Assembly: GCA_024641025.1 (NCBI GenBank)
Contig: JAHEDW010000001.1
Location: 1 to 64,000, forward strand
Direction of reading: 5' to 3'
DNA length: 64,000 bases
Origin: Gallionella sp.
Lineage (GTDB): Bacteria > Pseudomonadota > Gammaproteobacteria > Burkholderiales > Gallionellaceae
Shown: piece after piece, positions 1 through 64,000 of the stretch
How positions within the stretch are numbered: position 1 is the first letter of the stretch
Layout: each line of letters starts with the position of its first letter
Translations under genes and position numbers: made by a program
The notes under the pieces: model-generated
What the model was told of the DNA's origin: nothing
The model's input: the letters and a program-made list of their open reading frames with translations, nothing else
Database searches by the model: none

Positions 1-40
1 TAGTTAACCTAACTAACTGTATAAATAATGATAATTACTT

Positions 41-56
41 TGGCACGGTTGCTGCT
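41..56 (+). promoter_or_regulatory. sigma-54 (RpoN) type promoter
   Basis: TGGCACG-gttg-CTGCT matches the -24/-12 consensus TGGCACG-N4-TTGC with one mismatch, and the GG and GC dinucleotides have the exact 10-nt spacing. It lies 60 nt upstream of the porin-glnK-amtB genes, which are classic NtrC/RpoN targets. That supports nitrogen-limitation control of the whole operon. The enhancer sites would lie before the window start. Confidence 0.8.
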
Positions 57-115
57 AATACATAAACGCGGATTCATTTACCCCGCCTTTTAACTTAACC
101 ATAAAGGAAATCATC

Positions 116-1289
<1,174 letters not shown>

Positions 1290-1300
1290 GGGGAACTCAA

Positions 1301-2695
1301 ATGAAAAATCTATTAGTACTCTTTACGTTGCTGTCAGTATTGTTTGGTATTGCGGGCCCATCATTCGCGGATGAGGCGGTAGTTGCAGCAGAAACCGTTA
1401 CCACGGCAGCAGGTGAAATGGCACCCGCAGCGGCAGCTGAAGCGGCGGCAGCACCCGTTCCGAACAAGGGCGATACCACATGGATGATGCTGTCCACACT
1501 ACTGGTAATCCTGATGATCGTCCCCGGTCTGGCATTGTTCTACGGAGGCCTGGTGCGTGCCAAGAACATGCTGTCAGTCCTCTCACAAGTGTTCGGTATC
1601 TTTGCGCTGGTATCCATCCTTTGGATCTTCTACGGCTATTCGCTGGCATTCGGTGATGGTGGTAGTTTCAACTGGATGATTGGCGATATGTCAAAGCTGT
1701 TCCTGATGGGCGTGACTCCCGACAGTACTGCGGCGACCTTCACCGAAGGCGTTGTGATTCCGGAGCTTACTTTCGTTGCTTTCCAGCTTACCTTCGCTGC
1801 GATCACCACAGCGCTGATCATTGGCGGTTTTGCTGAGCGTATCAAGTTCTCTTCGTTGCTGGTGTTTTCCGCGCTGTGGTTCACTTTCTCATACCTGCCT
1901 ATCGCACATATGGTGTGGGCAACCGGCGGTTATCTGTTCGAGAAAGGTGCGCTGGACTTCGCAGGCGGTACAGTGGTGCACATCAACGCTGGTATAGCGG
2001 CACTGGTAGGTGCAATCGTGATCGGTAAGCGCATCGGCTACGGCAAGGAACCGATGGCGCCCCATAACCTGCCGATGACGATGATAGGCGCTGCGCTGCT
2101 GTGGGTAGGATGGTTCGGTTTTAACGCCGGCTCCAACCTTGAAGCAACCGGTGGTGCTGCACTGGCTCTGTTGAACACCATCGTTGCAACTGCCGCTGCG
2201 GGTATGAGCTGGATGTTGGCGGAATGGATGTTGCGCGGCAAGCCATCGATGCTAGGTATTGTCTCGGGTGTCGTCGCCGGTCTGGTTGCGATCACTCCTG
2301 CGGCAGGCCTGGTTGGCCCGATGGGTGCGATTATGCTAGGTCTGGTTGTAGGTCCTATCTGCTTGTGGGCAGTGTCCAGCCTGAAGAAATCACTAGGTTA
2401 CGATGATTCGCTAGACGTGTTCGGTATCCATGCAGTGGGCGGCATTATCGGCGCGATCGGCACTGGTATCTTCGTATCACCAGCTTTGGGTGGTGTGGGC
2501 GTTGCCGATTACACAATGGGCGGCCAGGTAGTTACACAAGCAACAGGTGTATTGGTCACTATCGTATGGTCCGGTGTCGTCAGCTTCGTGTTGTTCAAGC
2601 TGGTCGACATGGTTATGGGTCTGCGTGTTTCGGAAGAAGCGGAACGCGAAGGCCTAGATACCTCGACACACGGCGAGCGCGCATACAGCGTGTAA
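1301..2695 (+). CDS. amtB: Ammonium transporter AmtB
   Basis: This 464-aa member of the Amt/Mep/Rh family conducts ammonium across the inner membrane. An N-terminal signal sequence (cut near SFA-DE) and an Ala/Pro-rich stretch precede the first channel helix, giving an 11-helix mature protein as in E. coli AmtB. The conserved pore histidines are visible in PIAHMVWATGG and DVFGIHAVGGIIGAIGTG. The Amt signature (HINAGIAALVGAIVIGKR) is present. The gene is the last of the operon and ends just before a strong terminator. GlnK from the preceding gene is expected to block the channel under ammonium excess. Confidence 0.97.
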   Translation: MKNLLVLFTLLSVLFGIAGPSFADEAVVAAETVTTAAGEMAPAAAAEAAAAPVPNKGDTTWMMLSTLLVILMIVPGLALFYGGLVRAKNMLSVLSQVFGIFALVSILWIFYGYSLAFGDGGSFNWMIGDMSKLFLMGVTPDSTAATFTEGVVIPELTFVAFQLTFAAITTALIIGGFAERIKFSSLLVFSALWFTFSYLPIAHMVWATGGYLFEKGALDFAGGTVVHINAGIAALVGAIVIGKRIGYGKEPMAPHNLPMTMIGAALLWVGWFGFNAGSNLEATGGAALALLNTIVATAAAGMSWMLAEWMLRGKPSMLGIVSGVVAGLVAITPAAGLVGPMGAIMLGLVVGPICLWAVSSLKKSLGYDDSLDVFGIHAVGGIIGAIGTGIFVSPALGGVGVADYTMGGQVVTQATGVLVTIVWSGVVSFVLFKLVDMVMGLRVSEEAEREGLDTSTHGERAYSV

Positions 2696-2729
2696 CAGTC
2701 TCCTCCCGGAGCCTCCAAGCTCCATTCAA

Positions 2730-2755
2730 GGGCACCGTAAGGTGCCCTTTTTTTT
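2730..2755 (+). terminator. Rho-independent terminator of the glnK-amtB operon
   Basis: GGGCACC-gtaa-GGTGCCC followed by eight Ts, 34 nt after the amtB stop. Perfect 7-bp stem and a tetraloop. It works for the plus strand only, since the minus-strand kinase gene running towards it gains no U-tract from it. Confidence 0.92.
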
Positions 2756-2808
2756 CGAATACAAAGGTTGCATTAGTTGATTTCAATACAATATCTAATT
2801 GGACAGGT

Positions 2809-3756
2809 TCAATCTGCCATGGTGCTGCGTGAGAATCCACTGCGCGAGAATTCATGATCATCTGCCATGAAGTGCGACAACGCTGATTGAGTCGACATGC
2901 TAAAGCCACGATACAAATCCAAGTCATAATCGGACATGCGTATCTTGTGAGCCGCGTTTCCTAGATCGCTGATGAAAGCAGGCCAATCCTGGTAGCGATT
3001 ATGCCAGTCCTTTTCAAGGCCACGATGAATGACTCGGACAAGCTCCGGTGGGAGCTCCTTGCGATACATCCGGATGGGTGTGGCAGGATAATTAAGGATC
3101 GCAACGCGTGCGTTGAATTCGTCATCTGCCTCAAAGGTGTTTTTCCCAGTCAGTAAGCGATACAGAGTCGCGGCAAGCGAATAGATATCGGCACGTTCAT
3201 CGAGCACCAACCCCTCCAGTTGTTCTGGCGACATATAAGCAAGGCTACCTGCTACCATATCGCCACTCGTCCCCAACGAAATCGCGCAGCCAAAATCTGT
3301 CAGCTTGGCCATTCCATTGGTAATTAGCATGATATTTTCCGGTTTAACGTCACGGTGAATTACCCCTTGGCTTGCAATATATTGAAGTGCGCCAGCGATT
3401 TGCTCAATCACTGACAGCACGGTATTGATCGGTAATAGGGTTTCCGGACCTTGATGATGATCCAGCGACTCACCTTTGATATATTCCATCACGACATACG
3501 GCCCGTTCTTGTCTTCAAGGTCTGCACTCAATACGCGAACAATGTTCTTATGGTGCAGCCTGCTTGATAACTGAATCTCGTTGGCCAATAGTTTGCGATA
3601 GGCTTCGGACTGTCGAGTCAGTCGAAGCTGCTTGATTGCGACTGAAACAAATTTTTCCACTTCAATGCCGAGATATACGTTCGAACTCTCGCCGACTCCA
3701 ATCTGTTCAACAATGGTATATTTTCCAATATGTGTAGGTGCGGCGGGAACTGCCAT
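2809..3756 (-). CDS. Soluble Ser/Thr protein kinase (Hanks type)
   Basis: This 315-aa protein is essentially one eukaryotic-like kinase domain with no transmembrane segment. Visible motifs are the Gly-loop (IGVGESSNVYLG), the VAIK lysine at Lys42, catalytic HRDVKPEN at 134-140 and DFG at 154-156. The activation segment runs into the APE-equivalent MSPEQLEG. All catalytic residues are intact, so it should be active. About 60 aa after the kinase core show no domain I recognise. A gene for a small cNMP-binding-domain-like protein lies 253 bp upstream on the same strand. Substrates are unknown. Cytosolic location is inferred from the absence of a signal or TM helix. Confidence 0.9.
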   Translation of the reverse strand: MAVPAAPTHIGKYTIVEQIGVGESSNVYLGIEVEKFVSVAIKQLRLTRQSEAYRKLLANEIQLSSRLHHKNIVRVLSADLEDKNGPYVVMEYIKGESLDHHQGPETLLPINTVLSVIEQIAGALQYIASQGVIHRDVKPENIMLITNGMAKLTDFGCAISLGTSGDMVAGSLAYMSPEQLEGLVLDERADIYSLAATLYRLLTGKNTFEADDEFNARVAILNYPATPIRMYRKELPPELVRVIHRGLEKDWHNRYQDWPAFISDLGNAAHKIRMSDYDLDLYRGFSMSTQSALSHFMADDHEFSRSGFSRSTMAD

Positions 3757-4009
3757 TAGGGTGTTCAGTGAAGTAAGGGAAATCCGACAAGCAACGACGG
3801 AATAAATTCCATTTGATGCAGGTTCTTAAGATCATTGGATAAAATAGAGGGCAAGCCAATGCACTATCGCGAATAAATACCAATATCAATAATTAGCCAA
3901 TTTTGGCATTTCACCGATCCAGAGCCGAGATGCCAGGTTATCTTGAGTGCGCCAAGATAAGATAGCATGACCATGCAACGCCCATTCAAGTGAATGCTGA
4001 TAACTTCTA
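3757..4009. other. Intergenic region with an 8-bp hairpin
   Basis: No coding potential is seen. TTATCTTG-agtgcgc-CAAGATAA (3938-3960) forms a perfect 8-bp stem downstream of the minus-strand cNMP-binding-like gene, but no T-tract follows on either strand. It may be a weak terminator, a processing site or an operator. Confidence 0.4.
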
Positions 4010-4573
4010 TCAATAACGTCCATGTATACGATAGATGTAGTTACTCATTTCTGCATTCTCGGCATTCTTTCGTCTGGCAACTGCATGTACATGCTGAATC
4101 AAATTGCGCATTACGCAGTAAACGATGGAAGGATGTGTAAGAAGCAGTGTCTCGAGTTTGGAGCGTTGCAACAACAGAATAGCGCTATCCTTCTTGATTT
4201 TGATACTGGAAGTGATGTTTACAATATTTCCACCAACAAAGCTGATTATTCTGGCCAGATCCCCTGGCGATTTAAGTTGCAGTAGCACGGATTCATTCCC
4301 GACCATTGCGTTAACCTCAACCTCGCCTTCGACAAGAATCATCAAGGCGTCCTTCAGGGAATCCTCCAATTCGGCTACAAGTTCCTTGGCTTCAAAATAT
4401 TGAAAGGAAAATAGGCTTGTAAGGATATTGACTTCAAAGTCACGCAAATTCTCCACCAGTCTGCTATTGCGAAGCGCGGTCAGAATCCTCTCATCAGGAA
4501 TCATCAGGTCTCCCATGATGTGCATGGCTGTCGGAGGCTTGCCATATATCGTTTCATTCTGTCTGTCGGACAA
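4010..4573 (-). CDS. Cyclic-nucleotide-binding-domain-like protein
   Basis: This 187-aa protein fits a cNMP-binding (CAP_ED) fold. It has a start such as LTSLFSFQYFEAKELVAELEDSLKDALMILVEGEVEVNAMVGNES, the usual beta-barrel pattern ending with 'ilveGeVev', then a PGDLARIISFVGG stretch and a C-terminal helix. No DNA-binding helix-turn-helix follows, unlike Crp/Fnr. The phosphate-binding cassette is not canonical (no clear GE-x-ALL-x-RAAT), so it may not bind cAMP. It is in the same orientation as the downstream Ser/Thr kinase gene, and the two may be functionally linked. Specific function unknown. Confidence 0.65.
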   Translation of the reverse strand: MSDRQNETIYGKPPTAMHIMGDLMIPDERILTALRNSRLVENLRDFEVNILTSLFSFQYFEAKELVAELEDSLKDALMILVEGEVEVNAMVGNESVLLQLKSPGDLARIISFVGGNIVNITSSIKIKKDSAILLLQRSKLETLLLTHPSIVYCVMRNLIQHVHAVARRKNAENAEMSNYIYRIHGRY

Positions 4574-5032
4574 GTTGACCTCGCTAATCGGTAAAATTCC
4601 GTGCAGTGTTCAAATTCGAACTTTAGTTGTTACGGTATGCGAATAATCCTGCACTACTAGGATTAATACGCAAATTACATGCCAGATCCAGCAACACCTG
4701 TTTCCAGCAGTTTGTCCGCGCAATGATTCCTTTGAATTGTCTTCAAAAATGGATGAAATCGAATCATGAAGCTGATATTCGACGACTATGCAAGTGCGCG
4801 CAGTGAGATAAGCAATCCATGGCTGCGCTGAAAGATCAGAAAACAGATATACCAATATATTGTCCTTGCACCAATACCATGCAAAGCGCACCTTCCAAGT
4901 GCGTGGGTGCTCAGGTACTGCAGTAACCTAGCATAATGAGTTTTCTGGAATTAAGTATGGGGCAGATACAGTGTGGAATTTGAAACTGATCATGTCAGTT
5001 TCGACGGACTCTGGCTAGGGATCGTCTTATCT
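4574..5032. other. 459-bp intergenic region without a supported gene
   Basis: The 93-aa ORF 4610-4891 on the minus strand has no ribosome site or recognisable composition and looks spurious. I see no T-tracted hairpin or tRNA. The region must hold the promoter for the cNMP-binding-like gene and the 3' end of the protease gene. Confidence 0.5.
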
Positions 5033-5731
5033 TCATTTTGATACGATAACCAGTCCTCTTGCCTTATTACTTGTCGTGTCGATCGTTGCAATCGCTTGAC
5101 GCAAGGTGCTGATGCCGACCCACACCGGTGGATACTTGTACTTGGCTACATCGAGAATCAGTGCGCTATCGGATTGCGCGTCATAGGCTGCCAATACCGA
5201 CCAATGCCCACCTCCGACCTGCCCAAGATTGGCACGAAGATAATTCGCCAGGACGAACTGCCCGTCATCAACCAGTGTGTTCTGTAAAAGGCTGCGCAAA
5301 CTCTGGTCATCGAATGTATCGCCGGCGATTGACCGGGCAGTGACTCCTTGGCGGGTGAGCGTTTCGGCCATTTCCTCTCGGGTCATCCCCATTGCAAGGA
5401 CTGTCTCTGGGCTGATGACTTTTGCGACATCAGGCGTGAAAAAGTTGCTTTGGGTGAAATAGGCATAGGGAGCAAATGTCGGATCAATGGGTTTTTTGAT
5501 CGGCATCGCATTGAGTACTGTTATCGCGCTGGCTACTGAGCAATATGACTGAGTAACTTGCACGGCAAAGGTCGGGATAAGCTGCCAGTAATCCGCATCG
5601 ACTGGCATTCGTGACCGCAGGGTTTTGCCCTCCGTAGTATCCCAATAGACGACGGAAGGTTCCGATCCAGCGAATACTGAAGCGGGTGACAACACTGCAA
5701 AGAGAATTATCGTGGATAAAAATTTCTTCAT
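5033..5731 (-). CDS. Exported phytochelatin-synthase-like cysteine protease (family C83)
   Basis: This 232-aa protein has a Sec signal peptide (cut near VFA-GS). The mature part matches the bacterial phytochelatin-synthase fold. Catalytic Cys64 sits in QVTQSYCSVASAITVLNA, His176 in GGGHWSVLAAYD and Asp194 in LILDVAKYKYPPVWV. The Cys-His and His-Asp spacings (112 and 18) are essentially those of the Nostoc enzyme as I recall it. It lacks the C-terminal domain of plant PCS. Bacterial relatives mainly cleave glutathione to gamma-Glu-Cys plus Gly. The signal peptide implies action in the periplasm. It is adjacent to purU but shows no clear operon logic with it. Confidence 0.85.
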   Translation of the reverse strand: MKKFLSTIILFAVLSPASVFAGSEPSVVYWDTTEGKTLRSRMPVDADYWQLIPTFAVQVTQSYCSVASAITVLNAMPIKKPIDPTFAPYAYFTQSNFFTPDVAKVISPETVLAMGMTREEMAETLTRQGVTARSIAGDTFDDQSLRSLLQNTLVDDGQFVLANYLRANLGQVGGGHWSVLAAYDAQSDSALILDVAKYKYPPVWVGISTLRQAIATIDTTSNKARGLVIVSK

Positions 5732-5759
5732 TTTAGGATATCCCTCCGTTTGCCATTAT

Positions 5760-6629
5760 TTATCTGAACACGATGGTTTTGCTTCCGCACACCAGCACAC
5801 GATCCTCAACATGATAGCGCAGGGCTCTCGATAGAACTGTTTTCTCGATATCGCGCCCATATCGCACCAGATCTTCTACCGTATCGCCATGATCAATACG
5901 CATCGTATCTTGTTCGATGATGGGTCCTGCATCAAGGTCCTCGGAGACAAAGTGGCAGGTTGCACCAATTAGTTTGACGCCACGCTGATAGGCTTGGTGA
6001 TATGGTTTTGCACCAACGAAAGACGGCAGGAAACTGTGATGGATGTTGATGATTCGTCCAGTGTAGCGCTGGCAGAGCCATGGCGGCAGGATCTGCATGA
6101 AACGCGCCAATACCATGCAATCTCCTTGGTATTGCTCGAACAGCGTAGCAATCTTTTCAAATGCGACGGCCTTGGCTGTTTCATCGTTTCCTGGCATATC
6201 GACATGGATGAACGGGATACGATGCCATTCGACAAAACTGCGCAAGTCTTCGTGATTTGAGATCACACAGGAAATTTCCACCAGCAATTCACCACTGCGC
6301 CAACGATAGAGTAAATCGTTCAGGCAGTGATCTTGCTTGCTCACCAGAATTACCAGCCGTTTTTTTTCACTTGAATCTGATAGCTGCCAGGTCATCTTGA
6401 AGACTTTTGCCAATGGGACAAAGCGGCGGCTGAACTCTTCAGCATCAAAGGGTAAAGAATCAGCAAGTATCTCTTGTCGCATAAAGAACAGATTTGCATC
6501 CACTTCGGTATGGTAGCTAGCCTCAACGATAAATCCATTATGTTCAGCGATAAAGCCGCTTACTGCTGCGATGATGCCCGCCCGGTCCGGGCAGGAGATA
6601 GTCAAGGTGTAGCGTCGAGGGTTGCTCAT
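5760..6629 (-). CDS. purU: Formyltetrahydrofolate deformylase
   Basis: This 289-aa enzyme hydrolyses 10-formyl-THF to formate and THF and so balances the one-carbon pool. It has an N-terminal ACT domain (YTLTISCPDRAGIIAAVSGFIAEHNGFI, residues 5-85) and a C-terminal formyltransferase domain. The catalytic motifs NIHHSFLPSF and the Asp in HFVSEDLDAGPIIEQD are visible. Length is that of the family. It lies 28 bp upstream of the protease gene on the same strand, so the two may be cotranscribed. Confidence 0.95.
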   Translation of the reverse strand: MSNPRRYTLTISCPDRAGIIAAVSGFIAEHNGFIVEASYHTEVDANLFFMRQEILADSLPFDAEEFSRRFVPLAKVFKMTWQLSDSSEKKRLVILVSKQDHCLNDLLYRWRSGELLVEISCVISNHEDLRSFVEWHRIPFIHVDMPGNDETAKAVAFEKIATLFEQYQGDCMVLARFMQILPPWLCQRYTGRIINIHHSFLPSFVGAKPYHQAYQRGVKLIGATCHFVSEDLDAGPIIEQDTMRIDHGDTVEDLVRYGRDIEKTVLSRALRYHVEDRVLVCGSKTIVFR

Positions 6630-6783
6630 AATGGCATTCTTGGTATATATGTTTGATTCTATCCAATCTCTGCGCCTCGGGGAAATTTCGAGTAATTGGT
6701 GGCATAGAGTAAAATAGCCAATCTGGGTTTAATTTAGCCCGTTTCGATATGATCAATCGGCTAATGACAAGGAAATCTTACAG

Positions 6784-7560
6784 TTGAAATTTCTTTCACG
6801 AATATTATTTTTATTTGCAGTGCATGCGGTTCTGTCTTCATCGGCATATGCTATTGTTAATGTGGAGCAGGCCATTATCGGTAAACCACCGGAAGGGATA
6901 CATACTACGGTAGATCTGCTTGCGAATGGCGCAACCGGCAACACAGACAAGAGTTCTTCCAAAGCGGATCTGCTTACTTTGTGGCAGCATGAGCAGCATA
7001 CCGAGTTTCTGCAGTTGCAGTATGCTTATGGCAAAAGCCGAGGTCAGGTAGATACAGACCGTGCTTTCGCGCATTTGCGCCATCGAACTTCGATTAATCC
7101 AGCCTGGGCAATCGAGGGGTTCGTGCAGGTTGGGCGTGATCCGTTTGCCAGACTTACGAAGCGGACTTTGCTCGGTGGTGGAATGCGCTGGGTAATGTTT
7201 GAGGAAGACAATAAGTCAGCAGGTTACTTAGGTCTCGGTGCGTTCCATGAACAGGAGGTCCTCACTGACACCTTGGGAACCAACGATCCAAGAGAATCCA
7301 GTCTATGGCGAGCCAGTACCTACCTGGTGTTAAAGCATCAACTTAACGAACAGGTGCGTATGTACAGCACGACTTATTATCAACCTGCCTTAGGTGACAC
7401 GGCGGATTACCGCATACTGGAACAGGCATACATGCTGGTAAAAATGGCTCAGGACCTTGATCTGAAGCTGAGTCTGGATATTTCGTTTGATTCAAAACCT
7501 CCACAAACAGTGGAGAAACGAGATATGTTGTATAGCGTTGGGCTGGAATTCAGTTTCTGA
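6784..7560 (+). CDS. DUF481-like outer-membrane protein
   Basis: This 258-aa protein has a signal peptide (cut near AYA-IV) and repeated amphipathic strands ending in GLEFSF, with the terminal Phe typical of outer-membrane beta-barrels. The central part (AWAIEGFVQVGRDPFARLTKRTLLGGGMRWVMFEE) resembles the DUF481/YdiY 'salt-induced outer membrane protein' family. The start is TTG: AAGGAA at 6769-6774 lies 9 nt upstream and no in-frame ATG fits the signal peptide. It stands alone, convergent with ybiT and divergent from purU. Function unknown. Confidence 0.7.
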   Translation: MKFLSRILFLFAVHAVLSSSAYAIVNVEQAIIGKPPEGIHTTVDLLANGATGNTDKSSSKADLLTLWQHEQHTEFLQLQYAYGKSRGQVDTDRAFAHLRHRTSINPAWAIEGFVQVGRDPFARLTKRTLLGGGMRWVMFEEDNKSAGYLGLGAFHEQEVLTDTLGTNDPRESSLWRASTYLVLKHQLNEQVRMYSTTYYQPALGDTADYRILEQAYMLVKMAQDLDLKLSLDISFDSKPPQTVEKRDMLYSVGLEFSF

Positions 7561-7584
7561 GGCAAACAAGCCAATAAGATATTC

Positions 7585-9183
7585 TTATAACGCCATCCCC
7601 TGATCGCGGAGATATTCCTCATAGTTGCCATGGTAATCGGTCACCCCTTTGGCGGAGATCTCGATGATGCGTGTCGCCAATGATGATACAAATTCGCGGT
7701 CGTGGCTGACGAATACCAAAGTGCCCTTATACAAGTCGAGCGCTGTATTTAAAGACTCAATGGATTCCATGTCCATGTGGTTGGTTGGTTCGTCCATCAG
7801 TAACACATTTGGTTTTTGCAGCATAAGCTTTCCGAACAGCATGCGTCCCTGTTCGCCGCCGGATAACACTTTCACTTTCTTTTTTACATCGTCACCGGAA
7901 AATAGCAAACGACCAAGCGTGCCACGCACGACCTGGTCGTCATCGCTCTGGCCTCGCCACTCGGTCATCCAGTCCATCATCGATTTGTCATCGGCAAAAT
8001 CAGTGGCATGATCCTGGGCGTAATACCCTAGCTTGGCTTTTTCCGTCCACTTGATCGTGCCTGTGTCGGGCGCGAGTTCGCCCGCCAGACAACGCAACAG
8101 CGTGGTTTTTCCGATCCCGTTGGGTCCGATGATGGCGACTTTCTCTCCGGCATCGAGCCGGAAGTTCACATTGGAAAAGAGAACCTTATCGAAGCCTTTG
8201 GCCATCTTCTGAACCTCGACGGCAACACGGTGAAGCTTGTCGCGCTCGTCATACTCAAAACGGATGAACGGATACTGCCGGCTTGAAGGCTTGATATCTT
8301 CAATCTTGATCTTGTCGATTTGGCGCGCGCGAGAGGTGGCTTGCTTGGCCTTTGAGGCGTTTGCAGAGAATCGTGCCACGAAAGCCTTCAGTTCGGCGAC
8401 CTTTTCCTTTGCCTTTGCGTTGTCTGCAGCCTGCTGTTCGCGCGCTTGTGTGGAAGCAAGCATGTAGTCATCGTAGTTGCCAGGGTAAACAGTAATCCTG
8501 CCATAATCCAGATCTGCCATGTGGGTACACACGCTGTTCAGAAAGTGGCGGTCGTGGGAGATGATCACCATGGTCGAATTGCGTGCATTAAGTATGTCTT
8601 CCAGCCAGCGGATGGTGTTGATATCCAGATTGTTGGTGGGCTCATCCAGCAGCAGTATGTCCGGGTTGGAAAACAAAGCCTGTGCCAGCAAAACCCGCAA
8701 TTTGAAACCTGGTGCGACTTCGCGCATCGGCCCTTGATGCAACTCGATCGCGATACCTACGCCGAGAAGCAATTCGCCTGCTCGCGGTTCGGCGGTGTAG
8801 CCATCGTATTCAGCGAACTCTGCCTCCAGATCAGCAGCACGCATGTAGTCCTCCTCGGTCGCATCAGGATTTGCATAGATCGCATCGCGTTCCGACATGG
8901 CTGCCCACATTTCAGCATGTCCCATCATCACCACGTCCAGTACGCGCATATCCTCATAGGCGAACTGGTCCTGGCGCAGTTTGCCAAGCCGCTCGTCCTT
9001 GTCGAGCATCACGTTGCCGGATGTCGGTTCAAGATCCCCACCAAGGATCTTCATGAAAGTGGATTTGCCGCAACCGTTTGCACCGATCAAACCATATCGG
9101 TTGCCATCGCCGAATTTGACCGAGACGTTTTCAAACAACGGTTTGGCACCAAACTGCATGGTGATATTGGCGGTAGATAACAT
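7585..9183 (-). CDS. ybiT: ABC-F family translation factor YbiT
   Basis: This 532-aa soluble protein has two ABC ATPase domains. The first has Walker [10 protein letters not shown] and the second GPNGIGKTT. Both carry [11 protein letters not shown] or [11 protein letters not shown] Walker B motifs, joined by the ABC-F linker. ABC-F proteins bind the ribosomal E site and modulate elongation. The N-terminus [25 protein letters not shown] is nearly that of E. coli YbiT. The ORF track extends 33 codons upstream. I chose ATG 9183 from that match and an AAGG site just upstream. Monocistronic as far as visible. Confidence 0.94.
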
Positions 9184-9603
9184 TAAACTGCCTTGCAATA
9201 AAATTTTTAGGGCGCGCATTCTAACATGCAGCAACAGGCAAAATGGACAGAGAAACTGGTTCGCAAGGACAATTAGATGCATGGATCAACACAAATTGTT
9301 GGAAAAATCTGCGAATTGTTGCCATCCTTCGCAAATCGTTTAACACTCGCGCTTAAGAAATGTCAGAAGGTATCTAGGTAACGATCTGACGGAAGTTGCT
9401 CATTACATTTCAAGATGCAACCTGTCAATTGCAGGCGCCACTTTGAAATCCTGTGTATGTTGGTGTGAAGCAAGGATATAGTTGGGCATGTGAGAAATGG
9501 TTGTACCTAGATTCTTAGATGTAACTAAGGAAAGGGAGGCTTGTTGCTGTGATGCACTGGAAATTGATTATCATTCTTTGAAACGTAAGGCAAATGCATC
9601 GGC
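9184..9603. other. 420-bp intergenic region with a weak Fur-box-like site
   Basis: No gene is supported between the ybiT start and lplT. GAAATTGATTATCATTCTT (9560-9578) matches 14 of 19 positions of the Fur consensus and lies about 26 nt before the lplT start. It is much weaker than the palindrome at 17348. Nothing else of note is seen. Confidence 0.35.
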
Positions 9604-10791
9604 ATGAATCAGGCTAAAAATTTGAATATGCAATTACTGTCGCGAGGCATGATTGCATTATTGGTTGCGCAGTTCCTTTCCGCGCTAGCGGATAATGCCA
9701 TTCTTATCGTGGCGATTGCCATCGTGAAATCACAGGGGATGGCGAACCTTGTACCACTTCTGCAAGAATCATTTGTCTTGCCATTCATCCTTCTAGCGCC
9801 CTTTGTAGGGCAAATAGCAGATGCATTTCCGAAAGGGCGAGTGATGCTGGCTGGAAATCTGCTGAAATTCTGTGGAGCGGTTGCAATGCTTTTCGGCTTG
9901 AATCCGCTTACTGCTTATGGGTTGATCGGAATCGGTGCAACCATGTATTCGCCTGCAAAATACGGCATTCTCTCGCAGATGTTCAATCCGTCAATTTTAG
10001 TTCGAGCGAACGGCATGATGGAAGGATCAACCATAGTGGCGATTCTGGCTGGTGTAATTATGGGCGGTTTACTGACTGATTATTCATTGAACTGGGCCTT
10101 TGCAGGCGTGATCGCTGCTTACGGTTTGGCAACATTTGCCAATCTGCTTATTCCTAAATTACCAGCTGAAAAGGCTGGGACCCGATTTAATCCATGGGTT
10201 TTGACCAAGCAGTTTATGTCATCCATTTCTATGCTCTTCCGGGATCAAGACGCCCGTTTTAGCTTGTTAGGGACAGGAATATTTTGGGGCTGTGGCACTA
10301 CCTTGCGCCTGATGCTTTTTGCCTGGGTTCCCGCCGCCTTGATGATTAATGACAACCAGACCCCCGCCAATTTGATGGGCGCAGTTTCTATTGGAATTGT
10401 GCTAGGTGCGTTAGCAGCCGGGGCATGGGTGTCATTGACGAATGTCAATCGGGCATTGCTGGGTGGCTTGATGTTAGGTCCTGTCATCATTTCAATGGCA
10501 TTCGCGCATAACATCATGTTCGCATCAATATTGATGATCTCAATTGGGATCTGTGGCGGATATTTTGTGGTTCCGTTGAATGCGCTTCTCCAAAAGCGAG
10601 GACACGAAACGATAGGCGCAGGTAATGCATTGGCGGTCCAGAACTTTGTAGAGAATTCAGCAATGCTGTGTTTCGTTGGCGGGTACAGCCTAGTTGTTTC
10701 GATGGGAATCTCTGTCACGTCGACCCTCATTGGATTCGGCATGGTACTCATAGCTTCCGTAAGCGGTTTGGCTCTCTTGAGGTTCAGGTAA
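9604..10791 (+). CDS. lplT: Lysophospholipid transporter LplT (MFS)
   Basis: This 395-aa protein is an inner-membrane major-facilitator flippase that moves lysophosphatidylethanolamine from the periplasmic to the cytoplasmic leaflet for re-acylation. About 12 hydrophobic segments are visible. The N-terminal half (ALVAQFLSALADNAILIVAIAIVKSQ; FVGQIADAFPKGRVMLAGN; GATMYSPAKYGILSQ) is the LplT signature. The partner acyltransferase Aas is not adjacent and is not fused. The start at ATG 9604 has a modest TAAGG upstream. Confidence 0.9.
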   Translation: MNQAKNLNMQLLSRGMIALLVAQFLSALADNAILIVAIAIVKSQGMANLVPLLQESFVLPFILLAPFVGQIADAFPKGRVMLAGNLLKFCGAVAMLFGLNPLTAYGLIGIGATMYSPAKYGILSQMFNPSILVRANGMMEGSTIVAILAGVIMGGLLTDYSLNWAFAGVIAAYGLATFANLLIPKLPAEKAGTRFNPWVLTKQFMSSISMLFRDQDARFSLLGTGIFWGCGTTLRLMLFAWVPAALMINDNQTPANLMGAVSIGIVLGALAAGAWVSLTNVNRALLGGLMLGPVIISMAFAHNIMFASILMISIGICGGYFVVPLNALLQKRGHETIGAGNALAVQNFVENSAMLCFVGGYSLVVSMGISVTSTLIGFGMVLIASVSGLALLRFR

Positions 10792-11011
10792 ACGAATAAT
10801 CGAAATACATGATGAAGGGATGGTTAATGAAATACTGCCCAACCAGCTATCTCAGAAGTTTGTGGAGTAAATTCTTTCATGGTTGCCGGAGGAATCAGGA
10901 ACATGACAAAGGAAATTTCTAATAGATCTTCATGCTTACGCAGCCTGTACTTTTCTCCTTAAGATTAGGCTATCGGCTAGAATGTGCATACCAAATTCAT
11001 AATTAAATAAT

Positions 11012-12286
11012 ATGGTTCCCCATCTCACCACCGCTTTGACCGGTCCGTTGCTTGATCTCGAGCGGCGCTTTCTCGACGCGCTGCCGAATATTGAACATTG
11101 GTTTCGTTCGAAATGGCTGGAGCACGCTGTACCTTTCTATGCTTCAGTGGATTTACGAAACAGCGGTTTCAAGCTTGCGCCCGTCGATACCAATCTGTTT
11201 CCCGGGGGTTTCAATAATCTCAATCCGGATTTTCTACCGCTATGTGTGCAAGCCATGCAAAGTGCGGTGGAAAAGATATGCCCTGAAGCGAGAGGCGTGC
11301 TGCTAATACCCGAGAATCACACGCGTAATATGTTTTACCTGCAAAATGTCGCCAAGATTGAGACGATACTTAGGCAGGCCGGTATGCGCGTGCGAATCGG
11401 CAGCCTGTTGCCGGAGATCAAGCAAGCCACAAGCATCGATTTGCCTGATGGGGGCACCTTGGTTCTGGAGCCGTTGGTACGGCGGGGCAATCGCCTTGGT
11501 CTGGATGACTTCGACCCTTGCGTGGTGTTGCTTAACAATGACTTATCCTCGGGCGCACCGGAAATACTGAAGAATATTGAGCAGGAAGTATACCCACCCC
11601 TCGCGGCAGGTTGGTATACACGGCGCAAATCTCGTCATTTTGCTGCTTTTGATAATGTCGCAATCGAGTTTGCTCAGTTGCTGGATATAGACCCCTGGCT
11701 GATTAATCCGTATTTTGCGACCTGTAGCCAGATCAATTTCCATGCGCGCGTCGGTGAGGAGTGTCTTGCTGCCCAAGTGGATGCGATTCTGCAAAAGATG
11801 CGGGTGAAGTATGCCGAGTATGGCGTCAAAAATGATCCATTCGTCATCGTCAAGGCCGATGCAGGCACTTATGGCATGGGAATCATGACGGTAAAGGATG
11901 CAGCTGAGATCACCGGATTGAATCGCAAGCAACGCAACAAGATGTCAGTAGTCAAAGAAGGACTTGAAGTCTCTGATGTGCTAGTGCAGGAAGGTGTATA
12001 CAGTTTCGAGCAAATTAAGGACGCAGTGGCAGAGCCAGTAGTTTATATGATCGATCATTACGTTGTTGGAGGATTCTATCGAGTCCATACCGCACGGGGG
12101 GTGGACGAGAATCTCAATGCACCCGGGATGCATTTTATGCCCCTGGCATTTGAGACACATTGCACGCTGCCGAATCCCGATCGAGGACCAGATGAAACGC
12201 CCAACCGTTTCTACGCATACGGCGTCGTGTCACGTTTGGCTTTGCTTGCCGCGGCACTTGAAATCGAGGCAGTAGAGAATTCGTAG
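11012..12286 (+). CDS. gshA: Glutamate-cysteine ligase (proteobacterial ferrooxidans type)
   Basis: This 424-aa enzyme performs the first step of glutathione synthesis, gamma-glutamylcysteine formation. It belongs to the family defined in Thiobacillus ferrooxidans (TIGR02049), not the E. coli GshA family. Recognisable parts are VPFYASVDLRNSGFKLAPVDTNLFPGGFNNL near the N-terminus and the ATP-grasp-like DPFVIVKADAGTYGMGIMTV. The length is typical. The next gene (apbE) starts directly after the stop codon (tag|atg), so the two are translationally coupled. gshB is not in the window. Confidence 0.93.
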   Translation: MVPHLTTALTGPLLDLERRFLDALPNIEHWFRSKWLEHAVPFYASVDLRNSGFKLAPVDTNLFPGGFNNLNPDFLPLCVQAMQSAVEKICPEARGVLLIPENHTRNMFYLQNVAKIETILRQAGMRVRIGSLLPEIKQATSIDLPDGGTLVLEPLVRRGNRLGLDDFDPCVVLLNNDLSSGAPEILKNIEQEVYPPLAAGWYTRRKSRHFAAFDNVAIEFAQLLDIDPWLINPYFATCSQINFHARVGEECLAAQVDAILQKMRVKYAEYGVKNDPFVIVKADAGTYGMGIMTVKDAAEITGLNRKQRNKMSVVKEGLEVSDVLVQEGVYSFEQIKDAVAEPVVYMIDHYVVGGFYRVHTARGVDENLNAPGMHFMPLAFETHCTLPNPDRGPDETPNRFYAYGVVSRLALLAAALEIEAVENS

Positions 12287-13321
12287 ATGATCAGGCAGAT
12301 TAGTGTTTTTGTTGCCGCAGCATTATTGCTGGTGGCTTGTGAAGGCAAAGAGCCACTCTATCAGGAACAAGGATATGTGTTTGGCACACTGGTTGAAATC
12401 AGTGTTTACGGTGAGCCAGAGCAATCTGCCAGGCAAGCTGTAAGCGACGTATTGCAGGAGTTTCAGCGGCTCCACAACTTGTTGCATGCATGGCAACCTA
12501 GCGAGCTAAGTGAATTGAATGCAGCATTCGCCAAAAACGACAGTGCTGCAATTTCTGGTGAACTTGTAACCATCCTGCAGGATGCGACGGCATTCTCCCT
12601 TCAGTCGAATGGTTTGTTTAATCCAGCCATTGGCGGTTTAGTAGAGTTGTGGGGGTTCCATTCAGATGAATTCAAGCCTGTTCAGCCATCTGAAGAGCTA
12701 ATATCGAAGTGGGTCTCTGCCAATCCCCAGATGAGCGACATTACAATCGAACATGGCAGGGCTCGAAGCAAGAATAAATTTGTGCAGGTGGATCTGGGTG
12801 GATATGCGAAAGGCTACGCGCTGGATCGCGCAGCCGAATTGATGCATAAACACGGCATACACAACGCGCTGATAAATATAGGTGGGAATGTGCTGGCACT
12901 GGGGCAGCATGGCAATCGTGCGTGGCGTGTTGGCATTCAGCATCCCCGTAAACCCGGTGCTTTGGCAACGCTGGAGTTGCATGACGGTGAGGCCATTGGT
13001 ACATCGGGTGATTACCAGCGCTATTTTATGGTGGGTACCAAGCGCTTCTGTCATCTGATCAAACCGTCTAATGGCTATCCAATGCAGGGGGTTCAGTCGG
13101 TGACAGTACTGACGCATGGTACACGCGCTGGTGTAATGTCAGACGTGTCTTCAAAGCCGTTGTTTATAGCAGGAGCCAAAGATTGGAGAGAAGCCGCATC
13201 GCGGATGAATATATCTGAAGCCATGCTTGTGGATGAGTTAGGCAAGGTTCATCTCACATCTAGGCTGCAGAAACGGCTAGAATTCACAGATAAGAACGTG
13301 CAACTGCAGGTTGAACCATAG
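12287..13321 (+). CDS. apbE: FAD:protein FMN transferase (ApbE), lipoprotein
   Basis: This 344-aa enzyme uses FAD to attach FMN covalently to Thr/Ser of target flavoproteins such as Nqr/Rnf subunits. It has a lipoprotein signal with lipobox LVAC (Cys18), so it is anchored facing the periplasm. The conserved core DLGGYAKGYALDRAAELMHKHGIHNALINIGGNVLALG and the Asp/Thr metal region (GTRAGVMSDVSSKPLFIAG) are present. In many ApbE proteins the last motif reads 'aDalsTalfvlG'; here it is VMSDVSSKPLFIAG, a mild divergence. No Nqr/Rnf target gene is in the window. Confidence 0.92.
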   Translation: MIRQISVFVAAALLLVACEGKEPLYQEQGYVFGTLVEISVYGEPEQSARQAVSDVLQEFQRLHNLLHAWQPSELSELNAAFAKNDSAAISGELVTILQDATAFSLQSNGLFNPAIGGLVELWGFHSDEFKPVQPSEELISKWVSANPQMSDITIEHGRARSKNKFVQVDLGGYAKGYALDRAAELMHKHGIHNALINIGGNVLALGQHGNRAWRVGIQHPRKPGALATLELHDGEAIGTSGDYQRYFMVGTKRFCHLIKPSNGYPMQGVQSVTVLTHGTRAGVMSDVSSKPLFIAGAKDWREAASRMNISEAMLVDELGKVHLTSRLQKRLEFTDKNVQLQVEP

Positions 13322-13374
13322 TATTCCCTGACAGGGGGTTGTCGAGAACAAAGCACGCATGCATTAGCGTTCAA

Positions 13375-13390
13375 TGTATTGCGCAATACA
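13375..13390. repeat. 16-bp perfect palindrome TGTATTGCGCAATACA
   Basis: A perfect palindrome in the 216-bp gap between apbE and the PTS genes. No T-tract follows, so it looks more like a dimeric-regulator operator than a terminator. The regulator is not identifiable. Confidence 0.55.
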
Positions 13391-13537
13391 GGTATGCTTG
13401 CCTCCATTGGACTTCTTGCGAGATGGAAAGGTATAAGATACTAGTGGAACTTGCATGATCACGATATGGCAGGATGACATCGTTCGGGGCTTTAGTTTGC
13501 CGGGTTATGGTGCTGGAATAATTTAAAGGGATGATTC

Positions 13538-13930
13538 GTGGTTGGGATATTGTTGGTCACACACGACGGCTTGGGTGAGAGTTTTCTGGATTGCGTCAAG
13601 CACGTGCTGGGCGAACTACCGAATAATCTTAAGTCACTTTCGGTATCTGCTGGTGACGACCCGCAAACAAAATCGGTTGAAGCACAGGCGATCATCAAAG
13701 AACTGGATACGGGCAGCGGCGTGCTGATCCTGTCGGATGTATACGGTGCTACGCCAAGCAATATTGCACGGCAGTTATGTCATGTCGAGCGCGTGATGGG
13801 AGTTGCCGGAGTGAATCTACCCATGATCTTACGTGTAGTCCGTTATCCAGATACGACGCTACCCGATCTGGCAAAGGTGGCTGTTGAAGGTGGCCGGGGA
13901 TGCATTACTTATATCAGTCCTGACAATTAG
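13538..13930 (+). CDS. PTS EIIA component, mannose/fructose family
   Basis: This 130-aa protein is a stand-alone EIIA-Man domain. The phosphorylatable His9 is in GILLVTHDGLGES, and LILSDVYGATPSNIARQL is the family's second conserved block. GTG 13538 is the start: AAAGGG lies 7 nt upstream, and the nearby ATG 13531 is out of frame. It is followed at once by ptsH and ptsI, with no EIIB or membrane EIIC/D. This matches the betaproteobacterial regulatory PTS, so it probably signals carbon or nitrogen state instead of importing sugar. Confidence 0.9.
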   Translation: MVGILLVTHDGLGESFLDCVKHVLGELPNNLKSLSVSAGDDPQTKSVEAQAIIKELDTGSGVLILSDVYGATPSNIARQLCHVERVMGVAGVNLPMILRVVRYPDTTLPDLAKVAVEGGRGCITYISPDN

Positions 13931-13931
13931 A

Positions 13932-14201
13932 ATGCAGCAACAAGAAGCATTGATCATAAACAAGCTCGGCCTGCATGCACGAGCTTCCGCCAAACTCACA
14001 CAACTTGCATCTAACTTCAAATGCGAGGTGATGATGTCGCGCAATAATCGTCGCGTGAATGCAAAAAGTATCATGGGCGTGATGATGCTTGCTGCTTCCA
14101 AAGGGACGACAATTTCTATTGAGACTAATGGGGAAGATGAGGCCGAGGCTATGCGAGCGCTACTTGATTTGATTAATGATCGTTTTGGGGAAGGCGAATG
14201 A
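13932..14201 (+). CDS. ptsH: Phosphocarrier protein HPr
   Basis: This 89-aa protein carries phosphate from enzyme I to EIIA proteins. The active-site His15 is in NKLGLHARAS and the regulatory Ser46 region is AKSIMGVMML, so phosphorylation by an HPr kinase is possible. I chose ATG 13932, one base after the EIIA stop, because the family starts with about 14 residues before the histidine. The ORF track begins 16 codons earlier inside the EIIA gene. The stop overlaps the ptsI start by 4 nt. Confidence 0.95.
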   Translation: MQQQEALIINKLGLHARASAKLTQLASNFKCEVMMSRNNRRVNAKSIMGVMMLAASKGTTISIETNGEDEAEAMRALLDLINDRFGEGE

Positions 14202-15922
14202 GCTTTACTCTGCACGGCATAGCGGTTACCAGTGGCATCGCGATTGGCCATGCGCATCTTATTTCACATACCTCTTTGGAAGTCGCTCATTATGTGCTTC
14301 CGAAGCAATTTCTCGATGAGGAGGTTGCTCGCTTTGACGCTGCCTTACTTGCAACGCGAAACGAATTTTCCATTTTGCGAAGTAATCGCCCGACATATGC
14401 AGCAGCTGAATTTGATGCTTTTCTGGAACTGCACCAGATGATTCTGGACGACCCACTCTTAAGTGTTGCGCCTCGTGAAATGATCGTAAGCGAACAGTGC
14501 AACGCCGAGTGGGCACTTAAAGTCCATGCGGAAACCCTTCAGGCACAGTTCGATGAGTTTGAGGATGCCTATTTGCGCGAACGACAAACCGATGTTAAGC
14601 AAGTTGCTGAAAGATTGCTCAAACAATTACTTGGACACCCAGGGCATGTGCTGCCGCAGGCGCGTCATGATGTAGAGTTGATTCTGGTAGCTCACGATTT
14701 GAGTCCGGCCGACTTGATTCAATTCAAGCCTCATCAATATGCAGCATTCATCACGGATCTGGGTGGTGCGACCTCCCATACCTCGATCGTCGCACGAAGC
14801 CTTAATACGCCTTGTGTTGTTGGTCTTCGGAATGCGCGTGAGTTGATACGTGAAGACGACATGTTGATCCTGGACGGCGAGCGGGGTGTATTGATTGTAA
14901 ATCCGGACAAACCGATACTCGCGGAATACAGGCTGCGCCAAAGTGAATGGGAACTGGAGCGCAAGAAACTCAAGCGGCTTCGTACGGCACGTGCAAGCAC
15001 ATTGGACGGCAACCTAATCGAGTTGTTCGCCAACATCGAAAAACCGGAAGATATCTCCGAGGTCAAGGAGAACGGTGCGACAGGGGTTGGGTTATTCAGG
15101 AGCGAATTCCTGTTTCTCAATCGCGACGATCTGCCAGATGAAGAAGAGCAGTTCGAGGCATATCGATCCGTGGCAGCAGGCATGGAAGGACAACCTGTTG
15201 TTATTCGTACATTCGATCTTGGTGCAGACAAGCAAATCAAGGGTGCGGAACGTGTTGCGAATAATCCGGCACTAGGACTTCGCGCAATACGACTTTGCCT
15301 TGCCGAACCTCATCTTTTCCGTACACAGCTCAGGGCGCTATTACGCGCCTCGCATTACGGTAACATCAAGATTCTTATCCCAATGTTGTCCGGCGTGTCC
15401 GAACTGAACCAGACTTTGCACTTTGTCGAGGCGACCAAGCAAGGCCTCGATGAGGAAGGCATACCCTATAACGGTGATGTTAAGATCGGCGGAATGATAG
15501 AGATTCCTGCTGCTGCGCTGGCTCTCAATGTGTTCGCGAAAAGACTCGATTTTTTGTCTATCGGCACTAACGATCTGATCCAATACACTCTGGCAATAGA
15601 CCGTACCGATGAGGAGGTGGCGCATCTATATGACCCGCTTCATCCTGCCATACTTCACTTGTTGTCACAGGTCATCTTGACTTCAAAAAAACTTGGCGTG
15701 CCCATCTCGGTATGTGGCGAAATGGCTGGAGAACTTGCTTACACCCGCTTGTTGCTGGGCTTTGGCCTGCGACAGTTCTCGATGATCTCGGCACAGGTGC
15801 CAAGTGTTAAACAGCGCGTCCTCACCACCAGCTTGCCTGAAGTCGCCGCGTTGACGCAGAAGATTCTACGTACTGATGAACCAATGAAGATTCGTGAGTT
15901 GCTTGAAAAACTCAATGCCTAG
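14198..15922 (+). CDS. ptsI: PTS enzyme I (phosphoenolpyruvate-protein phosphotransferase)
   Basis: This 574-aa cytosolic enzyme autophosphorylates with PEP and passes the phosphate to HPr. The swivelling domain carries the active His194 in GGATSHTSIVARSL. The C-terminal TIM barrel has the PEP-binding GVGLFRSEFLFLNR and the IGTNDLIQYTLAIDR motif, plus the catalytic Cys in ISVCGEMAGE. The ATGA overlap with ptsH shows translational coupling. The protein is full length. Confidence 0.96.
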   Translation: MSFTLHGIAVTSGIAIGHAHLISHTSLEVAHYVLPKQFLDEEVARFDAALLATRNEFSILRSNRPTYAAAEFDAFLELHQMILDDPLLSVAPREMIVSEQCNAEWALKVHAETLQAQFDEFEDAYLRERQTDVKQVAERLLKQLLGHPGHVLPQARHDVELILVAHDLSPADLIQFKPHQYAAFITDLGGATSHTSIVARSLNTPCVVGLRNARELIREDDMLILDGERGVLIVNPDKPILAEYRLRQSEWELERKKLKRLRTARASTLDGNLIELFANIEKPEDISEVKENGATGVGLFRSEFLFLNRDDLPDEEEQFEAYRSVAAGMEGQPVVIRTFDLGADKQIKGAERVANNPALGLRAIRLCLAEPHLFRTQLRALLRASHYGNIKILIPMLSGVSELNQTLHFVEATKQGLDEEGIPYNGDVKIGGMIEIPAAALALNVFAKRLDFLSIGTNDLIQYTLAIDRTDEEVAHLYDPLHPAILHLLSQVILTSKKLGVPISVCGEMAGELAYTRLLLGFGLRQFSMISAQVPSVKQRVLTTSLPEVAALTQKILRTDEPMKIRELLEKLNA

Positions 15923-16113
15923 CGCTCATACACAAGCTGCAACCAGTTTCCTGTTGGCTGAGCGTACTGTTCACATGTTAAATTGATATCTTGTTAACCT
16001 AATGCTGTTCAGCCCGGGTGAAATTTTCATCAGTAGTTCCAACGTGCAGATGTTGAGAAAATTAGTCCAAGATTCATCTGCTACCAAGGAGATACTTCAC
16101 CTTCCTCGAATGA

Positions 16114-16941
16114 TTAATTGGCTACTCTGCTTGGTCGGTGTTGGCCGCCGACCCATTTCATTCCTGTGACGATGACTATCAATGCCGTAACATAAAACAC
16201 AAGTTGCATGCCTGCTGGTCGTGAGTCATATCCGATCAGGCTATGCAATAGCATGCCAGGCAGTCCATTTTCAGGCAGAAACGAAGACGAATCCCAAAGG
16301 GGAGCCGCTAGGCTGGGCAAAAGGTCAGCCTGGATCAAATAGTGGGCAGTCTGTGATGCCATGCCTGCTGCAAGCAGCAAGACAAGCACGCCGGTTGTGG
16401 CAAAAAACCAACGCATGGGAATACGCAACAGACCAGCAAAAATCGTGTAGCCGACAGCAACGCCCGCCAACAGGCCGACCAAGCCACCCAGCAGCATCGA
16501 AGATTGATCACTGCTTTCCGATGCAGCGATGCCGTATAGGAATAACACTGTTTCGGAGCCTTCCCTGAGTACGGCCAGACCGACAACAACCAATAGCGCA
16601 GAACATCCAATGCTACCGTTGCTGATATCTTTGCCCAGGGATTTGGCACTGGCTGCAAGGGCTGCGCCATGGGATGACATCCAGATGTTGTGCCACGCTA
16701 GCATCAACACCGCCAGGCTAAGTACGATGGCGTTGAACAATTCTTGACCAATGCCACTGGCGAATTCACCGATTACGTCAGTAAAAGCAGCGACAAAACC
16801 AGAGCCGATCAGTCCGGCGAGCAAGCCTGCAACCAACCAACGCTTACTGCCAGGGATACTTCGCGTTGCAGCGGCAAGGATACCGACGATGATGGCGGCT
16901 TCCAGCACTTCACGAAACACGATAATGGCGGTTGCGAACAT
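16114..16941 (-). CDS. Ftr1/EfeU-type high-affinity iron permease
   Basis: This 275-aa inner-membrane protein has about seven TM helices and both iron-binding R-E-x-x-E motifs, REVLE at 10-14 and REGSE at 126-130. It takes up ferric or ferrous iron together with a periplasmic partner. AGGAG lies close upstream of ATG 16941. The cupredoxin-like gene ends 16 bp before it, in one operon behind a Fur-box-like palindrome. EfeB (DyP peroxidase) and full-length EfeO are absent from the window, so it is not a complete EfeUOB system. Confidence 0.93.
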   Translation of the reverse strand: MFATAIIVFREVLEAAIIVGILAAATRSIPGSKRWLVAGLLAGLIGSGFVAAFTDVIGEFASGIGQELFNAIVLSLAVLMLAWHNIWMSSHGAALAASAKSLGKDISNGSIGCSALLVVVGLAVLREGSETVLFLYGIAASESSDQSSMLLGGLVGLLAGVAVGYTIFAGLLRIPMRWFFATTGVLVLLLAAGMASQTAHYLIQADLLPSLAAPLWDSSSFLPENGLPGMLLHSLIGYDSRPAGMQLVFYVTALIVIVTGMKWVGGQHRPSRVAN

Positions 16942-16957
16942 GGCTTTCTCCTATTTT

Positions 16958-17323
16958 CTATTGGGCGATAATTACGCCTTGAGCGGTTTCTTTATTAAAT
17001 TCACCGAAGAACGGGTAGCGCCCTGCATCAAGGGGGCCAATGTATAGGATGGCTGTTCCATTTGCAGCAATCACTTTCTCCCGGTTCAACTCGTGACTTT
17101 CGAATTCCTCTGGGGTGTCATCCTGGTTTTCGATCCGGATCTTGAATTTCTGTCCTGATGGGACAGTAATCTCGGACGGCTGGAACTTGTGATTTCTGAT
17201 CACAAGTTCAAAGTCGTTGTCAGCTGCTAGCGCGACGTGAGGAAACAGCAGGGAGATAACCAATAATCCAGCAGAGAATGCACTGACTGGGACCAGAAAC
17301 GTGATGATCAATAAGCGATTCAT
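16958..17323 (-). CDS. Periplasmic cupredoxin-like protein (iron-uptake partner)
   Basis: This 121-aa protein has an N-terminal signal or anchor (to about residue 33, VALAAD) and a cupredoxin-fold domain. The core is FELVIRNHKFQPSEITVPSGQKFKIRIENQDDTPEEFESHELNREKVI...GRYPFFGEFNKETAQGVIIAQ. This resembles the N-terminal cupredoxin domain of EfeO. The usual blue-copper Cys and Met ligands are not in their normal places, so metal binding may use the His/Glu cluster near EEFESHELNRE. It is first in the operon with the Ftr1 permease. I infer a role in metal capture or redox for that permease. Confidence 0.82.
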   Translation of the reverse strand: MNRLLIITFLVPVSAFSAGLLVISLLFPHVALAADNDFELVIRNHKFQPSEITVPSGQKFKIRIENQDDTPEEFESHELNREKVIAANGTAILYIGPLDAGRYPFFGEFNKETAQGVIIAQ

Positions 17324-17347
17324 GGAATACTCCTAAGTGATTTATAC

Positions 17348-17362
17348 GAATGATAATCATTC
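17348..17362. promoter_or_regulatory. Fur box
   Basis: GAATGATAATCATTC is a perfect 15-bp palindrome that matches the core of the Fur consensus GATAATGATAATCATTATC. It lies 25 bp upstream of the cupredoxin-ftr1 operon, which has an iron-transport function. Iron-dependent repression is the likely meaning. Confidence 0.85.
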
Positions 17363-17539
17363 TTACTTGCATTTGCAAGTGTTTTTTGTATTTCATTCAA
17401 TCATGCATGCTTGAAATTTCCCTGTGGGCCAGTAATATTATTCAGCGCTTTGATTAATAAGGGTTTGTAAATCATATGGCTGTATCTGGAAGCAGCAAGG
17501 AAAAGCACGCTGACTAAGACGAGTCCATTCCAGAATTCA

Positions 17540-17568
17540 TTGACAGGATTTCATAAAACACGGAAACT
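17540..17568 (+). promoter_or_regulatory. Sigma-70-type promoter for the metX leader
   Basis: TTGACA (17540-17545) is followed after 17 nt by GAAACT (17563-17568), a weak -10. Transcription would start about 7 nt later, exactly at the 5' edge of the SAM-II-like aptamer. A perfect -35 and suitable geometry, but the -10 matches only half of the consensus. Confidence 0.5.
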
Positions 17569-17575
17569 TCAATCC

Positions 17576-17630
17576 AGTGCCGATTTGACATCAGCTTGCG
17601 GGGCACTTAAATAATTCCAGCTAAAGCGAA
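17576..17630 (+). promoter_or_regulatory. SAM-II riboswitch aptamer upstream of metX
   Basis: The pattern follows the SAM-II (metA) riboswitch: P1 stem AGTGCC/GGCACT (17576-17581 with 17602-17607), a loop starting GATTTG and ending GCTTGC, then TTAAATAA and CAGCTAAAG on the 3' side. GATTTG, GCTTGC, TTAAA and GCTAAAG are the near-invariant elements I know from alphaproteobacterial and metagenomic examples. It precedes a methionine-synthesis gene and is followed by an intrinsic terminator. SAM binding is therefore expected to favour termination. Recognised by eye; no covariance search was possible. Confidence 0.85.
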
Positions 17631-17632
17631 TC

Positions 17633-17667
17633 AACCCGATCCGCGCTAGCTGAGCGGGTTTTTTTTT
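17633..17667 (+). terminator. Intrinsic terminator in the metX leader (riboswitch expression platform)
   Basis: AACCCG (17633-17638) pairs with CGGGTT (17655-17660), and the run of nine Ts covers 17659-17667. CCGC/GCGG (17641-17644 with 17654-17657) is an alternative pairing inside the same stretch. It ends 20 nt before the metX ATG, so it must be a conditional attenuator and not the end of an upstream gene; the nearest upstream gene runs in the other direction. Confidence 0.82.
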
Positions 17668-17687
17668 GGTATTTAATTTTGGATTCA

Positions 17688-18818
17688 ATGAAAAGTTTAG
17701 GCATTGTCAACGCTCAACGCGCCATTTTTGACACGCCCCTGAAATTTCTCAGTGGTGCTGAATTGCCGCGCTATGAGTTGGTGTATGAAACCTATGGAAC
17801 CTTGAATGCCGACAAGTCGAATGCGATACTGGTCTGTCATGCGCTGTCTGGGAATCACCATGTTGCCGGTCATTACGCTGATTCTCCCAAGAACTTGGGC
17901 TGGTGGGACAATATGGTGGGTCCAGGAAAGCCCATTGATACCGAAAGGTTCTTTGTTATCGGCTTGAATAACCTTGGTGGCTGTCATGGATCGACCGGAC
18001 CATCAAGCATCAATCCTGAAACCGGAAAACCCTACGGCGCAAGCTTTCCGGTGGTTACGGTGGAAGACTGGGTAGAATCACAGGCGCGTCTTGCTGACCA
18101 GTTGGGTATCAAGCAGTTTGCCGCCGTGCTTGGTGGCAGCCTGGGCGGAATGCAGGCGATGCAATGGTCGCTGTCCTTTCCCGAAAGAGTAAGACATGTT
18201 CTGGTGATTGCTGCTGCGCCGCACCTGACGGCAGAAAACATTGCATTCAATGATGTGGCCCGCAACGCGATTCTTACGGACCCGGATTTTCATGGCGGGG
18301 ACTTCTATCAGCACAACGTTGTACCGAAGCGTGGCCTAAGGCTCGCACGCATGCTGGGCCATATCACTTACTTGTCTGACGATGCGATGGCAGACAAGTT
18401 TGGGCGGAGTTTGCGTGCTGGCAAGCTTGGCTTCACTTATGACATCGAATTTGAGATCGAATCATATTTGCGTTATCAGGGTGATAAATTCGCCGCACAC
18501 TTCGACGCCAACACCTACTTGTTGATGACCAAGGCGCTTGATTATTTCGATCCAGCGCGAAATTTCGATGGTAACCTCGATAAGGCTTTCGCAGTTGCAC
18601 GGGCCAACTTCCTCGTAATGTCGTTTACTACGGACTGGCGCTTTTCTCCAGAGCGCTCTCGTGCCATTGTCCAGGCATTACTGCACAATCGGCTTAATGT
18701 TAGTTATGCCGAGATCTCATCGACTCATGGGCACGATTCATTCCTTATGCAGGATAAGCATTATCACGAAGTTATGCGCGCTTACCTCAACCGCATTGCC
18801 ATAGAGGTGTCTGCATGA
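17688..18818 (+). CDS. metX: Homoserine O-acyltransferase MetX
   Basis: This 376-aa alpha/beta-hydrolase-fold enzyme acylates homoserine in methionine synthesis. The nucleophile is in [12 protein letters not shown], the Asp in [12 protein letters not shown] and the His in [10 protein letters not shown]. MetX proteins paired with MetW in proteobacteria often use succinyl-CoA, so acetyl versus succinyl specificity is open. The track ORF begins with TTG 17679. I prefer ATG 17688 ([14 protein letters not shown]), although the ribosome site is weak. Its leader carries the SAM-II-like aptamer and attenuator. The stop overlaps metW by 4 nt. Confidence 0.95.
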
Positions 18819-19429
18819 GTGCGCATGATCCTGTAGAGCTTGCCGCAGCCCGCCCGGATTTCGCTGCCATTGCAGCGTGGATACCGAAAGGTGCATCAGT
18901 GCTTGACCTTGGCTGCGGTGATGGAAGTTTGTTGCGCTTCCTGCGGGATACGCGCGAGGTTCGCGGTTATGGTGTTGAAATCAGTGATGCAAACATCGTC
19001 ACATGTATCAAGAATGGGGTGAACGTGATCCAGGACGATCTCGACACAGGCCTATCAGGATTCGAAACTTTGTCGTTTGATTACGTGATCCTTTCACAGA
19101 CCTTGCAAGCCATTCGTCACACAGAGGCGTTGGTGCAAGAGATACTGCGTGTGGGTAGAGCTGGAATTGTCAGCTTCCCCAACTTCGGGTATTGGCAAAA
19201 CCGCTTGAGAATATTGCAAGGCAAAATGCCGGTATCCAGTGAGTTGCCTTATCAGTGGTACGACACACCGAATGTTCATCTCTGTACCCTGAATGATTTT
19301 GAGGATTTTTGTGGCAAGCAGAAAATTCAAATCCTGGACCGACGCGTAATGAAGGGGGAAACTGAAGTTAAGGTATTGCCGAATTTATTAGGTAGTTCGG
19401 CGGTATACCGGTTCCAGCGCAGCTCATGA
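18815..19429 (+). CDS. metW: Methionine biosynthesis protein MetW
   Basis: This 204-aa protein has a class I SAM-methyltransferase fold with motif [16 protein letters not shown]. MetW is a required partner or activator of MetX in many proteobacteria. The C-terminal part ([46 protein letters not shown]) is the MetW signature. It overlaps metX at its start and ampG at its end, each by 4 nt (ATGA), so the three are cotranslated. Confidence 0.95.
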
Positions 19430-20682
19430 CCGTCTGGCAGCAACTGTTTACCCGGCGCATGCTTATCTGCGTGTTCACCGGATTTGCGTCAGGATTGCCG
19501 CTCTACCTTCTGTTCAATCTAGTTCCTGCATGGCTTCGCAGTGAACAGGTCGATCTCAAGACTATCGGCCTGTTTGCATTGATACAGTTTCCTTACACAT
19601 GGAAATTCCTGTGGTCACCTTTGCTCGACCGCTATGTCGTACCTGCCTTTGGTAGGCGTCGCGGTTGGATGCTGATTACGCAGATTGCTTTGCTGGTGGT
19701 TATTTCAGGGATGGGGGCGTTTTCCCCTCAACACGATCTGGGAGTAATTGCCTGGATTGCCACCCTACTCGCATTCTTAAGCGCCACTCAGGATATTGTA
19801 CTGGACGCCTACCGCCGCGAATTACTATCTGATCATGAACTTGGATTAGGTAACGCGGTTCATGTTAATGCCTATCGAATCGCAGGCCTTGTGCCCGGAT
19901 CTCTGTCGCTTATCCTCGCTGACTTCCTTCCGTGGAGTACCGTATTCATAGTTACGGCAATGTTCATGTTGCCAGGCATATTTATGACTTTGACGGTGAC
20001 AGAACCCCATCGTGCCACCCCACCCAGAACATTACGCGAAGCGGTGGTCGAACCGTTCCATGAATTCATCACTCGGAAGGGTTGGAACAGCGCGCTACTG
20101 ATACTTGCCTTTTTGTTCTTCTACAAACTTGGGGACAGTATGTGTACTGCCCTTGCCACGCCGTTCTATCTGGACATGGGCTTCTCCAAGACTGAGATCG
20201 GCTTGATTGCAAAGAACGCTGGCTTGTGGCCCGCTGTGATTGGTGGGATGCTCGGCGGTCTTTGGATGGTAAAGATCGGCATTAACCGCGCGCTCTGGTT
20301 GTTCGGGGTAGTGCAGGTAGTGTCCATCTTTGGCTTCGCCTGGCTGGCTTCAGTGGGGCATCATGTGGAGATCACCAGTATCGAACTTGCCCAGCTAGCA
20401 TTTGTGATCGGTCTCGAAGCGCTAGGTGTGGGGTTGGGTACGGTCGCATTCGTTGCCTTTATTGCGCGTGCTACGCATCCTGCTTATACCGCTACCCAAT
20501 TTGCGCTTTTCACTAGCTTAATGGCGGTACCCCGAACCTTTGCTAACGCTGCTACTGGTTGGCTGGTGGAAATGTTTGGGTGGATGGAATTCTTCTTGCT
20601 GTGCGCGTTGCTGGCTTTGCCAGGCATGTTGTTGCTGTTCAAGGTTGCGCCTTGGAATGCAAACCAGCAATCCCAAAAATGA
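19426..20682 (+). CDS. ampG: AmpG-family muropeptide permease (MFS)
   Basis: This 418-aa protein has about 12 TM segments. The N-terminus TGFASGLPLYLLFNLVPAWLRSEQVDLKTIGLFALIQFPYTWKFLWSPLLDRYV is the AmpG signature. AmpG imports GlcNAc-anhydroMurNAc peptides for peptidoglycan recycling. It overlaps metW by 4 nt and so shares the SAM-controlled transcript, although its job is unrelated to methionine. No ampC or ampR is nearby. Confidence 0.92.
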   Translation: MTVWQQLFTRRMLICVFTGFASGLPLYLLFNLVPAWLRSEQVDLKTIGLFALIQFPYTWKFLWSPLLDRYVVPAFGRRRGWMLITQIALLVVISGMGAFSPQHDLGVIAWIATLLAFLSATQDIVLDAYRRELLSDHELGLGNAVHVNAYRIAGLVPGSLSLILADFLPWSTVFIVTAMFMLPGIFMTLTVTEPHRATPPRTLREAVVEPFHEFITRKGWNSALLILAFLFFYKLGDSMCTALATPFYLDMGFSKTEIGLIAKNAGLWPAVIGGMLGGLWMVKIGINRALWLFGVVQVVSIFGFAWLASVGHHVEITSIELAQLAFVIGLEALGVGLGTVAFVAFIARATHPAYTATQFALFTSLMAVPRTFANAATGWLVEMFGWMEFFLLCALLALPGMLLLFKVAPWNANQQSQK

Positions 20683-20684
20683 GT

Positions 20685-22007
20685 TCAGATCTTTCTTACG
20701 AACACCTTTGATTTCCGCTGGTAGTTATACAGCGATTTCTTATGGGCTGGCAACGTCGAAATATCACTCTCGACAAATCCACGTTCGATAAACCAGTGCG
20801 CAGTGCGCGTTGTAAGCACGAACAGCTTTTTCATGCGTTGCCCTTTAGCGACGGAGATCATGTGGTTGAGGATGGCTTCGCCATAGCCATGATCCCGATT
20901 TTGCTTTTCAACGGCTAGGGCTGCGAGTTCCGCGGCCGCTTCATCCGGGGAAGGATATAGCGCGGCGCATCCGACGATGCGGTGGTCGTGTTCCAGCACA
21001 ACGAAGCGCTCGATTTCCTGCTCAAGCAATTCGCGGTTGCGCCTCACCAGGATTCCTTCATCTTCCAATGGGCGAAGAAGTTCCAGAATACCGCCGATAT
21101 CCTCGATTGTTGCATCGCGAAGGGTGTTGAGCGTGGATTCGACCACCATTGTGCCGATGCCATCGTCGCTGAACAATTCCTGTAATACAGCGCCATCGTT
21201 GTGACGGCTGATCAAATGGGTGCGCGATACGCCTGCTTCGCTTGCACGAACCGCACAGGGTAGGTACAACGCAACATCATCAGTCAGTTTGTGCTTAGCG
21301 GACAACACTTCCTGAGCCTGAGAGACAGTAAGCTCTTTGATTAGATTGCCCTTCTTGTCGTGAACGCCGTCGGTATCCATCAGGAAAACAAGTTTGTCTG
21401 CATCCAACGCGATAGCCGCGGCAGTGGCTACATCTTCCAATGTGAGGTTGAAGACCTCGCCGGTGGGAGAATAGCCAAGCGGTGAAAGCAGCACCACTTC
21501 GCCGAACTTCAAACGGTCATTGATCGCAGCGACATCAACCTTACGGACACTGCCGGTGTGTTGCAAGTCGATACCGTTGATCACCCCTATTGGTTGAGCA
21601 GTGATAAAGTTTCCTCCTGCAACCCGGATGTCGGCATTTGCCATTGGAGAGTTAGGTAATCCCATCGACAACAGCGCTTCGATCTCGACACGTACTCTGC
21701 CCACAGCCTCTTTGACGCACTGCATGGTTTCGGCATCGGTAAGGCGGATTCCATGATGATAGGTGTCGCCGAGATTGCTTTTTGCAAGATGCTGCTCGAT
21801 CTGGGGTCGAGCACCATGTACCAGAACCAGTTTGATGCCAAGGCTAGCAAGCAGATTGAAGTCATGTGTCAGTTCCACGAACTTGCCGTCTGCGACCACC
21901 TCTCCGCCAAAGGCGATAACGAAAGTGCGGGTGCGAAACGCGTTAATGTAGGGGGCGACGGATCGAAACCAGGCTACGAAATCAGCAGAAGTGGTGGTAA
22001 TCGGCAT
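20685..22007 (-). CDS. argA: N-acetylglutamate synthase ArgA
   Basis: This 440-aa enzyme makes N-acetylglutamate, the first step of arginine synthesis. An N-terminal amino-acid-kinase-like domain (VIAFGGEVVADGKFVELTHDFNLLASLGIKLVLVHGARPQIEQHL) that binds arginine for feedback inhibition is followed by a C-terminal GNAT domain (residues about 295-430). The AcCoA-binding segment is VEKQNRDHGYGEAILNHM. The length and two-domain order are the classic ArgA type. It converges on ampG, with only 2 bp between the stops. Confidence 0.95.
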   Translation of the reverse strand: MPITTTSADFVAWFRSVAPYINAFRTRTFVIAFGGEVVADGKFVELTHDFNLLASLGIKLVLVHGARPQIEQHLAKSNLGDTYHHGIRLTDAETMQCVKEAVGRVRVEIEALLSMGLPNSPMANADIRVAGGNFITAQPIGVINGIDLQHTGSVRKVDVAAINDRLKFGEVVLLSPLGYSPTGEVFNLTLEDVATAAAIALDADKLVFLMDTDGVHDKKGNLIKELTVSQAQEVLSAKHKLTDDVALYLPCAVRASEAGVSRTHLISRHNDGAVLQELFSDDGIGTMVVESTLNTLRDATIEDIGGILELLRPLEDEGILVRRNRELLEQEIERFVVLEHDHRIVGCAALYPSPDEAAAELAALAVEKQNRDHGYGEAILNHMISVAKGQRMKKLFVLTTRTAHWFIERGFVESDISTLPAHKKSLYNYQRKSKVFVRKI

Positions 22008-22045
22008 AATGTATATCCCTATTGATTAGTGCGCATCATGACGCG

Positions 22046-22231
22046 CTACGATTCATCAAGCAACTTTCCGGCAATCGCCCAATTTTCGTCCGGAAGTTCA
22101 TCGAAGGCAATGTATGTATAGCTTTTTGGCTTCAATGCTACCCGTTCCAGAGTTTCAGTGATCTCGACAGCGATCTTTGCTTTCTGATCACGGGTCAAAT
22201 TACCTGCGATACGGATGTTGACATAGGGCAT
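22046..22231 (-). CDS. 4-oxalocrotonate tautomerase-like protein
   Basis: This 61-aa protein starts MPYVNIRIAGNLTRDQKAKIAVEITETLERV, the layout of the small tautomerase family in which Pro1 becomes the catalytic N-terminal base after Met removal. A good AGGAG lies just upstream of ATG 22231. It sits between rsmE and argA on the same strand. The Arg residues of true 4-OT are not all present, so the substrate is unknown. Confidence 0.85.
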   Translation of the reverse strand: MPYVNIRIAGNLTRDQKAKIAVEITETLERVALKPKSYTYIAFDELPDENWAIAGKLLDES

Positions 22232-22259
22232 GGCTATCTCCTCGAAATTATGATGTTTG

Positions 22260-22991
22260 CTACTGAAAATCGCCCCACAGCGTTTGCACTGCAGCCAACC
22301 CTGCTATTGCTACAGTCTCGGTGCGCATTACTCGTGAACCCATGCGGATAGATTCAAATCCACTCTGTTTAGCAGCACTTCTCTCGGCGGGAGTAAAACC
22401 GCCCTCTGCACCAATCAGTAACAATACCCCTCCATGGGGATTGGTTTGATTGGGCAAGGATTTCTCTCCGTCGGGTAGCAGAATGTATTTCCTGGAAATT
22501 TTCTCGCTTATTTGTTGGAACCACATCATGATGTCAAGTGGCGCGTATACCTGCGGTAATGTGTTACGTCCACATTGCTCACATGCCGAAATGACGACTT
22601 GTTGCCAATGTTCTAGACGTTTTGCGATACGATCGGGTGAAAGTCGCGCCACGCTGCGTTCGGTGTCCAGTGGCTGAATTTCGGTAACACCCAGTTCGGT
22701 GGATTTCTGAATTACCCAATCCATTTTTTCACTGCTCGTAAGAGCCTGAGCAATCAAAACCTGAAGCGAAGATTCACGGTTGGCGTTGGTGGCTGTAAGG
22801 ATGCCGATGACGACGCGTTTGCCGCTGATCACGGTGATCTGTCCTCGACGCTCATTGCCCATACCATCAAATATCTCAACTGCATCGCCTTCCCTTAATC
22901 GCAATACCCGAGCAGCATGGTGTGCCGCATTGGGGGTCAGTTCAACCGAACCGGAGGGCGGTAAAGATTGGTTACAGTAAAAACGCGGCAT
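22260..22991 (-). CDS. rsmE: 16S rRNA (uracil1498-N3)-methyltransferase RsmE
   Basis: This 243-aa SPOUT-class enzyme methylates U1498 in the decoding centre of 16S rRNA. The N-terminal PUA-like domain (HHAARVLRLREGDAVEIFDGMGNERRGQI) and the C-terminal trefoil knot (LLIGAEGGFTPAERSAAKQSGFESIRMGSRVMRTETVAIAGLAAVQ) are both complete. It is the first gene of a minus-strand run with the tautomerase and argA, and is divergent from the thioredoxin-like gene. Confidence 0.95.
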   Translation of the reverse strand: MPRFYCNQSLPPSGSVELTPNAAHHAARVLRLREGDAVEIFDGMGNERRGQITVISGKRVVIGILTATNANRESSLQVLIAQALTSSEKMDWVIQKSTELGVTEIQPLDTERSVARLSPDRIAKRLEHWQQVVISACEQCGRNTLPQVYAPLDIMMWFQQISEKISRKYILLPDGEKSLPNQTNPHGGVLLLIGAEGGFTPAERSAAKQSGFESIRMGSRVMRTETVAIAGLAAVQTLWGDFQ

Positions 22992-23065
22992 GGTTCTAGG
23001 TGAAAATAATTAAGGGTGGCATCGTGATAATATATCGGCTTCAGAGATATTGTCAGGAATATGAA

Positions 23066-23617
23066 ATGGTCAGTCTGCAACCTCCTATATGTGACTTTGG
23101 CTGGAAGGCCCGAGATTTCGATTTGCCCGGCGTCGATGGCAAAAGGTATAACCTAGCAAATTCTCGTGGAAAGAATGGCCTGCTGGTGCTGTTCATCTGC
23201 AACCATTGTCCCTATGTGAAATCAATCCGTGATCGAATTATCCGCGACACGCGCGAACTTCATCAGCATGGCATCAATAGTATCGCCATCATGTCAAATG
23301 ACCCGGCTGAATACGCCGAAGACTCATTCGATAACATGCGATTGCTTGCTAAGCAATATAACTACCCTTTTCCTTATGTTTGGGACGAGACACAACAGAC
23401 TGCAAAGGATTATGGAGCAGTTTGTACACCAGATTTCTTTGGATTCAACGCCAATCTTGAATTGCAGTACCGTGGTCGCCTGGATGCTTCGCGCAAGGAA
23501 GCTGTTCCCGATGCAAATCGCGATCTATTCAATGCGATGGTGCAGGTCGCGCGAACTGGACAAGGACCCCGCGAGCAGATTGCCAGCATGGGTTGTTCCA
23601 TTAAATGGAAAAGTTGA
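23066..23617 (+). CDS. Thioredoxin-like (AhpC/TSA-type) protein
   Basis: This 183-aa protein has a thioredoxin fold. The N-terminal FDLPGVDGKRYNLANSRGKNGLLVLFICNHCPYVKSIRDRI carries a C-x-x-C motif (CNHC), followed by a cis-Pro region near GAVCTPDFFGF. It resembles the common proteobacterial 'thioredoxin family protein' with the CNHCPYV signature. I chose ATG 23066, preceded by AGGA; the track ORF starts at an upstream GTG without support. It has no signal peptide, so it is probably cytosolic. The substrate is unknown. Confidence 0.82.
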   Translation: MVSLQPPICDFGWKARDFDLPGVDGKRYNLANSRGKNGLLVLFICNHCPYVKSIRDRIIRDTRELHQHGINSIAIMSNDPAEYAEDSFDNMRLLAKQYNYPFPYVWDETQQTAKDYGAVCTPDFFGFNANLELQYRGRLDASRKEAVPDANRDLFNAMVQVARTGQGPREQIASMGCSIKWKS

Positions 23618-23642
23618 ACATAAGTCTGCTAGTGGAAATAAC

Positions 23643-24458
23643 GTGAATAATTCAACGATAGGCGGTATGGGTGCACTGCTCAAGGCAGTGATTGCTGCCG
23701 TCAAGCTGGTATCTGCAGAAGAGATCATGCCGCGGTATCTCAAGGTGGCGCATCAGCACAAGAGTGACGGCAGCTTGTGTACTGAGGCGGATTTGGCTGC
23801 GCAGAGTGCTTTGACCAAAAAACTTCAGGCTATTCTTAATGTCCCGGTACTGGGCGAAGAGATGCCCTCGGCATTGCAGCGAGAATTGTGGAGTGCAGGC
23901 CAAGATGGCCTGTGGTGCATTGATCCGCTCGATGGGACTTCCAATTTTGTTCGTGGCCTACCCTACTTTGCTGTATCTGTCGCGCTTCTGCGTGCCGGGG
24001 AAAGTGTGTTGGGCGTTGTTTATGACCCGGTTGCAAATGATATGTTTGCTGCGGAGCGCCATCGTGGCGCCTTCCTCAATGGCGAAAAACTGATTGGCCG
24101 CGAAGCAGTCGGTAATCTGCCGCAATCTATGGCTTGTGTTGACATGAAGCGACTCAACAAGACCTTGGCTTCCCGGCTAGCTGCTGATCCACCCTATAGT
24201 TCTCAGCGCAATTTCGGTGCTAGCGCGCTCGACTGGTGCTATACCGCTGCAGGCCGTTATGACATGTATCTACACGGCGGTCAGAAATTATGGGATTACG
24301 CCGCCGGCTCATTGATCCTTTCGGAATCGGGAGGACATTCTTGCTGCATCGAGCATGATGATTTTATGCAATGCGATATTTGGTTGCGATCTGTGATCGC
24401 AGCCCGTGATCAGAGGTTGTTCGATGCCTGGAAAACCTGGATAAGGGCGCAGCATTGA
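23643..24458 (+). CDS. Inositol monophosphatase family protein
   Basis: This protein of about 271 aa is a Mg-dependent sugar/inositol phosphatase. The first metal site is at LGEEMPSAL and the second at WCIDPLDGTSNFVRGLPYFAVSVALL (DPLDGT motif), with the C-terminal WDYAAGSLILSESGG. Relatives include CysQ, HisN-type histidinol phosphatase and SuhB. It is more divergent than SuhB, so no name is given. Start is uncertain: GTG 23643 (used here) or ATG 23667, neither with a strong ribosome site. The ORF-track start overlapping the thioredoxin gene is not believable. Confidence 0.85.
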   Translation: MNNSTIGGMGALLKAVIAAVKLVSAEEIMPRYLKVAHQHKSDGSLCTEADLAAQSALTKKLQAILNVPVLGEEMPSALQRELWSAGQDGLWCIDPLDGTSNFVRGLPYFAVSVALLRAGESVLGVVYDPVANDMFAAERHRGAFLNGEKLIGREAVGNLPQSMACVDMKRLNKTLASRLAADPPYSSQRNFGASALDWCYTAAGRYDMYLHGGQKLWDYAAGSLILSESGGHSCCIEHDDFMQCDIWLRSVIAARDQRLFDAWKTWIRAQH

Positions 24459-24487
24459 CATGCCGGTAGTATAACTATGGAGGCCGC

Positions 24488-25861
24488 GTGAAAATCTTGA
24501 TACTCGGAGCCGGGCAGGTGGGCTCGACGGTGGCGGAAAGTCTCGTTAGCGAAGCCAACGATATAACCATAGTGGATAGTGATGGCGAGAAGCTGCGCCA
24601 ATTGCAGGACAGGCTCGATTTGCGGACCTTGACTGGGAATGCCGCACATCCTTCGATACTGGAGAAAGCAGGTATCGAGGACACTGATATCCTGCTGGCT
24701 GTCACACAGAGCGATGAAGTCAATATGGTGGCATGCAAACTGGCTGCGAGCCTATACAACACTCCAACGCGCATCGCACGGATTCGTGCCACGGATTATC
24801 TGGAGCGTCAGGAAGTGTTCAGCGCGGATAATTTCTGCGTAGATTTCTCGATCTGTCCGGAGCAAATTCTTACCGATTACATTGTCAAGCTGATTGAATT
24901 TCCTGAAGCACTACAGGTTCTTGAGTTCTCAGCAAAAAAGGTGTCGCTGGTCGCGGTGCGGGCAGTTGAAGGAGGGCCGTTGGTCGGTCGCCCACTGCGT
25001 TTCCTGCGCTCCGATATGCCGAATATCGATACTCGCGTCGCTGCCATTTTTCGCCAGGACCGTTCGATAAATATGAGTGGTGATACGGTGGTCGAAGCTG
25101 ACGATGAGGTGTTTTTTATCGCAGCAACCGAACATATCCGTGACGTGATGAAAGAGTTGCGACGCATTGACAAGCCTGCCAAGCGAGTAATGATAGTCGG
25201 CGGTGGCAACATTGGGCGGCGTTTGGCAAAGGCCCTGGAGCTTGACTATCAAGTCAAGCTGATTGAATTCAATAAGAAATCCTGCGAAAGGTTATCCGGG
25301 GAGTTAACCAATACGCTGGTTCTACACGGTGACGGCACTGATGAGAAACTGATGCTTCAGGAACATATCGGCGATGTAGATGTGTTCTGTGCACTGACTA
25401 ATGATGATGAGAATAACATCATGTCTGCGCTGTTGGCCAAGCAAGGCGGAGCACGGAAGGTTATTGCGCTGATCAACCGCAGCGCTTATGTCAGCCTGTT
25501 ACAGGGCGGCAACATCGATATCGCGCTTTCGCCTGCACAAGTCACAATTGGCTCTTTACTGGCCTATGTGCGTCAAGGAGATGTGGCGGCAGTGCACTCA
25601 TTGCGTCGTGGCGCTGCTGAAGCTCTGGAATTGGTTGCACACGGGGATCGACAATCTTCCAAGGTGGTGGGGCGGCGTATCGAGGAAATCGACTCACCAA
25701 AGGGTGCGACGATAGGTGCTATCGTCCGCAAAGGGCGGGCCATCATTGCCCATCATGACACTGTAATCGAAGCCGAGGATCACATCATCGTATTTGTAAA
25801 CGACAAGCGTATTTTGCGTCAGGTCGAGAAACTGTTCCAGGTCAATATCGGCTTTTTCTGA
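24488..25861 (+). CDS. trkA: Trk potassium uptake regulator TrkA
   Basis: This 457-aa cytosolic NAD(H)-binding protein gates TrkH. It has two RCK modules, each with a Rossmann nucleotide motif (GAGQVGSTVAESL at residue 7, GGGNIGRRLAKALE near 237), each followed by a TrkA-C domain. GTG 24488 is the start, with GGAGG 4 nt upstream. Its stop overlaps the first trkH start by one base (tgAtg), which indicates coupled translation. Confidence 0.96.
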   Translation: MKILILGAGQVGSTVAESLVSEANDITIVDSDGEKLRQLQDRLDLRTLTGNAAHPSILEKAGIEDTDILLAVTQSDEVNMVACKLAASLYNTPTRIARIRATDYLERQEVFSADNFCVDFSICPEQILTDYIVKLIEFPEALQVLEFSAKKVSLVAVRAVEGGPLVGRPLRFLRSDMPNIDTRVAAIFRQDRSINMSGDTVVEADDEVFFIAATEHIRDVMKELRRIDKPAKRVMIVGGGNIGRRLAKALELDYQVKLIEFNKKSCERLSGELTNTLVLHGDGTDEKLMLQEHIGDVDVFCALTNDDENNIMSALLAKQGGARKVIALINRSAYVSLLQGGNIDIALSPAQVTIGSLLAYVRQGDVAAVHSLRRGAAEALELVAHGDRQSSKVVGRRIEEIDSPKGATIGAIVRKGRAIIAHHDTVIEAEDHIIVFVNDKRILRQVEKLFQVNIGFF

Positions 25862-27318
25862 TGCTACGCGCATTGACAGTCATTCATGCCTTGGGACTGA
25901 TGCTGGTGGTATTCAGCATAGCCTACCTGATGCCTATCATTGCATCGCTAATATACGATGATGGTACGCTGATCGATTTTGAGCTGGGAATGGTAGTAAC
26001 CTTTTCCATCGGATTGCTGATGTGGATGCTGACCCGCCGATACAAAGGTGAACTGTCGATTCGGCACGGCTACCTGATGGTTGTGGCAATGTGGACTGCC
26101 ATGCCGCTATTTGCAGCGCTGCCTTTACTGCTGTTGATAGACAATCTGTCATTTACCGACGCCTATTTTGAATCCATGTCCGCAATTACCACTACTGGTG
26201 CGACCGTACTGGTGGGGTTGGACCGAATGTCACCTGCAATCAATGTGTGGCGCCATGAGTTGCAGTGGCTGGGCGGACTGGGAATCATCGTGCTTGCGGT
26301 TGCGATCTTGCCTTTGCTCGGTATTGGTGGACGCCAGTTATTCAAGGCTGAAATGCCCGGACCGATGAAAAATGCCGGACTGACTCCACGCATAGCTGAA
26401 ACAGCGCGCAATCTGTGGGTTGTGTATTTGGCAATCACAGTGATTTGCATCGCCGCGTTGAAATGGGCTGGAATGAACTGGCTGGATGCAGTGTGTCATG
26501 CATTCTCAACGATGGGTCTGGGCGGATTTTCTACGCATGATGCCAGCATCGGATATTTCAATTCCCCTTTGATTGAATTTGTGATCATGGCATTCATGCT
26601 GTTTGCAGTGATCAATTTTGCAACGCATTTTCTGGCTTGGCGTGGAAAAAGCATGTCGGTCTATTTGTATGATACGGAAGCACAGGCGGCTATCGGACTG
26701 ATTTTGGCTAGCTGTTTCGGTGTTGCTCTGTTCTTATGGTGGAATGGTGTTTACGAGGAATTTGGAACAGCGCTGCGCCATGCCAGCTTCAATGTGGTTT
26801 CGTTAGGAGCGAGTTCCGGATTTACCAGTGTGGATTATGGAAAGTGGCCGATCTTTGCACCATTGTGGATGTTGTTTGTCGGGTGTATTGCTGCCAGCTC
26901 AGGCTCAACCGGTGGTGGAATAAAAATGGTTCGTACCCTGGTGTTAGTCAAACAGGCAGGCCGTGAGTTTCTAAAGTTATTGCATCCAGCCGTAGTGAAC
27001 CCGATGAAAATCGGCGGACAAGTGGTGCCCAACAATATCGTGTTCTCGGTGCTGGGATTCATTTTTTTATATTTCATGACAATTGCCACCCTGATTTTCG
27101 TGTTGCTAATTGGTGGTATGGATTTCATTTCCGCATTTTCGGCAGTGTTGGCATGCGTCAATAATTTTGGCCCTGGCTTGGATCTGGTTGGCCCAGCGGA
27201 TAATTACACTGCATTAAGCGATTTTCAGACTTGGGTTTGTACGTTTGCGATGCTGATCGGCCGTTTGGAAATTTTTACGGTGTTGATTCTTTTCACTCCA
27301 CAGTTTTGGCGACGTTAA
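25861..27318 (+). CDS. trkH: Trk potassium uptake transmembrane protein TrkH, copy 1
   Basis: This 485-aa inner-membrane K+ channel subunit has the four M1-P-M2 repeats of the SKT family. Selectivity-filter-like segments are visible at SAITTTGATVL, AFSTMGLGGFST, SLGASSGFTSV and CVNNFGPGLD. It starts inside the trkA stop codon and is therefore the primary TrkA partner. A second 485-aa copy follows after 315 bp. Confidence 0.95.
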   Translation: MLRALTVIHALGLMLVVFSIAYLMPIIASLIYDDGTLIDFELGMVVTFSIGLLMWMLTRRYKGELSIRHGYLMVVAMWTAMPLFAALPLLLLIDNLSFTDAYFESMSAITTTGATVLVGLDRMSPAINVWRHELQWLGGLGIIVLAVAILPLLGIGGRQLFKAEMPGPMKNAGLTPRIAETARNLWVVYLAITVICIAALKWAGMNWLDAVCHAFSTMGLGGFSTHDASIGYFNSPLIEFVIMAFMLFAVINFATHFLAWRGKSMSVYLYDTEAQAAIGLILASCFGVALFLWWNGVYEEFGTALRHASFNVVSLGASSGFTSVDYGKWPIFAPLWMLFVGCIAASSGSTGGGIKMVRTLVLVKQAGREFLKLLHPAVVNPMKIGGQVVPNNIVFSVLGFIFLYFMTIATLIFVLLIGGMDFISAFSAVLACVNNFGPGLDLVGPADNYTALSDFQTWVCTFAMLIGRLEIFTVLILFTPQFWRR

Positions 27319-27633
27319 ATCATCATGATATTTGGGACACGATACGACAACATCATCGTATCGAACACTTACAGTGCCTATTTGATTGCACAACAGCGCC
27401 AAAGGTGAGAGAAAATTCTGGGGCCGAACCGTGATGTCATGAAAGAGAAATCGAAATTCCTGAAACAGGTGTGTGAAATCGATACTTTCTGTGTGATTAA
27501 CAGCTGCGACGAGCGGACCATACATGTATTCATGTACACCGTCATCATCGACAGGGCCACGTCACCGTGCTAGAAAAAATATGCACATCCGTTGCATGCT
27601 CGAGAGAACGTTACAGGTAAGTCACCTCTGCCG
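27319..27633. other. 315-bp spacer between the trkH copies
   Basis: The ~40 nt after the trkH1 stop (ATGATATTTGGGACACGATACG) resemble those after the trkH2 stop (ATGACATTGGTGACGAGATACG), which suggests the duplication included the 3' flank. GATACGA/TCGTATC (27341-27362) and TACATG-tatt-CATGTA are short inverted repeats. No gene is seen. Confidence 0.5.
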
Positions 27634-29091
27634 ATGCTACGTTCATTAACAGTCATTCATGCTTTGGGTCTGATGCTGATAGTGTTTAGCATTGCCTATC
27701 TATTGCCTATCATCGCCTCGCAAATATATGACGATGGTACGCTTATAGATTTTATGCTGGCGATGTTATTTACAGCCGGTACTGGCATATTGTTGTGGTT
27801 GTTGACACGCAGATACAAAGGCGAACTGTCGATACGCCATGGCTACCTACTGGTGGTGGGGATGTGGACAGCAATGCCAGCAGTGGCAACCTTGCCACTG
27901 ATGTTGGTGATCAACAACATGTCGTTTACCGATGCATACTTCGAGACAATGTCCGGTATTACCACTACTGGTTCCACGACACTCTCTGGACTCGATTTTC
28001 TACCCCCGGCAATCAACATTTGGCGACATGAATTGAACTGGCTTGGGGGTATGGGCATCATCGTGCTGGCAGTCGCGATCCTGCCGCTGCTCGGTGTGGG
28101 TGGGCGACAGTTGTTCAAAGCGGAGACGCCGGGACCGATAAAGGATGCAGCACTTACCCCTCGAATAGCCGAAAGTGCCCGAAATTTATGGGTAGTTTAT
28201 GTCGCGGTCACCTTGGTTTGCATCGCCTCGCTAAAATTGGCTGGCATGAATTGGCTGGATGCTGTGTGTCATGCTTTCTCGGCTATGGGTTTGGGCGGAT
28301 TTTCCACGCATGATGCCAGCATTGGATATTTCAACTCGCCAACGATTGAATTCATCATGATCATTTTCATGCTGTTCGCAGTGGTCAACTTTGCCACGCA
28401 TTTTCTGGCATGGCGCGGCAAGTCACTGAGCGCATATTTGCAGGATTCAGAGGCAACTGCTTCGATTGGAATTATTTTGGGAAGCTGTGTGGGCATCGCG
28501 CTGCTATTATGGTGGAAGGGCACTTATTCCGGATTCTGGACAGCATTGAGGCATGCCAGCTTTAACCTGGTGTCTATCGCAACCAGTTCGGGATATTCCA
28601 GCCTGGATTATGCACAATGGCCCATGTTTGCCCCATTGTGGATGATGTTCTTGACGGCGATAGTTGCCAGCTCTGGTTCAACTGGTGGGGGCATTAAAAT
28701 GATACGCACGCTGGTGCTGTTCAAGCAATCCGGACGCGAGTTGCTGAGGTTGCTGCATCCTGCAGTTGTCAATCCGATGAAGATTGGCAGCCTGATTATT
28801 CCTAACAATATAGTTTTTTCAGTATTGGGCTTCATATTTTTGTATTTTATGACTATTGCTACGTTGAATTTTGTATTGCTGATCAGCGGCATGGACTTCA
28901 TCACCGCACTTACCGCCGTGCTTGCTTCTATAAACAATTGCGGTCCTGGCCTGGGTTCGGTTGGCCCATCAACTACCTACGCAGGCTTGACCGATTTCCA
29001 GACATGGGTGTGTACATTTGCAATGCTGGTAGGCCGTCTGGAAATATTCACGGTATTGATCCTGTTCACTCCGCACTTCTGGAGGCGCTAA
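27634..29091 (+). CDS. Trk potassium uptake transmembrane protein TrkH, copy 2
   Basis: With ATG 27634 this is also 485 aa and aligns with the upstream trkH without visible gaps (MLRSLTVIHALGLMLIVFSIAYLLPIIASQIYDDGTLIDF). The four filter segments here are SGITTTGSTTL, AFSAMGLGGFST, SIATSSGYSSL and SINNCGPGLG. The third has Tyr for Phe, so ion preference or affinity may differ. The track ORF extends to TTG 27592 without a better ribosome site. It is probably the product of a tandem duplication, with divergence spread along the whole protein. Confidence 0.93.
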   Translation: MLRSLTVIHALGLMLIVFSIAYLLPIIASQIYDDGTLIDFMLAMLFTAGTGILLWLLTRRYKGELSIRHGYLLVVGMWTAMPAVATLPLMLVINNMSFTDAYFETMSGITTTGSTTLSGLDFLPPAINIWRHELNWLGGMGIIVLAVAILPLLGVGGRQLFKAETPGPIKDAALTPRIAESARNLWVVYVAVTLVCIASLKLAGMNWLDAVCHAFSAMGLGGFSTHDASIGYFNSPTIEFIMIIFMLFAVVNFATHFLAWRGKSLSAYLQDSEATASIGIILGSCVGIALLLWWKGTYSGFWTALRHASFNLVSIATSSGYSSLDYAQWPMFAPLWMMFLTAIVASSGSTGGGIKMIRTLVLFKQSGRELLRLLHPAVVNPMKIGSLIIPNNIVFSVLGFIFLYFMTIATLNFVLLISGMDFITALTAVLASINNCGPGLGSVGPSTTYAGLTDFQTWVCTFAMLVGRLEIFTVLILFTPHFWRR

Positions 29092-29192
29092 AATCGCCAT
29101 GACATTGGTGACGAGATACGTTAGCATTACTTAATCGTGATCGGTCAGAGCGTATATATGGGCACGACTGTGCTAATTCAAAAGGATGCCAG

Positions 29193-29606
29193 ATGAGCGA
29201 GAACCTGCCATTATCGGGGGTGAAGGTGTTGTTGATCGACGACAGCAACACCATTAGGCGAAGTGGCGAGATATTCCTGTCCCAAGCGGGGTGTCAGGTT
29301 ATCTTAGCCGAAGATGGATTCGATGGCCTGGCCAAGGTAGTAGACAACCAGCCGGATATCATATTCGTGGACGTGATGATGCCGCGCCTAGATGGTTATC
29401 AGACTTGTGCGCTGATAAAAAAGAACCAGCAGTTCAAAAGCACCCCCGTTGTTATGCTTACCAGCAAGGACACTCTTTTTGATCGCGCTCGCGGCAAGCT
29501 TGTCGGTGCTGATCAATATCTTCTCAAACCCTTCAACAAAAAGAGTCTTATTGAGACCGTCATCCTGCATACCCAAGAGAAGAAGGAATTGGATTATGGC
29601 CATTAA
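29193..29606 (+). CDS. pilG: Twitching-motility response regulator PilG
   Basis: This 137-aa stand-alone receiver is the output regulator of the Pil-Chp chemosensory system and promotes type IV pilus extension and cAMP signalling. The acidic pair DD (16-17), phospho-acceptor Asp60 (VDVMMP), the Thr/Ser site (MLTSKDTLFDRARG) and the switch Lys in LLKPF are intact. The segment 'LTSKDTLFDRARGKLVGADQYLLKPF' is characteristic of PilG. AAAGGA lies upstream. It overlaps pilH by 11 nt. Confidence 0.95.
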   Translation: MSENLPLSGVKVLLIDDSNTIRRSGEIFLSQAGCQVILAEDGFDGLAKVVDNQPDIIFVDVMMPRLDGYQTCALIKKNQQFKSTPVVMLTSKDTLFDRARGKLVGADQYLLKPFNKKSLIETVILHTQEKKELDYGH

Positions 29607-29961
29607 ACGAATATTAGTAGTAGACGATTCGGCAACCGAGCGTCATATCCTCGAAGGAATCTTGAGCAAAAAGGGCTTCGAGGTCTCATTTGCTGAAGAT
29701 GGAGAAAAAGGAGTGGCACAAGCCAAATTGAGCAAACCTGACTTAATAATTATGGATGTGGTGATGCCCGGGATGAATGGATTCCAGGCAACGCGTGCAA
29801 TCACTGGAGATCCGGAAACGCAGCATATACCGGTAATTATTTGTACCACCAAGAATCAGGAGACAGATAAGGTTTGGGGAGCGCGTCAAGGAGCAAAAGA
29901 CTACGTAGTCAAACCAATTGATGCTGCAGATTTGCTGCGCAAGATCTCAGCGTTAGGTTAG
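29596..29961 (+). CDS. pilH: Twitching-motility response regulator PilH
   Basis: This 121-aa single receiver thought to act as phosphate sink or retraction regulator has DD at 10-11, Asp54 (MDVVMPG) and Lys in VVKPID. I chose ATG 29596, inside the 3' end of pilG, because MAIKRILVVDDSATERHILEGIL is the family N-terminus and AGAAGGA precedes it. The ORF track starts 49 codons too early in the pilG frame overlap. Confidence 0.95.
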   Translation: MAIKRILVVDDSATERHILEGILSKKGFEVSFAEDGEKGVAQAKLSKPDLIIMDVVMPGMNGFQATRAITGDPETQHIPVIICTTKNQETDKVWGARQGAKDYVVKPIDAADLLRKISALG

Positions 29962-29977
29962 TAGAGCCTGCTCACCC

Positions 29978-30472
29978 ATGTCAAAGCGGCTCAATCTGCT
30001 CGAATTCCAGCAAAGTTTGATCGATCGATTGCAGGTAAGTGACCTTTCTGCAACGAGGTTGACAACGTTGGGAGTGCAAATCGCAAATCAATACTGGTTG
30101 GTGGACATGACGGATATCAGTGAGGTGTTGCCGATTCCAAAAGTGACTGAGGTGCCCTTCACCAAACATTGGTTTTGCGGAATAACAAATGTTCGCGGCA
30201 ACCTATATAGCGTAGTGGACATGATGGCCTATCAGGCTGGCGCCAAAGCTTCTGGGGATGACAATAATCGAATCCTGCTGGTTGCCGAGCGGTATGGATT
30301 TAATGCGGCATTGCTGGTGGATCGAGTTTTGGGGCTGCACGATGCGCGGAACTGGAATCAGAGTGAAGATTCAGGACAAACATATTATCTGGATGAGAAG
30401 GGCACGCCCTGGCGCAAACTTGATTTGAGTGGCTTGTTGGCGCAGCAGGAGTTTTTGCAAATAGGCATTTAG
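29978..30472 (+). CDS. pilI: CheW-like adaptor PilI
   Basis: This 164-aa CheW-domain protein couples PilJ to the ChpA kinase at the cell pole. The CheW core is visible from GVQIANQYWLVDMTDISEVLPIPKVTEVPFTKHWFCGITNVRGNLYSVVDM to LLVDRVLGLHDARNW. It is in the standard pilG-H-I-J-chpA order with short spacers (16 nt to pilH, 25 nt to pilJ). Confidence 0.94.
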   Translation: MSKRLNLLEFQQSLIDRLQVSDLSATRLTTLGVQIANQYWLVDMTDISEVLPIPKVTEVPFTKHWFCGITNVRGNLYSVVDMMAYQAGAKASGDDNNRILLVAERYGFNAALLVDRVLGLHDARNWNQSEDSGQTYYLDEKGTPWRKLDLSGLLAQQEFLQIGI

Positions 30473-30497
30473 TAAATCCCCCAGGGAGAGAAACAAC

Positions 30498-32432
30498 ATG
30501 GCAACAAAACCAAAATCACCAAAGTCCAAAATGAACATATTTGGCATAGCTGCTGCAATCTTCCTGGTGATGACTGCGATCGCTGCCTATATGAGCAATC
30601 TGGAGGAACGTAATAATGTGAGTTACGTTGGACTTTCGAGTCAGTTGCAAATGCTGTCCCAGCGTATCGCGAAGGATGCACAACAGGCACTACTCGGGAA
30701 TGCAGCTGCATTTTCTGCGTTGACGGAAAGTAAGGCAAGCATGTCGAATATTTTGGGAAGGCTTGATAAGGGCGATAGCACACTGCCAGCGACCAAGGGT
30801 GAAGCGCGTGCCGCACTGGATCAGCTGATAAAGATTTCCGGTAAAACATTGCAGGATGTGCAAGTGTTGGAGGATGGGCGCACTGGATTGGTAGCGTTAG
30901 GCAAGACTGTTGCAACGATAAACTCGGTGAGTGCTGAATTTCGACGCCTGACACAGAGCATGATAGAAAGCTACAGGGGTGCTCAGAAGGAGCAGGTAAC
31001 ACGATTTGCGCTGGTGACAGAACGTATCGGCAAGGATGCGAGCATGGCCATGGGAGCCGAGGTATCAATTGAACACATGACCCAGCTCGGGATCGATATA
31101 TTGGCTGCAGAAGAAAGCTTGGCAGCCTTGCCCGAAGATGCCAAAGTTGTGCGCGTCAGGGAGTTTTTCGATACTTATCGTAATAGCGTCCAAATCTTAA
31201 CTTCTCAAGTAAGGAATCTGTTGGCAGCCAAAAAAGCAGCAAAGGCGATCGTTGATGACTCGGGTTCATTGCTTGCTGGTTCACAGCGTCTGGTGGATGC
31301 ATATCAATTGTCTTCAAGTGGGCGGCCTGCCACCCTTGCTGCTGCTCTGTTCGGTTTGCTATTTCTTCTGACCCTGATGTTGTTGGCCAAATCCTATATG
31401 GAAAATTCCCGTCGACAAACTGAAGATGCGATGCGCGTCAATCGCCAGAACCAGGATGGGATATTGCGTTTGATGAATGAGCTGAACGATCTTGCCGAGG
31501 GTAATCTGACTGTTCGCGCCACCGTGTCAGAAGACATCACTGGCGCTATCGCTGATTCGGTAAATTACACCACCGAAGAGTTCCGCAAGTTGGTTGCCAG
31601 AATCAAGGCTGCTGCAGAGCAAATGGACCGTGCGACAAAGGATGCAGAGGATATTTCCAAGGGATTGCTAGAGGCTACTCAAAAGCAGGCAAAGGAAATT
31701 CAAGGAGCTGGCGATGCAGTACAGTTGATGGCTCAGTCCATCAAGGAAGTTGACTCCAGCGCGGCGCAATCTGCAGATGTGGCTCGTCGTACTTTGGCTG
31801 CAACCCAGCAAGGTGCTCAAGCAGTGCGCAACTCGATCAGCGGCATGGACGGAATTCGCGAGCAGATTCAGGACACTGCCAAACGGATCAAGAGGCTTGG
31901 TGAAAGTTCACAGGAGATCGGCGAGATCGTGGACCTGATTTCAGACATCACCGAACAAACCAATGTGCTGGCATTGAATGCCGCGATACAGGCCGCATCA
32001 GCAGGTGAAGCAGGAAGAGGATTTTCAGTGGTGGCTGAAGAAGTCCAGCGTTTGGCTGAACGTTCTGCGGAGGCGACCAAGCAGATTGGTGGGTTGGTGA
32101 AGACCATTCAGGGAGATACTCATGATGCGGTGGCTGCGATGGAAAAGAGCATTCTGGGTGTGGTGGAGGGGGCAGTTCTGTCCGATGTGGCTGGTCAGTC
32201 ACTAAAGGAAATCGAACAGGTGTCGAACGAGTTGGCAACACTGATCAATAGTATTTCAGTATCCACCCAGGTACAAACTGACATGGCTAGCGAAGTTGCC
32301 GATGTAATGCAGGAAATTCTTCAAATTACTGTTCAGACCACTGAGGGGACACGCTTGACCGCCAACTCCATTGGACAGTTGACCAACCTGACAGCAGATC
32401 TGCGAGGTTCTGTTGCTGGTTTTAAATTGTAA
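30498..32432 (+). CDS. pilJ: Methyl-accepting chemotaxis protein PilJ
   Basis: This 644-aa type IV pilus chemoreceptor has TM1 near residues 15-36, a periplasmic part with two PilJ-type modules (SQLQMLSQRIAKDAQQALLGN at 48-68 and a second near 175-200), TM2 near 278-300, a HAMP and the MCP signalling hairpin. The tip reads [54 protein letters not shown] lies upstream of ATG 30498. It ends with no CheR-tether pentapeptide (VAGFKL). Confidence 0.95.
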   Translation: MATKPKSPKSKMNIFGIAAAIFLVMTAIAAYMSNLEERNNVSYVGLSSQLQMLSQRIAKDAQQALLGNAAAFSALTESKASMSNILGRLDKGDSTLPATKGEARAALDQLIKISGKTLQDVQVLEDGRTGLVALGKTVATINSVSAEFRRLTQSMIESYRGAQKEQVTRFALVTERIGKDASMAMGAEVSIEHMTQLGIDILAAEESLAALPEDAKVVRVREFFDTYRNSVQILTSQVRNLLAAKKAAKAIVDDSGSLLAGSQRLVDAYQLSSSGRPATLAAALFGLLFLLTLMLLAKSYMENSRRQTEDAMRVNRQNQDGILRLMNELNDLAEGNLTVRATVSEDITGAIADSVNYTTEEFRKLVARIKAAAEQMDRATKDAEDISKGLLEATQKQAKEIQGAGDAVQLMAQSIKEVDSSAAQSADVARRTLAATQQGAQAVRNSISGMDGIREQIQDTAKRIKRLGESSQEIGEIVDLISDITEQTNVLALNAAIQAASAGEAGRGFSVVAEEVQRLAERSAEATKQIGGLVKTIQGDTHDAVAAMEKSILGVVEGAVLSDVAGQSLKEIEQVSNELATLINSISVSTQVQTDMASEVADVMQEILQITVQTTEGTRLTANSIGQLTNLTADLRGSVAGFKL

Positions 32433-32449
32433 ATCTAAAAAGTAATTAC

Positions 32450-35400
32450 ATGACCAACAATGCTTCATTTGATCAAAATGCACTAGCTGCTGTAAAGCCA
32501 GGACTCGAAAGTACGCTGGCCGAAATAGCTATGCAACTGGAACGATTTTTCAGCGCGCCTGCTAGCAACGAGGCTGCACTGGAGGTTGCTAGAGTAGAAT
32601 CGCGTCGCTTGCTGGGCGTCTTGAAAATGGTCGGTCTTCAAGGAGTGGCGGTCTATTGCAATGAGTTTGAGCTAGCATTGAGCGAGTTGGCCTCCAATAC
32701 GCAGCGAATCTCCGAAATGCAACGTGAAGTATTGCCACGTGCAGTCACGGCCATACAGGATTATCTGCATGCATTGGCCAATGGTGCGAGTAATGCTTCA
32801 TTGCGTCTCTTCCCGCAATATCAGGAGTTACAGCAGCTGCGGGGCATGGAAACATCCTTCGAAATGGATTTGTTTTACCCAAATCTTGAGGTTCAGTTGC
32901 CTCAAAAAGTGTTGGGCCCCACTGCCCAAGGCGATATTCGTGTGAATCTCAAGGCATTGCGCAGCCAGTATCAACAGTCACTCCTGCTGTGGTTAAGGCA
33001 GGAAGATGTTTCAAGTGCGACACAGAATATGCAGCAGGCACTGGATGGCGTCATGCGTTGCGTGCCACAGGATGAGGGGCGCGCTTTTTGGTGGATATCC
33101 AGCGGTCTGCTTGACTGTATAAAGTTGGATGGATTGCCTCCGGAATTAAGTGCGCGCAAATTGCTAGGCCGAATCGACCAGCAGATTCGCACCGTTTCCG
33201 AAGGTGGAAGTGCCGATGTACGTGCTGTCTTGAACGAGATGCTCTATCTTATTGCGCGAAGCCACGCAGTAAGTCAATTAGTGGAAGAGATAAAGCGCGT
33301 ATATACGCTGGATGACTACCTTCCCGATGTTCCTACATTGCCTCCCGGCGTCCTGGAACAGCTGCTTGGCAACATGCGCGATGAATTACGCGTTTCGCAG
33401 GAAAGCTGGGAACGAGCAGTACAGGGTGATGAGACAGCATGCGAACAATTCATGAGGCATGCTGAACAGCTTGTGATGCACAGTGAAAAGCTGGAGCGAA
33501 ATACCTTGCAGTATTTGGCCAAACAGATTCATATGTTGTCAGAGTATGCAAGTTCACCAGAACACGCACGTCTCATTGCGATCGATATGGCGATGACTTT
33601 GCTGTTACTGAATGGTGGCATAGAAAATTACAATCGACTGGACAAGGGATTTCAGGAACAAGCTCGCATCCTGTCGGAGCGGATGCAGGCAGCGATCAAG
33701 CAGCAGCCTGAGGACACTGAGCAGTTAGGCGAGTTGGTCAATCTTCATTACCAGATGGAGCAGGGTGAAGTCATGATTCCCCTGGCCAATGAAATGTTGG
33801 TGAACCTTCAGCATGTCGAACAGGGCTTGAATGCGTATTTTAGTGGCGCGATTCCGCGAGAAGAATTGCCAGGTTTACTGAAATTGTTGAGCCAAATTCG
33901 AGGTGGTTTACGCATTTCCTCACTAGATATAGCAGAACAGTTGCTGATATCAATTCAGCGTGAAGTACATCGATTTGCTCAGAGCAGTGATACGCCAAAA
34001 CCTGCGGAAAGATATGCTTTGGCAGATGCCATGAGTGCAATCGAAAATTACATACAACACCTGACTCATGGACAAGCAGGAGATGTTTCCCCGTTACAAC
34101 GGGCAGGGGCAGAGATAGCCAAGCTTCATCAAGTACCTGAAGCTACGGTAGTTGCTCCATCCGAACCACCCAAGGCGGTGGTACCAGCAGCTAGCGCTGC
34201 TCCAACGCCTGCACAGACAGCAGCACCGGCGGTTAGTCCTGCTCCAACGCCAGCACAGACAGCAGCACCGGCGGTTAGTCCTGCTCCAACACCAGCACAG
34301 ACAGCAGCACCGGCACAGCGTCCATCGGAGGAGGACCAGGAATTGATCGACATATTCCTGGAAGAAGCCAAGGACGTTCTGGGTATCATGCGCGAGAACC
34401 TTGAAATATGTCAGTTGCATCCCGGCAGCTTCGATCCATTGGTGACCATAAGACGTGGCTTTCACACACTTAAGGGTAGTGGAAGAATGGTTGGCTTGAC
34501 CGAGTTGGGAGAGGTTGCTTGGAGTGTTGAACGTGCGATGAACAAATGGTTGCAGGAAAATAAGCCTGCCACTACAGGATTAGTTCGTTTCATTGACGCT
34601 GCAGTAAAATCATTTGCCAGTTGGGTAGAAGTACTCAGTAAACAGGGGGAGTTACATATCGAGGCGGGAGATCTGGTTGCCACAGCGCAACAGATAGAGA
34701 ACGGGCAATTCTCTGAAGCGCCTGCAGCAATCCCGCCTGACACGTCGGAAACTGAATCCAATTTACAGCCGATATCTGTTCCAGATAATGAACCCGTAGA
34801 ACTTCAAGGACTTGAATTTGAATCTGTAACTGCGTCAGGAGCAATGCTTGATCAAGCACCGGCTTCCCTTAAGAGTGAGCTCGAATCTGAACCTTCAGGT
34901 TTGCCAGAGTTGGATTTCGAGCTATTAGCCGAGACTAAGCCTGATCAAGTTCCTGCAGCTCTCAAGGTTGAAGTAGATTCTGAATCTGTAATGCTGCCCG
35001 AATTCGATTTCGAGCGTGTGACAGAGCCATCAAAAGAATCCGAACCCGATCAAAAAACTGCCGAAGTCAAGGCTGATGCCGAACCTGAACCAGCCCTGAT
35101 GCCGGAGCTCGATTTCGAGCAAATCGCCTCAGCGGCACCAGAATCTGAATCACCTCCTTCGACAGTTGAAGCTGGTGTCGAATTAGAGTCCATGGCATTT
35201 TCGGAGCTGGATTTTGAACATGTGCCTTTACCGGGATCAGAATCGGCACAAGCTTCATTGGAAATTAACGCTGAAGCTGACTCTATGATTCGACTTCCAG
35301 CAGAACAACTGCCGCAAGTTGATCTGGAGTCAAACAAAGAATCTTTCCCCGAACCAGGATCCGAGCAAACATTGTCACCTGTGTCCTCGGCTGAATTGGA

Positions 35401-38400
35401 GCCCTTGTCAAAGCCTGCGGCGGATTTTGAATTCAAGCTCGACTTCGAGACTGAGACTGAACTTGCTATTAATCCTGCAGCCTCGCCAGAATCAGGACAA
35501 GATTCATTATCAGAATCCTCGGAAGAGGAGGTGAAGGTAGGCGAAATTGTCCTCTCAAGAGCGTTGTTCAATATTGCCAGTACAGAGGCAGTACAAAATG
35601 TGGCAATCCTGCAAGATCAGTTCGATGGCTTAATCGCAGGTGAGCATCCGCTAGTGCAATACGATTTCATGAGAGCTGCACACACGCTGGTTGGTCTTAA
35701 CCGCACTATGGGTTTTGATATGGTTGTGGATCTGGCCTATGAGCTGGAAAACTGGTTGAGGGCACGCATGGACCAACCATTCGTCCTTGGTGAAAGCCAA
35801 AAACAATTGCTGGAACAGGCCATAACTGTACTTGGAGAAATGGTGTTAAGCATTTGTGACCAGCAAATGCCACAGCGTCACAATGATCTAGTCAGTCAGC
35901 TACACGCAGATATAGAAAAAATCGGGCTAGCGGATGCAGGTGTTCCGATCATCCCTGGTGCTGGATCTGAGGGTGCCGTGGTTGGGAACCAGGATCAGGC
36001 TGCCGCAATTACAGATATAGCCGAGTTTCAGGTAAGTGATGAGGCGATCACAGCAAACGAAATCCCAGCAGTTGCTGCAGAAATATCAGACATATCAAGG
36101 CCGGCCTTTCGAACAGACGCGCCAACATCCGACAAGCCGGCAGCGTTGGAAGCTGAGACTGCAGACTCACAAGTTCAAGACGATGTCGACGAACAGTTGC
36201 TCCCGGTCTTCCTCGAGGAAGCTGAGGATCTGTGCCCAAAGATCAGTGACTCTCTGCGAACATGGCGTGAGAATCCAAAAGATGAGCAGCTATTGCAGTC
36301 CTTAAAGCGCCTGTTGCACACCATGAAGGGGAGTTCCCGGATGGTAGGTGCCATGCGCATTGGCGAAACTGCACATGAAATGGAAGACATGGTGTCCGCT
36401 CCCACACAGGCTCGGGAAGTAGCCGGATATTGGGATTCGCTGGAAGGAAGCTTCGATCTTATCCTCGCCCTTGTGGAGGAGCTGCGAGGTGGAAAACCTG
36501 TCGTAATGCCCGCCAAAGTTGATGAATCCAAAACGGTTGAGATAAGACAATCAGAAACTGGCCGCAGAGCAACAGACAAGCAAGGCAGTATGCGCATCGG
36601 TGATCGTCGAGCAACAGATCATGTCAAGGATCGAGCTGCGCTTGGAAATGTTCTTCGTGTGCGCTCTGAAGTGGTAGACAAGCTCGTGAATGATGCAGGA
36701 GAAATAAGTGTCGCCCGTTCTCGCATGGAAACAGAACTTCGCATTTTCAAAGATAGTTTGCTGGAATTGACCGCCAGCGTGATGCGCTTGCGACACCAGT
36801 TGCGGGAAGTAGAGATCCAGGCAGAAAGTCAGATGCAAGCGCGTGTTTCACATGCGAAGGACAGTGCTGCTGCGTTCGATCCGCTCGAATTCGATCGTTT
36901 TACGCGTTTGCAGGAATTGACGCGCTTCATGAATGAAAGCGTGCACGATGTGCAGACAATACAACATACTTTGCTGAAAAATCTCGACGAAACGACTGCC
37001 GTTTTGCAGGTGCAGGGGCGCCTGAGCCGAGATCTGCAGCAGAATTTAATGAATGTCCGTATGGTGTCATTCAATAGTATCGCTGACCGACTGTATAGAA
37101 TCGTTCGACAAACTGGCAAGGAACTCAATAAGCGGGCTAATTTGGAATTGCAGGGCACAAGCGTCGAGTTGGACCGAAGTGTGCTTGAAAAAATGGTTGC
37201 GCCATTCGAACATTTGCTGCGTAATTCCATTGTTCATGGCCTCGAAAGTGATTTGCTGCGTGCTCAAAGCGGCAAACACCCGATTGGAGACATTCGCCTG
37301 AGCGTGCGTCAGGAGAGCAATGAGGTTGTGTTTGAATTTAGCGATGACGGCGCCGGTTTGAATTTTGCAAAACTTCGTGAAAAAGCAATTGCCAATGGTG
37401 CTTTTCAGGAAGATGATGATGTCAGTGAAGATCAATTGGCCCAGCTAATATTCATGCCAGGCCTTTCAACAGCAAGTGAAATTACAGAAAGTGCCGGACG
37501 TGGTGTCGGCATGGATGTGGTGCGGAGTGAAATCTCCGCATTGGGTGGAACCATCGATGTCAAATCAAAGAGCGGACAAGGTACGCATTTCATCATACGT
37601 TTGCCGTTAACTCTTGCGGTTACCCAGATACTGCTGGTGCGTTCTGGTGAATTGACATACGCAATACCATCTGCCATGGTTGAGCAAGTCAGACAATTGA
37701 AGTCTGCAGACATGAATATCCTGCATAACGAGCGGAAAATCGATTGGCAGGGTAGGGTATATCCCCTTCACTATCTCTCACAACTGCTGAGCGACGCTGA
37801 TGTCATCCAGGAAAATCATGCGCGTAATTCTGTATTGCTGCTGCGCAGTGGAGAATATCGAATTGCTCTACATGTGGATGAACTGTTAGGCAATCAGGAA
37901 GCGGTCGTAAAGAATATTGGACCACAGTTGGCTAGACTTTCGGGAATTGCAGGAGCGACTGTGCTAGGCAATGGTGTAGTAGTACTGATTTTGAATCCAC
38001 CACAGCTTGCACAACGTGCTGGAATCAGCAAAGTGAGCAAGGCCATCAAGGCAGAGGCACCAGAGGGAATCAAGGCCCTTGTTAACTTGCCGCTGATCAT
38101 GGTGGTTGATGATTCTCTCACCGTGCGCAAGATCACGTCGCGAATGCTGACCCGCGCTGGTTATCAAGTGGTAACAGCCACTGATGGTGTGGATGCCTTG
38201 GAGAAACTGGAAGAATTTTCCCCAGACGTGATGCTGCTCGATATTGAAATGCCACGCATGGATGGATTCGCGCTTGCCAGAGAATTGCGGCGTGATCCCA
38301 AGACTCAAGACCTGCCGATCATCATGATCACTTCACGTACTGCCGACAAGCACCGTGATTATGCGATACAACTGGGTGTAAATACCTACCTTGGCAAACC

Positions 38401-38467
38401 GTATCAGGAGGACGAATTGCTGCAGAATATTGCTGACTTTGTGGCAGTACATAAATTGGACACTTAG
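32450..38467 (+). CDS. chpA: Pil-Chp hybrid histidine kinase ChpA (PilL)
   Basis: This 2005-aa multidomain kinase has an N-terminal helical region of about 560 aa with Hpt-like folds, then an Ala/Pro-rich tandem repeat (584-622). Hpt domains follow with HTLKGSGRMVG near 671, a degenerate HTLVGLNRTMG near 1076 and HTMKGSSRMVG near 1288. An acidic region with repeated LPELDFE motifs (788-920) separates the first two. The C-terminal half has the CheA dimerisation, HATPase (N box RNSIVHGLES, DDGAGLNF, SAGRGVGMDVV), CheW domain and a receiver with Asp near 1930 (LLDIEMPRMDG). Phosphate relay to PilG and PilH is expected. Confidence 0.94.
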   Translation: MTNNASFDQNALAAVKPGLESTLAEIAMQLERFFSAPASNEAALEVARVESRRLLGVLKMVGLQGVAVYCNEFELALSELASNTQRISEMQREVLPRAVTAIQDYLHALANGASNASLRLFPQYQELQQLRGMETSFEMDLFYPNLEVQLPQKVLGPTAQGDIRVNLKALRSQYQQSLLLWLRQEDVSSATQNMQQALDGVMRCVPQDEGRAFWWISSGLLDCIKLDGLPPELSARKLLGRIDQQIRTVSEGGSADVRAVLNEMLYLIARSHAVSQLVEEIKRVYTLDDYLPDVPTLPPGVLEQLLGNMRDELRVSQESWERAVQGDETACEQFMRHAEQLVMHSEKLERNTLQYLAKQIHMLSEYASSPEHARLIAIDMAMTLLLLNGGIENYNRLDKGFQEQARILSERMQAAIKQQPEDTEQLGELVNLHYQMEQGEVMIPLANEMLVNLQHVEQGLNAYFSGAIPREELPGLLKLLSQIRGGLRISSLDIAEQLLISIQREVHRFAQSSDTPKPAERYALADAMSAIENYIQHLTHGQAGDVSPLQRAGAEIAKLHQVPEATVVAPSEPPKAVVPAASAAPTPAQTAAPAVSPAPTPAQTAAPAVSPAPTPAQTAAPAQRPSEEDQELIDIFLEEAKDVLGIMRENLEICQLHPGSFDPLVTIRRGFHTLKGSGRMVGLTELGEVAWSVERAMNKWLQENKPATTGLVRFIDAAVKSFASWVEVLSKQGELHIEAGDLVATAQQIENGQFSEAPAAIPPDTSETESNLQPISVPDNEPVELQGLEFESVTASGAMLDQAPASLKSELESEPSGLPELDFELLAETKPDQVPAALKVEVDSESVMLPEFDFERVTEPSKESEPDQKTAEVKADAEPEPALMPELDFEQIASAAPESESPPSTVEAGVELESMAFSELDFEHVPLPGSESAQASLEINAEADSMIRLPAEQLPQVDLESNKESFPEPGSEQTLSPVSSAELEPLSKPAADFEFKLDFETETELAINPAASPESGQDSLSESSEEEVKVGEIVLSRALFNIASTEAVQNVAILQDQFDGLIAGEHPLVQYDFMRAAHTLVGLNRTMGFDMVVDLAYELENWLRARMDQPFVLGESQKQLLEQAITVLGEMVLSICDQQMPQRHNDLVSQLHADIEKIGLADAGVPIIPGAGSEGAVVGNQDQAAAITDIAEFQVSDEAITANEIPAVAAEISDISRPAFRTDAPTSDKPAALEAETADSQVQDDVDEQLLPVFLEEAEDLCPKISDSLRTWRENPKDEQLLQSLKRLLHTMKGSSRMVGAMRIGETAHEMEDMVSAPTQAREVAGYWDSLEGSFDLILALVEELRGGKPVVMPAKVDESKTVEIRQSETGRRATDKQGSMRIGDRRATDHVKDRAALGNVLRVRSEVVDKLVNDAGEISVARSRMETELRIFKDSLLELTASVMRLRHQLREVEIQAESQMQARVSHAKDSAAAFDPLEFDRFTRLQELTRFMNESVHDVQTIQHTLLKNLDETTAVLQVQGRLSRDLQQNLMNVRMVSFNSIADRLYRIVRQTGKELNKRANLELQGTSVELDRSVLEKMVAPFEHLLRNSIVHGLESDLLRAQSGKHPIGDIRLSVRQESNEVVFEFSDDGAGLNFAKLREKAIANGAFQEDDDVSEDQLAQLIFMPGLSTASEITESAGRGVGMDVVRSEISALGGTIDVKSKSGQGTHFIIRLPLTLAVTQILLVRSGELTYAIPSAMVEQVRQLKSADMNILHNERKIDWQGRVYPLHYLSQLLSDADVIQENHARNSVLLLRSGEYRIALHVDELLGNQEAVVKNIGPQLARLSGIAGATVLGNGVVVLILNPPQLAQRAGISKVSKAIKAEAPEGIKALVNLPLIMVVDDSLTVRKITSRMLTRAGYQVVTATDGVDALEKLEEFSPDVMLLDIEMPRMDGFALARELRRDPKTQDLPIIMITSRTADKHRDYAIQLGVNTYLGKPYQEDELLQNIADFVAVHKLDT
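34199..34315 (+). repeat. 42-bp tandem repeat (about 2.8 copies) in chpA
   Basis: The unit GCTCCAACGCCAGCACAGAC... encodes APTPAQTAAPAVSP. Two full copies and one partial copy are nearly identical at DNA level, which implies recent slippage or unequal recombination. The unit length is a multiple of three, so copy changes lengthen the linker before the first canonical Hpt domain without frameshift. Confidence 0.95.
34811..35218 (+). repeat. Imperfect ~33-aa repeats with an LPELDFE core in chpA
   Basis: LEFESV, LPELDFELL, LPEFDFERV, MPELDFEQI and FSELDFEHV occur at starts 34811, 34910, 35003, 35108 and 35207, with periods of 31-35 codons. DNA divergence is high, so these are older than the 42-bp repeat. 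The acidic linkers between them are poorly conserved while the hydrophobic-acidic core is kept. Confidence 0.85.
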
Positions 38468-38556
38468 CTTGAAATTCCGCGTTATACTTAATCAGATAGA
38501 TAGAATTTTCGCATCGGAAGATGTATGCGTTTTAGCCCAACACCCGAGAACCCAAG

Positions 38557-39468
38557 ATGGCCAATCAAAAAGACACCTATTCGGTTGAGGTCCTAGGCTT
38601 TACCGATAATGAGCAAGCTGTACTGGCCAGCGTATTTGGTCTGTCATCAAGACGAGTTCCAAAATTCCTGCGTCATGATCAGGCAGAAGGCCCTCCCGAC
38701 ATTCTTCTGGTCGATGCCAATGACGCTGCTGCTATCAAGCAACTAAGCGATCGCAATTCATCAAAACAAATCCCGACGATCTTGATTGGTGACACGAATT
38801 GTGGAACCGATTGGCCTGTCCTCCCCCGACCGATTCGCTGGATGAAGCTTTTTCAGGCTTTTGACGTAGCGATTGCTGCACCTTCTGCACAGGTTCCAAA
38901 TACGCTAGTTGAAGCTGCCAAAGTTGCAGTTGCAACCCCAACCCCAACACCAACACCAACACCAACACCAACACCAACACCAACACCAACCCAGTTAAAT
39001 ACGCTAACCAATGTGCGACCTGCCAGCGCATCCCCAGCGACACCATTTGCAAAGCCGGCACCGGCAGTAGGTGAGCAGCAAGCCAAAATGTCCCAAGCCG
39101 ATTGGGTTTTGGTAGTGGATGACAACCTCACAGTACGTGAATTCATGAAAAACAAGCTGGCCGCTTTCAATTTCAACGTCGATTTCGCAGAAAACGGTGA
39201 ACAGGCCATTGGATTTACAGGGCAAAAACATTACACCTGTATATTCCTTGACGTCATCATGCCAGGTATTGACGGATATCAGGTATGCAAGCTGATCAAA
39301 GCAAACAGGACTGCGCAGAAAACCGCTGTGGTCATGCTAACTAGCAAAGATTCTCCTTTCGATAAGATACGTGGAAGCATGTCCGGTTGCGATGCATACC
39401 TCACCAAGCCTGTAGATGAAGAAAAGCTGCTTGAAACCATAGTCAAGTTTCTGCCAACCCGAAACTAA
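38557..39468 (+). CDS. PilG-like response regulator fused to a pseudo-receiver
   Basis: This 303-aa protein has an N-terminal receiver-like fold (residues 8-108, VEVLGFTDNEQAVLAS...PDILLVDANDAAAI...IPTILIGD) that lacks the acidic pair at the end of strand 1. A Thr-Pro repeat linker (127-145) leads to a complete receiver (from about 185) with LVVDDN, FLDVIMPG and LTKPVD. The MLTSKDSPFDKIRGSMSGCDAYLTKP segment matches PilG closely, so this is the PilG position of a second Pil-Chp-like set. The pseudo-receiver probably works in protein contact, not phosphotransfer. Confidence 0.85.
   Translation: MANQKDTYSVEVLGFTDNEQAVLASVFGLSSRRVPKFLRHDQAEGPPDILLVDANDAAAIKQLSDRNSSKQIPTILIGDTNCGTDWPVLPRPIRWMKLFQAFDVAIAAPSAQVPNTLVEAAKVAVATPTPTPTPTPTPTPTPTPTQLNTLTNVRPASASPATPFAKPAPAVGEQQAKMSQADWVLVVDDNLTVREFMKNKLAAFNFNVDFAENGEQAIGFTGQKHYTCIFLDVIMPGIDGYQVCKLIKANRTAQKTAVVMLTSKDSPFDKIRGSMSGCDAYLTKPVDEEKLLETIVKFLPTRN
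38935..38991 (+). repeat. Hexanucleotide (ACACCA) microsatellite encoding Thr-Pro repeats
   Basis: Nine ACN-CCA units, seven of them exactly ACACCA, encode (TP)9-T. Slippage would add or remove Thr-Pro pairs without frameshift, tuning linker length and not switching the gene off. Confidence 0.95.
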
Positions 39469-39480
39469 CCAAGGTCAACC

Positions 39481-39843
39481 ATGACAGTTCGCAAGGTTTT
39501 ATGCGTAGATGATTCTGCCGCAGAACTCAGCGCACTTCGAAAAATTCTGAACGACGAGAATATCAATGTAGTTTTCGCCACTAATGGCAAAGATGCCATA
39601 CAGTATGCAAAAGCTGAAGAGCCAGATCTGATATTCCTTGATATTCTGATGCCAGATATGGATGGATTCAAGGTGATGAGAGAATTGCAAAAAGACGCTC
39701 TCACCAAGGATATCCCGGTTGTCTTTGTTTCCAGTAAAAGCCAGAAGGCGGATCAAGCTTGGGCCAAAATGCAGGGTGGAAGCGGATTTGTGCCCAAGCC
39801 AGTTAACCGAGAGGCAATAATGAAGATTATCAACAGATTCTGA
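39481..39843 (+). CDS. PilH-like single-domain response regulator
   Basis: This 120-aa receiver has DD at 10-11, phospho-acceptor Asp54 (FLDILMPDMDG) and Lys in FVPKPVN. SSKSQKADQAWAKMQGGSGFVPKP parallels the TTKNQETDKVWGARQGAKDYVVKP block of PilH, with the same residue numbering of the key sites. It therefore holds the PilH place in the second cluster. It starts 12 nt after the preceding regulator. Confidence 0.88.
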   Translation: MTVRKVLCVDDSAAELSALRKILNDENINVVFATNGKDAIQYAKAEEPDLIFLDILMPDMDGFKVMRELQKDALTKDIPVVFVSSKSQKADQAWAKMQGGSGFVPKPVNREAIMKIINRF

Positions 39844-39917
39844 CATCATATGGTCGACTATGCACTTTCATGGCGACAGACCCTGAAACAGAAATGACAA
39901 TATTTCAAAGTTGAAAA

Positions 39918-40460
39918 ATGCCGTATCAAGATAATGACCAAAATGTCGATATTGACGCCCTAAAGGCGCAAGTGGATGCAGATATCGCAGCCATGTTGTT
40001 GATTGAAGAGGATGCGGCTCGGCAAATACATCGCCGTGGATTTCGTATCGGCGAACTGAAATTGCTGGTGAGTCTGGATGCGACCAGTGAGGTTTCAGGA
40101 ATTCCGTCGATATTTCGTCTGCCGGGAGCGCCAACAGGTATCATCGGTCTGGTCAATAGTCATGGGCGGGTAATGCCTGTAATGGATTTATCAGTACTAT
40201 TCGAAATGCCGCAACAACGAAAGGCTACAGCCTGGTTGCTGACTTGTGGCCGTGGTGACGCTGCAGTAGGTATCATTATAGACAGCCTGCCAGAGCGAAA
40301 GAAGTTTGATCATGTAGATGAGGTCAACCTGACGGAAATTGAACATCCAATTGCACGTTACGCGAGGGCAGCCTACAAGGAAGACAAGGATATCTGGGTC
40401 GATGTTGATTTCGAAAATCTGTTTACTGCGGTACTTCAGGTCGACACGACAGATGTTTGA
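39918..40460 (+). CDS. PilI-like CheW adaptor
   Basis: This 180-aa CheW-domain protein has an N-terminal acidic helix (about 35 aa) followed by FRIGELKLLVSLDATSEVSGIPSIFRLPGAPTGIIGLVNSHGRVMPVMDLSVLFEMP and GIIIDSLPERKKF. It occupies the PilI position of the second cluster. Its N-terminal region and sequence are clearly diverged from PilI at 29978. Confidence 0.88.
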   Translation: MPYQDNDQNVDIDALKAQVDADIAAMLLIEEDAARQIHRRGFRIGELKLLVSLDATSEVSGIPSIFRLPGAPTGIIGLVNSHGRVMPVMDLSVLFEMPQQRKATAWLLTCGRGDAAVGIIIDSLPERKKFDHVDEVNLTEIEHPIARYARAAYKEDKDIWVDVDFENLFTAVLQVDTTDV

Positions 40461-40659
40461 TGATATCAAAGATTATTTGCGTTATTTTCAATATGAATCA
40501 TATGACTGTTGGGTCACCAAAATGAATTCGACAGGCAAGGATCGCCATGTGGCGGCAATAAAGGTTTCGTCGATAACTTCGGCAGTTTTCTATACATTAT
40601 GCAAGCAAGGAGATATATATGGTCGATTGCCACGATACAGAACAACTTTTGCAGGCTGA
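40453..40659 (+). CDS. Possible small ORF (68 aa) overlapping the CheW stop
   Basis: The reading frame from ATG 40453 (MFDDIKDYLRYFQYESYDCWVTKMNSTG...) overlaps the CheW stop by 8 nt and has a protein-like N-terminal part rich in Tyr/Asp. There is no strong ribosome site, but overlap-coupled translation is possible. Its 3' end overlaps the next small ORF in another frame, so both need not be real. No family recognised. Confidence 0.3.
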   Translation: MFDDIKDYLRYFQYESYDCWVTKMNSTGKDRHVAAIKVSSITSAVFYTLCKQGDIYGRLPRYRTTFAG

Positions 40660-40801
40660 GTGCACTGCTAAATATGAGAGATTTTTAGATGGAGAACTTG
40701 GTGATTTAATCTCCACCACTGAACAAGTGCAATTCGCTGGTGACTGCAATGACAAAATTCCGAATCCGGAAATGGTTGTAGACTTCGCTGAGCAAGTTTG
40801 A
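40619..40801 (+). CDS. Hypothetical acidic small protein (60 aa)
   Basis: AAGGAG is placed 7 nt before ATG 40619, one of the best ribosome sites in the cluster. The product [31 protein letters not shown]...FAEQV is strongly acidic, helical in pattern and has three Cys (4, 15, 43). It has no signal or TM segment. It lies between the CheW-like and MCP genes of the second Pil-Chp-like cluster, with 20 nt to the MCP start. I recognise no family. Confidence 0.5.
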
Positions 40802-40821
40802 TCGGGATCCGGGAGAAAGTT

Positions 40822-42630
40822 ATGTTTGCAACCATTCGCTCCAAATTGTTGGCATTCGCCATTGTTTCGTTGTTTTCCATTGTGTTGGTGGGCGCTGCTG
40901 GATTCTTTGGCTATCGTGTATTCAGTGGAGCCGTCGAAGTTACAGCAGGCGAGATTGAAACTTTGAACTACCAGCACCGTATGGAATTGGCAGAACAAGC
41001 AGTGCATACCGACGTTCTACAGATTCTTCGACTCGCCAACAGTGGTGATTCAACGAACGTTGAGGGGGTCCAAAAACAATTGAATGAGCACCTCAAAGTG
41101 CTGACAGACAGAGCTGCGAGTAACATGAGTTCAGACTCGACTGCCATTAAGATACGCCAAGCTGCAGCTGTCGTGAGGGCTGACGAGGAAGCATACACAC
41201 AGTCGGCGCAAAATATCGTCAGTTTGGCTATGACCAACTCTGCTGCAGCTGAATCCCAATTCGGTGCATTCAATGAGTTATTCAATACACTCAGGTCAGA
41301 CAGAAGCACGTTGGGAGATCTGCTTGCTGACGATTTGGCTGGCTCAAGGCGGGCTGCAGAAACTGCTTCACTACGTGTACGTGATCTCGGTATCGCTGCG
41401 CTCGTGACGGCATTCATCATTGTTTTACTGTTTGCAAATTTTGTATACAAGGGGATCACAAACCCACTGAATCAAATGTTAAGGGCGATTGCCAAGGTCA
41501 ATGATGGCGCCTATGAGGTTCGCGTTAATCTTCGAACCAAAGACGAGTTTAATTCCATTAGCCGAGCTTTTGACAAACTTCTCGATGACCGAATAGCTAC
41601 GCTCAGCGAAGCCGCAAGCGAGAATGAGCGTCTCAACAATTCCGTAATCGGATTGTTTACCGCGATGGGGGCATTGGCAGAGAAAGACCTGACAATCAGG
41701 GCGCCGGTAACTGAGGACATCATCGGTACTTTGGGCGATGCTATCAATCAATTGACCGATGTCACGGCGACAGTTTTGCATCATGTGACCAGAATAGCTG
41801 GTGTGGTCGAACATGCTTCCGAGCGTATGAAGCAACAATCTGATGTGGTAAATGACATGGCTAAAGAGGAAGACGTGATTGTGGTCAGGTTGATCTCCAA
41901 CCTGGAAACCGCCATGGCTTCGATAGGTGAGGTGGCGATATTCGCCCGAGATTCGAGCAGGGCGGCTGCCGAAGCGACCGAGTCCACCGAAAGTGCGATG
42001 CAGACTGTGCAAGCGACATTGAGTGGCATGAGCTTGATCCGTGAAACAATTTCGGAAATGGAAAAACGCATCAAACGACTGGGTGAACGTTCCCAGGAGA
42101 TTTCCCAGATTGTGAATCTGATCAACACTATCTCTGAGCGTACTCATGTTCTTTCGTTGAATGCCGCGATGCAAGCTGCGATGGCAGGTGAAGCGGGACG
42201 TGGTTTTGCAGTTGTCGCCGAAGAAGTTCAGCGGTTGGCTGAGAATTCACGACAAGCAACCGGGCAGATCGCCAATCTGGTGCAGAATATTCAGGTCGAG
42301 ACAAACGACACTATTTCAACCGTGAACAAGACCATCGATCAGGTTGTCAAGGAGTCTGAGCTCGCGCATAACGCTGGAGAAAGAATGAAAGAGACGCATG
42401 AAGCTACAGCGCGCTTGGTTAGATTGGTTGCTACCATAGCGAGCAGCTCAGCGGAACAAACCAGGATTGCAGAATCTTTGCGATCTGCTGCTGACGAAAT
42501 CACTCAGTTTACTGCAAAAACGGCAGAGCAGCTGGAGGCACAAAATCAGAGTGCAGCCAGTCTTGTGTCAGCTTCAAAGAAACTGATGGAATCGGTATCG
42601 GTATTCAAACTGCCGCCGGTGGTAGTTTAA
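40822..42630 (+). CDS. PilJ-like methyl-accepting chemotaxis protein
   Basis: This 602-aa receptor has TM1 near residues 9-32, a periplasmic four-helix region of about 160 aa, TM2 near 190-212, HAMP, a second HAMP-like segment ([28 protein letters not shown], as in PilJ) and the signalling tip ([47 protein letters not shown]). The tip has Arg-Thr-His where most MCPs have Gln-Thr-Asn. I moved the start to ATG 40822, preceded by GGGAGAAAG; the track ORF begins at TTG 40798. It holds the PilJ position of the second cluster. Confidence 0.9.
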
Positions 42631-42694
42631 CGAACAGGATGCTGATGTCGCGCGGAACAGCCATCCGATTCATGGCAAGACAAATCGAATTGCC

Positions 42695-45580
42695 ATGACA
42701 ATCTCAGCGCTTACTCCGTTTCTTTCCGAAATGCGCAGGGAGCTGTCGCAAACTGCTCCTGACATGGAACGATGGATAAGCATATTGTCTACGGCCACAA
42801 GCGACGATCCGGCATTGATAATTGCCTTGGAAGAATATGCCACACAGATTGAGCGCATCGGTCAAACTGCAGAACTGATAGGTATGCCCGGTCTGAGTGC
42901 ATGGTGCAACGCGCTCAACACGATTCTTCCCGGAATCGTATTTCTGGAAGGCGAAGCGCGTGTCCAATCATGCAAACATCTAGCGGTCTGGCCAGTACTT
43001 GTCGATGAGTACCTGCATAGGCCAGCTGAATTCGAAGTCTCTGCAGCGCTTGCCGAGTATTTGTCCAGCTCTAGTTTTAATCAACCGATAGATGAAAATG
43101 CAAGTCTCAAAATAATAGAGGCCCTTACCAGCCAGCCGGTTGTACCAGAAGAATTGATGGCTCAGCTCGCAAAAGCTGAAGAGGCGGTGAGTGTGACTGC
43201 CGCAGACGTTTCTCTGGCTGTGTCCGATACCGTCGACCCTGATGTCTATAATGCGTTCATCGACGAAGCTCCAAACAACTTGGAGGCTTTTGCTTCACTT
43301 ACCTCAAGAATTGCAGCGGGTCAGGCAGATGTTAATGATATGCGCAGCGCTAAACGCATTGCTCATTCATTCAAGGGTTCGGCCAACATCGTAGGTATTC
43401 GCGGTATAGCAGCACTCGGGCACCACACTGAAGATATTCTCGAGTATTTCGAGCAGAATCCGGCAATGCCTCCCCGAGCGCTTGGACAAGCTTTAGTTGC
43501 GGCAAGCGATTGTCTTTCCCAGATGATTGGATTCCTTCGGGGAGACGAGAGTGCTCCAGAGAATGCATTCGAAGTGCTGAGCGAAATTGTGGCCTGGGTC
43601 AATAAGGTCAAGTCTGGCGAAATTGAAAGCATGACTCACGATGCCGTTGCGGAATCGGCCCCTTCCGAGTCTGATGAAATCCGACCCGATGTACCTGTGG
43701 CTGCTACTCCGACAAATGAGGCGCAGGCCACTTTGCGTGTTTCAGTCAATACCGTTGATGAGATGTACCGCCTGATAGGTGAGATGACAACCAAGATTGC
43801 TCGGCTCGAATCAATGGTTTCGAACGTGACCGGTCGTGCTAAGGCATTGCTTGTCCAGAACCAAATAGTACAACAGCGCGTCGTAGATATTGAAAAGCTT
43901 GTTATGCTTAGAGGTATGTCGCTTACCCCGGAGAATACCGCGGAAAACGAATCTTTTGATCCTCTTGAAATGGATCGCTATAACGAATTGCATGGGGCTA
44001 CGAGGGCGTTGGTGGAGGCGGCTGCTGATGCGCGGGAGATAACGGACAACCTTGATGGCAGCGTGACAAATCTGCGCATGGAGGTTACACAGCAGTCACA
44101 TATAAATAAAGAACTCCAGCACCAGGTCGTTTCAACCCGACTTTCTCCTGTAAGTTCGCTATCTGCCAGGTTGACGCGGAACGTACGCCAGACCTGCGTG
44201 CAAACTGGTAAACAAGCCTCACTGGTCATCAGCGGTGGTGACATCCAAGTGGACGGAGATGTACTTAACAAACTTGCTGATCCGTTGCTCCATCTACTCC
44301 GCAATGCGGTGGATCATGGCATTGAGCTCCCTGAAGTTCGTGCTGCAGCTGGTAAGCCGGTCGAGGGTTGTATCGACCTGAATTTCTCGCGACAAGGTTC
44401 AGGAATCATCGTTACCATTCGCGATGACGGGAAGGGTCTCGATTATGATGCTATCCGCACCAAAGCGGTCGATCGAAAACTGATCGAAGAAGATGTCGAG
44501 TTGACGAATTCGGAATTGGCGCGTCTGATCTTGTTGCCGGGCTTTTCGACCCGCGATGAAGTCAGTGAGATCTCGGGGCGCGGCGTAGGCATGGATGTAG
44601 TCGCCACACGTCTGGCCAATATCAAGGGTACCGTAGAGCTCAGTTCTGAACCCGGACACGGCTGCGAAGTCATTCTCAGATTCCAGGCTTCGCTAGTAAC
44701 CCAGCATACCTTGCTGGTGGAAGCTGGAAAACAATTGTTTGCCGTACCAATTCACTATATCAGGGAGGTTTTCCCGGGTGACATTGGCCAGGTCAGACAG
44801 GTACTCACAGCGAGTAAAGTCAAGGAGCCTGGGGTTAGCAATTGGGAGTTCACGATTCGTGATGAAATTTTTCCGTTGCGGGATTTGGCGCCACTGACAG
44901 GCTATCCATCATCCTCCCCAAGTTCCGCACGCTTCACAGCGATGCCGAAACTTTTGATTCGGACTGCCGAAGGGGTGGTAGCTGTGTTGGTGGATCGGGT
45001 TGTCGAAAGCCGCAGCGTGATGGTCAAGACGATGGGGAAATACCTTACTCGTGTAAATGGGGTGGCAGGTGTCACCTTGATGGGTGATGGTACTCTGGTG
45101 CCTTTGCTAAACGTGCCTGAGCTACTCGTATCACCTGTTGCCGTAACTGCAGCCGCTGCTGACCTTGCTGCCACTGCACGGCTTCATGCACGAAGAATAC
45201 TCGTTGTAGATGATTCACTATCCGTTCGCAAGGGATTGATGCAGCTCCTTCAGGATGCAGCCTACGAAGTCAAGGGTGCTGGTGATGGGATGGAGGCGAT
45301 ACGCGTACTCGATTCCTTCCAGCCTCACTTGGTCTGTACCGATATGGAAATGCCGAATATGAACGGGCTTGAGCTTACCCAACATTTGCGGATGAAGGAA
45401 AAAACACGTGATCTGCCCGTCATAATGATTACATCCCGTTCAATGGATAAGCATCGCGATCAGGCAATGCAGGCAGGTGTGAGCATCTATATCACCAAGC
45501 CTTATACCGAGGCTGATTTGCTAAAGCATGTTCATACTGCGTTGCAGGTTACGAAGCGTGATCTGATAACAGCCGCATGA
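42695..45580 (+). CDS. ChpA-like hybrid CheA kinase with receiver
   Basis: This 961-aa kinase has an N-terminal helical region (1-165), one Hpt domain with His224 in IAHSFKGSANIVG, the dimerisation helices, HATPase (LRNAVDHGIELPE, RDDGKGLDYDAI, SGRGVGMDVV), a CheW domain and a C-terminal receiver (VDDSLSVRKG, Asp883 in CTDMEMPNMNG, ITKPYT). It is half the length of ChpA and has a single phosphotransfer His, but the same Hpt-kinase-CheW-REC order. It is the last gene of the second cluster and is likely to phosphorylate the PilG-like and PilH-like regulators next to it. Confidence 0.92.
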   Translation: MTISALTPFLSEMRRELSQTAPDMERWISILSTATSDDPALIIALEEYATQIERIGQTAELIGMPGLSAWCNALNTILPGIVFLEGEARVQSCKHLAVWPVLVDEYLHRPAEFEVSAALAEYLSSSSFNQPIDENASLKIIEALTSQPVVPEELMAQLAKAEEAVSVTAADVSLAVSDTVDPDVYNAFIDEAPNNLEAFASLTSRIAAGQADVNDMRSAKRIAHSFKGSANIVGIRGIAALGHHTEDILEYFEQNPAMPPRALGQALVAASDCLSQMIGFLRGDESAPENAFEVLSEIVAWVNKVKSGEIESMTHDAVAESAPSESDEIRPDVPVAATPTNEAQATLRVSVNTVDEMYRLIGEMTTKIARLESMVSNVTGRAKALLVQNQIVQQRVVDIEKLVMLRGMSLTPENTAENESFDPLEMDRYNELHGATRALVEAAADAREITDNLDGSVTNLRMEVTQQSHINKELQHQVVSTRLSPVSSLSARLTRNVRQTCVQTGKQASLVISGGDIQVDGDVLNKLADPLLHLLRNAVDHGIELPEVRAAAGKPVEGCIDLNFSRQGSGIIVTIRDDGKGLDYDAIRTKAVDRKLIEEDVELTNSELARLILLPGFSTRDEVSEISGRGVGMDVVATRLANIKGTVELSSEPGHGCEVILRFQASLVTQHTLLVEAGKQLFAVPIHYIREVFPGDIGQVRQVLTASKVKEPGVSNWEFTIRDEIFPLRDLAPLTGYPSSSPSSARFTAMPKLLIRTAEGVVAVLVDRVVESRSVMVKTMGKYLTRVNGVAGVTLMGDGTLVPLLNVPELLVSPVAVTAAAADLAATARLHARRILVVDDSLSVRKGLMQLLQDAAYEVKGAGDGMEAIRVLDSFQPHLVCTDMEMPNMNGLELTQHLRMKEKTRDLPVIMITSRSMDKHRDQAMQAGVSIYITKPYTEADLLKHVHTALQVTKRDLITAA

Positions 45581-45731
45581 AATTGAACTTTGTCAGCCTG
45601 GCACGTTACGATGGCATTGTGGTTCTGCCATTATCTCGGTAGTATTTGCCCGTGAAAATTAAAAGTCCAATTGCATAAGAGAACCATAAACTTATACAGT
45701 TATATTGATGGGGCAACTATAGTTAAGGATT

Positions 45732-46580
45732 ATGAATAATTACACTCGACTTGCCATGATTGGCGTAGTAATTAGCAGTGTTATGCTGTGCGGAGATGCG
45801 CTGTTGTTTTATTATACTTCGACATATCTGCTTGCCGATGTAGTCCTGTTTCTATGCCTCTTGGTCTGCTTGGGATATTTGTTCAAGCAGACCTCTACGC
45901 ATGAAAATCAGCAGACGCCGGGGCGCATTCTTGAAGAAAGCAGTGCATTCCATGCGCAACTTGGCAACGAAATCTCAGGCCAGTTGAGTTCAGCACATAC
46001 CGAACTCGGTAATACTCAGGCGATCCTTAGTGATGCCATCGTCAAGCTGGTCAGTAATTTCATAGCAATATCTGATGAAGTTCGCAACCTTTCTGAGAAC
46101 ACAAACAATTTCAGCAGGCAGTTGCACGAACTGGGGAATAACGTTGGAGCTACGTTGGCTTCCACTGAGCGATCCCTCAGCGGTCTTGCATCAGGTGACA
46201 TTTCTGTCGTGACAGACTCAAGGCAAAATGTACAATCCATGATCAAAGAGCTTACCAAGTTCAATGAAAGCGTCACGCAGAATGCTGTCGAGCTGAATAT
46301 GATCAGCTCGAAAATAGAGCAGAACGTCTTGGTAGTGATTTCTACTTTGCAATTTCAGGATATGAGCACTCAACTGATTGAACACGCAAGATTGCGCATG
46401 ACAGCCCTTCAGGAGGTTGCCAAGGAAATGGGCAAAGGAGGGGGGAACAATGGTGATTATCTGGAGCGCATCGCTGCATACAACCGCCTGCTGGATAAGC
46501 ACGTGGCATCTTTGGACAAACAAAAGGCCAATCCAGTCAAGCAGAAAGACTTTGGTACCGGAGATATTGAGTTGTTTTAA
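45732..46580 (+). CDS. Membrane protein with MCP-like coiled coil and CheZ-like D-x3-Q motif
   Basis: This 282-aa protein has two N-terminal TM helices (about 7-28 and 32-51), then a long cytoplasmic helical region (ISDEVRNLSENTNNFSRQLHEL...) without the MCP signalling tip. At 206-216 it reads LQFQDMSTQLI, resembling the CheZ active site FQDLTGQVI, with Asp210 and Gln214 at the catalytic spacing. It stands directly upstream of cheY, where the cluster lacks any other CheZ. I infer a membrane-bound CheY-P phosphatase. The structural family is not proven and an MCP-derived scaffold is the alternative. Confidence 0.6.
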   Translation: MNNYTRLAMIGVVISSVMLCGDALLFYYTSTYLLADVVLFLCLLVCLGYLFKQTSTHENQQTPGRILEESSAFHAQLGNEISGQLSSAHTELGNTQAILSDAIVKLVSNFIAISDEVRNLSENTNNFSRQLHELGNNVGATLASTERSLSGLASGDISVVTDSRQNVQSMIKELTKFNESVTQNAVELNMISSKIEQNVLVVISTLQFQDMSTQLIEHARLRMTALQEVAKEMGKGGGNNGDYLERIAAYNRLLDKHVASLDKQKANPVKQKDFGTGDIELF

Positions 46581-46674
46581 CGAAATGCCTGGTCATGTAC
46601 TTAGAAAGTAACAAGCTACAACCAAGTCATCGTTTATAGTAAACCTGGTTCAACCGGGGTCAATTGCTTTTGAC

Positions 46675-46720
46675 GGGTAATTAATGCAATCTGACATTAC
46701 AAGCTACAATTACCCGATAA
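46675..46720 (+). promoter_or_regulatory. Inverted repeat and sigma-28-like -10 before cheY
   Basis: GGGTAATT (46675-46682) and AATTACCC (46708-46715) form an 8-bp inverted repeat. CCCGATAA (46713-46720) matches the FliA -10 GCCGATAA at seven of eight bases, but no TAAA-type -35 is present at the right distance. An operator or a weak FliA promoter for cheY is possible. Confidence 0.3.
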
Positions 46721-46743
46721 TCACTTAATCGAGCGCGAAAAAT

Positions 46744-47115
46744 ATGGCCAAAATTATTTTAGCTGTTGATGACTCCACCTCCATTCGGCAGATGGTCGCT
46801 TTCACTCTTAAATCCGCTGGCTATTCTGTCATCGAGGCAGCTGATGGTCAGGAGGGGCTCGACAAGGCTAATTCAAGTAACGATACCATCAGTCTGATTC
46901 TTACAGACCAGAATATGCCCAAGATCGACGGCCTGACCTTGATAAAAACGCTGCGTGGCCAATCAAAATTTGCTTCAACACCTATATTGATGTTGACCAC
47001 CGAATCAAGCGATGACATGAAGGCACAGGGCAAAGCAGCAGGCGCAACAGGATGGCTGGTTAAGCCCTTTGACCCTCATAAGTTGCTCGAGGTCGTAAAG
47101 AAGGTTATTGGATAG
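46744..47115 (+). CDS. cheY: Chemotaxis response regulator CheY
   Basis: This 123-aa single receiver has DD at 9-10, phospho-acceptor Asp55 in ILTDQNMPKIDG, Thr in MLTTESS and Lys in WLVKPFDP. The DQNMPK version is typical of CheY partners of non-enteric CheA clusters. It lies between the CheZ-like membrane protein and cheA, transcribed with them. Phosphorylation by the next gene's product is expected. Confidence 0.94.
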   Translation: MAKIILAVDDSTSIRQMVAFTLKSAGYSVIEAADGQEGLDKANSSNDTISLILTDQNMPKIDGLTLIKTLRGQSKFASTPILMLTTESSDDMKAQGKAAGATGWLVKPFDPHKLLEVVKKVIG

Positions 47116-47191
47116 TGACAGCTTCCACCTTCAGATTCGGGCATGTTTGCCCTCCTGAACTCGTAACTCCATAAATCTCTAGGAAAAGCCG

Positions 47192-49468
47192 ATGTCAATC
47201 GACATGAGCCAATTTTATCAGGCATTCTTTGAAGAGACTGTAGAGCAGCTCGCGAGCATGGAAAGTCTGTTACTGGCTCTGGATCTGGACTCTCCTGATG
47301 GGGATCAATTGAATGCCATATTCCGTGCCGCACATTCCATAAAAGGCGGCAGTGGTACTTTCGGTTTTAATGACATGACCGAAGTGACGCATATTCTTGA
47401 GACACTGTTAGATCGCATTCGCAAGAAAGAAATATCCATCACTTCAGAAATGGTGGACACTTTTTTGACTTCTGTTGACGTATTGAAAGAGATATTGGGG
47501 GCGCACCAGAGCGGGCACATTGCTGATCCAAGTGCATCGATTGCATTGTGCGATAAGCTCGAACGCCTCGCCCAAGGATCGTCGCGCATACCTGTAAAGG
47601 ATTCGAAGGATTTCGCTCGTCCCTCTGTCGCTCAAGAGCATGGAGTCGGGACACCAACCCTACATGTTGCAGCAACTATAAATGGATCGCCTGCCAGGTA
47701 TACCTACCAGATCAAATTTCCCAAGACTCCTGCTGTTTTCCCAAGCAAAAAACACCTGAATAATCTGCTAGAAAATCTTGCCAATATTGGAAATATCAGT
47801 AACAAGGAAATTACTTCAAAGGCAGTAAAGCTGACTCTGAATGCAAATGCATCTGAAGAAGAATTACGTGAAATATTCTCGTACTTCTTAAAACCCAAAC
47901 AACTGTCTATTGTGGCATTGGATGCCCGATTGCCTTTGGCAAGTCCAGAAGACCAAGCGTACGGATTCTTCGAAGAACCAGAAAAAATCAGGGCTCGTCT
48001 CGAAGAAGAACAAGGATATGGATTGTTTGAAGATCCTGAAACGCTCAAGAACGCTGCTGAAAATGCTCAAGGATACGGTTTTTTTGAAGATCAGGAAAAT
48101 ATCAAAGCAAAGCTCGAGGATACACAGGGTTACGGCTTTTTTATGGAACCGCAGGAAATCAAGTCTTCCGTCGAGAATTCGCAGGGCTATGGGTTTTTCA
48201 CTGAAGTGGGGGAAAAATCACAGTCATCCCGGCCTTTCCCTGCTCTCCGGCAAGAGGAAAGCCCAGGCCGCCGTGCCAGTGACAGGGTTACAGCCGCTTC
48301 CCTTGGCGACAGTTCCATCCGAGTAAGCGTAGGGAAAGTCGATAAGATGGTCAATCTAGTCGGTGAATTGGTGATTACCCAAGCGATGCTGGCAGAGACC
48401 GTATCCAAAATGGATGCAGCATTGAACGAAAGCCTAATCAATGGATTGGTTCAACTGGAACGCAATACGCGCGATCTACAGGAATCGGTCATGTCAGTAC
48501 GCATGATGCCAATCAGCTTGGTTTTTAGTCGATTCCAGCGTGTCGTACGAGACAGTGCCGGCAAGCTTAACAAGAAAGTGCAATTAAAGATTGTCGGTGA
48601 GGGAACCGAGCTGGATAAGGGCCTGATCGAAAAGGTCAGCGATCCACTTACACACCTTGTTCGCAACAGTCTTGATCACGGTATCGAAACTCCGGAAGTA
48701 CGGGTCGCCAAGGGTAAGAATCCGCTTGGCACGATCACACTGAGAGCTGCGCACCAAGGAGGAAATATCGTAATTGAGGTGTCTGATGATGGTGCCGGCC
48801 TAAATCGCGAGCGGATTATCGCGAAAGCGAGGGAGAAGGGTATCCCGGTCAGCGATAGCATGAGTGATGCTGATGTCTGGCAAATTATCTTCGCGCCAGG
48901 ATTTTCCACTGCGGCAGTTGTTACGGATGTTTCCGGGCGTGGTGTGGGAATGGATGTGGTCAAGAAAAATATCGAGAGCATCGGCGGTCGTGTCGAAATT
49001 ATTTCCCAGCAAGACCAAGGCAGTTCGATCACCATCCGGTTGCCACTGACTTTGGCCATCCTGGATGGATTGTCGATAGCAGTGGGGGAGCAGAACTACA
49101 TCCTGCCGCTCAGTTTTATCAGCGAGTCACTTCAGCCAGGACCGGGTGATATAAAGGATATCAGCGGTCAAGGGAAGGTAGTGCAAGTGCGAGGGGAATA
49201 TTTACCATTGCTCGCATTGCACAAGGTTTTCAACGTCGATGCAAAGTTTACCGATCCGATGGAAGGCATATTGGTGCTGCTGGAAGCGGAAGGTAAAAAA
49301 GTAGCGCTGCAGGTAGATGAACTCGTGGGGCAGCATCAAGTGGTCATCAAAAGTCTGGAAACAAATTATCGCAAGGTGGCAGGGATTTCTGGCGCCACAA
49401 TCATGGGTGACGGGCGAGTGGCATTGATAATCGATGTTGCAGCGCTGGTAAAATTATCAAAACAATAG
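47192..49468 (+). CDS. cheA: Chemotaxis histidine kinase CheA
   Basis: This 758-aa kinase has the P1 Hpt domain with His48 in AAHSIKGGSGTFG, a P2-like region (about 155-245), a linker with five YGFF/YGLF repeats (256-338), the P3 dimerisation helices, P4 HATPase (LVRNSLDHGIETPE, SDDGAGLNRERI, SGRGVGMDVV) and the P5 CheW-like domain. No receiver is attached, which separates it from the two ChpA-type kinases upstream. It is followed by cheW, mcp and the adaptation genes cheR-cheD-cheB. Confidence 0.95.
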   Translation: MSIDMSQFYQAFFEETVEQLASMESLLLALDLDSPDGDQLNAIFRAAHSIKGGSGTFGFNDMTEVTHILETLLDRIRKKEISITSEMVDTFLTSVDVLKEILGAHQSGHIADPSASIALCDKLERLAQGSSRIPVKDSKDFARPSVAQEHGVGTPTLHVAATINGSPARYTYQIKFPKTPAVFPSKKHLNNLLENLANIGNISNKEITSKAVKLTLNANASEEELREIFSYFLKPKQLSIVALDARLPLASPEDQAYGFFEEPEKIRARLEEEQGYGLFEDPETLKNAAENAQGYGFFEDQENIKAKLEDTQGYGFFMEPQEIKSSVENSQGYGFFTEVGEKSQSSRPFPALRQEESPGRRASDRVTAASLGDSSIRVSVGKVDKMVNLVGELVITQAMLAETVSKMDAALNESLINGLVQLERNTRDLQESVMSVRMMPISLVFSRFQRVVRDSAGKLNKKVQLKIVGEGTELDKGLIEKVSDPLTHLVRNSLDHGIETPEVRVAKGKNPLGTITLRAAHQGGNIVIEVSDDGAGLNRERIIAKAREKGIPVSDSMSDADVWQIIFAPGFSTAAVVTDVSGRGVGMDVVKKNIESIGGRVEIISQQDQGSSITIRLPLTLAILDGLSIAVGEQNYILPLSFISESLQPGPGDIKDISGQGKVVQVRGEYLPLLALHKVFNVDAKFTDPMEGILVLLEAEGKKVALQVDELVGQHQVVIKSLETNYRKVAGISGATIMGDGRVALIIDVAALVKLSKQ
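47957..48206 (+). repeat. Five degenerate YGFF repeats in the CheA linker
   Basis: AYGFFEEPEKIRARLEEEQ / GYGLFEDPETLKNAAENAQ / GYGFFEDQENIKAKLEDTQ / GYGFFMEPQEIKSSVENSQ / GYGFFTEVGEK. The unit is 19 aa, with an invariant YG(F/L)F and a following acidic-helical part. DNA copies differ at many third positions, so the motif appears to be under protein-level selection. Confidence 0.92.
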
Positions 49469-49507
49469 GATGTTCGGGTTGCTTGGTCGAAACATAGGTT
49501 TGGACGG

Positions 49508-50037
49508 AAAAAGGAATCGAGCAAACTCAGTCAGGAGGACATCATGCAGGCAGACCAGGGACAAACAGCGGAAAGCGCCAGTCGTGAGCTGTTGACATTT
49601 ACGCTGGGCAGCGAGGAATACGGGATAGACATCCTCAAGGTCCAGGAAATAAGGGGCTATGAGTCGGTCACCACGATAGCCCATGCACCCGAATTCATCA
49701 AGGGCGTGATCAACTTGCGCGGCATCATCGTGCCGATCGTTGACATGCGCATCAAATTCAAGCTGGGCAATGTGGGCTATGATCAAACAACCGTGGTGAT
49801 CGTGCTCAACATCGGGAGCCGTGTGGTAGGCATGGTGGTAGATGGGGTCTCTGATGTGATTGCGCTTAAACCGGAACAGATTAAGCCTGCGCCGGAATTT
49901 GGAGCCAGTCTGGATACAAAGTATTTGCTAGGATTGGGGACGATTGACGAGCGCATGATCATCCTGGTGGACATTGAACGCTTGATGACGAGCAGGGATA
50001 TGGAATTGATCGAGGCGGCAGAAACCGCTGGGTAGGC
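49508..50037 (+). repeat. 530-bp direct repeat, copy A (cheW)
   Basis: This segment, with 36 nt of upstream leader and the whole cheW gene, is identical base for base, as far as I can compare by eye, to 51792-52321. The copies are 2284 bp apart and enclose one mcp gene. The absence of any synonymous difference implies very recent duplication or gene conversion. Confidence 0.95.
49544..50035 (+). CDS. cheW: Chemotaxis adaptor CheW (copy 1)
   Basis: This 163-aa CheW couples the MCPs to CheA. The core runs from [57 protein letters not shown] to [13 protein letters not shown]. The NLRG-x-IVPIVD motif is complete. AGGAGG lies 5-10 nt before ATG 49544. The protein and DNA are identical to the second cheW at 51828. 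Confidence 0.96.
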
Positions 50038-50093
50038 ACAACTTAGAACACGCAGGATTTCAAGTAGGCAACTAAATTAGGGGGGAAGGTGCC

Positions 50094-51773
50094 ATGGCTT
50101 TGGTAAATCTGAAAGTGGGCGTACGTCTTGGCTTGGGCTTTGGCTTGTTACTGGTACTGATGACGTTGATGGCAGTTTTAGGAATGTCGCGAATTGACAA
50201 TATCAAGAAAAATCTCGACTCCATTGTCGAACACGATGTTGCTGCAATGGGCTATGTCACAGAGATGCGCGAGGCAGTCAATGCTATCGCGATCGCAACT
50301 CGCAATGTCGTGATGCTCACCAACCCTGAGGAAATTGAAGTTCAAACCCGGCGAATTGGCAGTGCATGGGAATATTATGACTCGACAGCAGAATCTTTGG
50401 CAGCGATGGTCGGAAACGAAGCTGTACTTGTGTCAGTCAGTCAGGCCAGCGCAGCCACCAGGCCTTTGTTCAATAAGGTTACACAGCTTGCCGGTGAAAA
50501 CAAGCGAGCGGAGGCAACTCAGTTCTTGCTAAAAGAAGTTCAACCCAGCCTGTCCAAGTGGTATGACGCGATGAATGACATATTGACAGACCGGGAGAAG
50601 GTTATCGAAGAAAGTACAGATGCGGCGCATGCGGCATACAACTTTGCTCGTTGGTTGGTGCTTTCGCTTGCTGGTGCAGGGTTGGTACTTGGGACATTCA
50701 TTGCATGGCTAATTGCCCGGTCGATTATTCGCCCGCTACACCGAGCGGTAGAAATTGCAAGCTCAGTATCCAAAGGCGACCTGACACAACATATCGAGGT
50801 CAAATCCAGAGATGAAACAGGCCAGTTGCTGCGTGCATTGAAGGAAATGAATGAAAACCTGATTGGTATCGTCAGCGGGGTACGCAGTACCACCGATGCG
50901 ATCACAACTGCCTCACAGGAGGTCGCTGCGGGCAACAGCGATCTTTCACAGCGTACCGAGGAGCAGGCTTCCAGTCTGGAAGAGACCGCGTCAAGCATGG
51001 AAGAATTGACTTCGACGGTCAGGCAGAATGCTGAGAACGCCAAGCAGGCCAACCAATTGGCGGCGAACGCTTCCGATGTTGCTGTCAAGGGCGGCCAAGT
51101 GGTCGGCGAGGTGGTGCAGACAATGTCATCGATCAGTGCCAGTTCGAAGAAGGTCGTCGACATCATCAGCGTCATCGAGGGGATCGCATTCCAGACAAAC
51201 ATCCTGGCATTGAACGCGGCAGTGGAAGCGGCGCGTGCCGGCGAGCAAGGTCGTGGATTTGCGGTAGTGGCTTCAGAAGTGCGTAACTTGGCACAACGCT
51301 CGGCTGCGGCGGCCAAGGAGATCAAGGACCTGATCGGAGACTCGGTAGAGAAAGTGGATATTGGTGCCAAACAAGTAGAACAGGCGGGTGCGACGATGGA
51401 AGAGATTGTCAGTGCCGTAAAACGTGTCACCGATATCATGTCCGAGATCGCCGCCGCTTCGAATGAGCAGACTGCAGGAATCGAACAGGTGAACCAGGCA
51501 ATCACCCAGATGGACGAAGTGACCCAACAGAACGCTGCGTTGGTTGAAGAAGCATCGGCAGCAGCCGAATCAATGCGCGAACAGGCAAAAGGCCTGTATA
51601 CGGCGGTTAGTGTTTTCAAATTGGACCGCATCAAGGTCAAGGTTGATGCAAAAGCCGAGCCTGCAAAGGCTGCGTTAGCGCCAGTTTCCGAGATCTCAGC
51701 TGCATCGATCAGAAAGCAGCGCAAGCTGGCTAGGGCCGAGGAGATCAAAGACGGCGAGTGGAAAGAGTTCTAG
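50094..51773 (+). CDS. Methyl-accepting chemotaxis protein (Tsr-like topology) 1
   Basis: This 559-aa receptor has TM1 (13-31), a periplasmic four-helix-bundle (4HB_MCP) sensor of about 155 aa, TM2 (about 188-208), HAMP and a signalling hairpin with the consensus tip [52 protein letters not shown]. The C-terminus [10 protein letters not shown] ends in a W-x-x-F pentapeptide like the CheR/CheB tether NWETF. Its sensor half is unrelated in detail to the neighbouring MCP while the signalling half is nearly identical. Ligand unknown. Confidence 0.94.
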
Positions 51774-51791
51774 TCGATTCAGGTCAGGTTA

Positions 51792-52321
51792 AAAAAGGAA
51801 TCGAGCAAACTCAGTCAGGAGGACATCATGCAGGCAGACCAGGGACAAACAGCGGAAAGCGCCAGTCGTGAGCTGTTGACATTTACGCTGGGCAGCGAGG
51901 AATACGGGATAGACATCCTCAAGGTCCAGGAAATAAGGGGCTATGAGTCGGTCACCACGATAGCCCATGCACCCGAATTCATCAAGGGCGTGATCAACTT
52001 GCGCGGCATCATCGTGCCGATCGTTGACATGCGCATCAAATTCAAGCTGGGCAATGTGGGCTATGATCAAACAACCGTGGTGATCGTGCTCAACATCGGG
52101 AGCCGTGTGGTAGGCATGGTGGTAGATGGGGTCTCTGATGTGATTGCGCTTAAACCGGAACAGATTAAGCCTGCGCCGGAATTTGGAGCCAGTCTGGATA
52201 CAAAGTATTTGCTAGGATTGGGGACGATTGACGAGCGCATGATCATCCTGGTGGACATTGAACGCTTGATGACGAGCAGGGATATGGAATTGATCGAGGC
52301 GGCAGAAACCGCTGGGTAGGC
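51792..52321 (+). repeat. 530-bp direct repeat, copy B (cheW)
   Basis: Second copy of the segment at 49508-50037, in the same orientation, starting with AAAAAGGAATCGAGC and ending GGGTAGGC. It includes the ribosome site, so both cheW copies have the same translation signals. Confidence 0.95.
51828..52319 (+). CDS. cheW: Chemotaxis adaptor CheW (copy 2)
   Basis: This 163-aa protein is identical to the product of 49544-50035, including the leader and AGGAGG site. It is followed by the second MCP gene after 79 nt, so the cluster has two cheW-mcp units in tandem. Two equal copies could raise adaptor dosage; functional difference is impossible at protein level. Confidence 0.96.
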
Positions 52322-52398
52322 GCGTACTGATATTAGCTGCTAATATTATGTCGTATGGGTTAATAATTGAAATATCAATATAAATAGGAGTTTCCACG

Positions 52399-54114
52399 AT
52401 GTTCAAAAACATCAGTATTGGAGTGCGTCTTGGAGTGAGTATCGGGTTTGTGGTAGTACTGTTCTCCGCAACTATGTTTGCGGTTGGGACGGCACTATTT
52501 AATCTCACTAACGACGTCAAACAGATCAATGAAATAACGCTGCCGTACGTAATGGTGGCAGATGAAATGGACCTTGGTCGTTCTGAAGTACAGCAATTCC
52601 TGACAGATGTTTCAGCTACTCACGACCGTGCTGCATACAAGGAAGCCGAAGAGTCGGCTAACAGGTTTTTGAATGGAACTGAAAAGTTCAAGGAGTTGTA
52701 CAGAAGGAATAATGACACTTTCAACCTAAAACAGATTGAAGACATCGAGGTAAGCTTCAACAAATTCTATAACAGTGGAAAAGTGATGGCAGAGGCCTAT
52801 ATCAATAACGGGATTGATGCAGGCAATCTGCTGATGAAAGGCACTGACCAGATAGCCGGTTTTGACCAGGACAGCGAAGCAATTGCCAGTAGTCTGGAAA
52901 AATTTCGTACTCAACAAGTTGCCGAGGCAAACAAGATCACTTTAGGTGCCGTGAGTGCAGCCAACACAACAATGTTTGTGATGATTTGGGGTGGTATCGC
53001 CGCGGCACTTGCGGCTGCTATTTTGGGAGTTTGGATTGTCAGGAGCATTCTGCGTCAACTTGGAGGGGAACCTGCATATGTGGCGGAAGTCGTTTCGAAA
53101 GTTGCAGACGGTGATTTGACAGTTCAAGTACACACAAAAGCAAACGACAACAAAAGCATGCTGTTTGCCATCAGGGGTATGGTAGAAAAATTAATTAGTA
53201 TTGTCAGTGATGTACGAACAACTACCGACGGAATAACAACATCCTCGCAAGAGGTTGCTATGGGCAACAGCGATCTTTCGCAGCGTACCGAGGAGCAGGC
53301 TTCCAGCCTGGAAGAGACCGCGTCAAGCATGGAAGAACTAGCCTCGACGGTCAGGCAGAATGCTGAGAACGCCAAGCAGGCCAACCAATTGGCGGCGAAC
53401 GCTTCCGGCGTTGCTGTCAAGGGCGGCCAAGTGGTCGGCGAGGTGGTTCAGACGATGGCTTCGATCAGTACGAGCTCTAAGAAGATCGTCGACATCATCA
53501 GCGTCATCGAGGGGATCGCATTCCAGACAAACATCCTGGCATTGAACGCGGCAGTGGAAGCGGCGCGTGCCGGCGAGCAAGGTCGTGGATTTGCGGTGGT
53601 GGCCTCAGAAGTACGTAACCTTGCGCAACGCTCGGCTGCGGCATCCAAAGAGATCAAGGACCTGATCGGAGACTCGGTAGAGAAAGTGGATATTGGTGCC
53701 AAACAAGTGGAACAGGCGGGTGCGACGATGGAAGAGATCGTCACCGCGGTAAAACGGGTCACTGACATCATGTCCGAGATTGCCGCTGCCTCGAACGAGC
53801 AAAGCATGGGCATTGAGCAGGTAAACCAGGCAATCACCCAGATGGACGAAGTGACCCAGCAGAACGCCGCGTTGGTTGAAGAGGCGGCTGCAGCTTCAGA
53901 ATCGATGCGAGAACAAGCCAATTCCTTGTACGTAGCGGTGAGCGCATTCAAACTGAAGAAATCCAAAGAAGGTACGCAAACACCTGTCGCCAAGCCATCG
54001 GTTAGGCCTCCCGTAGCTCGTGTGGAAGTTGAAAGGCGTGATTCCATGCCCCCGAAAGAGCGTAAACTCATCAAGGCCAAGGATAATAAGGACGGTGAAT
54101 GGAAAGAATTCTAG
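52399..54114 (+). CDS. Methyl-accepting chemotaxis protein 2
   Basis: This 571-aa receptor has TM1 (10-32), a periplasmic helical sensor (about 33-190; LPYVMVADEMDLGRSEVQQFLTDVSATHDRAAYKEAEESANRF), TM2 (about 191-212), HAMP (RQLGGEPAYVAEVVSKVADGDLTVQV) and a signalling hairpin nearly identical to that of the first MCP. It ends [10 protein letters not shown], again with a W-x-x-F tail. The sensor domain differs from MCP 1, so a different ligand is likely. A weak AGGAG precedes ATG 52399. Confidence 0.94.
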   Translation: MFKNISIGVRLGVSIGFVVVLFSATMFAVGTALFNLTNDVKQINEITLPYVMVADEMDLGRSEVQQFLTDVSATHDRAAYKEAEESANRFLNGTEKFKELYRRNNDTFNLKQIEDIEVSFNKFYNSGKVMAEAYINNGIDAGNLLMKGTDQIAGFDQDSEAIASSLEKFRTQQVAEANKITLGAVSAANTTMFVMIWGGIAAALAAAILGVWIVRSILRQLGGEPAYVAEVVSKVADGDLTVQVHTKANDNKSMLFAIRGMVEKLISIVSDVRTTTDGITTSSQEVAMGNSDLSQRTEEQASSLEETASSMEELASTVRQNAENAKQANQLAANASGVAVKGGQVVGEVVQTMASISTSSKKIVDIISVIEGIAFQTNILALNAAVEAARAGEQGRGFAVVASEVRNLAQRSAAASKEIKDLIGDSVEKVDIGAKQVEQAGATMEEIVTAVKRVTDIMSEIAAASNEQSMGIEQVNQAITQMDEVTQQNAALVEEAAAASESMREQANSLYVAVSAFKLKKSKEGTQTPVAKPSVRPPVARVEVERRDSMPPKERKLIKAKDNKDGEWKEF

Positions 54115-54208
54115 GAGTGTCCACATACCGCTTACTTGGCAGCACCAGTTTTTGGACTGTGTATGTTGAGTTTCAGGTAGTTAATATAGTCCAGTAATTC
54201 GAGAAGCC

Positions 54209-55084
54209 ATGAGTTCTATACTGCCTTCAAGCAGTGGACGTGATCGTGAGTTCAAATTCACTCAAGATGATTTTGAGCGGGTGTCCAAGTTGATTTATGA
54301 GCATGCAGGCATTTCCCTTAAATCCTCGAAGCAGGACATGGTTTACAGTCGTCTGGCACGAAGAGTGCGCGCGACCGGCTTCGATAATTTCAGGGATTAT
54401 CTGGATTACGTGGGTAAGAATGACCCGGTCGAATGGGAAGCGTTCGTTAACTCACTTACTACTAATCTGACGTCATTTTTTCGTGAGCCTCATCACTTCC
54501 CTTTGCTGGCGGAACATGTAATCAAACAGGGAAGAAGCCATCAAATAAGCTTATGGTGTTCAGCTGCTTCAACTGGAGAAGAACCATACTCCATAGCAAT
54601 GACCATGGTGGATGCATTTGGAAGTTTCTCGCCACCTGTTTCCATTTTAGCCACCGACGTAAATACAACTGTACTCGCGAAAGCGGAATCGGGTGTATAC
54701 CCTATCGAACACGTCGAAAAGCTTCCAGCAGACAAGGTGAAGCGATTTTTTCTCAGGGGAACGGGAACCCAGTCAGGATTTGTAAAGGTAAGACCGGAAT
54801 TGCAGGATATGATCACATTTCGGCCAGCCAACCTGCTTGCGGAAAGCTTGCCGATACGCGGCCCCCTTGATGCGATCTTTTGCCGTAATGTGATGATATA
54901 TTTCGACAAGCAGACGCAACTCAAGATACTGCAGCGTTTTGTTCCGCTATTGCAGCCTGACGGACTGGTTTTCGCGGGACATTCGGAAAGTTTTTATAAT
55001 GCCTCACACTTGTTCAGACTGCGCGGTAAAACAGTATACGAATTGGTTAAACCTTATTCACATGAACGACAAGAAAATATATAA
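54209..55084 (+). CDS. cheR: Chemotaxis protein methyltransferase CheR
   Basis: This 291-aa enzyme methylates MCP glutamates with SAM. The N-terminal helical domain (FKFTQDDFERVSKLIYEHAGISLKSSKQDMVYSRLARRVR) precedes the methyltransferase domain with motif I LWCSAASTGEEPYSIAM and DAIFCRNVMIYFDKQTQLKIL. The C-terminal FAGHSESFYNASHLFRLRGKTVYEL is complete. It is followed by cheD and cheB, the usual adaptation set. Confidence 0.95.
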   Translation: MSSILPSSSGRDREFKFTQDDFERVSKLIYEHAGISLKSSKQDMVYSRLARRVRATGFDNFRDYLDYVGKNDPVEWEAFVNSLTTNLTSFFREPHHFPLLAEHVIKQGRSHQISLWCSAASTGEEPYSIAMTMVDAFGSFSPPVSILATDVNTTVLAKAESGVYPIEHVEKLPADKVKRFFLRGTGTQSGFVKVRPELQDMITFRPANLLAESLPIRGPLDAIFCRNVMIYFDKQTQLKILQRFVPLLQPDGLVFAGHSESFYNASHLFRLRGKTVYELVKPYSHERQENI

Positions 55085-55125
55085 CACAACAGATTGGACA
55101 GTTAAGTCGGAAGGGTCGGTTCAGT

Positions 55126-55740
55126 ATGGCTGAGCATGGCTTCGAAGAGATACTTTCGCCACATCTTTATTACGATCGTGAGCATAAATCCGAGGCGGCC
55201 AAGATATTGCCTGGAGAATATTATGCGACTGCCCGCAATATGGTTCTGGTCACTGTACTGGGTTCCTGTGTATGTGCATGCATACGCGACAGGACTAGCA
55301 GGATAGGAGGAATGAACCATTTCATGTTACCCGAAAGCGGACAGGACAGAAACAATCCGCTGGGTGAGTCGGCCCGCTATGGTACCTATGCCATGGAAAT
55401 ATTGATCAACCAGCTGCTCAAAATGGGTGCCAAACGCAGCAACTTGGAGGCGAAGGTATTCGGTGGTGCATCGGTATTACGCGGATTTACCGTCAATAAC
55501 GTCGGCGAGAGAAATGCTGAATTCGTTTTGCAGTTTCTAAAAACAGAACAAATTTCGGTAGTAGCACAGGACCTGCTCGATATCTATCCGCGCAAGGTCT
55601 ATTTCTTTCCCGGTACCGGTTTGGTAAGGGTCAAGGCATTGCGCAATGTACATAACGATACGATCATCAGCAGAGAAGCTGAGTACAACAAGCGGCTGCA
55701 ATATTCCAAGCTCGAAGGAGATGTGGAATTGTTTGGCTAA
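55126..55740 (+). CDS. cheD: Chemoreceptor glutamine deamidase CheD
   Basis: This 204-aa enzyme deamidates receptor Gln residues and modulates adaptation. The catalytic Cys is in VLGSCVCACIRD and the His in GGMNHFMLPES. The FGGASVL block is present. The C-terminal VYFFPGTGLVRVKALRN agrees with family members. GGAAGGG lies before ATG 55126. The gene lies 41 nt after the cheR stop. Confidence 0.94.
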   Translation: MAEHGFEEILSPHLYYDREHKSEAAKILPGEYYATARNMVLVTVLGSCVCACIRDRTSRIGGMNHFMLPESGQDRNNPLGESARYGTYAMEILINQLLKMGAKRSNLEAKVFGGASVLRGFTVNNVGERNAEFVLQFLKTEQISVVAQDLLDIYPRKVYFFPGTGLVRVKALRNVHNDTIISREAEYNKRLQYSKLEGDVELFG

Positions 55741-55844
55741 GGAAAGGAACAGCCATATATACTGGTCAGATATGTAAATACGCCAGTCACAGGCAACTAG
55801 TAAGGCCATATCAGATTCAACCGGACTGTTAAACCGGAGTAATC

Positions 55845-56930
55845 ATGAAAAATCGCAAGATCAAGGTGTTGGTAGTTGACGATTCCGCGCTGATCCGTGC
55901 CGTGATGAAGGAGATCATCAATCGGGAAAGGGATTTGGAGTGCGTGGGAGTTGCACCTGATCCGCTAGTGGCACGCGAGATGATCAAGTCCCTCAATCCG
56001 GACGTACTGACTCTGGATGTGGAAATGCCGAAGATGGACGGGCTGGACTTTTTGGAGCGACTGATGCGCTTGCGGCCAATGCCGGTACTCATGGTCTCAA
56101 CGCTTACCGAACTCGGCTCCGACATCACTTTCCGTGCCCTTGAATTGGGCGCAGTTGATTTTGTTTCCAAGCCAAAACTGGATATTGCTCGGGGCATGGA
56201 AGAATATGCCATCCAAATAACTGACAAAATTCGCGCTGCCGCCCAAGCGCAGGTTGGAAAAGCCACAGCTGTCACGGCCAATGAGAAATATTCAGCAGAT
56301 GCGATATTGCCAACTGTTTCTGGACGGTTTGTTTCAACTGAAAAACTTATCGTTATAGGCGCTTCAACCGGAGGTACTGAAGCGATTAAGGAGATATTGA
56401 CCAAACTACCAGCAGATGCGCCGGGCGTTCTGGTGACTCAACATATGCCAGAACACTTTACCAAGTCGTTCGCGGACCGTCTGGATACGCTGTGCAGGAT
56501 CTCAGTCAAAGAAGCAGAGCATAACGAGCGTATCCTTCCTGGGCACGCCTATATTGCTCCGGGCCACTCGCATTTGCTGCTAAAGCGTAGTGGAACAAAT
56601 TATATGACCCAACTGGATCAAGGAGAGTTGGTCAATCGACATCGACCTTCCGTTGATGTGCTTTTCCGTTCGGCAGCCAACGCTGCGGGATCAAACGCCT
56701 TGGGAATCATACTGACCGGCATGGGCAAGGATGGCGTGCAGGGCCTGCTGGAATTGAAAAAAGCAGGTGCCCACACCATTGCCCAGAATGAAGCAAGTTG
56801 CGTTGTGTTTGGTATGCCAAAGGAAGCGATTGCAGCGGGTGGCGTGCGTGAAGTACTTCCTCTACAGGATATCGCAAAGCGGACTATGGAATATCTCGAA
56901 TCCCGTGGTGCTAGAAACACCCGTGTATAA
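55845..56930 (+). CDS. cheB: Chemotaxis methylesterase/response regulator CheB
   Basis: This 361-aa enzyme removes receptor methyl groups. The N-terminal receiver ([19 protein letters not shown], Asp in [23 protein letters not shown]) is joined to the methylesterase domain. The catalytic Ser is in [11 protein letters not shown], His in [17 protein letters not shown] and Asp in [19 protein letters not shown]. It is the last gene of the che cluster and ends before a strong terminator. Confidence 0.96.
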
Positions 56931-56990
56931 AGGACTACTAGATCAAATATAAGGTATATCGAGCGAGTTGAATCGTAACGAATAACGAAA

Positions 56991-57024
56991 CAAAACACCG
57001 CTGCTGTTCAGCAGCGGTGTTTTG
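56991..57024. terminator. Bidirectional terminator after cheB
   Basis: CAAAACACCGCTGCTG and CAGCAGCGGTGTTTTG are perfectly complementary over 16 bp with a 2-nt gap. TTTT follows on the plus strand and, by symmetry (AAAAC on the 5' side), on the minus strand. It separates the long chemosensory transcript from the convergent PstS-like/porin operon. Confidence 0.93.
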
Positions 57025-57038
57025 AATTTTGGCCAGGA

Positions 57039-57440
57039 TTATTTGACTACATTCACACCCGAAGGGGCAGAGGAAACATAACCGACAGATCCAGGAGTGC
57101 GCTTTATGTAATCGATTACTTCTGCATCACCCGATTTTATTGCTGGGGGGGTCAGGCCATCGCGAAATGATTTCTTGGTCCATGAGCTACTGTATTTGCT
57201 TTTGGTCATATCCAAGTATTTCGTCAAAAAGCTGTCCTGCATTGAAGCATTATCGACGGGAATCAGCTTTGTGCCGCCAGAGAATTGCTTTTCTCCGAGA
57301 AAGATATCCTTCACGTCGCCAGCAGAGATTGTTGTTGCTGGATGGGTAATGATAACCACGTCAGCGGCATTCGCTAGTTGTGGCAACAACAAAACCAGCA
57401 GAACGGCAGAAATATATCTGAAGAAAGTTGATTTCATCAT
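57039..57440 (-). CDS. Small PstS-like periplasmic substrate-binding protein
   Basis: This 133-aa protein has a signal peptide (cut near ANA-AD). The mature part reads VVIITHPATTISAGDVKDIFLGEKQFSGGTKLIPVDNASMQDSFLTKYLDMTKSKYSSSWTKKSFRDG...IDYIKRTPGSVGYVSS. This is the PBP-like fold of phosphate-binding proteins (PBP_like_2) in a single short lobe, less than half of PstS. AAGGAG is 7 nt before ATG 57440, so I dropped the TTG extension. It follows a porin gene by 18 nt in one operon. Phosphate or another oxyanion as ligand is an inference. Confidence 0.8.
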   Translation of the reverse strand: MMKSTFFRYISAVLLVLLLPQLANAADVVIITHPATTISAGDVKDIFLGEKQFSGGTKLIPVDNASMQDSFLTKYLDMTKSKYSSSWTKKSFRDGLTPPAIKSGDAEVIDYIKRTPGSVGYVSSAPSGVNVVK

Positions 57441-57458
57441 GCTCAATCTCCTTATAGC

Positions 57459-58601
57459 TTAGAAGCGAATTGCGAACTGTGCGAGGAATCTGCGATAGTC
57501 ATACGGCGTTCTACCTGCTTCGGCAGCAAACTTCGAATTGTTCAGCTCAAACTTCAACGATGTGGTCTGGTTAAGGTCATACTTGAGACCTACTGCTTGC
57601 CGGAAGTAGGACTGACCGTTGTCCTGCATGGCAAAGTAATTGTCAGCCTGGTCCAGAACAGTCTTTTCAACGCGGAAATAAGGTGTCACGCCGTTAAAAT
57701 TCCTGCCTAGCTGCAGATAGTCGGCCCAACTGCTGTGAGATCCAGTTCCCCCGCTTTGATCGGCATCGCTGAAGCGATAATATTCACCTAGGATTTCCCA
57801 GTTGTTTTCCTGATAGATCACTGCGGCGCCAGCCATGCTCAGTTCAGTTTTATTCGGCGGAGCATCATCATCGACGACATCGCCACGCAGACCATATAGT
57901 GACATTCTCAGTCCATCCGCCATGCCGGAGAACTCATAACCGAGGTTGAATCCGATCATGGCCTGGTTGTTATTGTCCCCTGCTGTCTGAATGTCCAATA
58001 CGTTTCCTGCAATCGCTGGTCCATTACCTGCGTAGACATCATATATGAGCTTTCCGTCACCCGCTCTCATTTTTCCGGTAGCCCAAAGACCGACCATGTG
58101 TGCAGGTAGAATGCCACCCTTGTCCTCGAAATCGAGGAAGCGGGGCCTTGATACGGCGGTCTGCATCTGGGCTCCATGGTGAAAGGCAGTATTCCAGTAA
58201 CCGTAAGGTGTGTGATAGCGACCAGCCCACAGCGTGGCGTTGTCGCTGAAGGTGTAACCGACTTGCGCCCTTTCAAGATCTGTTGCAAGGGAACCTTCGG
58301 GAGTAGTCTCGAAAATAAGTTCAATTAATCCCTTAACGTTACCTTCGAATTGTGGTGTCAAATATATGTCTAGGGATCCGACATTAAAGCCTCTTGGAAG
58401 ATCGGGCAATGCGGGATTGTTAGCGTCCTTGCTGTTGGTGTAATAGCCCACGTCTAGGAAACCATGCAAAGGTACCCCTTCAATTTCAGCCTGTGCCAAA
58501 ACAGGTGAGAATAACAATATGCCAGCTATCGTCAATTTCAACAATGCTGAAAATTTTCCTTGCTTGATATGATTCATTTTCATTATTTTTGCAGTTACCA
58601 T
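57459..58601 (-). CDS. Porin-like outer-membrane protein
   Basis: This 380-aa protein has a signal peptide (cut near AQA-EI) and a beta-barrel pattern with aromatic-girdled strands ending in FAIRF, a typical terminal Phe. Segments such as LWAGRYHTPYGYWNTAFHHGAQMQT and VGLKYDLNQTTSLKFELNNSKF resemble 'porin' proteins found next to PstS-like genes in betaproteobacteria. I chose ATG 58601 because GGAGG lies 6 nt upstream; the track ORF is 17 codons longer without a site. It is upstream of, and likely cotranscribed with, the PstS-like gene. Confidence 0.75.
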   Translation of the reverse strand: MVTAKIMKMNHIKQGKFSALLKLTIAGILLFSPVLAQAEIEGVPLHGFLDVGYYTNSKDANNPALPDLPRGFNVGSLDIYLTPQFEGNVKGLIELIFETTPEGSLATDLERAQVGYTFSDNATLWAGRYHTPYGYWNTAFHHGAQMQTAVSRPRFLDFEDKGGILPAHMVGLWATGKMRAGDGKLIYDVYAGNGPAIAGNVLDIQTAGDNNNQAMIGFNLGYEFSGMADGLRMSLYGLRGDVVDDDAPPNKTELSMAGAAVIYQENNWEILGEYYRFSDADQSGGTGSHSSWADYLQLGRNFNGVTPYFRVEKTVLDQADNYFAMQDNGQSYFRQAVGLKYDLNQTTSLKFELNNSKFAAEAGRTPYDYRRFLAQFAIRF

Positions 58602-59024
58602 TTGTGGCCTCCGAAATTTATGGAATGAAATTAGCGGATACATACTGCACAAGCTCCCTGATAGAACAACTCGAAATTTCTCATGCCAAGGTGCTGAAAC
58701 CTGAAAGCCAGTACCACTCTAAAGTGATTATTTGCTTGAAGGAATATTTTTTGGCGCCGAGTCCGCCCAGATGCTAGAGCAAACCTGCCGTTCCTGCAAC
58801 TGATTCGTCAAGCACGGCCAATGAAGATCAATAACTTACGTTCAGAATATGTTCAGAGAGCCTGGACAGATTCGCACGAACCACCGTGAAGATCGGAAAT
58901 GTGTCATGCTAGTAACATCCACATTTGCTGGATAGATACTGACCTTGCTGCAAAGCGAGACCCCAAATTATAAATTACTTTGATAGAAATTGTGCCGCCC
59001 GCCCCTGAAGGCTACAATGACACC
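58602..59024. other. 423-bp divergent intergenic region
   Basis: It holds the porin promoter on the minus strand and the yqgE promoter on the plus strand; no clear -35/-10 stood out. CGTTCAG-aata-TGTTCAG (58839-58856) is a 7-nt direct repeat with 11-bp period, the geometry of a Pho box, although the sequence match to CTGTCAT is poor. No gene is seen. Confidence 0.4.
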
Positions 59025-59585
59025 ATGTCCGATTTCAATTTAACCCACCATTTCCTGATAGCGATGCCAGCGATGCAGGAGGGTTTCTTTGCTGGAACCT
59101 TGACCTATGTGTGCGAACACAACGAGAACGGGGCGCTTGGCATAGTTGTAAATCGCCCTATCAGTCTCACACTGGGCGAACTTTTCGATCAGATCAACAT
59201 ACCACTTGATCAACCTAAGCTGGTAAAGATACCGGTGCATTTTGGTGGCCCTGTGCAGACCGAGCGCGGCTTTGTGTTGCATGAAACACCAGGAAACTGG
59301 GAATCCACTCTACGTATCAACGATAAGCTGGCATTGACCACGTCAAAAGATATCCTTGAAGCGCTGAGTGCTGGGCGCGGGCCGCGAAACATAATCGTTA
59401 CACTGGGTTACGCGGGCTGGGATCAGGGGCAACTGGAACACGAGATCACAGAGAACATTTGGCTTACTGTGCCTGCTTCAGAACATATCCTTTTCGATCT
59501 GCCTGCCGAAGAACGGCTTGCGGCTGCTATGGCATTGCTTGGGGTCGATTATGCTTCGCTGGCCGAGGATGCGGGGCATGCCTGA
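59025..59585 (+). CDS. yqgE: YqgE/AlgH family protein
   Basis: This 186-aa protein belongs to UPF0301. [57 protein letters not shown] and [16 protein letters not shown] are the family signature. In this context it accompanies ruvX; the biochemical role is unknown. The track ORF begins at TTG 58980. I prefer ATG 59025, which gives the usual length of about 187 aa. It overlaps the ruvX start by 8 nt. Confidence 0.93.
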
Positions 59586-60051
59586 GGGAGAGGTCTTCAA
59601 ACCCACAGTCTTCGATATTCCACAGGGCACACTACTTGCATTTGATTTTGGCACCAGACGCATCGGAATTGCCATAGGCAATAACATACTGCGCCGCGCC
59701 AATCCGTTGACCACCATAGACGAAGAAAGTAACGAAGCACGATTCGCCATGATTACCGCCTTGTTGAGGGAGTGGTTACCTTGTGCACTGGTGGTGGGGC
59801 TGCCGAGCAACGAAGATGGAACACCACATGAACTTACTGCCCTGTGCCGGCGGTTCGCCAACCGCCTTAAGGGGCGGTTTAATTTGCCCACGATACTAGT
59901 CGATGAACGGTATACTTCGCTCGCAGCAAGCACACAGTTGAAAGAAGAGGGTGTACATGGCAGGAAACAGAAAACCCTTCTTGACCAATATGCCGCTCAG
60001 CAGATCTTACAAGCGTATTTTGATGAACCCGCTTCGGGAATTATCATATGA
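59578..60051 (+). CDS. ruvX: Holliday junction resolvase-like / pre-16S rRNA nuclease RuvX (YqgF)
   Basis: This protein of about 157 aa is an RNase H-fold nuclease involved in 16S rRNA 5'-end maturation and proposed recombination roles. The acidic sites are in [16 protein letters not shown] and ILVDERYTS, with [14 protein letters not shown] between them. The start is ATG 59578 (or 59569, two in-frame options). It overlaps yqgE by 8 nt and pyrB by 4 nt, so the four genes form one coupled operon. Confidence 0.93.
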
Positions 60052-61004
60052 ACAACCCACAACTCAATAAACACGGCGAACTACAACATCTGCTTACCAC
60101 CGAAGGTTTGCCCGTGACTATCGTGCGAGAGATACTCGACCGCGCAGCGACCTTTGTTGATGTCAGTGACGGCCTGGAGATCAATAATGCACCTCTACTG
60201 CAGGGCAAATCTGTGTTCAATGTATTTTTTGAGAACAGTACTCGTACCCGTACCACCTTTGAAATTGCTGCAAAGCGCTTGTCGGCAGATGTGGTAAATC
60301 TAAATATCGGTGCATCGTCTACCAGCAAGGGTGAGACCCTGATGGATACCGTGGATAATCTTTGTGCCATGCACGCCGATATGTTCGTAGTACGACATGG
60401 ACAAAGCGGTGCAGCTCATTTCATCGCAAAGCACGTCGATCCTGGAATTCACGTCATCAATGCCGGTGACGGTCGCCATGCTCACCCCACGCAGGCACTG
60501 CTGGACATGTTCACGATCCGTCACTTCAAGAAGGAATTTCATAATCTACGTGTAGCGATTGTTGGCGATGTGTTGCATTCACGCGTCGCACGTTCCCAGA
60601 TCAGCGCGTTGACTACGCTTGGTGTCCCGGAAGTCCGAGTCATCGCTCCCAAGACGCTTCTACCGACCTTGGTCGAGAATCTGGGTGTCAAGGTTTATCA
60701 CGACATGGCAAGAGGACTGCGTGATGTGGATGTGGTTCTGATGCTGCGCCTGCAGAATGAGCGCATGCAGGGTGCAGCGCTACCTTCCGCTGGTGAATAC
60801 TTCAAGTATTACGGCCTGACGGAAGAAAAGCTGGCGCGTGCCAAACAGGATGTGATTGTTATGCACCCTGGACCGATGAATCGAGGCATTGAAATAGATT
60901 CCAGCGTCGCCGATGGACCAAATTCGGTGATACTTTCTCAGGTGACTTTCGGTATTGCGGTACGTATGGCGGTGATGAGCATGTTGGCAGGAGTGTCCAA
61001 ATGA
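60048..61004 (+). CDS. pyrB: Aspartate carbamoyltransferase, catalytic subunit PyrB
   Basis: This 318-aa enzyme commits carbamoyl phosphate and aspartate to pyrimidine synthesis. The carbamoyl-phosphate motif [17 protein letters not shown] and [18 protein letters not shown] are present. It overlaps ruvX by 4 nt and the pyrC' gene by 4 nt. No pyrR lies between ruvX and pyrB as in some relatives, and no pyrI regulatory subunit is present. The class A/B ATCase with the PyrC'-type partner is expected. Confidence 0.96.
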
Positions 61005-62275
61005 ACATCCATATTAGAGGCGGGCGTCTGATAGACCCGAAAAACAACATCGATGAGATATGCGATTTGTTCATCATGGCAGACAAGATTGCGGCGATAG
61101 GTGTTGCTCCACAAGGGTTTGTCACTAAACTGGTTATTGACGCCCATGGATTGATTGTAGCACCAGGCCTGATAGATCTGGCTGCCCGATTGCGAGAACC
61201 CGGCTACGAATACATGGCGACACTTGAGACAGAAATGGTCGCTGCTGTGGCTGGTGGGGTTACTAGTCTGGCCTGCCCACCAGATACCGATCCACCTCTG
61301 GATGAACCGGGCTTGGTGGAGATGCTCAAGCACAGGGCGCGCATCCTGAATCAGGCGAACGTATATCCTGTCGGCGCGTTGACCATGGGTCTGAAAGGAC
61401 ATGAACTGACAGAGATGGCCGAACTTGTGGATGCCGGGTGCATTGCATTCAGTCAGGCGGATGCACCCCTAACAGATACGCGCGTTCTGATGCGTGCCAT
61501 GCAGTATGCTGCTACGTTCGGGTTGTCGGTGTGGCTGCGTCCACAAGACAGTTTCCTCGCCAAGAACGGTGTGGCGCACGATGGTGAAGTGGCGACTCGT
61601 TGTGGTCTGCCCGCAATACCTGTGTGCGCAGAAACAATCGCGCTCTCGACGATGCTGGCGCTGGCGCAGGAGACTGGCGTAAAGTTACACATATGCCGTA
61701 TATCCAGTGCTGCGGGTGTGGAGATGGTTCGCTCCGCCAAACAACAAGGTCTGCCCGTGACATGTGATGTATCTATGAATCATGTACATCTGTCCGAAAT
61801 GGATATCGGATACTTTGATCCGAATTGCCACTTGAGCCCACCGCTACGCAGTATGCGTGATCGAGCAGCATTGCGCGCCGGATTGCTGGATGGCACGATA
61901 GACGCGATCTGTTCCAACCATGCGCCGGTGGACGATGATGCGAAGCAACTTCCCTTCGCGGAAGCAGAAGCAGGAGCGACCGGGTTGGAGTTACTGCTTC
62001 CGCTTATTTTGAAATGGGCGCGAGAGGAAAAGCTTGAACTTTCGGAAGCATTGGCCAAAGCAACGTTGCGACCTGCACAGGTACTTAGTCTGGATGTCGG
62101 TCATTTGAGCATTGGCGCAAATGCAGATGTGTGTATATTCGACCCGGATATGTATTGGAAGGTCGTTCCCGGGGCGCTTAAAAGCCAGGGCAAGAACACG
62201 CCGTTCACAGGCCATGAAGTTCAGGGCAGGGTGCGCTACACGCTGGTAAATGGACAGTTGGTTTATCAGACTTGA
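61001..62275 (+). CDS. Dihydroorotase-like PyrC' (catalytically inactive ATCase partner)
   Basis: This 424-aa member of the amidohydrolase/dihydroorotase family has lost the metal site. The canonical PGLID-x-HxH-LREPG reads [14 protein letters not shown], the HICHVS histidine is HICRIS, and the TDHAPH aspartate is replaced in SNHAPV. In Pseudomonas and relatives such a 'PyrX/pyrC'' subunit is needed to assemble the PyrB dodecamer. It is translationally coupled to pyrB (4-nt overlap). A functional dihydroorotase must lie elsewhere in the genome. Confidence 0.92.
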
Positions 62276-62333
62276 TAAATTCTGTTTCTCCCCCAAGTAA
62301 CCGTTTAGATTGTTTCAATCCCAGAGTATTCAA

Positions 62334-64000
62334 ATGAATCCACTACTAGATTTTTCAGGTCTGCCGCGGTTTGCGGAGATCAGGCCAGAGCATGTCTCAC
62401 CAGCAATTGATAAATTACTGTCAGATAATCGCGCGCTTATTTCGCGATTAGTGGACGATCACTCACAGCCTACCTGGCAGAATTTCATCGTGCCGATGGA
62501 AGATGCCAATGAAAGGCTTTCGCGTGCCTGGGGGCCGGTTGGACACCTGAATGCAGTGATGAACAGTCCTGAATTGCGCGAGGTATACAACGCCACGCTG
62601 CCAAAAATCACTCAGTATTACGCAGAACTCGGCCAGAATCTCAAGCTATACAATAAATTCAAGGAATTGCGTAACAGTACCGTGTATGAGGGCTTGGGTG
62701 CAGCGCGCAAAAAGATCATCGAAAATGAGTTGCGTGACTTTCGTCTTGGTGGTGCTGAGCTGCCTGATGCCCAAAAAACGCGTTACCTGGAAATTCAGGA
62801 AAGGCTATCAGAATTGTCATCGCGATTTTCGGACAATCTTCTGGATTCAACCAACGACTTCTTGTTGCTGATCGAAAACAAGGATGAGTTGACTGGACTG
62901 CCGGAGGATGTGCTACAGGCGGCAAAGGAAGCTGCGAACGATAAATTTGGTTCTTCAGATAAACCAGGTTGGTTATTTACACTTAAAGCTCCTTCTTATA
63001 TGCCTGTGATGCAATACGCCAGTAACCGTTCGTTGCGTGAACAGATGTATCGTGCCTATGGTACGCGCGCGAGTGAATTCGGCAAGCAGGAATGGGATAA
63101 CACGCCCTTGATGGAAGAGATTATCAAGCTTCGTGGCGAGGAAGCGGCATTATTGGGTTTCGAGAATTACGGCGAACTTTCCTTGGCCAGCAAGATGGCG
63201 AACTCGCCGCAACAGGTAGTCGAATTCATGCGCGAACTTGCTCAACGGGCACGCCCGTACGCAGAAAAGGACCTGGCTGAACTTCGCACATTCGCAAAAG
63301 CCGAACTGGGAATAGCTGAACTGCAATCATGGGATAACAGTTATGCCAGTGAGAAATTGCGCGAACAACGTTATGCATTTTCAGAGCAAGAGGTAAAGCA
63401 ATATTTTCCAGAAAATGCTGTCTTGCCTGGCATGTTCAAACTCGTCGAAACGTTGTATGGATTACAGATCAAGCAGGCGAGTGCTCCTGTCTGGCACAAA
63501 GACGTCCGGTTCTTCGACATTCGAAATGACCGTGGCCAACTGGTTGGACAGTTCTATCTTGATCTGTATGCGCGCAGTAGCAAACGTGGCGGAGCCTGGA
63601 TGGACGATGTAATCACGCGTCGCCGCCTACCATCTGGAATACAGACTCCAGTCGCCTATCTGAATTGCAATTTTTCTCCCCCAGTGGGAAATAAGCCGGC
63701 TGTATTTACGCATGATGAAGTCATCACCCTATTTCATGAGTTCGGTCACGGGCTACACCATCTTCTCACTGAGGTTGAAGATATGGGCGTATCCGGTATC
63801 AATGGTGTGGAATGGGATGCGGTCGAGTTACCCAGTCAATTCATGGAGAATTTCTGCTGGGAATGGGATGTGCTGCACGGCATGACAAGACATTCGGACA
63901 GTGGGGAACCATTGCCTCGAGCTTTGTTTGAAAAAATGGTCGCTGCGAAGAACTTCCAGAGCGGTTTGCAAACGCTTCGCCAAATCGAATTCTCGCTTTT
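62334..64000 (+). CDS. prlC: Oligopeptidase A (M3 family), 3' end beyond window
   Basis: This gene is missing from the ORF track because it runs off the end. The first 555 codons are present, from MNPLLDFSGLPRFAEIRPEHVSPAIDKLL to the zinc-protease motif ITLFHEFGHGLHHLL (HEFGH near residue 468) and beyond into GVEWDAVELPSQFMENFCWE. The family length is about 680 aa. It degrades signal peptides and other short peptides in the cytoplasm. It follows pyrC' by 58 nt and could be cotranscribed. Confidence 0.95.
   Translation, partial: MNPLLDFSGLPRFAEIRPEHVSPAIDKLLSDNRALISRLVDDHSQPTWQNFIVPMEDANERLSRAWGPVGHLNAVMNSPELREVYNATLPKITQYYAELGQNLKLYNKFKELRNSTVYEGLGAARKKIIENELRDFRLGGAELPDAQKTRYLEIQERLSELSSRFSDNLLDSTNDFLLLIENKDELTGLPEDVLQAAKEAANDKFGSSDKPGWLFTLKAPSYMPVMQYASNRSLREQMYRAYGTRASEFGKQEWDNTPLMEEIIKLRGEEAALLGFENYGELSLASKMANSPQQVVEFMRELAQRARPYAEKDLAELRTFAKAELGIAELQSWDNSYASEKLREQRYAFSEQEVKQYFPENAVLPGMFKLVETLYGLQIKQASAPVWHKDVRFFDIRNDRGQLVGQFYLDLYARSSKRGGAWMDDVITRRRLPSGIQTPVAYLNCNFSPPVGNKPAVFTHDEVITLFHEFGHGLHHLLTEVEDMGVSGINGVEWDAVELPSQFMENFCWEWDVLHGMTRHSDSGEPLPRALFEKMVAAKNFQSGLQTLRQIEFSL

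Follow-up and report, generated by a model that had tools for sequence, protein, structure and literature searches.

Is the leader upstream of metX-metW-ampG in Gallionella sp. a SAM-II riboswitch coupled to a transcription attenuator? A preliminary description of a 64,000-nt stretch of DNA (referred to here as the window) had proposed as much. All three genes are on the plus strand. The first, metX (positions 17679 to 18818), encodes a homoserine O-succinyltransferase (NCBIfam NF047916, 680.7 bits; cutoff, 560). metW (positions 18815 to 19429; TIGR02081, 267.6 bits; cutoff, 189.5) overlaps metX in an ATGA sequence, and a gene for an AmpG-family MFS transporter (positions 19426 to 20682; TIGR00901, 509.8 bits; cutoff, 350) overlaps metW in the same way. 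The AmpG equivalog models were not reached, and the name ampG rests on the subfamily model TIGR00901. Relatives of this MetX at 80 to 88% identity are mostly from Gallionellaceae (Gallionella, Sideroxydans, Nitrotoga, and Ferrigenium). The window genome (91% complete) yielded no metZ, no Cys/Met-metabolism PLP enzyme (PF01053) above the cutoff, and no second SAM-II copy at metZ. The absence of metZ and PF01053 stands beside a succinyl-type metX and could reflect missing contigs or an assembly gap.

The aptamer occupies positions 17576 to 17628 of the plus strand, and is matched both by the Rfam SAM-II model RF00521 and by a model built from relatives. Its P1 stem pairs AGTGCC (positions 17576 to 17581) with GGCACT (positions 17602 to 17607), and stem and loop together span positions 17576 to 17607, supported by the RF00521 alignment and by P1 covariation. 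The core sequence GATTTG (positions 17582 to 17587) lies inside the P1 loop region, TTAAA is at positions 17607 to 17611, and GCTAAAG is at positions 17620 to 17626. Pairing of GCTTGC (positions 17594 to 17599) with GC(T)AA(A)GC (positions 17620 to 17627) can form the nearly invariant pseudoknot stem P2 (positions 17594 to 17627, plus strand), and G17601-C17617 constitutes the P1a pair. The window copy thus has the conserved SAM-II core (GAUUUG, GCUUGC, UAAA, and GCUAAAG), and every element named in the preliminary description, including the P1 stem, was found where it had been placed. The P1 stem, predicted H-type pseudoknot, and GATTTG/GCTTGC/TTAAA/GCTAAAG core are shared with the SAM-II riboswitch (RF00521; Corbino et al., 2005, PMC1273637), as are a promoter just before P1 and a terminator before a methionine gene. 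Relative to the alphaproteobacterial consensus of RF00521, however, the window copy has a loop that is 2 nt shorter, a shorter P2, and a score below the gathering cutoff.

When positions 17520 to 17720 (201 nt) were scored against 4227 Rfam families with an E-value threshold, the best was RF00521 (SAM_alpha), which matched positions 17567 to 17645 with 30.8 bits (E = 1.5e-5). The alignment was full length (model positions 1 to 79 of 79), with every core element aligned. No other Rfam family was significant in this interval, including the SAM-II long loop family, RF01726 (12.4 bits), which has a similar general fold. The RF00521 match suggested as a check in the preliminary description is therefore significant, but it lies under the curated gathering score of 36 bits. 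For that reason a default Rfam scan of the window was empty, and this copy would normally go unannotated. The gathering score is set for practical purposes and does not itself describe a feature of the structure. A search of the whole genome with RF00521 also missed the site, probably because of a filter effect.

We built a covariance model, R1, from 29 relatives, leaving out the window. Across the whole 2.5-Mb genome, the window site was the sole strong match to R1 (68.8 bits; E = 4.3e-17); the next match had an E value of 0.7. Two P1 pairs in the R1 alignment changed on both sides, namely, 6-40 (AU, CG, UA, UG, and GC) and 8-38 (CG and UA), and 95.4% of P1 cells were paired. The shuffle control for covariation is inflated by sequence relatedness; slid controls were clearly lower. 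Barrick and Breaker (2007; PMC2258182) predicted for SAM-II a long-range Watson-Crick pair between the nucleotide preceding the 3′ strand of P1 and a downstream position. Across the relatives, this P1a pair was GC in 26 sequences, AU in 1, CG in 1, and another combination in 1. The P2 strands were complementary in 98.9% of cells yet almost invariant, so P2 is neither backed nor opposed by covariation.

A promoter precedes the aptamer on the plus strand, with a −35 element, TTGACA (positions 17540 to 17545), and a −10 element, GAAACT (positions 17563 to 17568), spaced by 17 nt. Of 73 leaders, 65 have TTGAC 38 to 44 nt upstream of CCGATTTG, and 7 more have the promoter further upstream, beyond a hairpin-rich insertion. 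This repeat-like insertion (CATAACCAGCGACTTAACGAGTGTTGTTTGCTCG...) separates the conserved promoter from P1 of the metX riboswitch in loci L010, L023, L024, L029, L033, L044, and L096. The −10 element, conserved as GGAAACT or GGACACT, is weak, matching TATAAT at 3 of 6 positions. Transcription would start near position 17575, about 1 nt before P1. The proposal that a TTGACA promoter puts the start at the aptamer edge thus agrees with the spacing and with conservation, and a promoter close to P1 has been described for SAM-II (Corbino et al., 2005, PMC1273637). A simple promoter/terminator scanner found neither the true promoter nor the true terminator in the window.

The aptamer is followed by an intrinsic terminator (positions 17633 to 17667, plus strand), in which AACCCG (positions 17633 to 17638) pairs with CGGGTT (positions 17655 to 17660) ahead of a T tract (positions 17659 to 17667). 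This stem was obtained from a constrained fold; an automatic terminator finder chose a slightly shifted one. Since the upstream gene, which encodes a cupredoxin-like protein (positions 16958 to 17323, minus strand; Pfam PF13473, 103.4 bits), is divergent, the terminator does not end another gene. Terminators were present in 71 of 73 homologous leaders, in keeping with the attenuator proposed before metX. The competing antiterminator (positions 17618 to 17652, plus strand) pairs CAGCTA (positions 17618 to 17623) with TAGCTG (positions 17647 to 17652), GCG (positions 17626 to 17628) with CGC (positions 17642 to 17644), and ATC (positions 17630 to 17632) with GAT (positions 17638 to 17640); it belongs to the minimum free energy fold, and its complementarity is conserved. 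By folding energies that leave out the pseudoknot and SAM, the free window leader formed P1 and the antiterminator (−23.9 kcal/mol), and blocking the P2 strands produced the AACCCG/CGGGTT terminator (−21.4 kcal/mol). Of 58 distinct leaders, 54 showed complementarity between the aptamer strand CCAGCTAAAGCG and the terminator's ascending arm and loop that exceeded that of 95% of shuffled loops (mean z, −3.6). Equilibrium folding without SAM already gave the terminator in 47 of 71 leaders; switching there would have to be kinetic, set by the order of transcription events.

We propose the following mechanism. Transcription would begin just before P1. With abundant SAM, the aptamer would fold around the ligand as it emerges, forming a P1/P2 H-type pseudoknot and sequestering GCUUGC and GCUAAAGC. 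This would leave the AACCCG/CGGGUU hairpin and its U tract free to form downstream, halting RNA polymerase before metX. With SAM scarce, strand CAGCUAAAGCG would be free to pair instead with CGC..UAGCUG in the terminator's ascending arm and loop. This pairing would block the terminator, allowing transcription of metX-metW and, by read-through, of ampG. We hold with high confidence that the window leader is a SAM-II riboswitch acting as a transcriptional OFF switch for SAM. The aptamer, promoter, terminator, antiterminator complementarity, and gene order appear from the sequence and its comparison with relatives; SAM binding, the direction of control, and cotranscription of ampG are predicted from them. 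A SAM-II riboswitch with a transcription attenuator before metX-metW-ampG, as the preliminary description had it, is supported as the best reading of the leader. To our knowledge, SAM-II expression platforms have rarely been studied. For the SAM-II copy before metZ in Sinorhizobium meliloti, transcription termination was predicted, and a short RNA rises under high SAM (Scheuer et al., 2022, PMC9373788). That copy and ours share a terminator-type expression platform that is OFF with SAM (presumably so in the window). The S. meliloti copy is alphaproteobacterial, controls metZ, and was tested in vivo, whereas the window copy is known from sequence. Compared with RF00521, the distinguishing feature of the window terminator hairpin is its conserved anti-aptamer sequence.

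The alternative that survives best, although we consider it unlikely, is that the aptamer is real but acts mainly on translation or RNA stability, with the terminator as a constitutive brake. There is a precedent at S. meliloti metA, where the terminator downstream of SAM-II is a constant brake and the switch controls translation (PMC9373788). The start of metX in the window is also close to the hairpin: TTG at position 17679, 11 nt past the T tract, is probably the start codon rather than ATG at position 17688, 20 nt past it. In relatives such as the one at locus L119, metX starts with TTG in register; the window and L119 N termini were compared from this codon, one of them reading MDASNSIGIV. 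The distance of 20 nt between terminator and metX given in the preliminary description is correct for the ATG but not for the likelier TTG start. However, relatives conserve the antiterminator complementarity, which is directed specifically at the aptamer strand, and nearly all leaders have a terminator after the aptamer; both points argue for transcriptional control.

The preliminary description also placed ampG under SAM control. The ATGA overlaps and the conserved gene order make such control, and cotranscription of ampG, plausible in the window genome. The ampG gene lies directly after metW in 42 of 50 Gallionellaceae loci; outside Gallionellaceae, the nearest AmpG homologue (31 to 35%) is on the other strand or absent from the locus. 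Between metW and ampG, the loci show anything from an overlap to a gap of about 200 nt, which leaves room in some of them for a further promoter.

Searching relatives for the same leader, we found SAM-II at about 47 of 50 Gallionellaceae metX loci (46 by pattern, plus locus L036 with an enlarged aptamer). Among the remaining metX loci, one is cut by a contig end, one is truncated, and one has no leader at metX. Only 13 of 61 relatives scored above the Rfam cutoff; orthologous leaders from the same genus (L083, L084, and L085) passed it with 39.4 to 40.0 bits. Beyond the family, R1 matched 233 of 300 genomes of the host's order, representing 115 of 139 genera (E value of 0.01). Within the class, it matched 71 of 140 genomes (E value of 1e-5). 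On the same 140 genomes, RF00521 matched 14 at its cutoff and 49 at an E value of 0.001. The downstream genes in the loci inspected were mainly metX, metZ, metH, and metK. The emphasis on alphaproteobacteria in the preliminary description accordingly had to be corrected, this form being common in the host's order. SAM-II with terminators was already reported in alpha- and some beta-proteobacteria in 2007 (PMC2258182); our literature search found no paper joining SAM-II and Gallionella.

Some loci depart from the common arrangement. The aptamers of L049 and L036 are enlarged: in or beside P1, they carry added sequence downstream of the GCTTGC strand. At L030, the aptamer (CCGATTTGATTCAGCTTGCGGG; positions 1958 to 1979) is truncated, by deletion or misassembly, and stops 6 nt short of the matched metX frame. 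At L087, L088, and L142, SAM-II precedes a gene judged by eye to be paiB-like (start, MYIPKxF); in L142, metZ comes next.

A second alternative, which we regard as quite improbable, is that the leader is not SAM-II but an orphan element responding to some other signal of the methionine pathway. Its basis is a survey by Leyn et al. (2014, PMC4239095), the only paper in our literature search to name metXZ together with riboswitches. In that survey, about 200 proteobacteria were scanned with Rfam, SAM_alpha was confined to two alphaproteobacterial orders, and a separate, new pseudoknot-terminator element was described before metXW or metZ in beta-proteobacteria. The survey gives the metXZ element six conserved regions, of which 1 with 4 and 2 with 6 form a pseudoknot, followed by a terminator; in Nitrosospira multiformis, the element precedes metZ instead of metX. 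As far as the published description allows comparison, the order of these regions matches P1-5′, P2-5′, P1-3′, and P2-3′ of SAM-II, and the terminator matches as well. R1 had one match in each of two N. multiformis genomes, a SAM-II before metZ, and found none at metX. From the matching topology and the N. multiformis position, the two are probably the same RNA; by description and position, we judge it very likely that the metXZ element is identical with SAM-II. The window leader likewise resembles the element as described in position, pseudoknot topology, and terminator. The difference is that the metXZ element was published as novel and without a ligand; it is probably an unrecognized SAM-II.

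Of the 30 best loci of a second model, R2, 24 have a variant SAM-II-like core ahead of metK. R2 matched 135 of 250 genomes of the host's order at 1e-7, cross-hits to canonical SAM-II included. The variant, seen near locus position 1501 at L185, L187, L195, L199 to L211, L215 to L220, L222, L224, L225, L227, and L228, follows the pattern (C)GCCGAGTTAAT.GACAACTTGCG..GGCGG..AYAAAT..GCTAAAGCGTCGC. Its core has GAGUUAA and CAACUUGC where the canonical form has GAUUUGA and CAGCUUGC. It retains the P1a covariation, and its low RF00521 scores (20.9 and 21.8 bits) are under the Rfam cutoff. By eye, several of these loci have a sequence complementary to the metK Shine-Dalgarno region and no terminator there; control by the metK variant is probably translational. 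Canonical SAM-II followed by the variant, in tandem, was seen at L091 (positions 1506 to 1743), L221, L226, L125, and L108 (positions 1748 to 1904). A protein of ~100 to 110 amino acids starting with M(F/Y)DC follows the tandem aptamers at L091, L125, L221, and L226; Pfam scans of three of the four gave no match.

Since the ligand is not readable from sequence and variant cores do exist before metK, one could suppose that the window leader has a SAM-II-like fold with a shifted ligand, such as SAH or another SAM derivative. We consider this very improbable, because the window copy keeps the RF00521 core nucleotides and its targets are genes for methionine synthesis, which fits feedback by SAM. 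We give a negligible probability to a resemblance arising by chance or to an unrelated terminator: although the default Rfam scan was empty and the isolated leader folds no better than shuffled sequences (z, −0.71), the comparison already contradicts this reading through the E value obtained with the independent model R1, the family-wide conservation, and the divergent upstream gene.

The feedback control suggested by the window element is as expected, and the element adds one more member to a known riboswitch class. Of greater interest than the element itself are how widely SAM-II is distributed, its probable identity with the metXZ element, and the metK variant. It is likely that SAM-II serves as the usual SAM sensor in the host's order and extends to much of the class, that it includes the metXZ element and a divergent metK subclass, and that curated models miss most copies. 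SAM-II is common in a group for which one survey, relying on Rfam cutoffs, listed no copies and put forward a novel RNA element. A concrete model of SAM-II switching follows from the anti-aptamer sequence conserved in the terminator. Should the metXZ element prove to be SAM-II, both its ligand and its mechanism could be tested directly. Leyn et al. (2014, PMC4239095) give the control of metK in beta-proteobacteria as unknown; the variant before metK would fill this gap in the regulation of SAM synthetase there.
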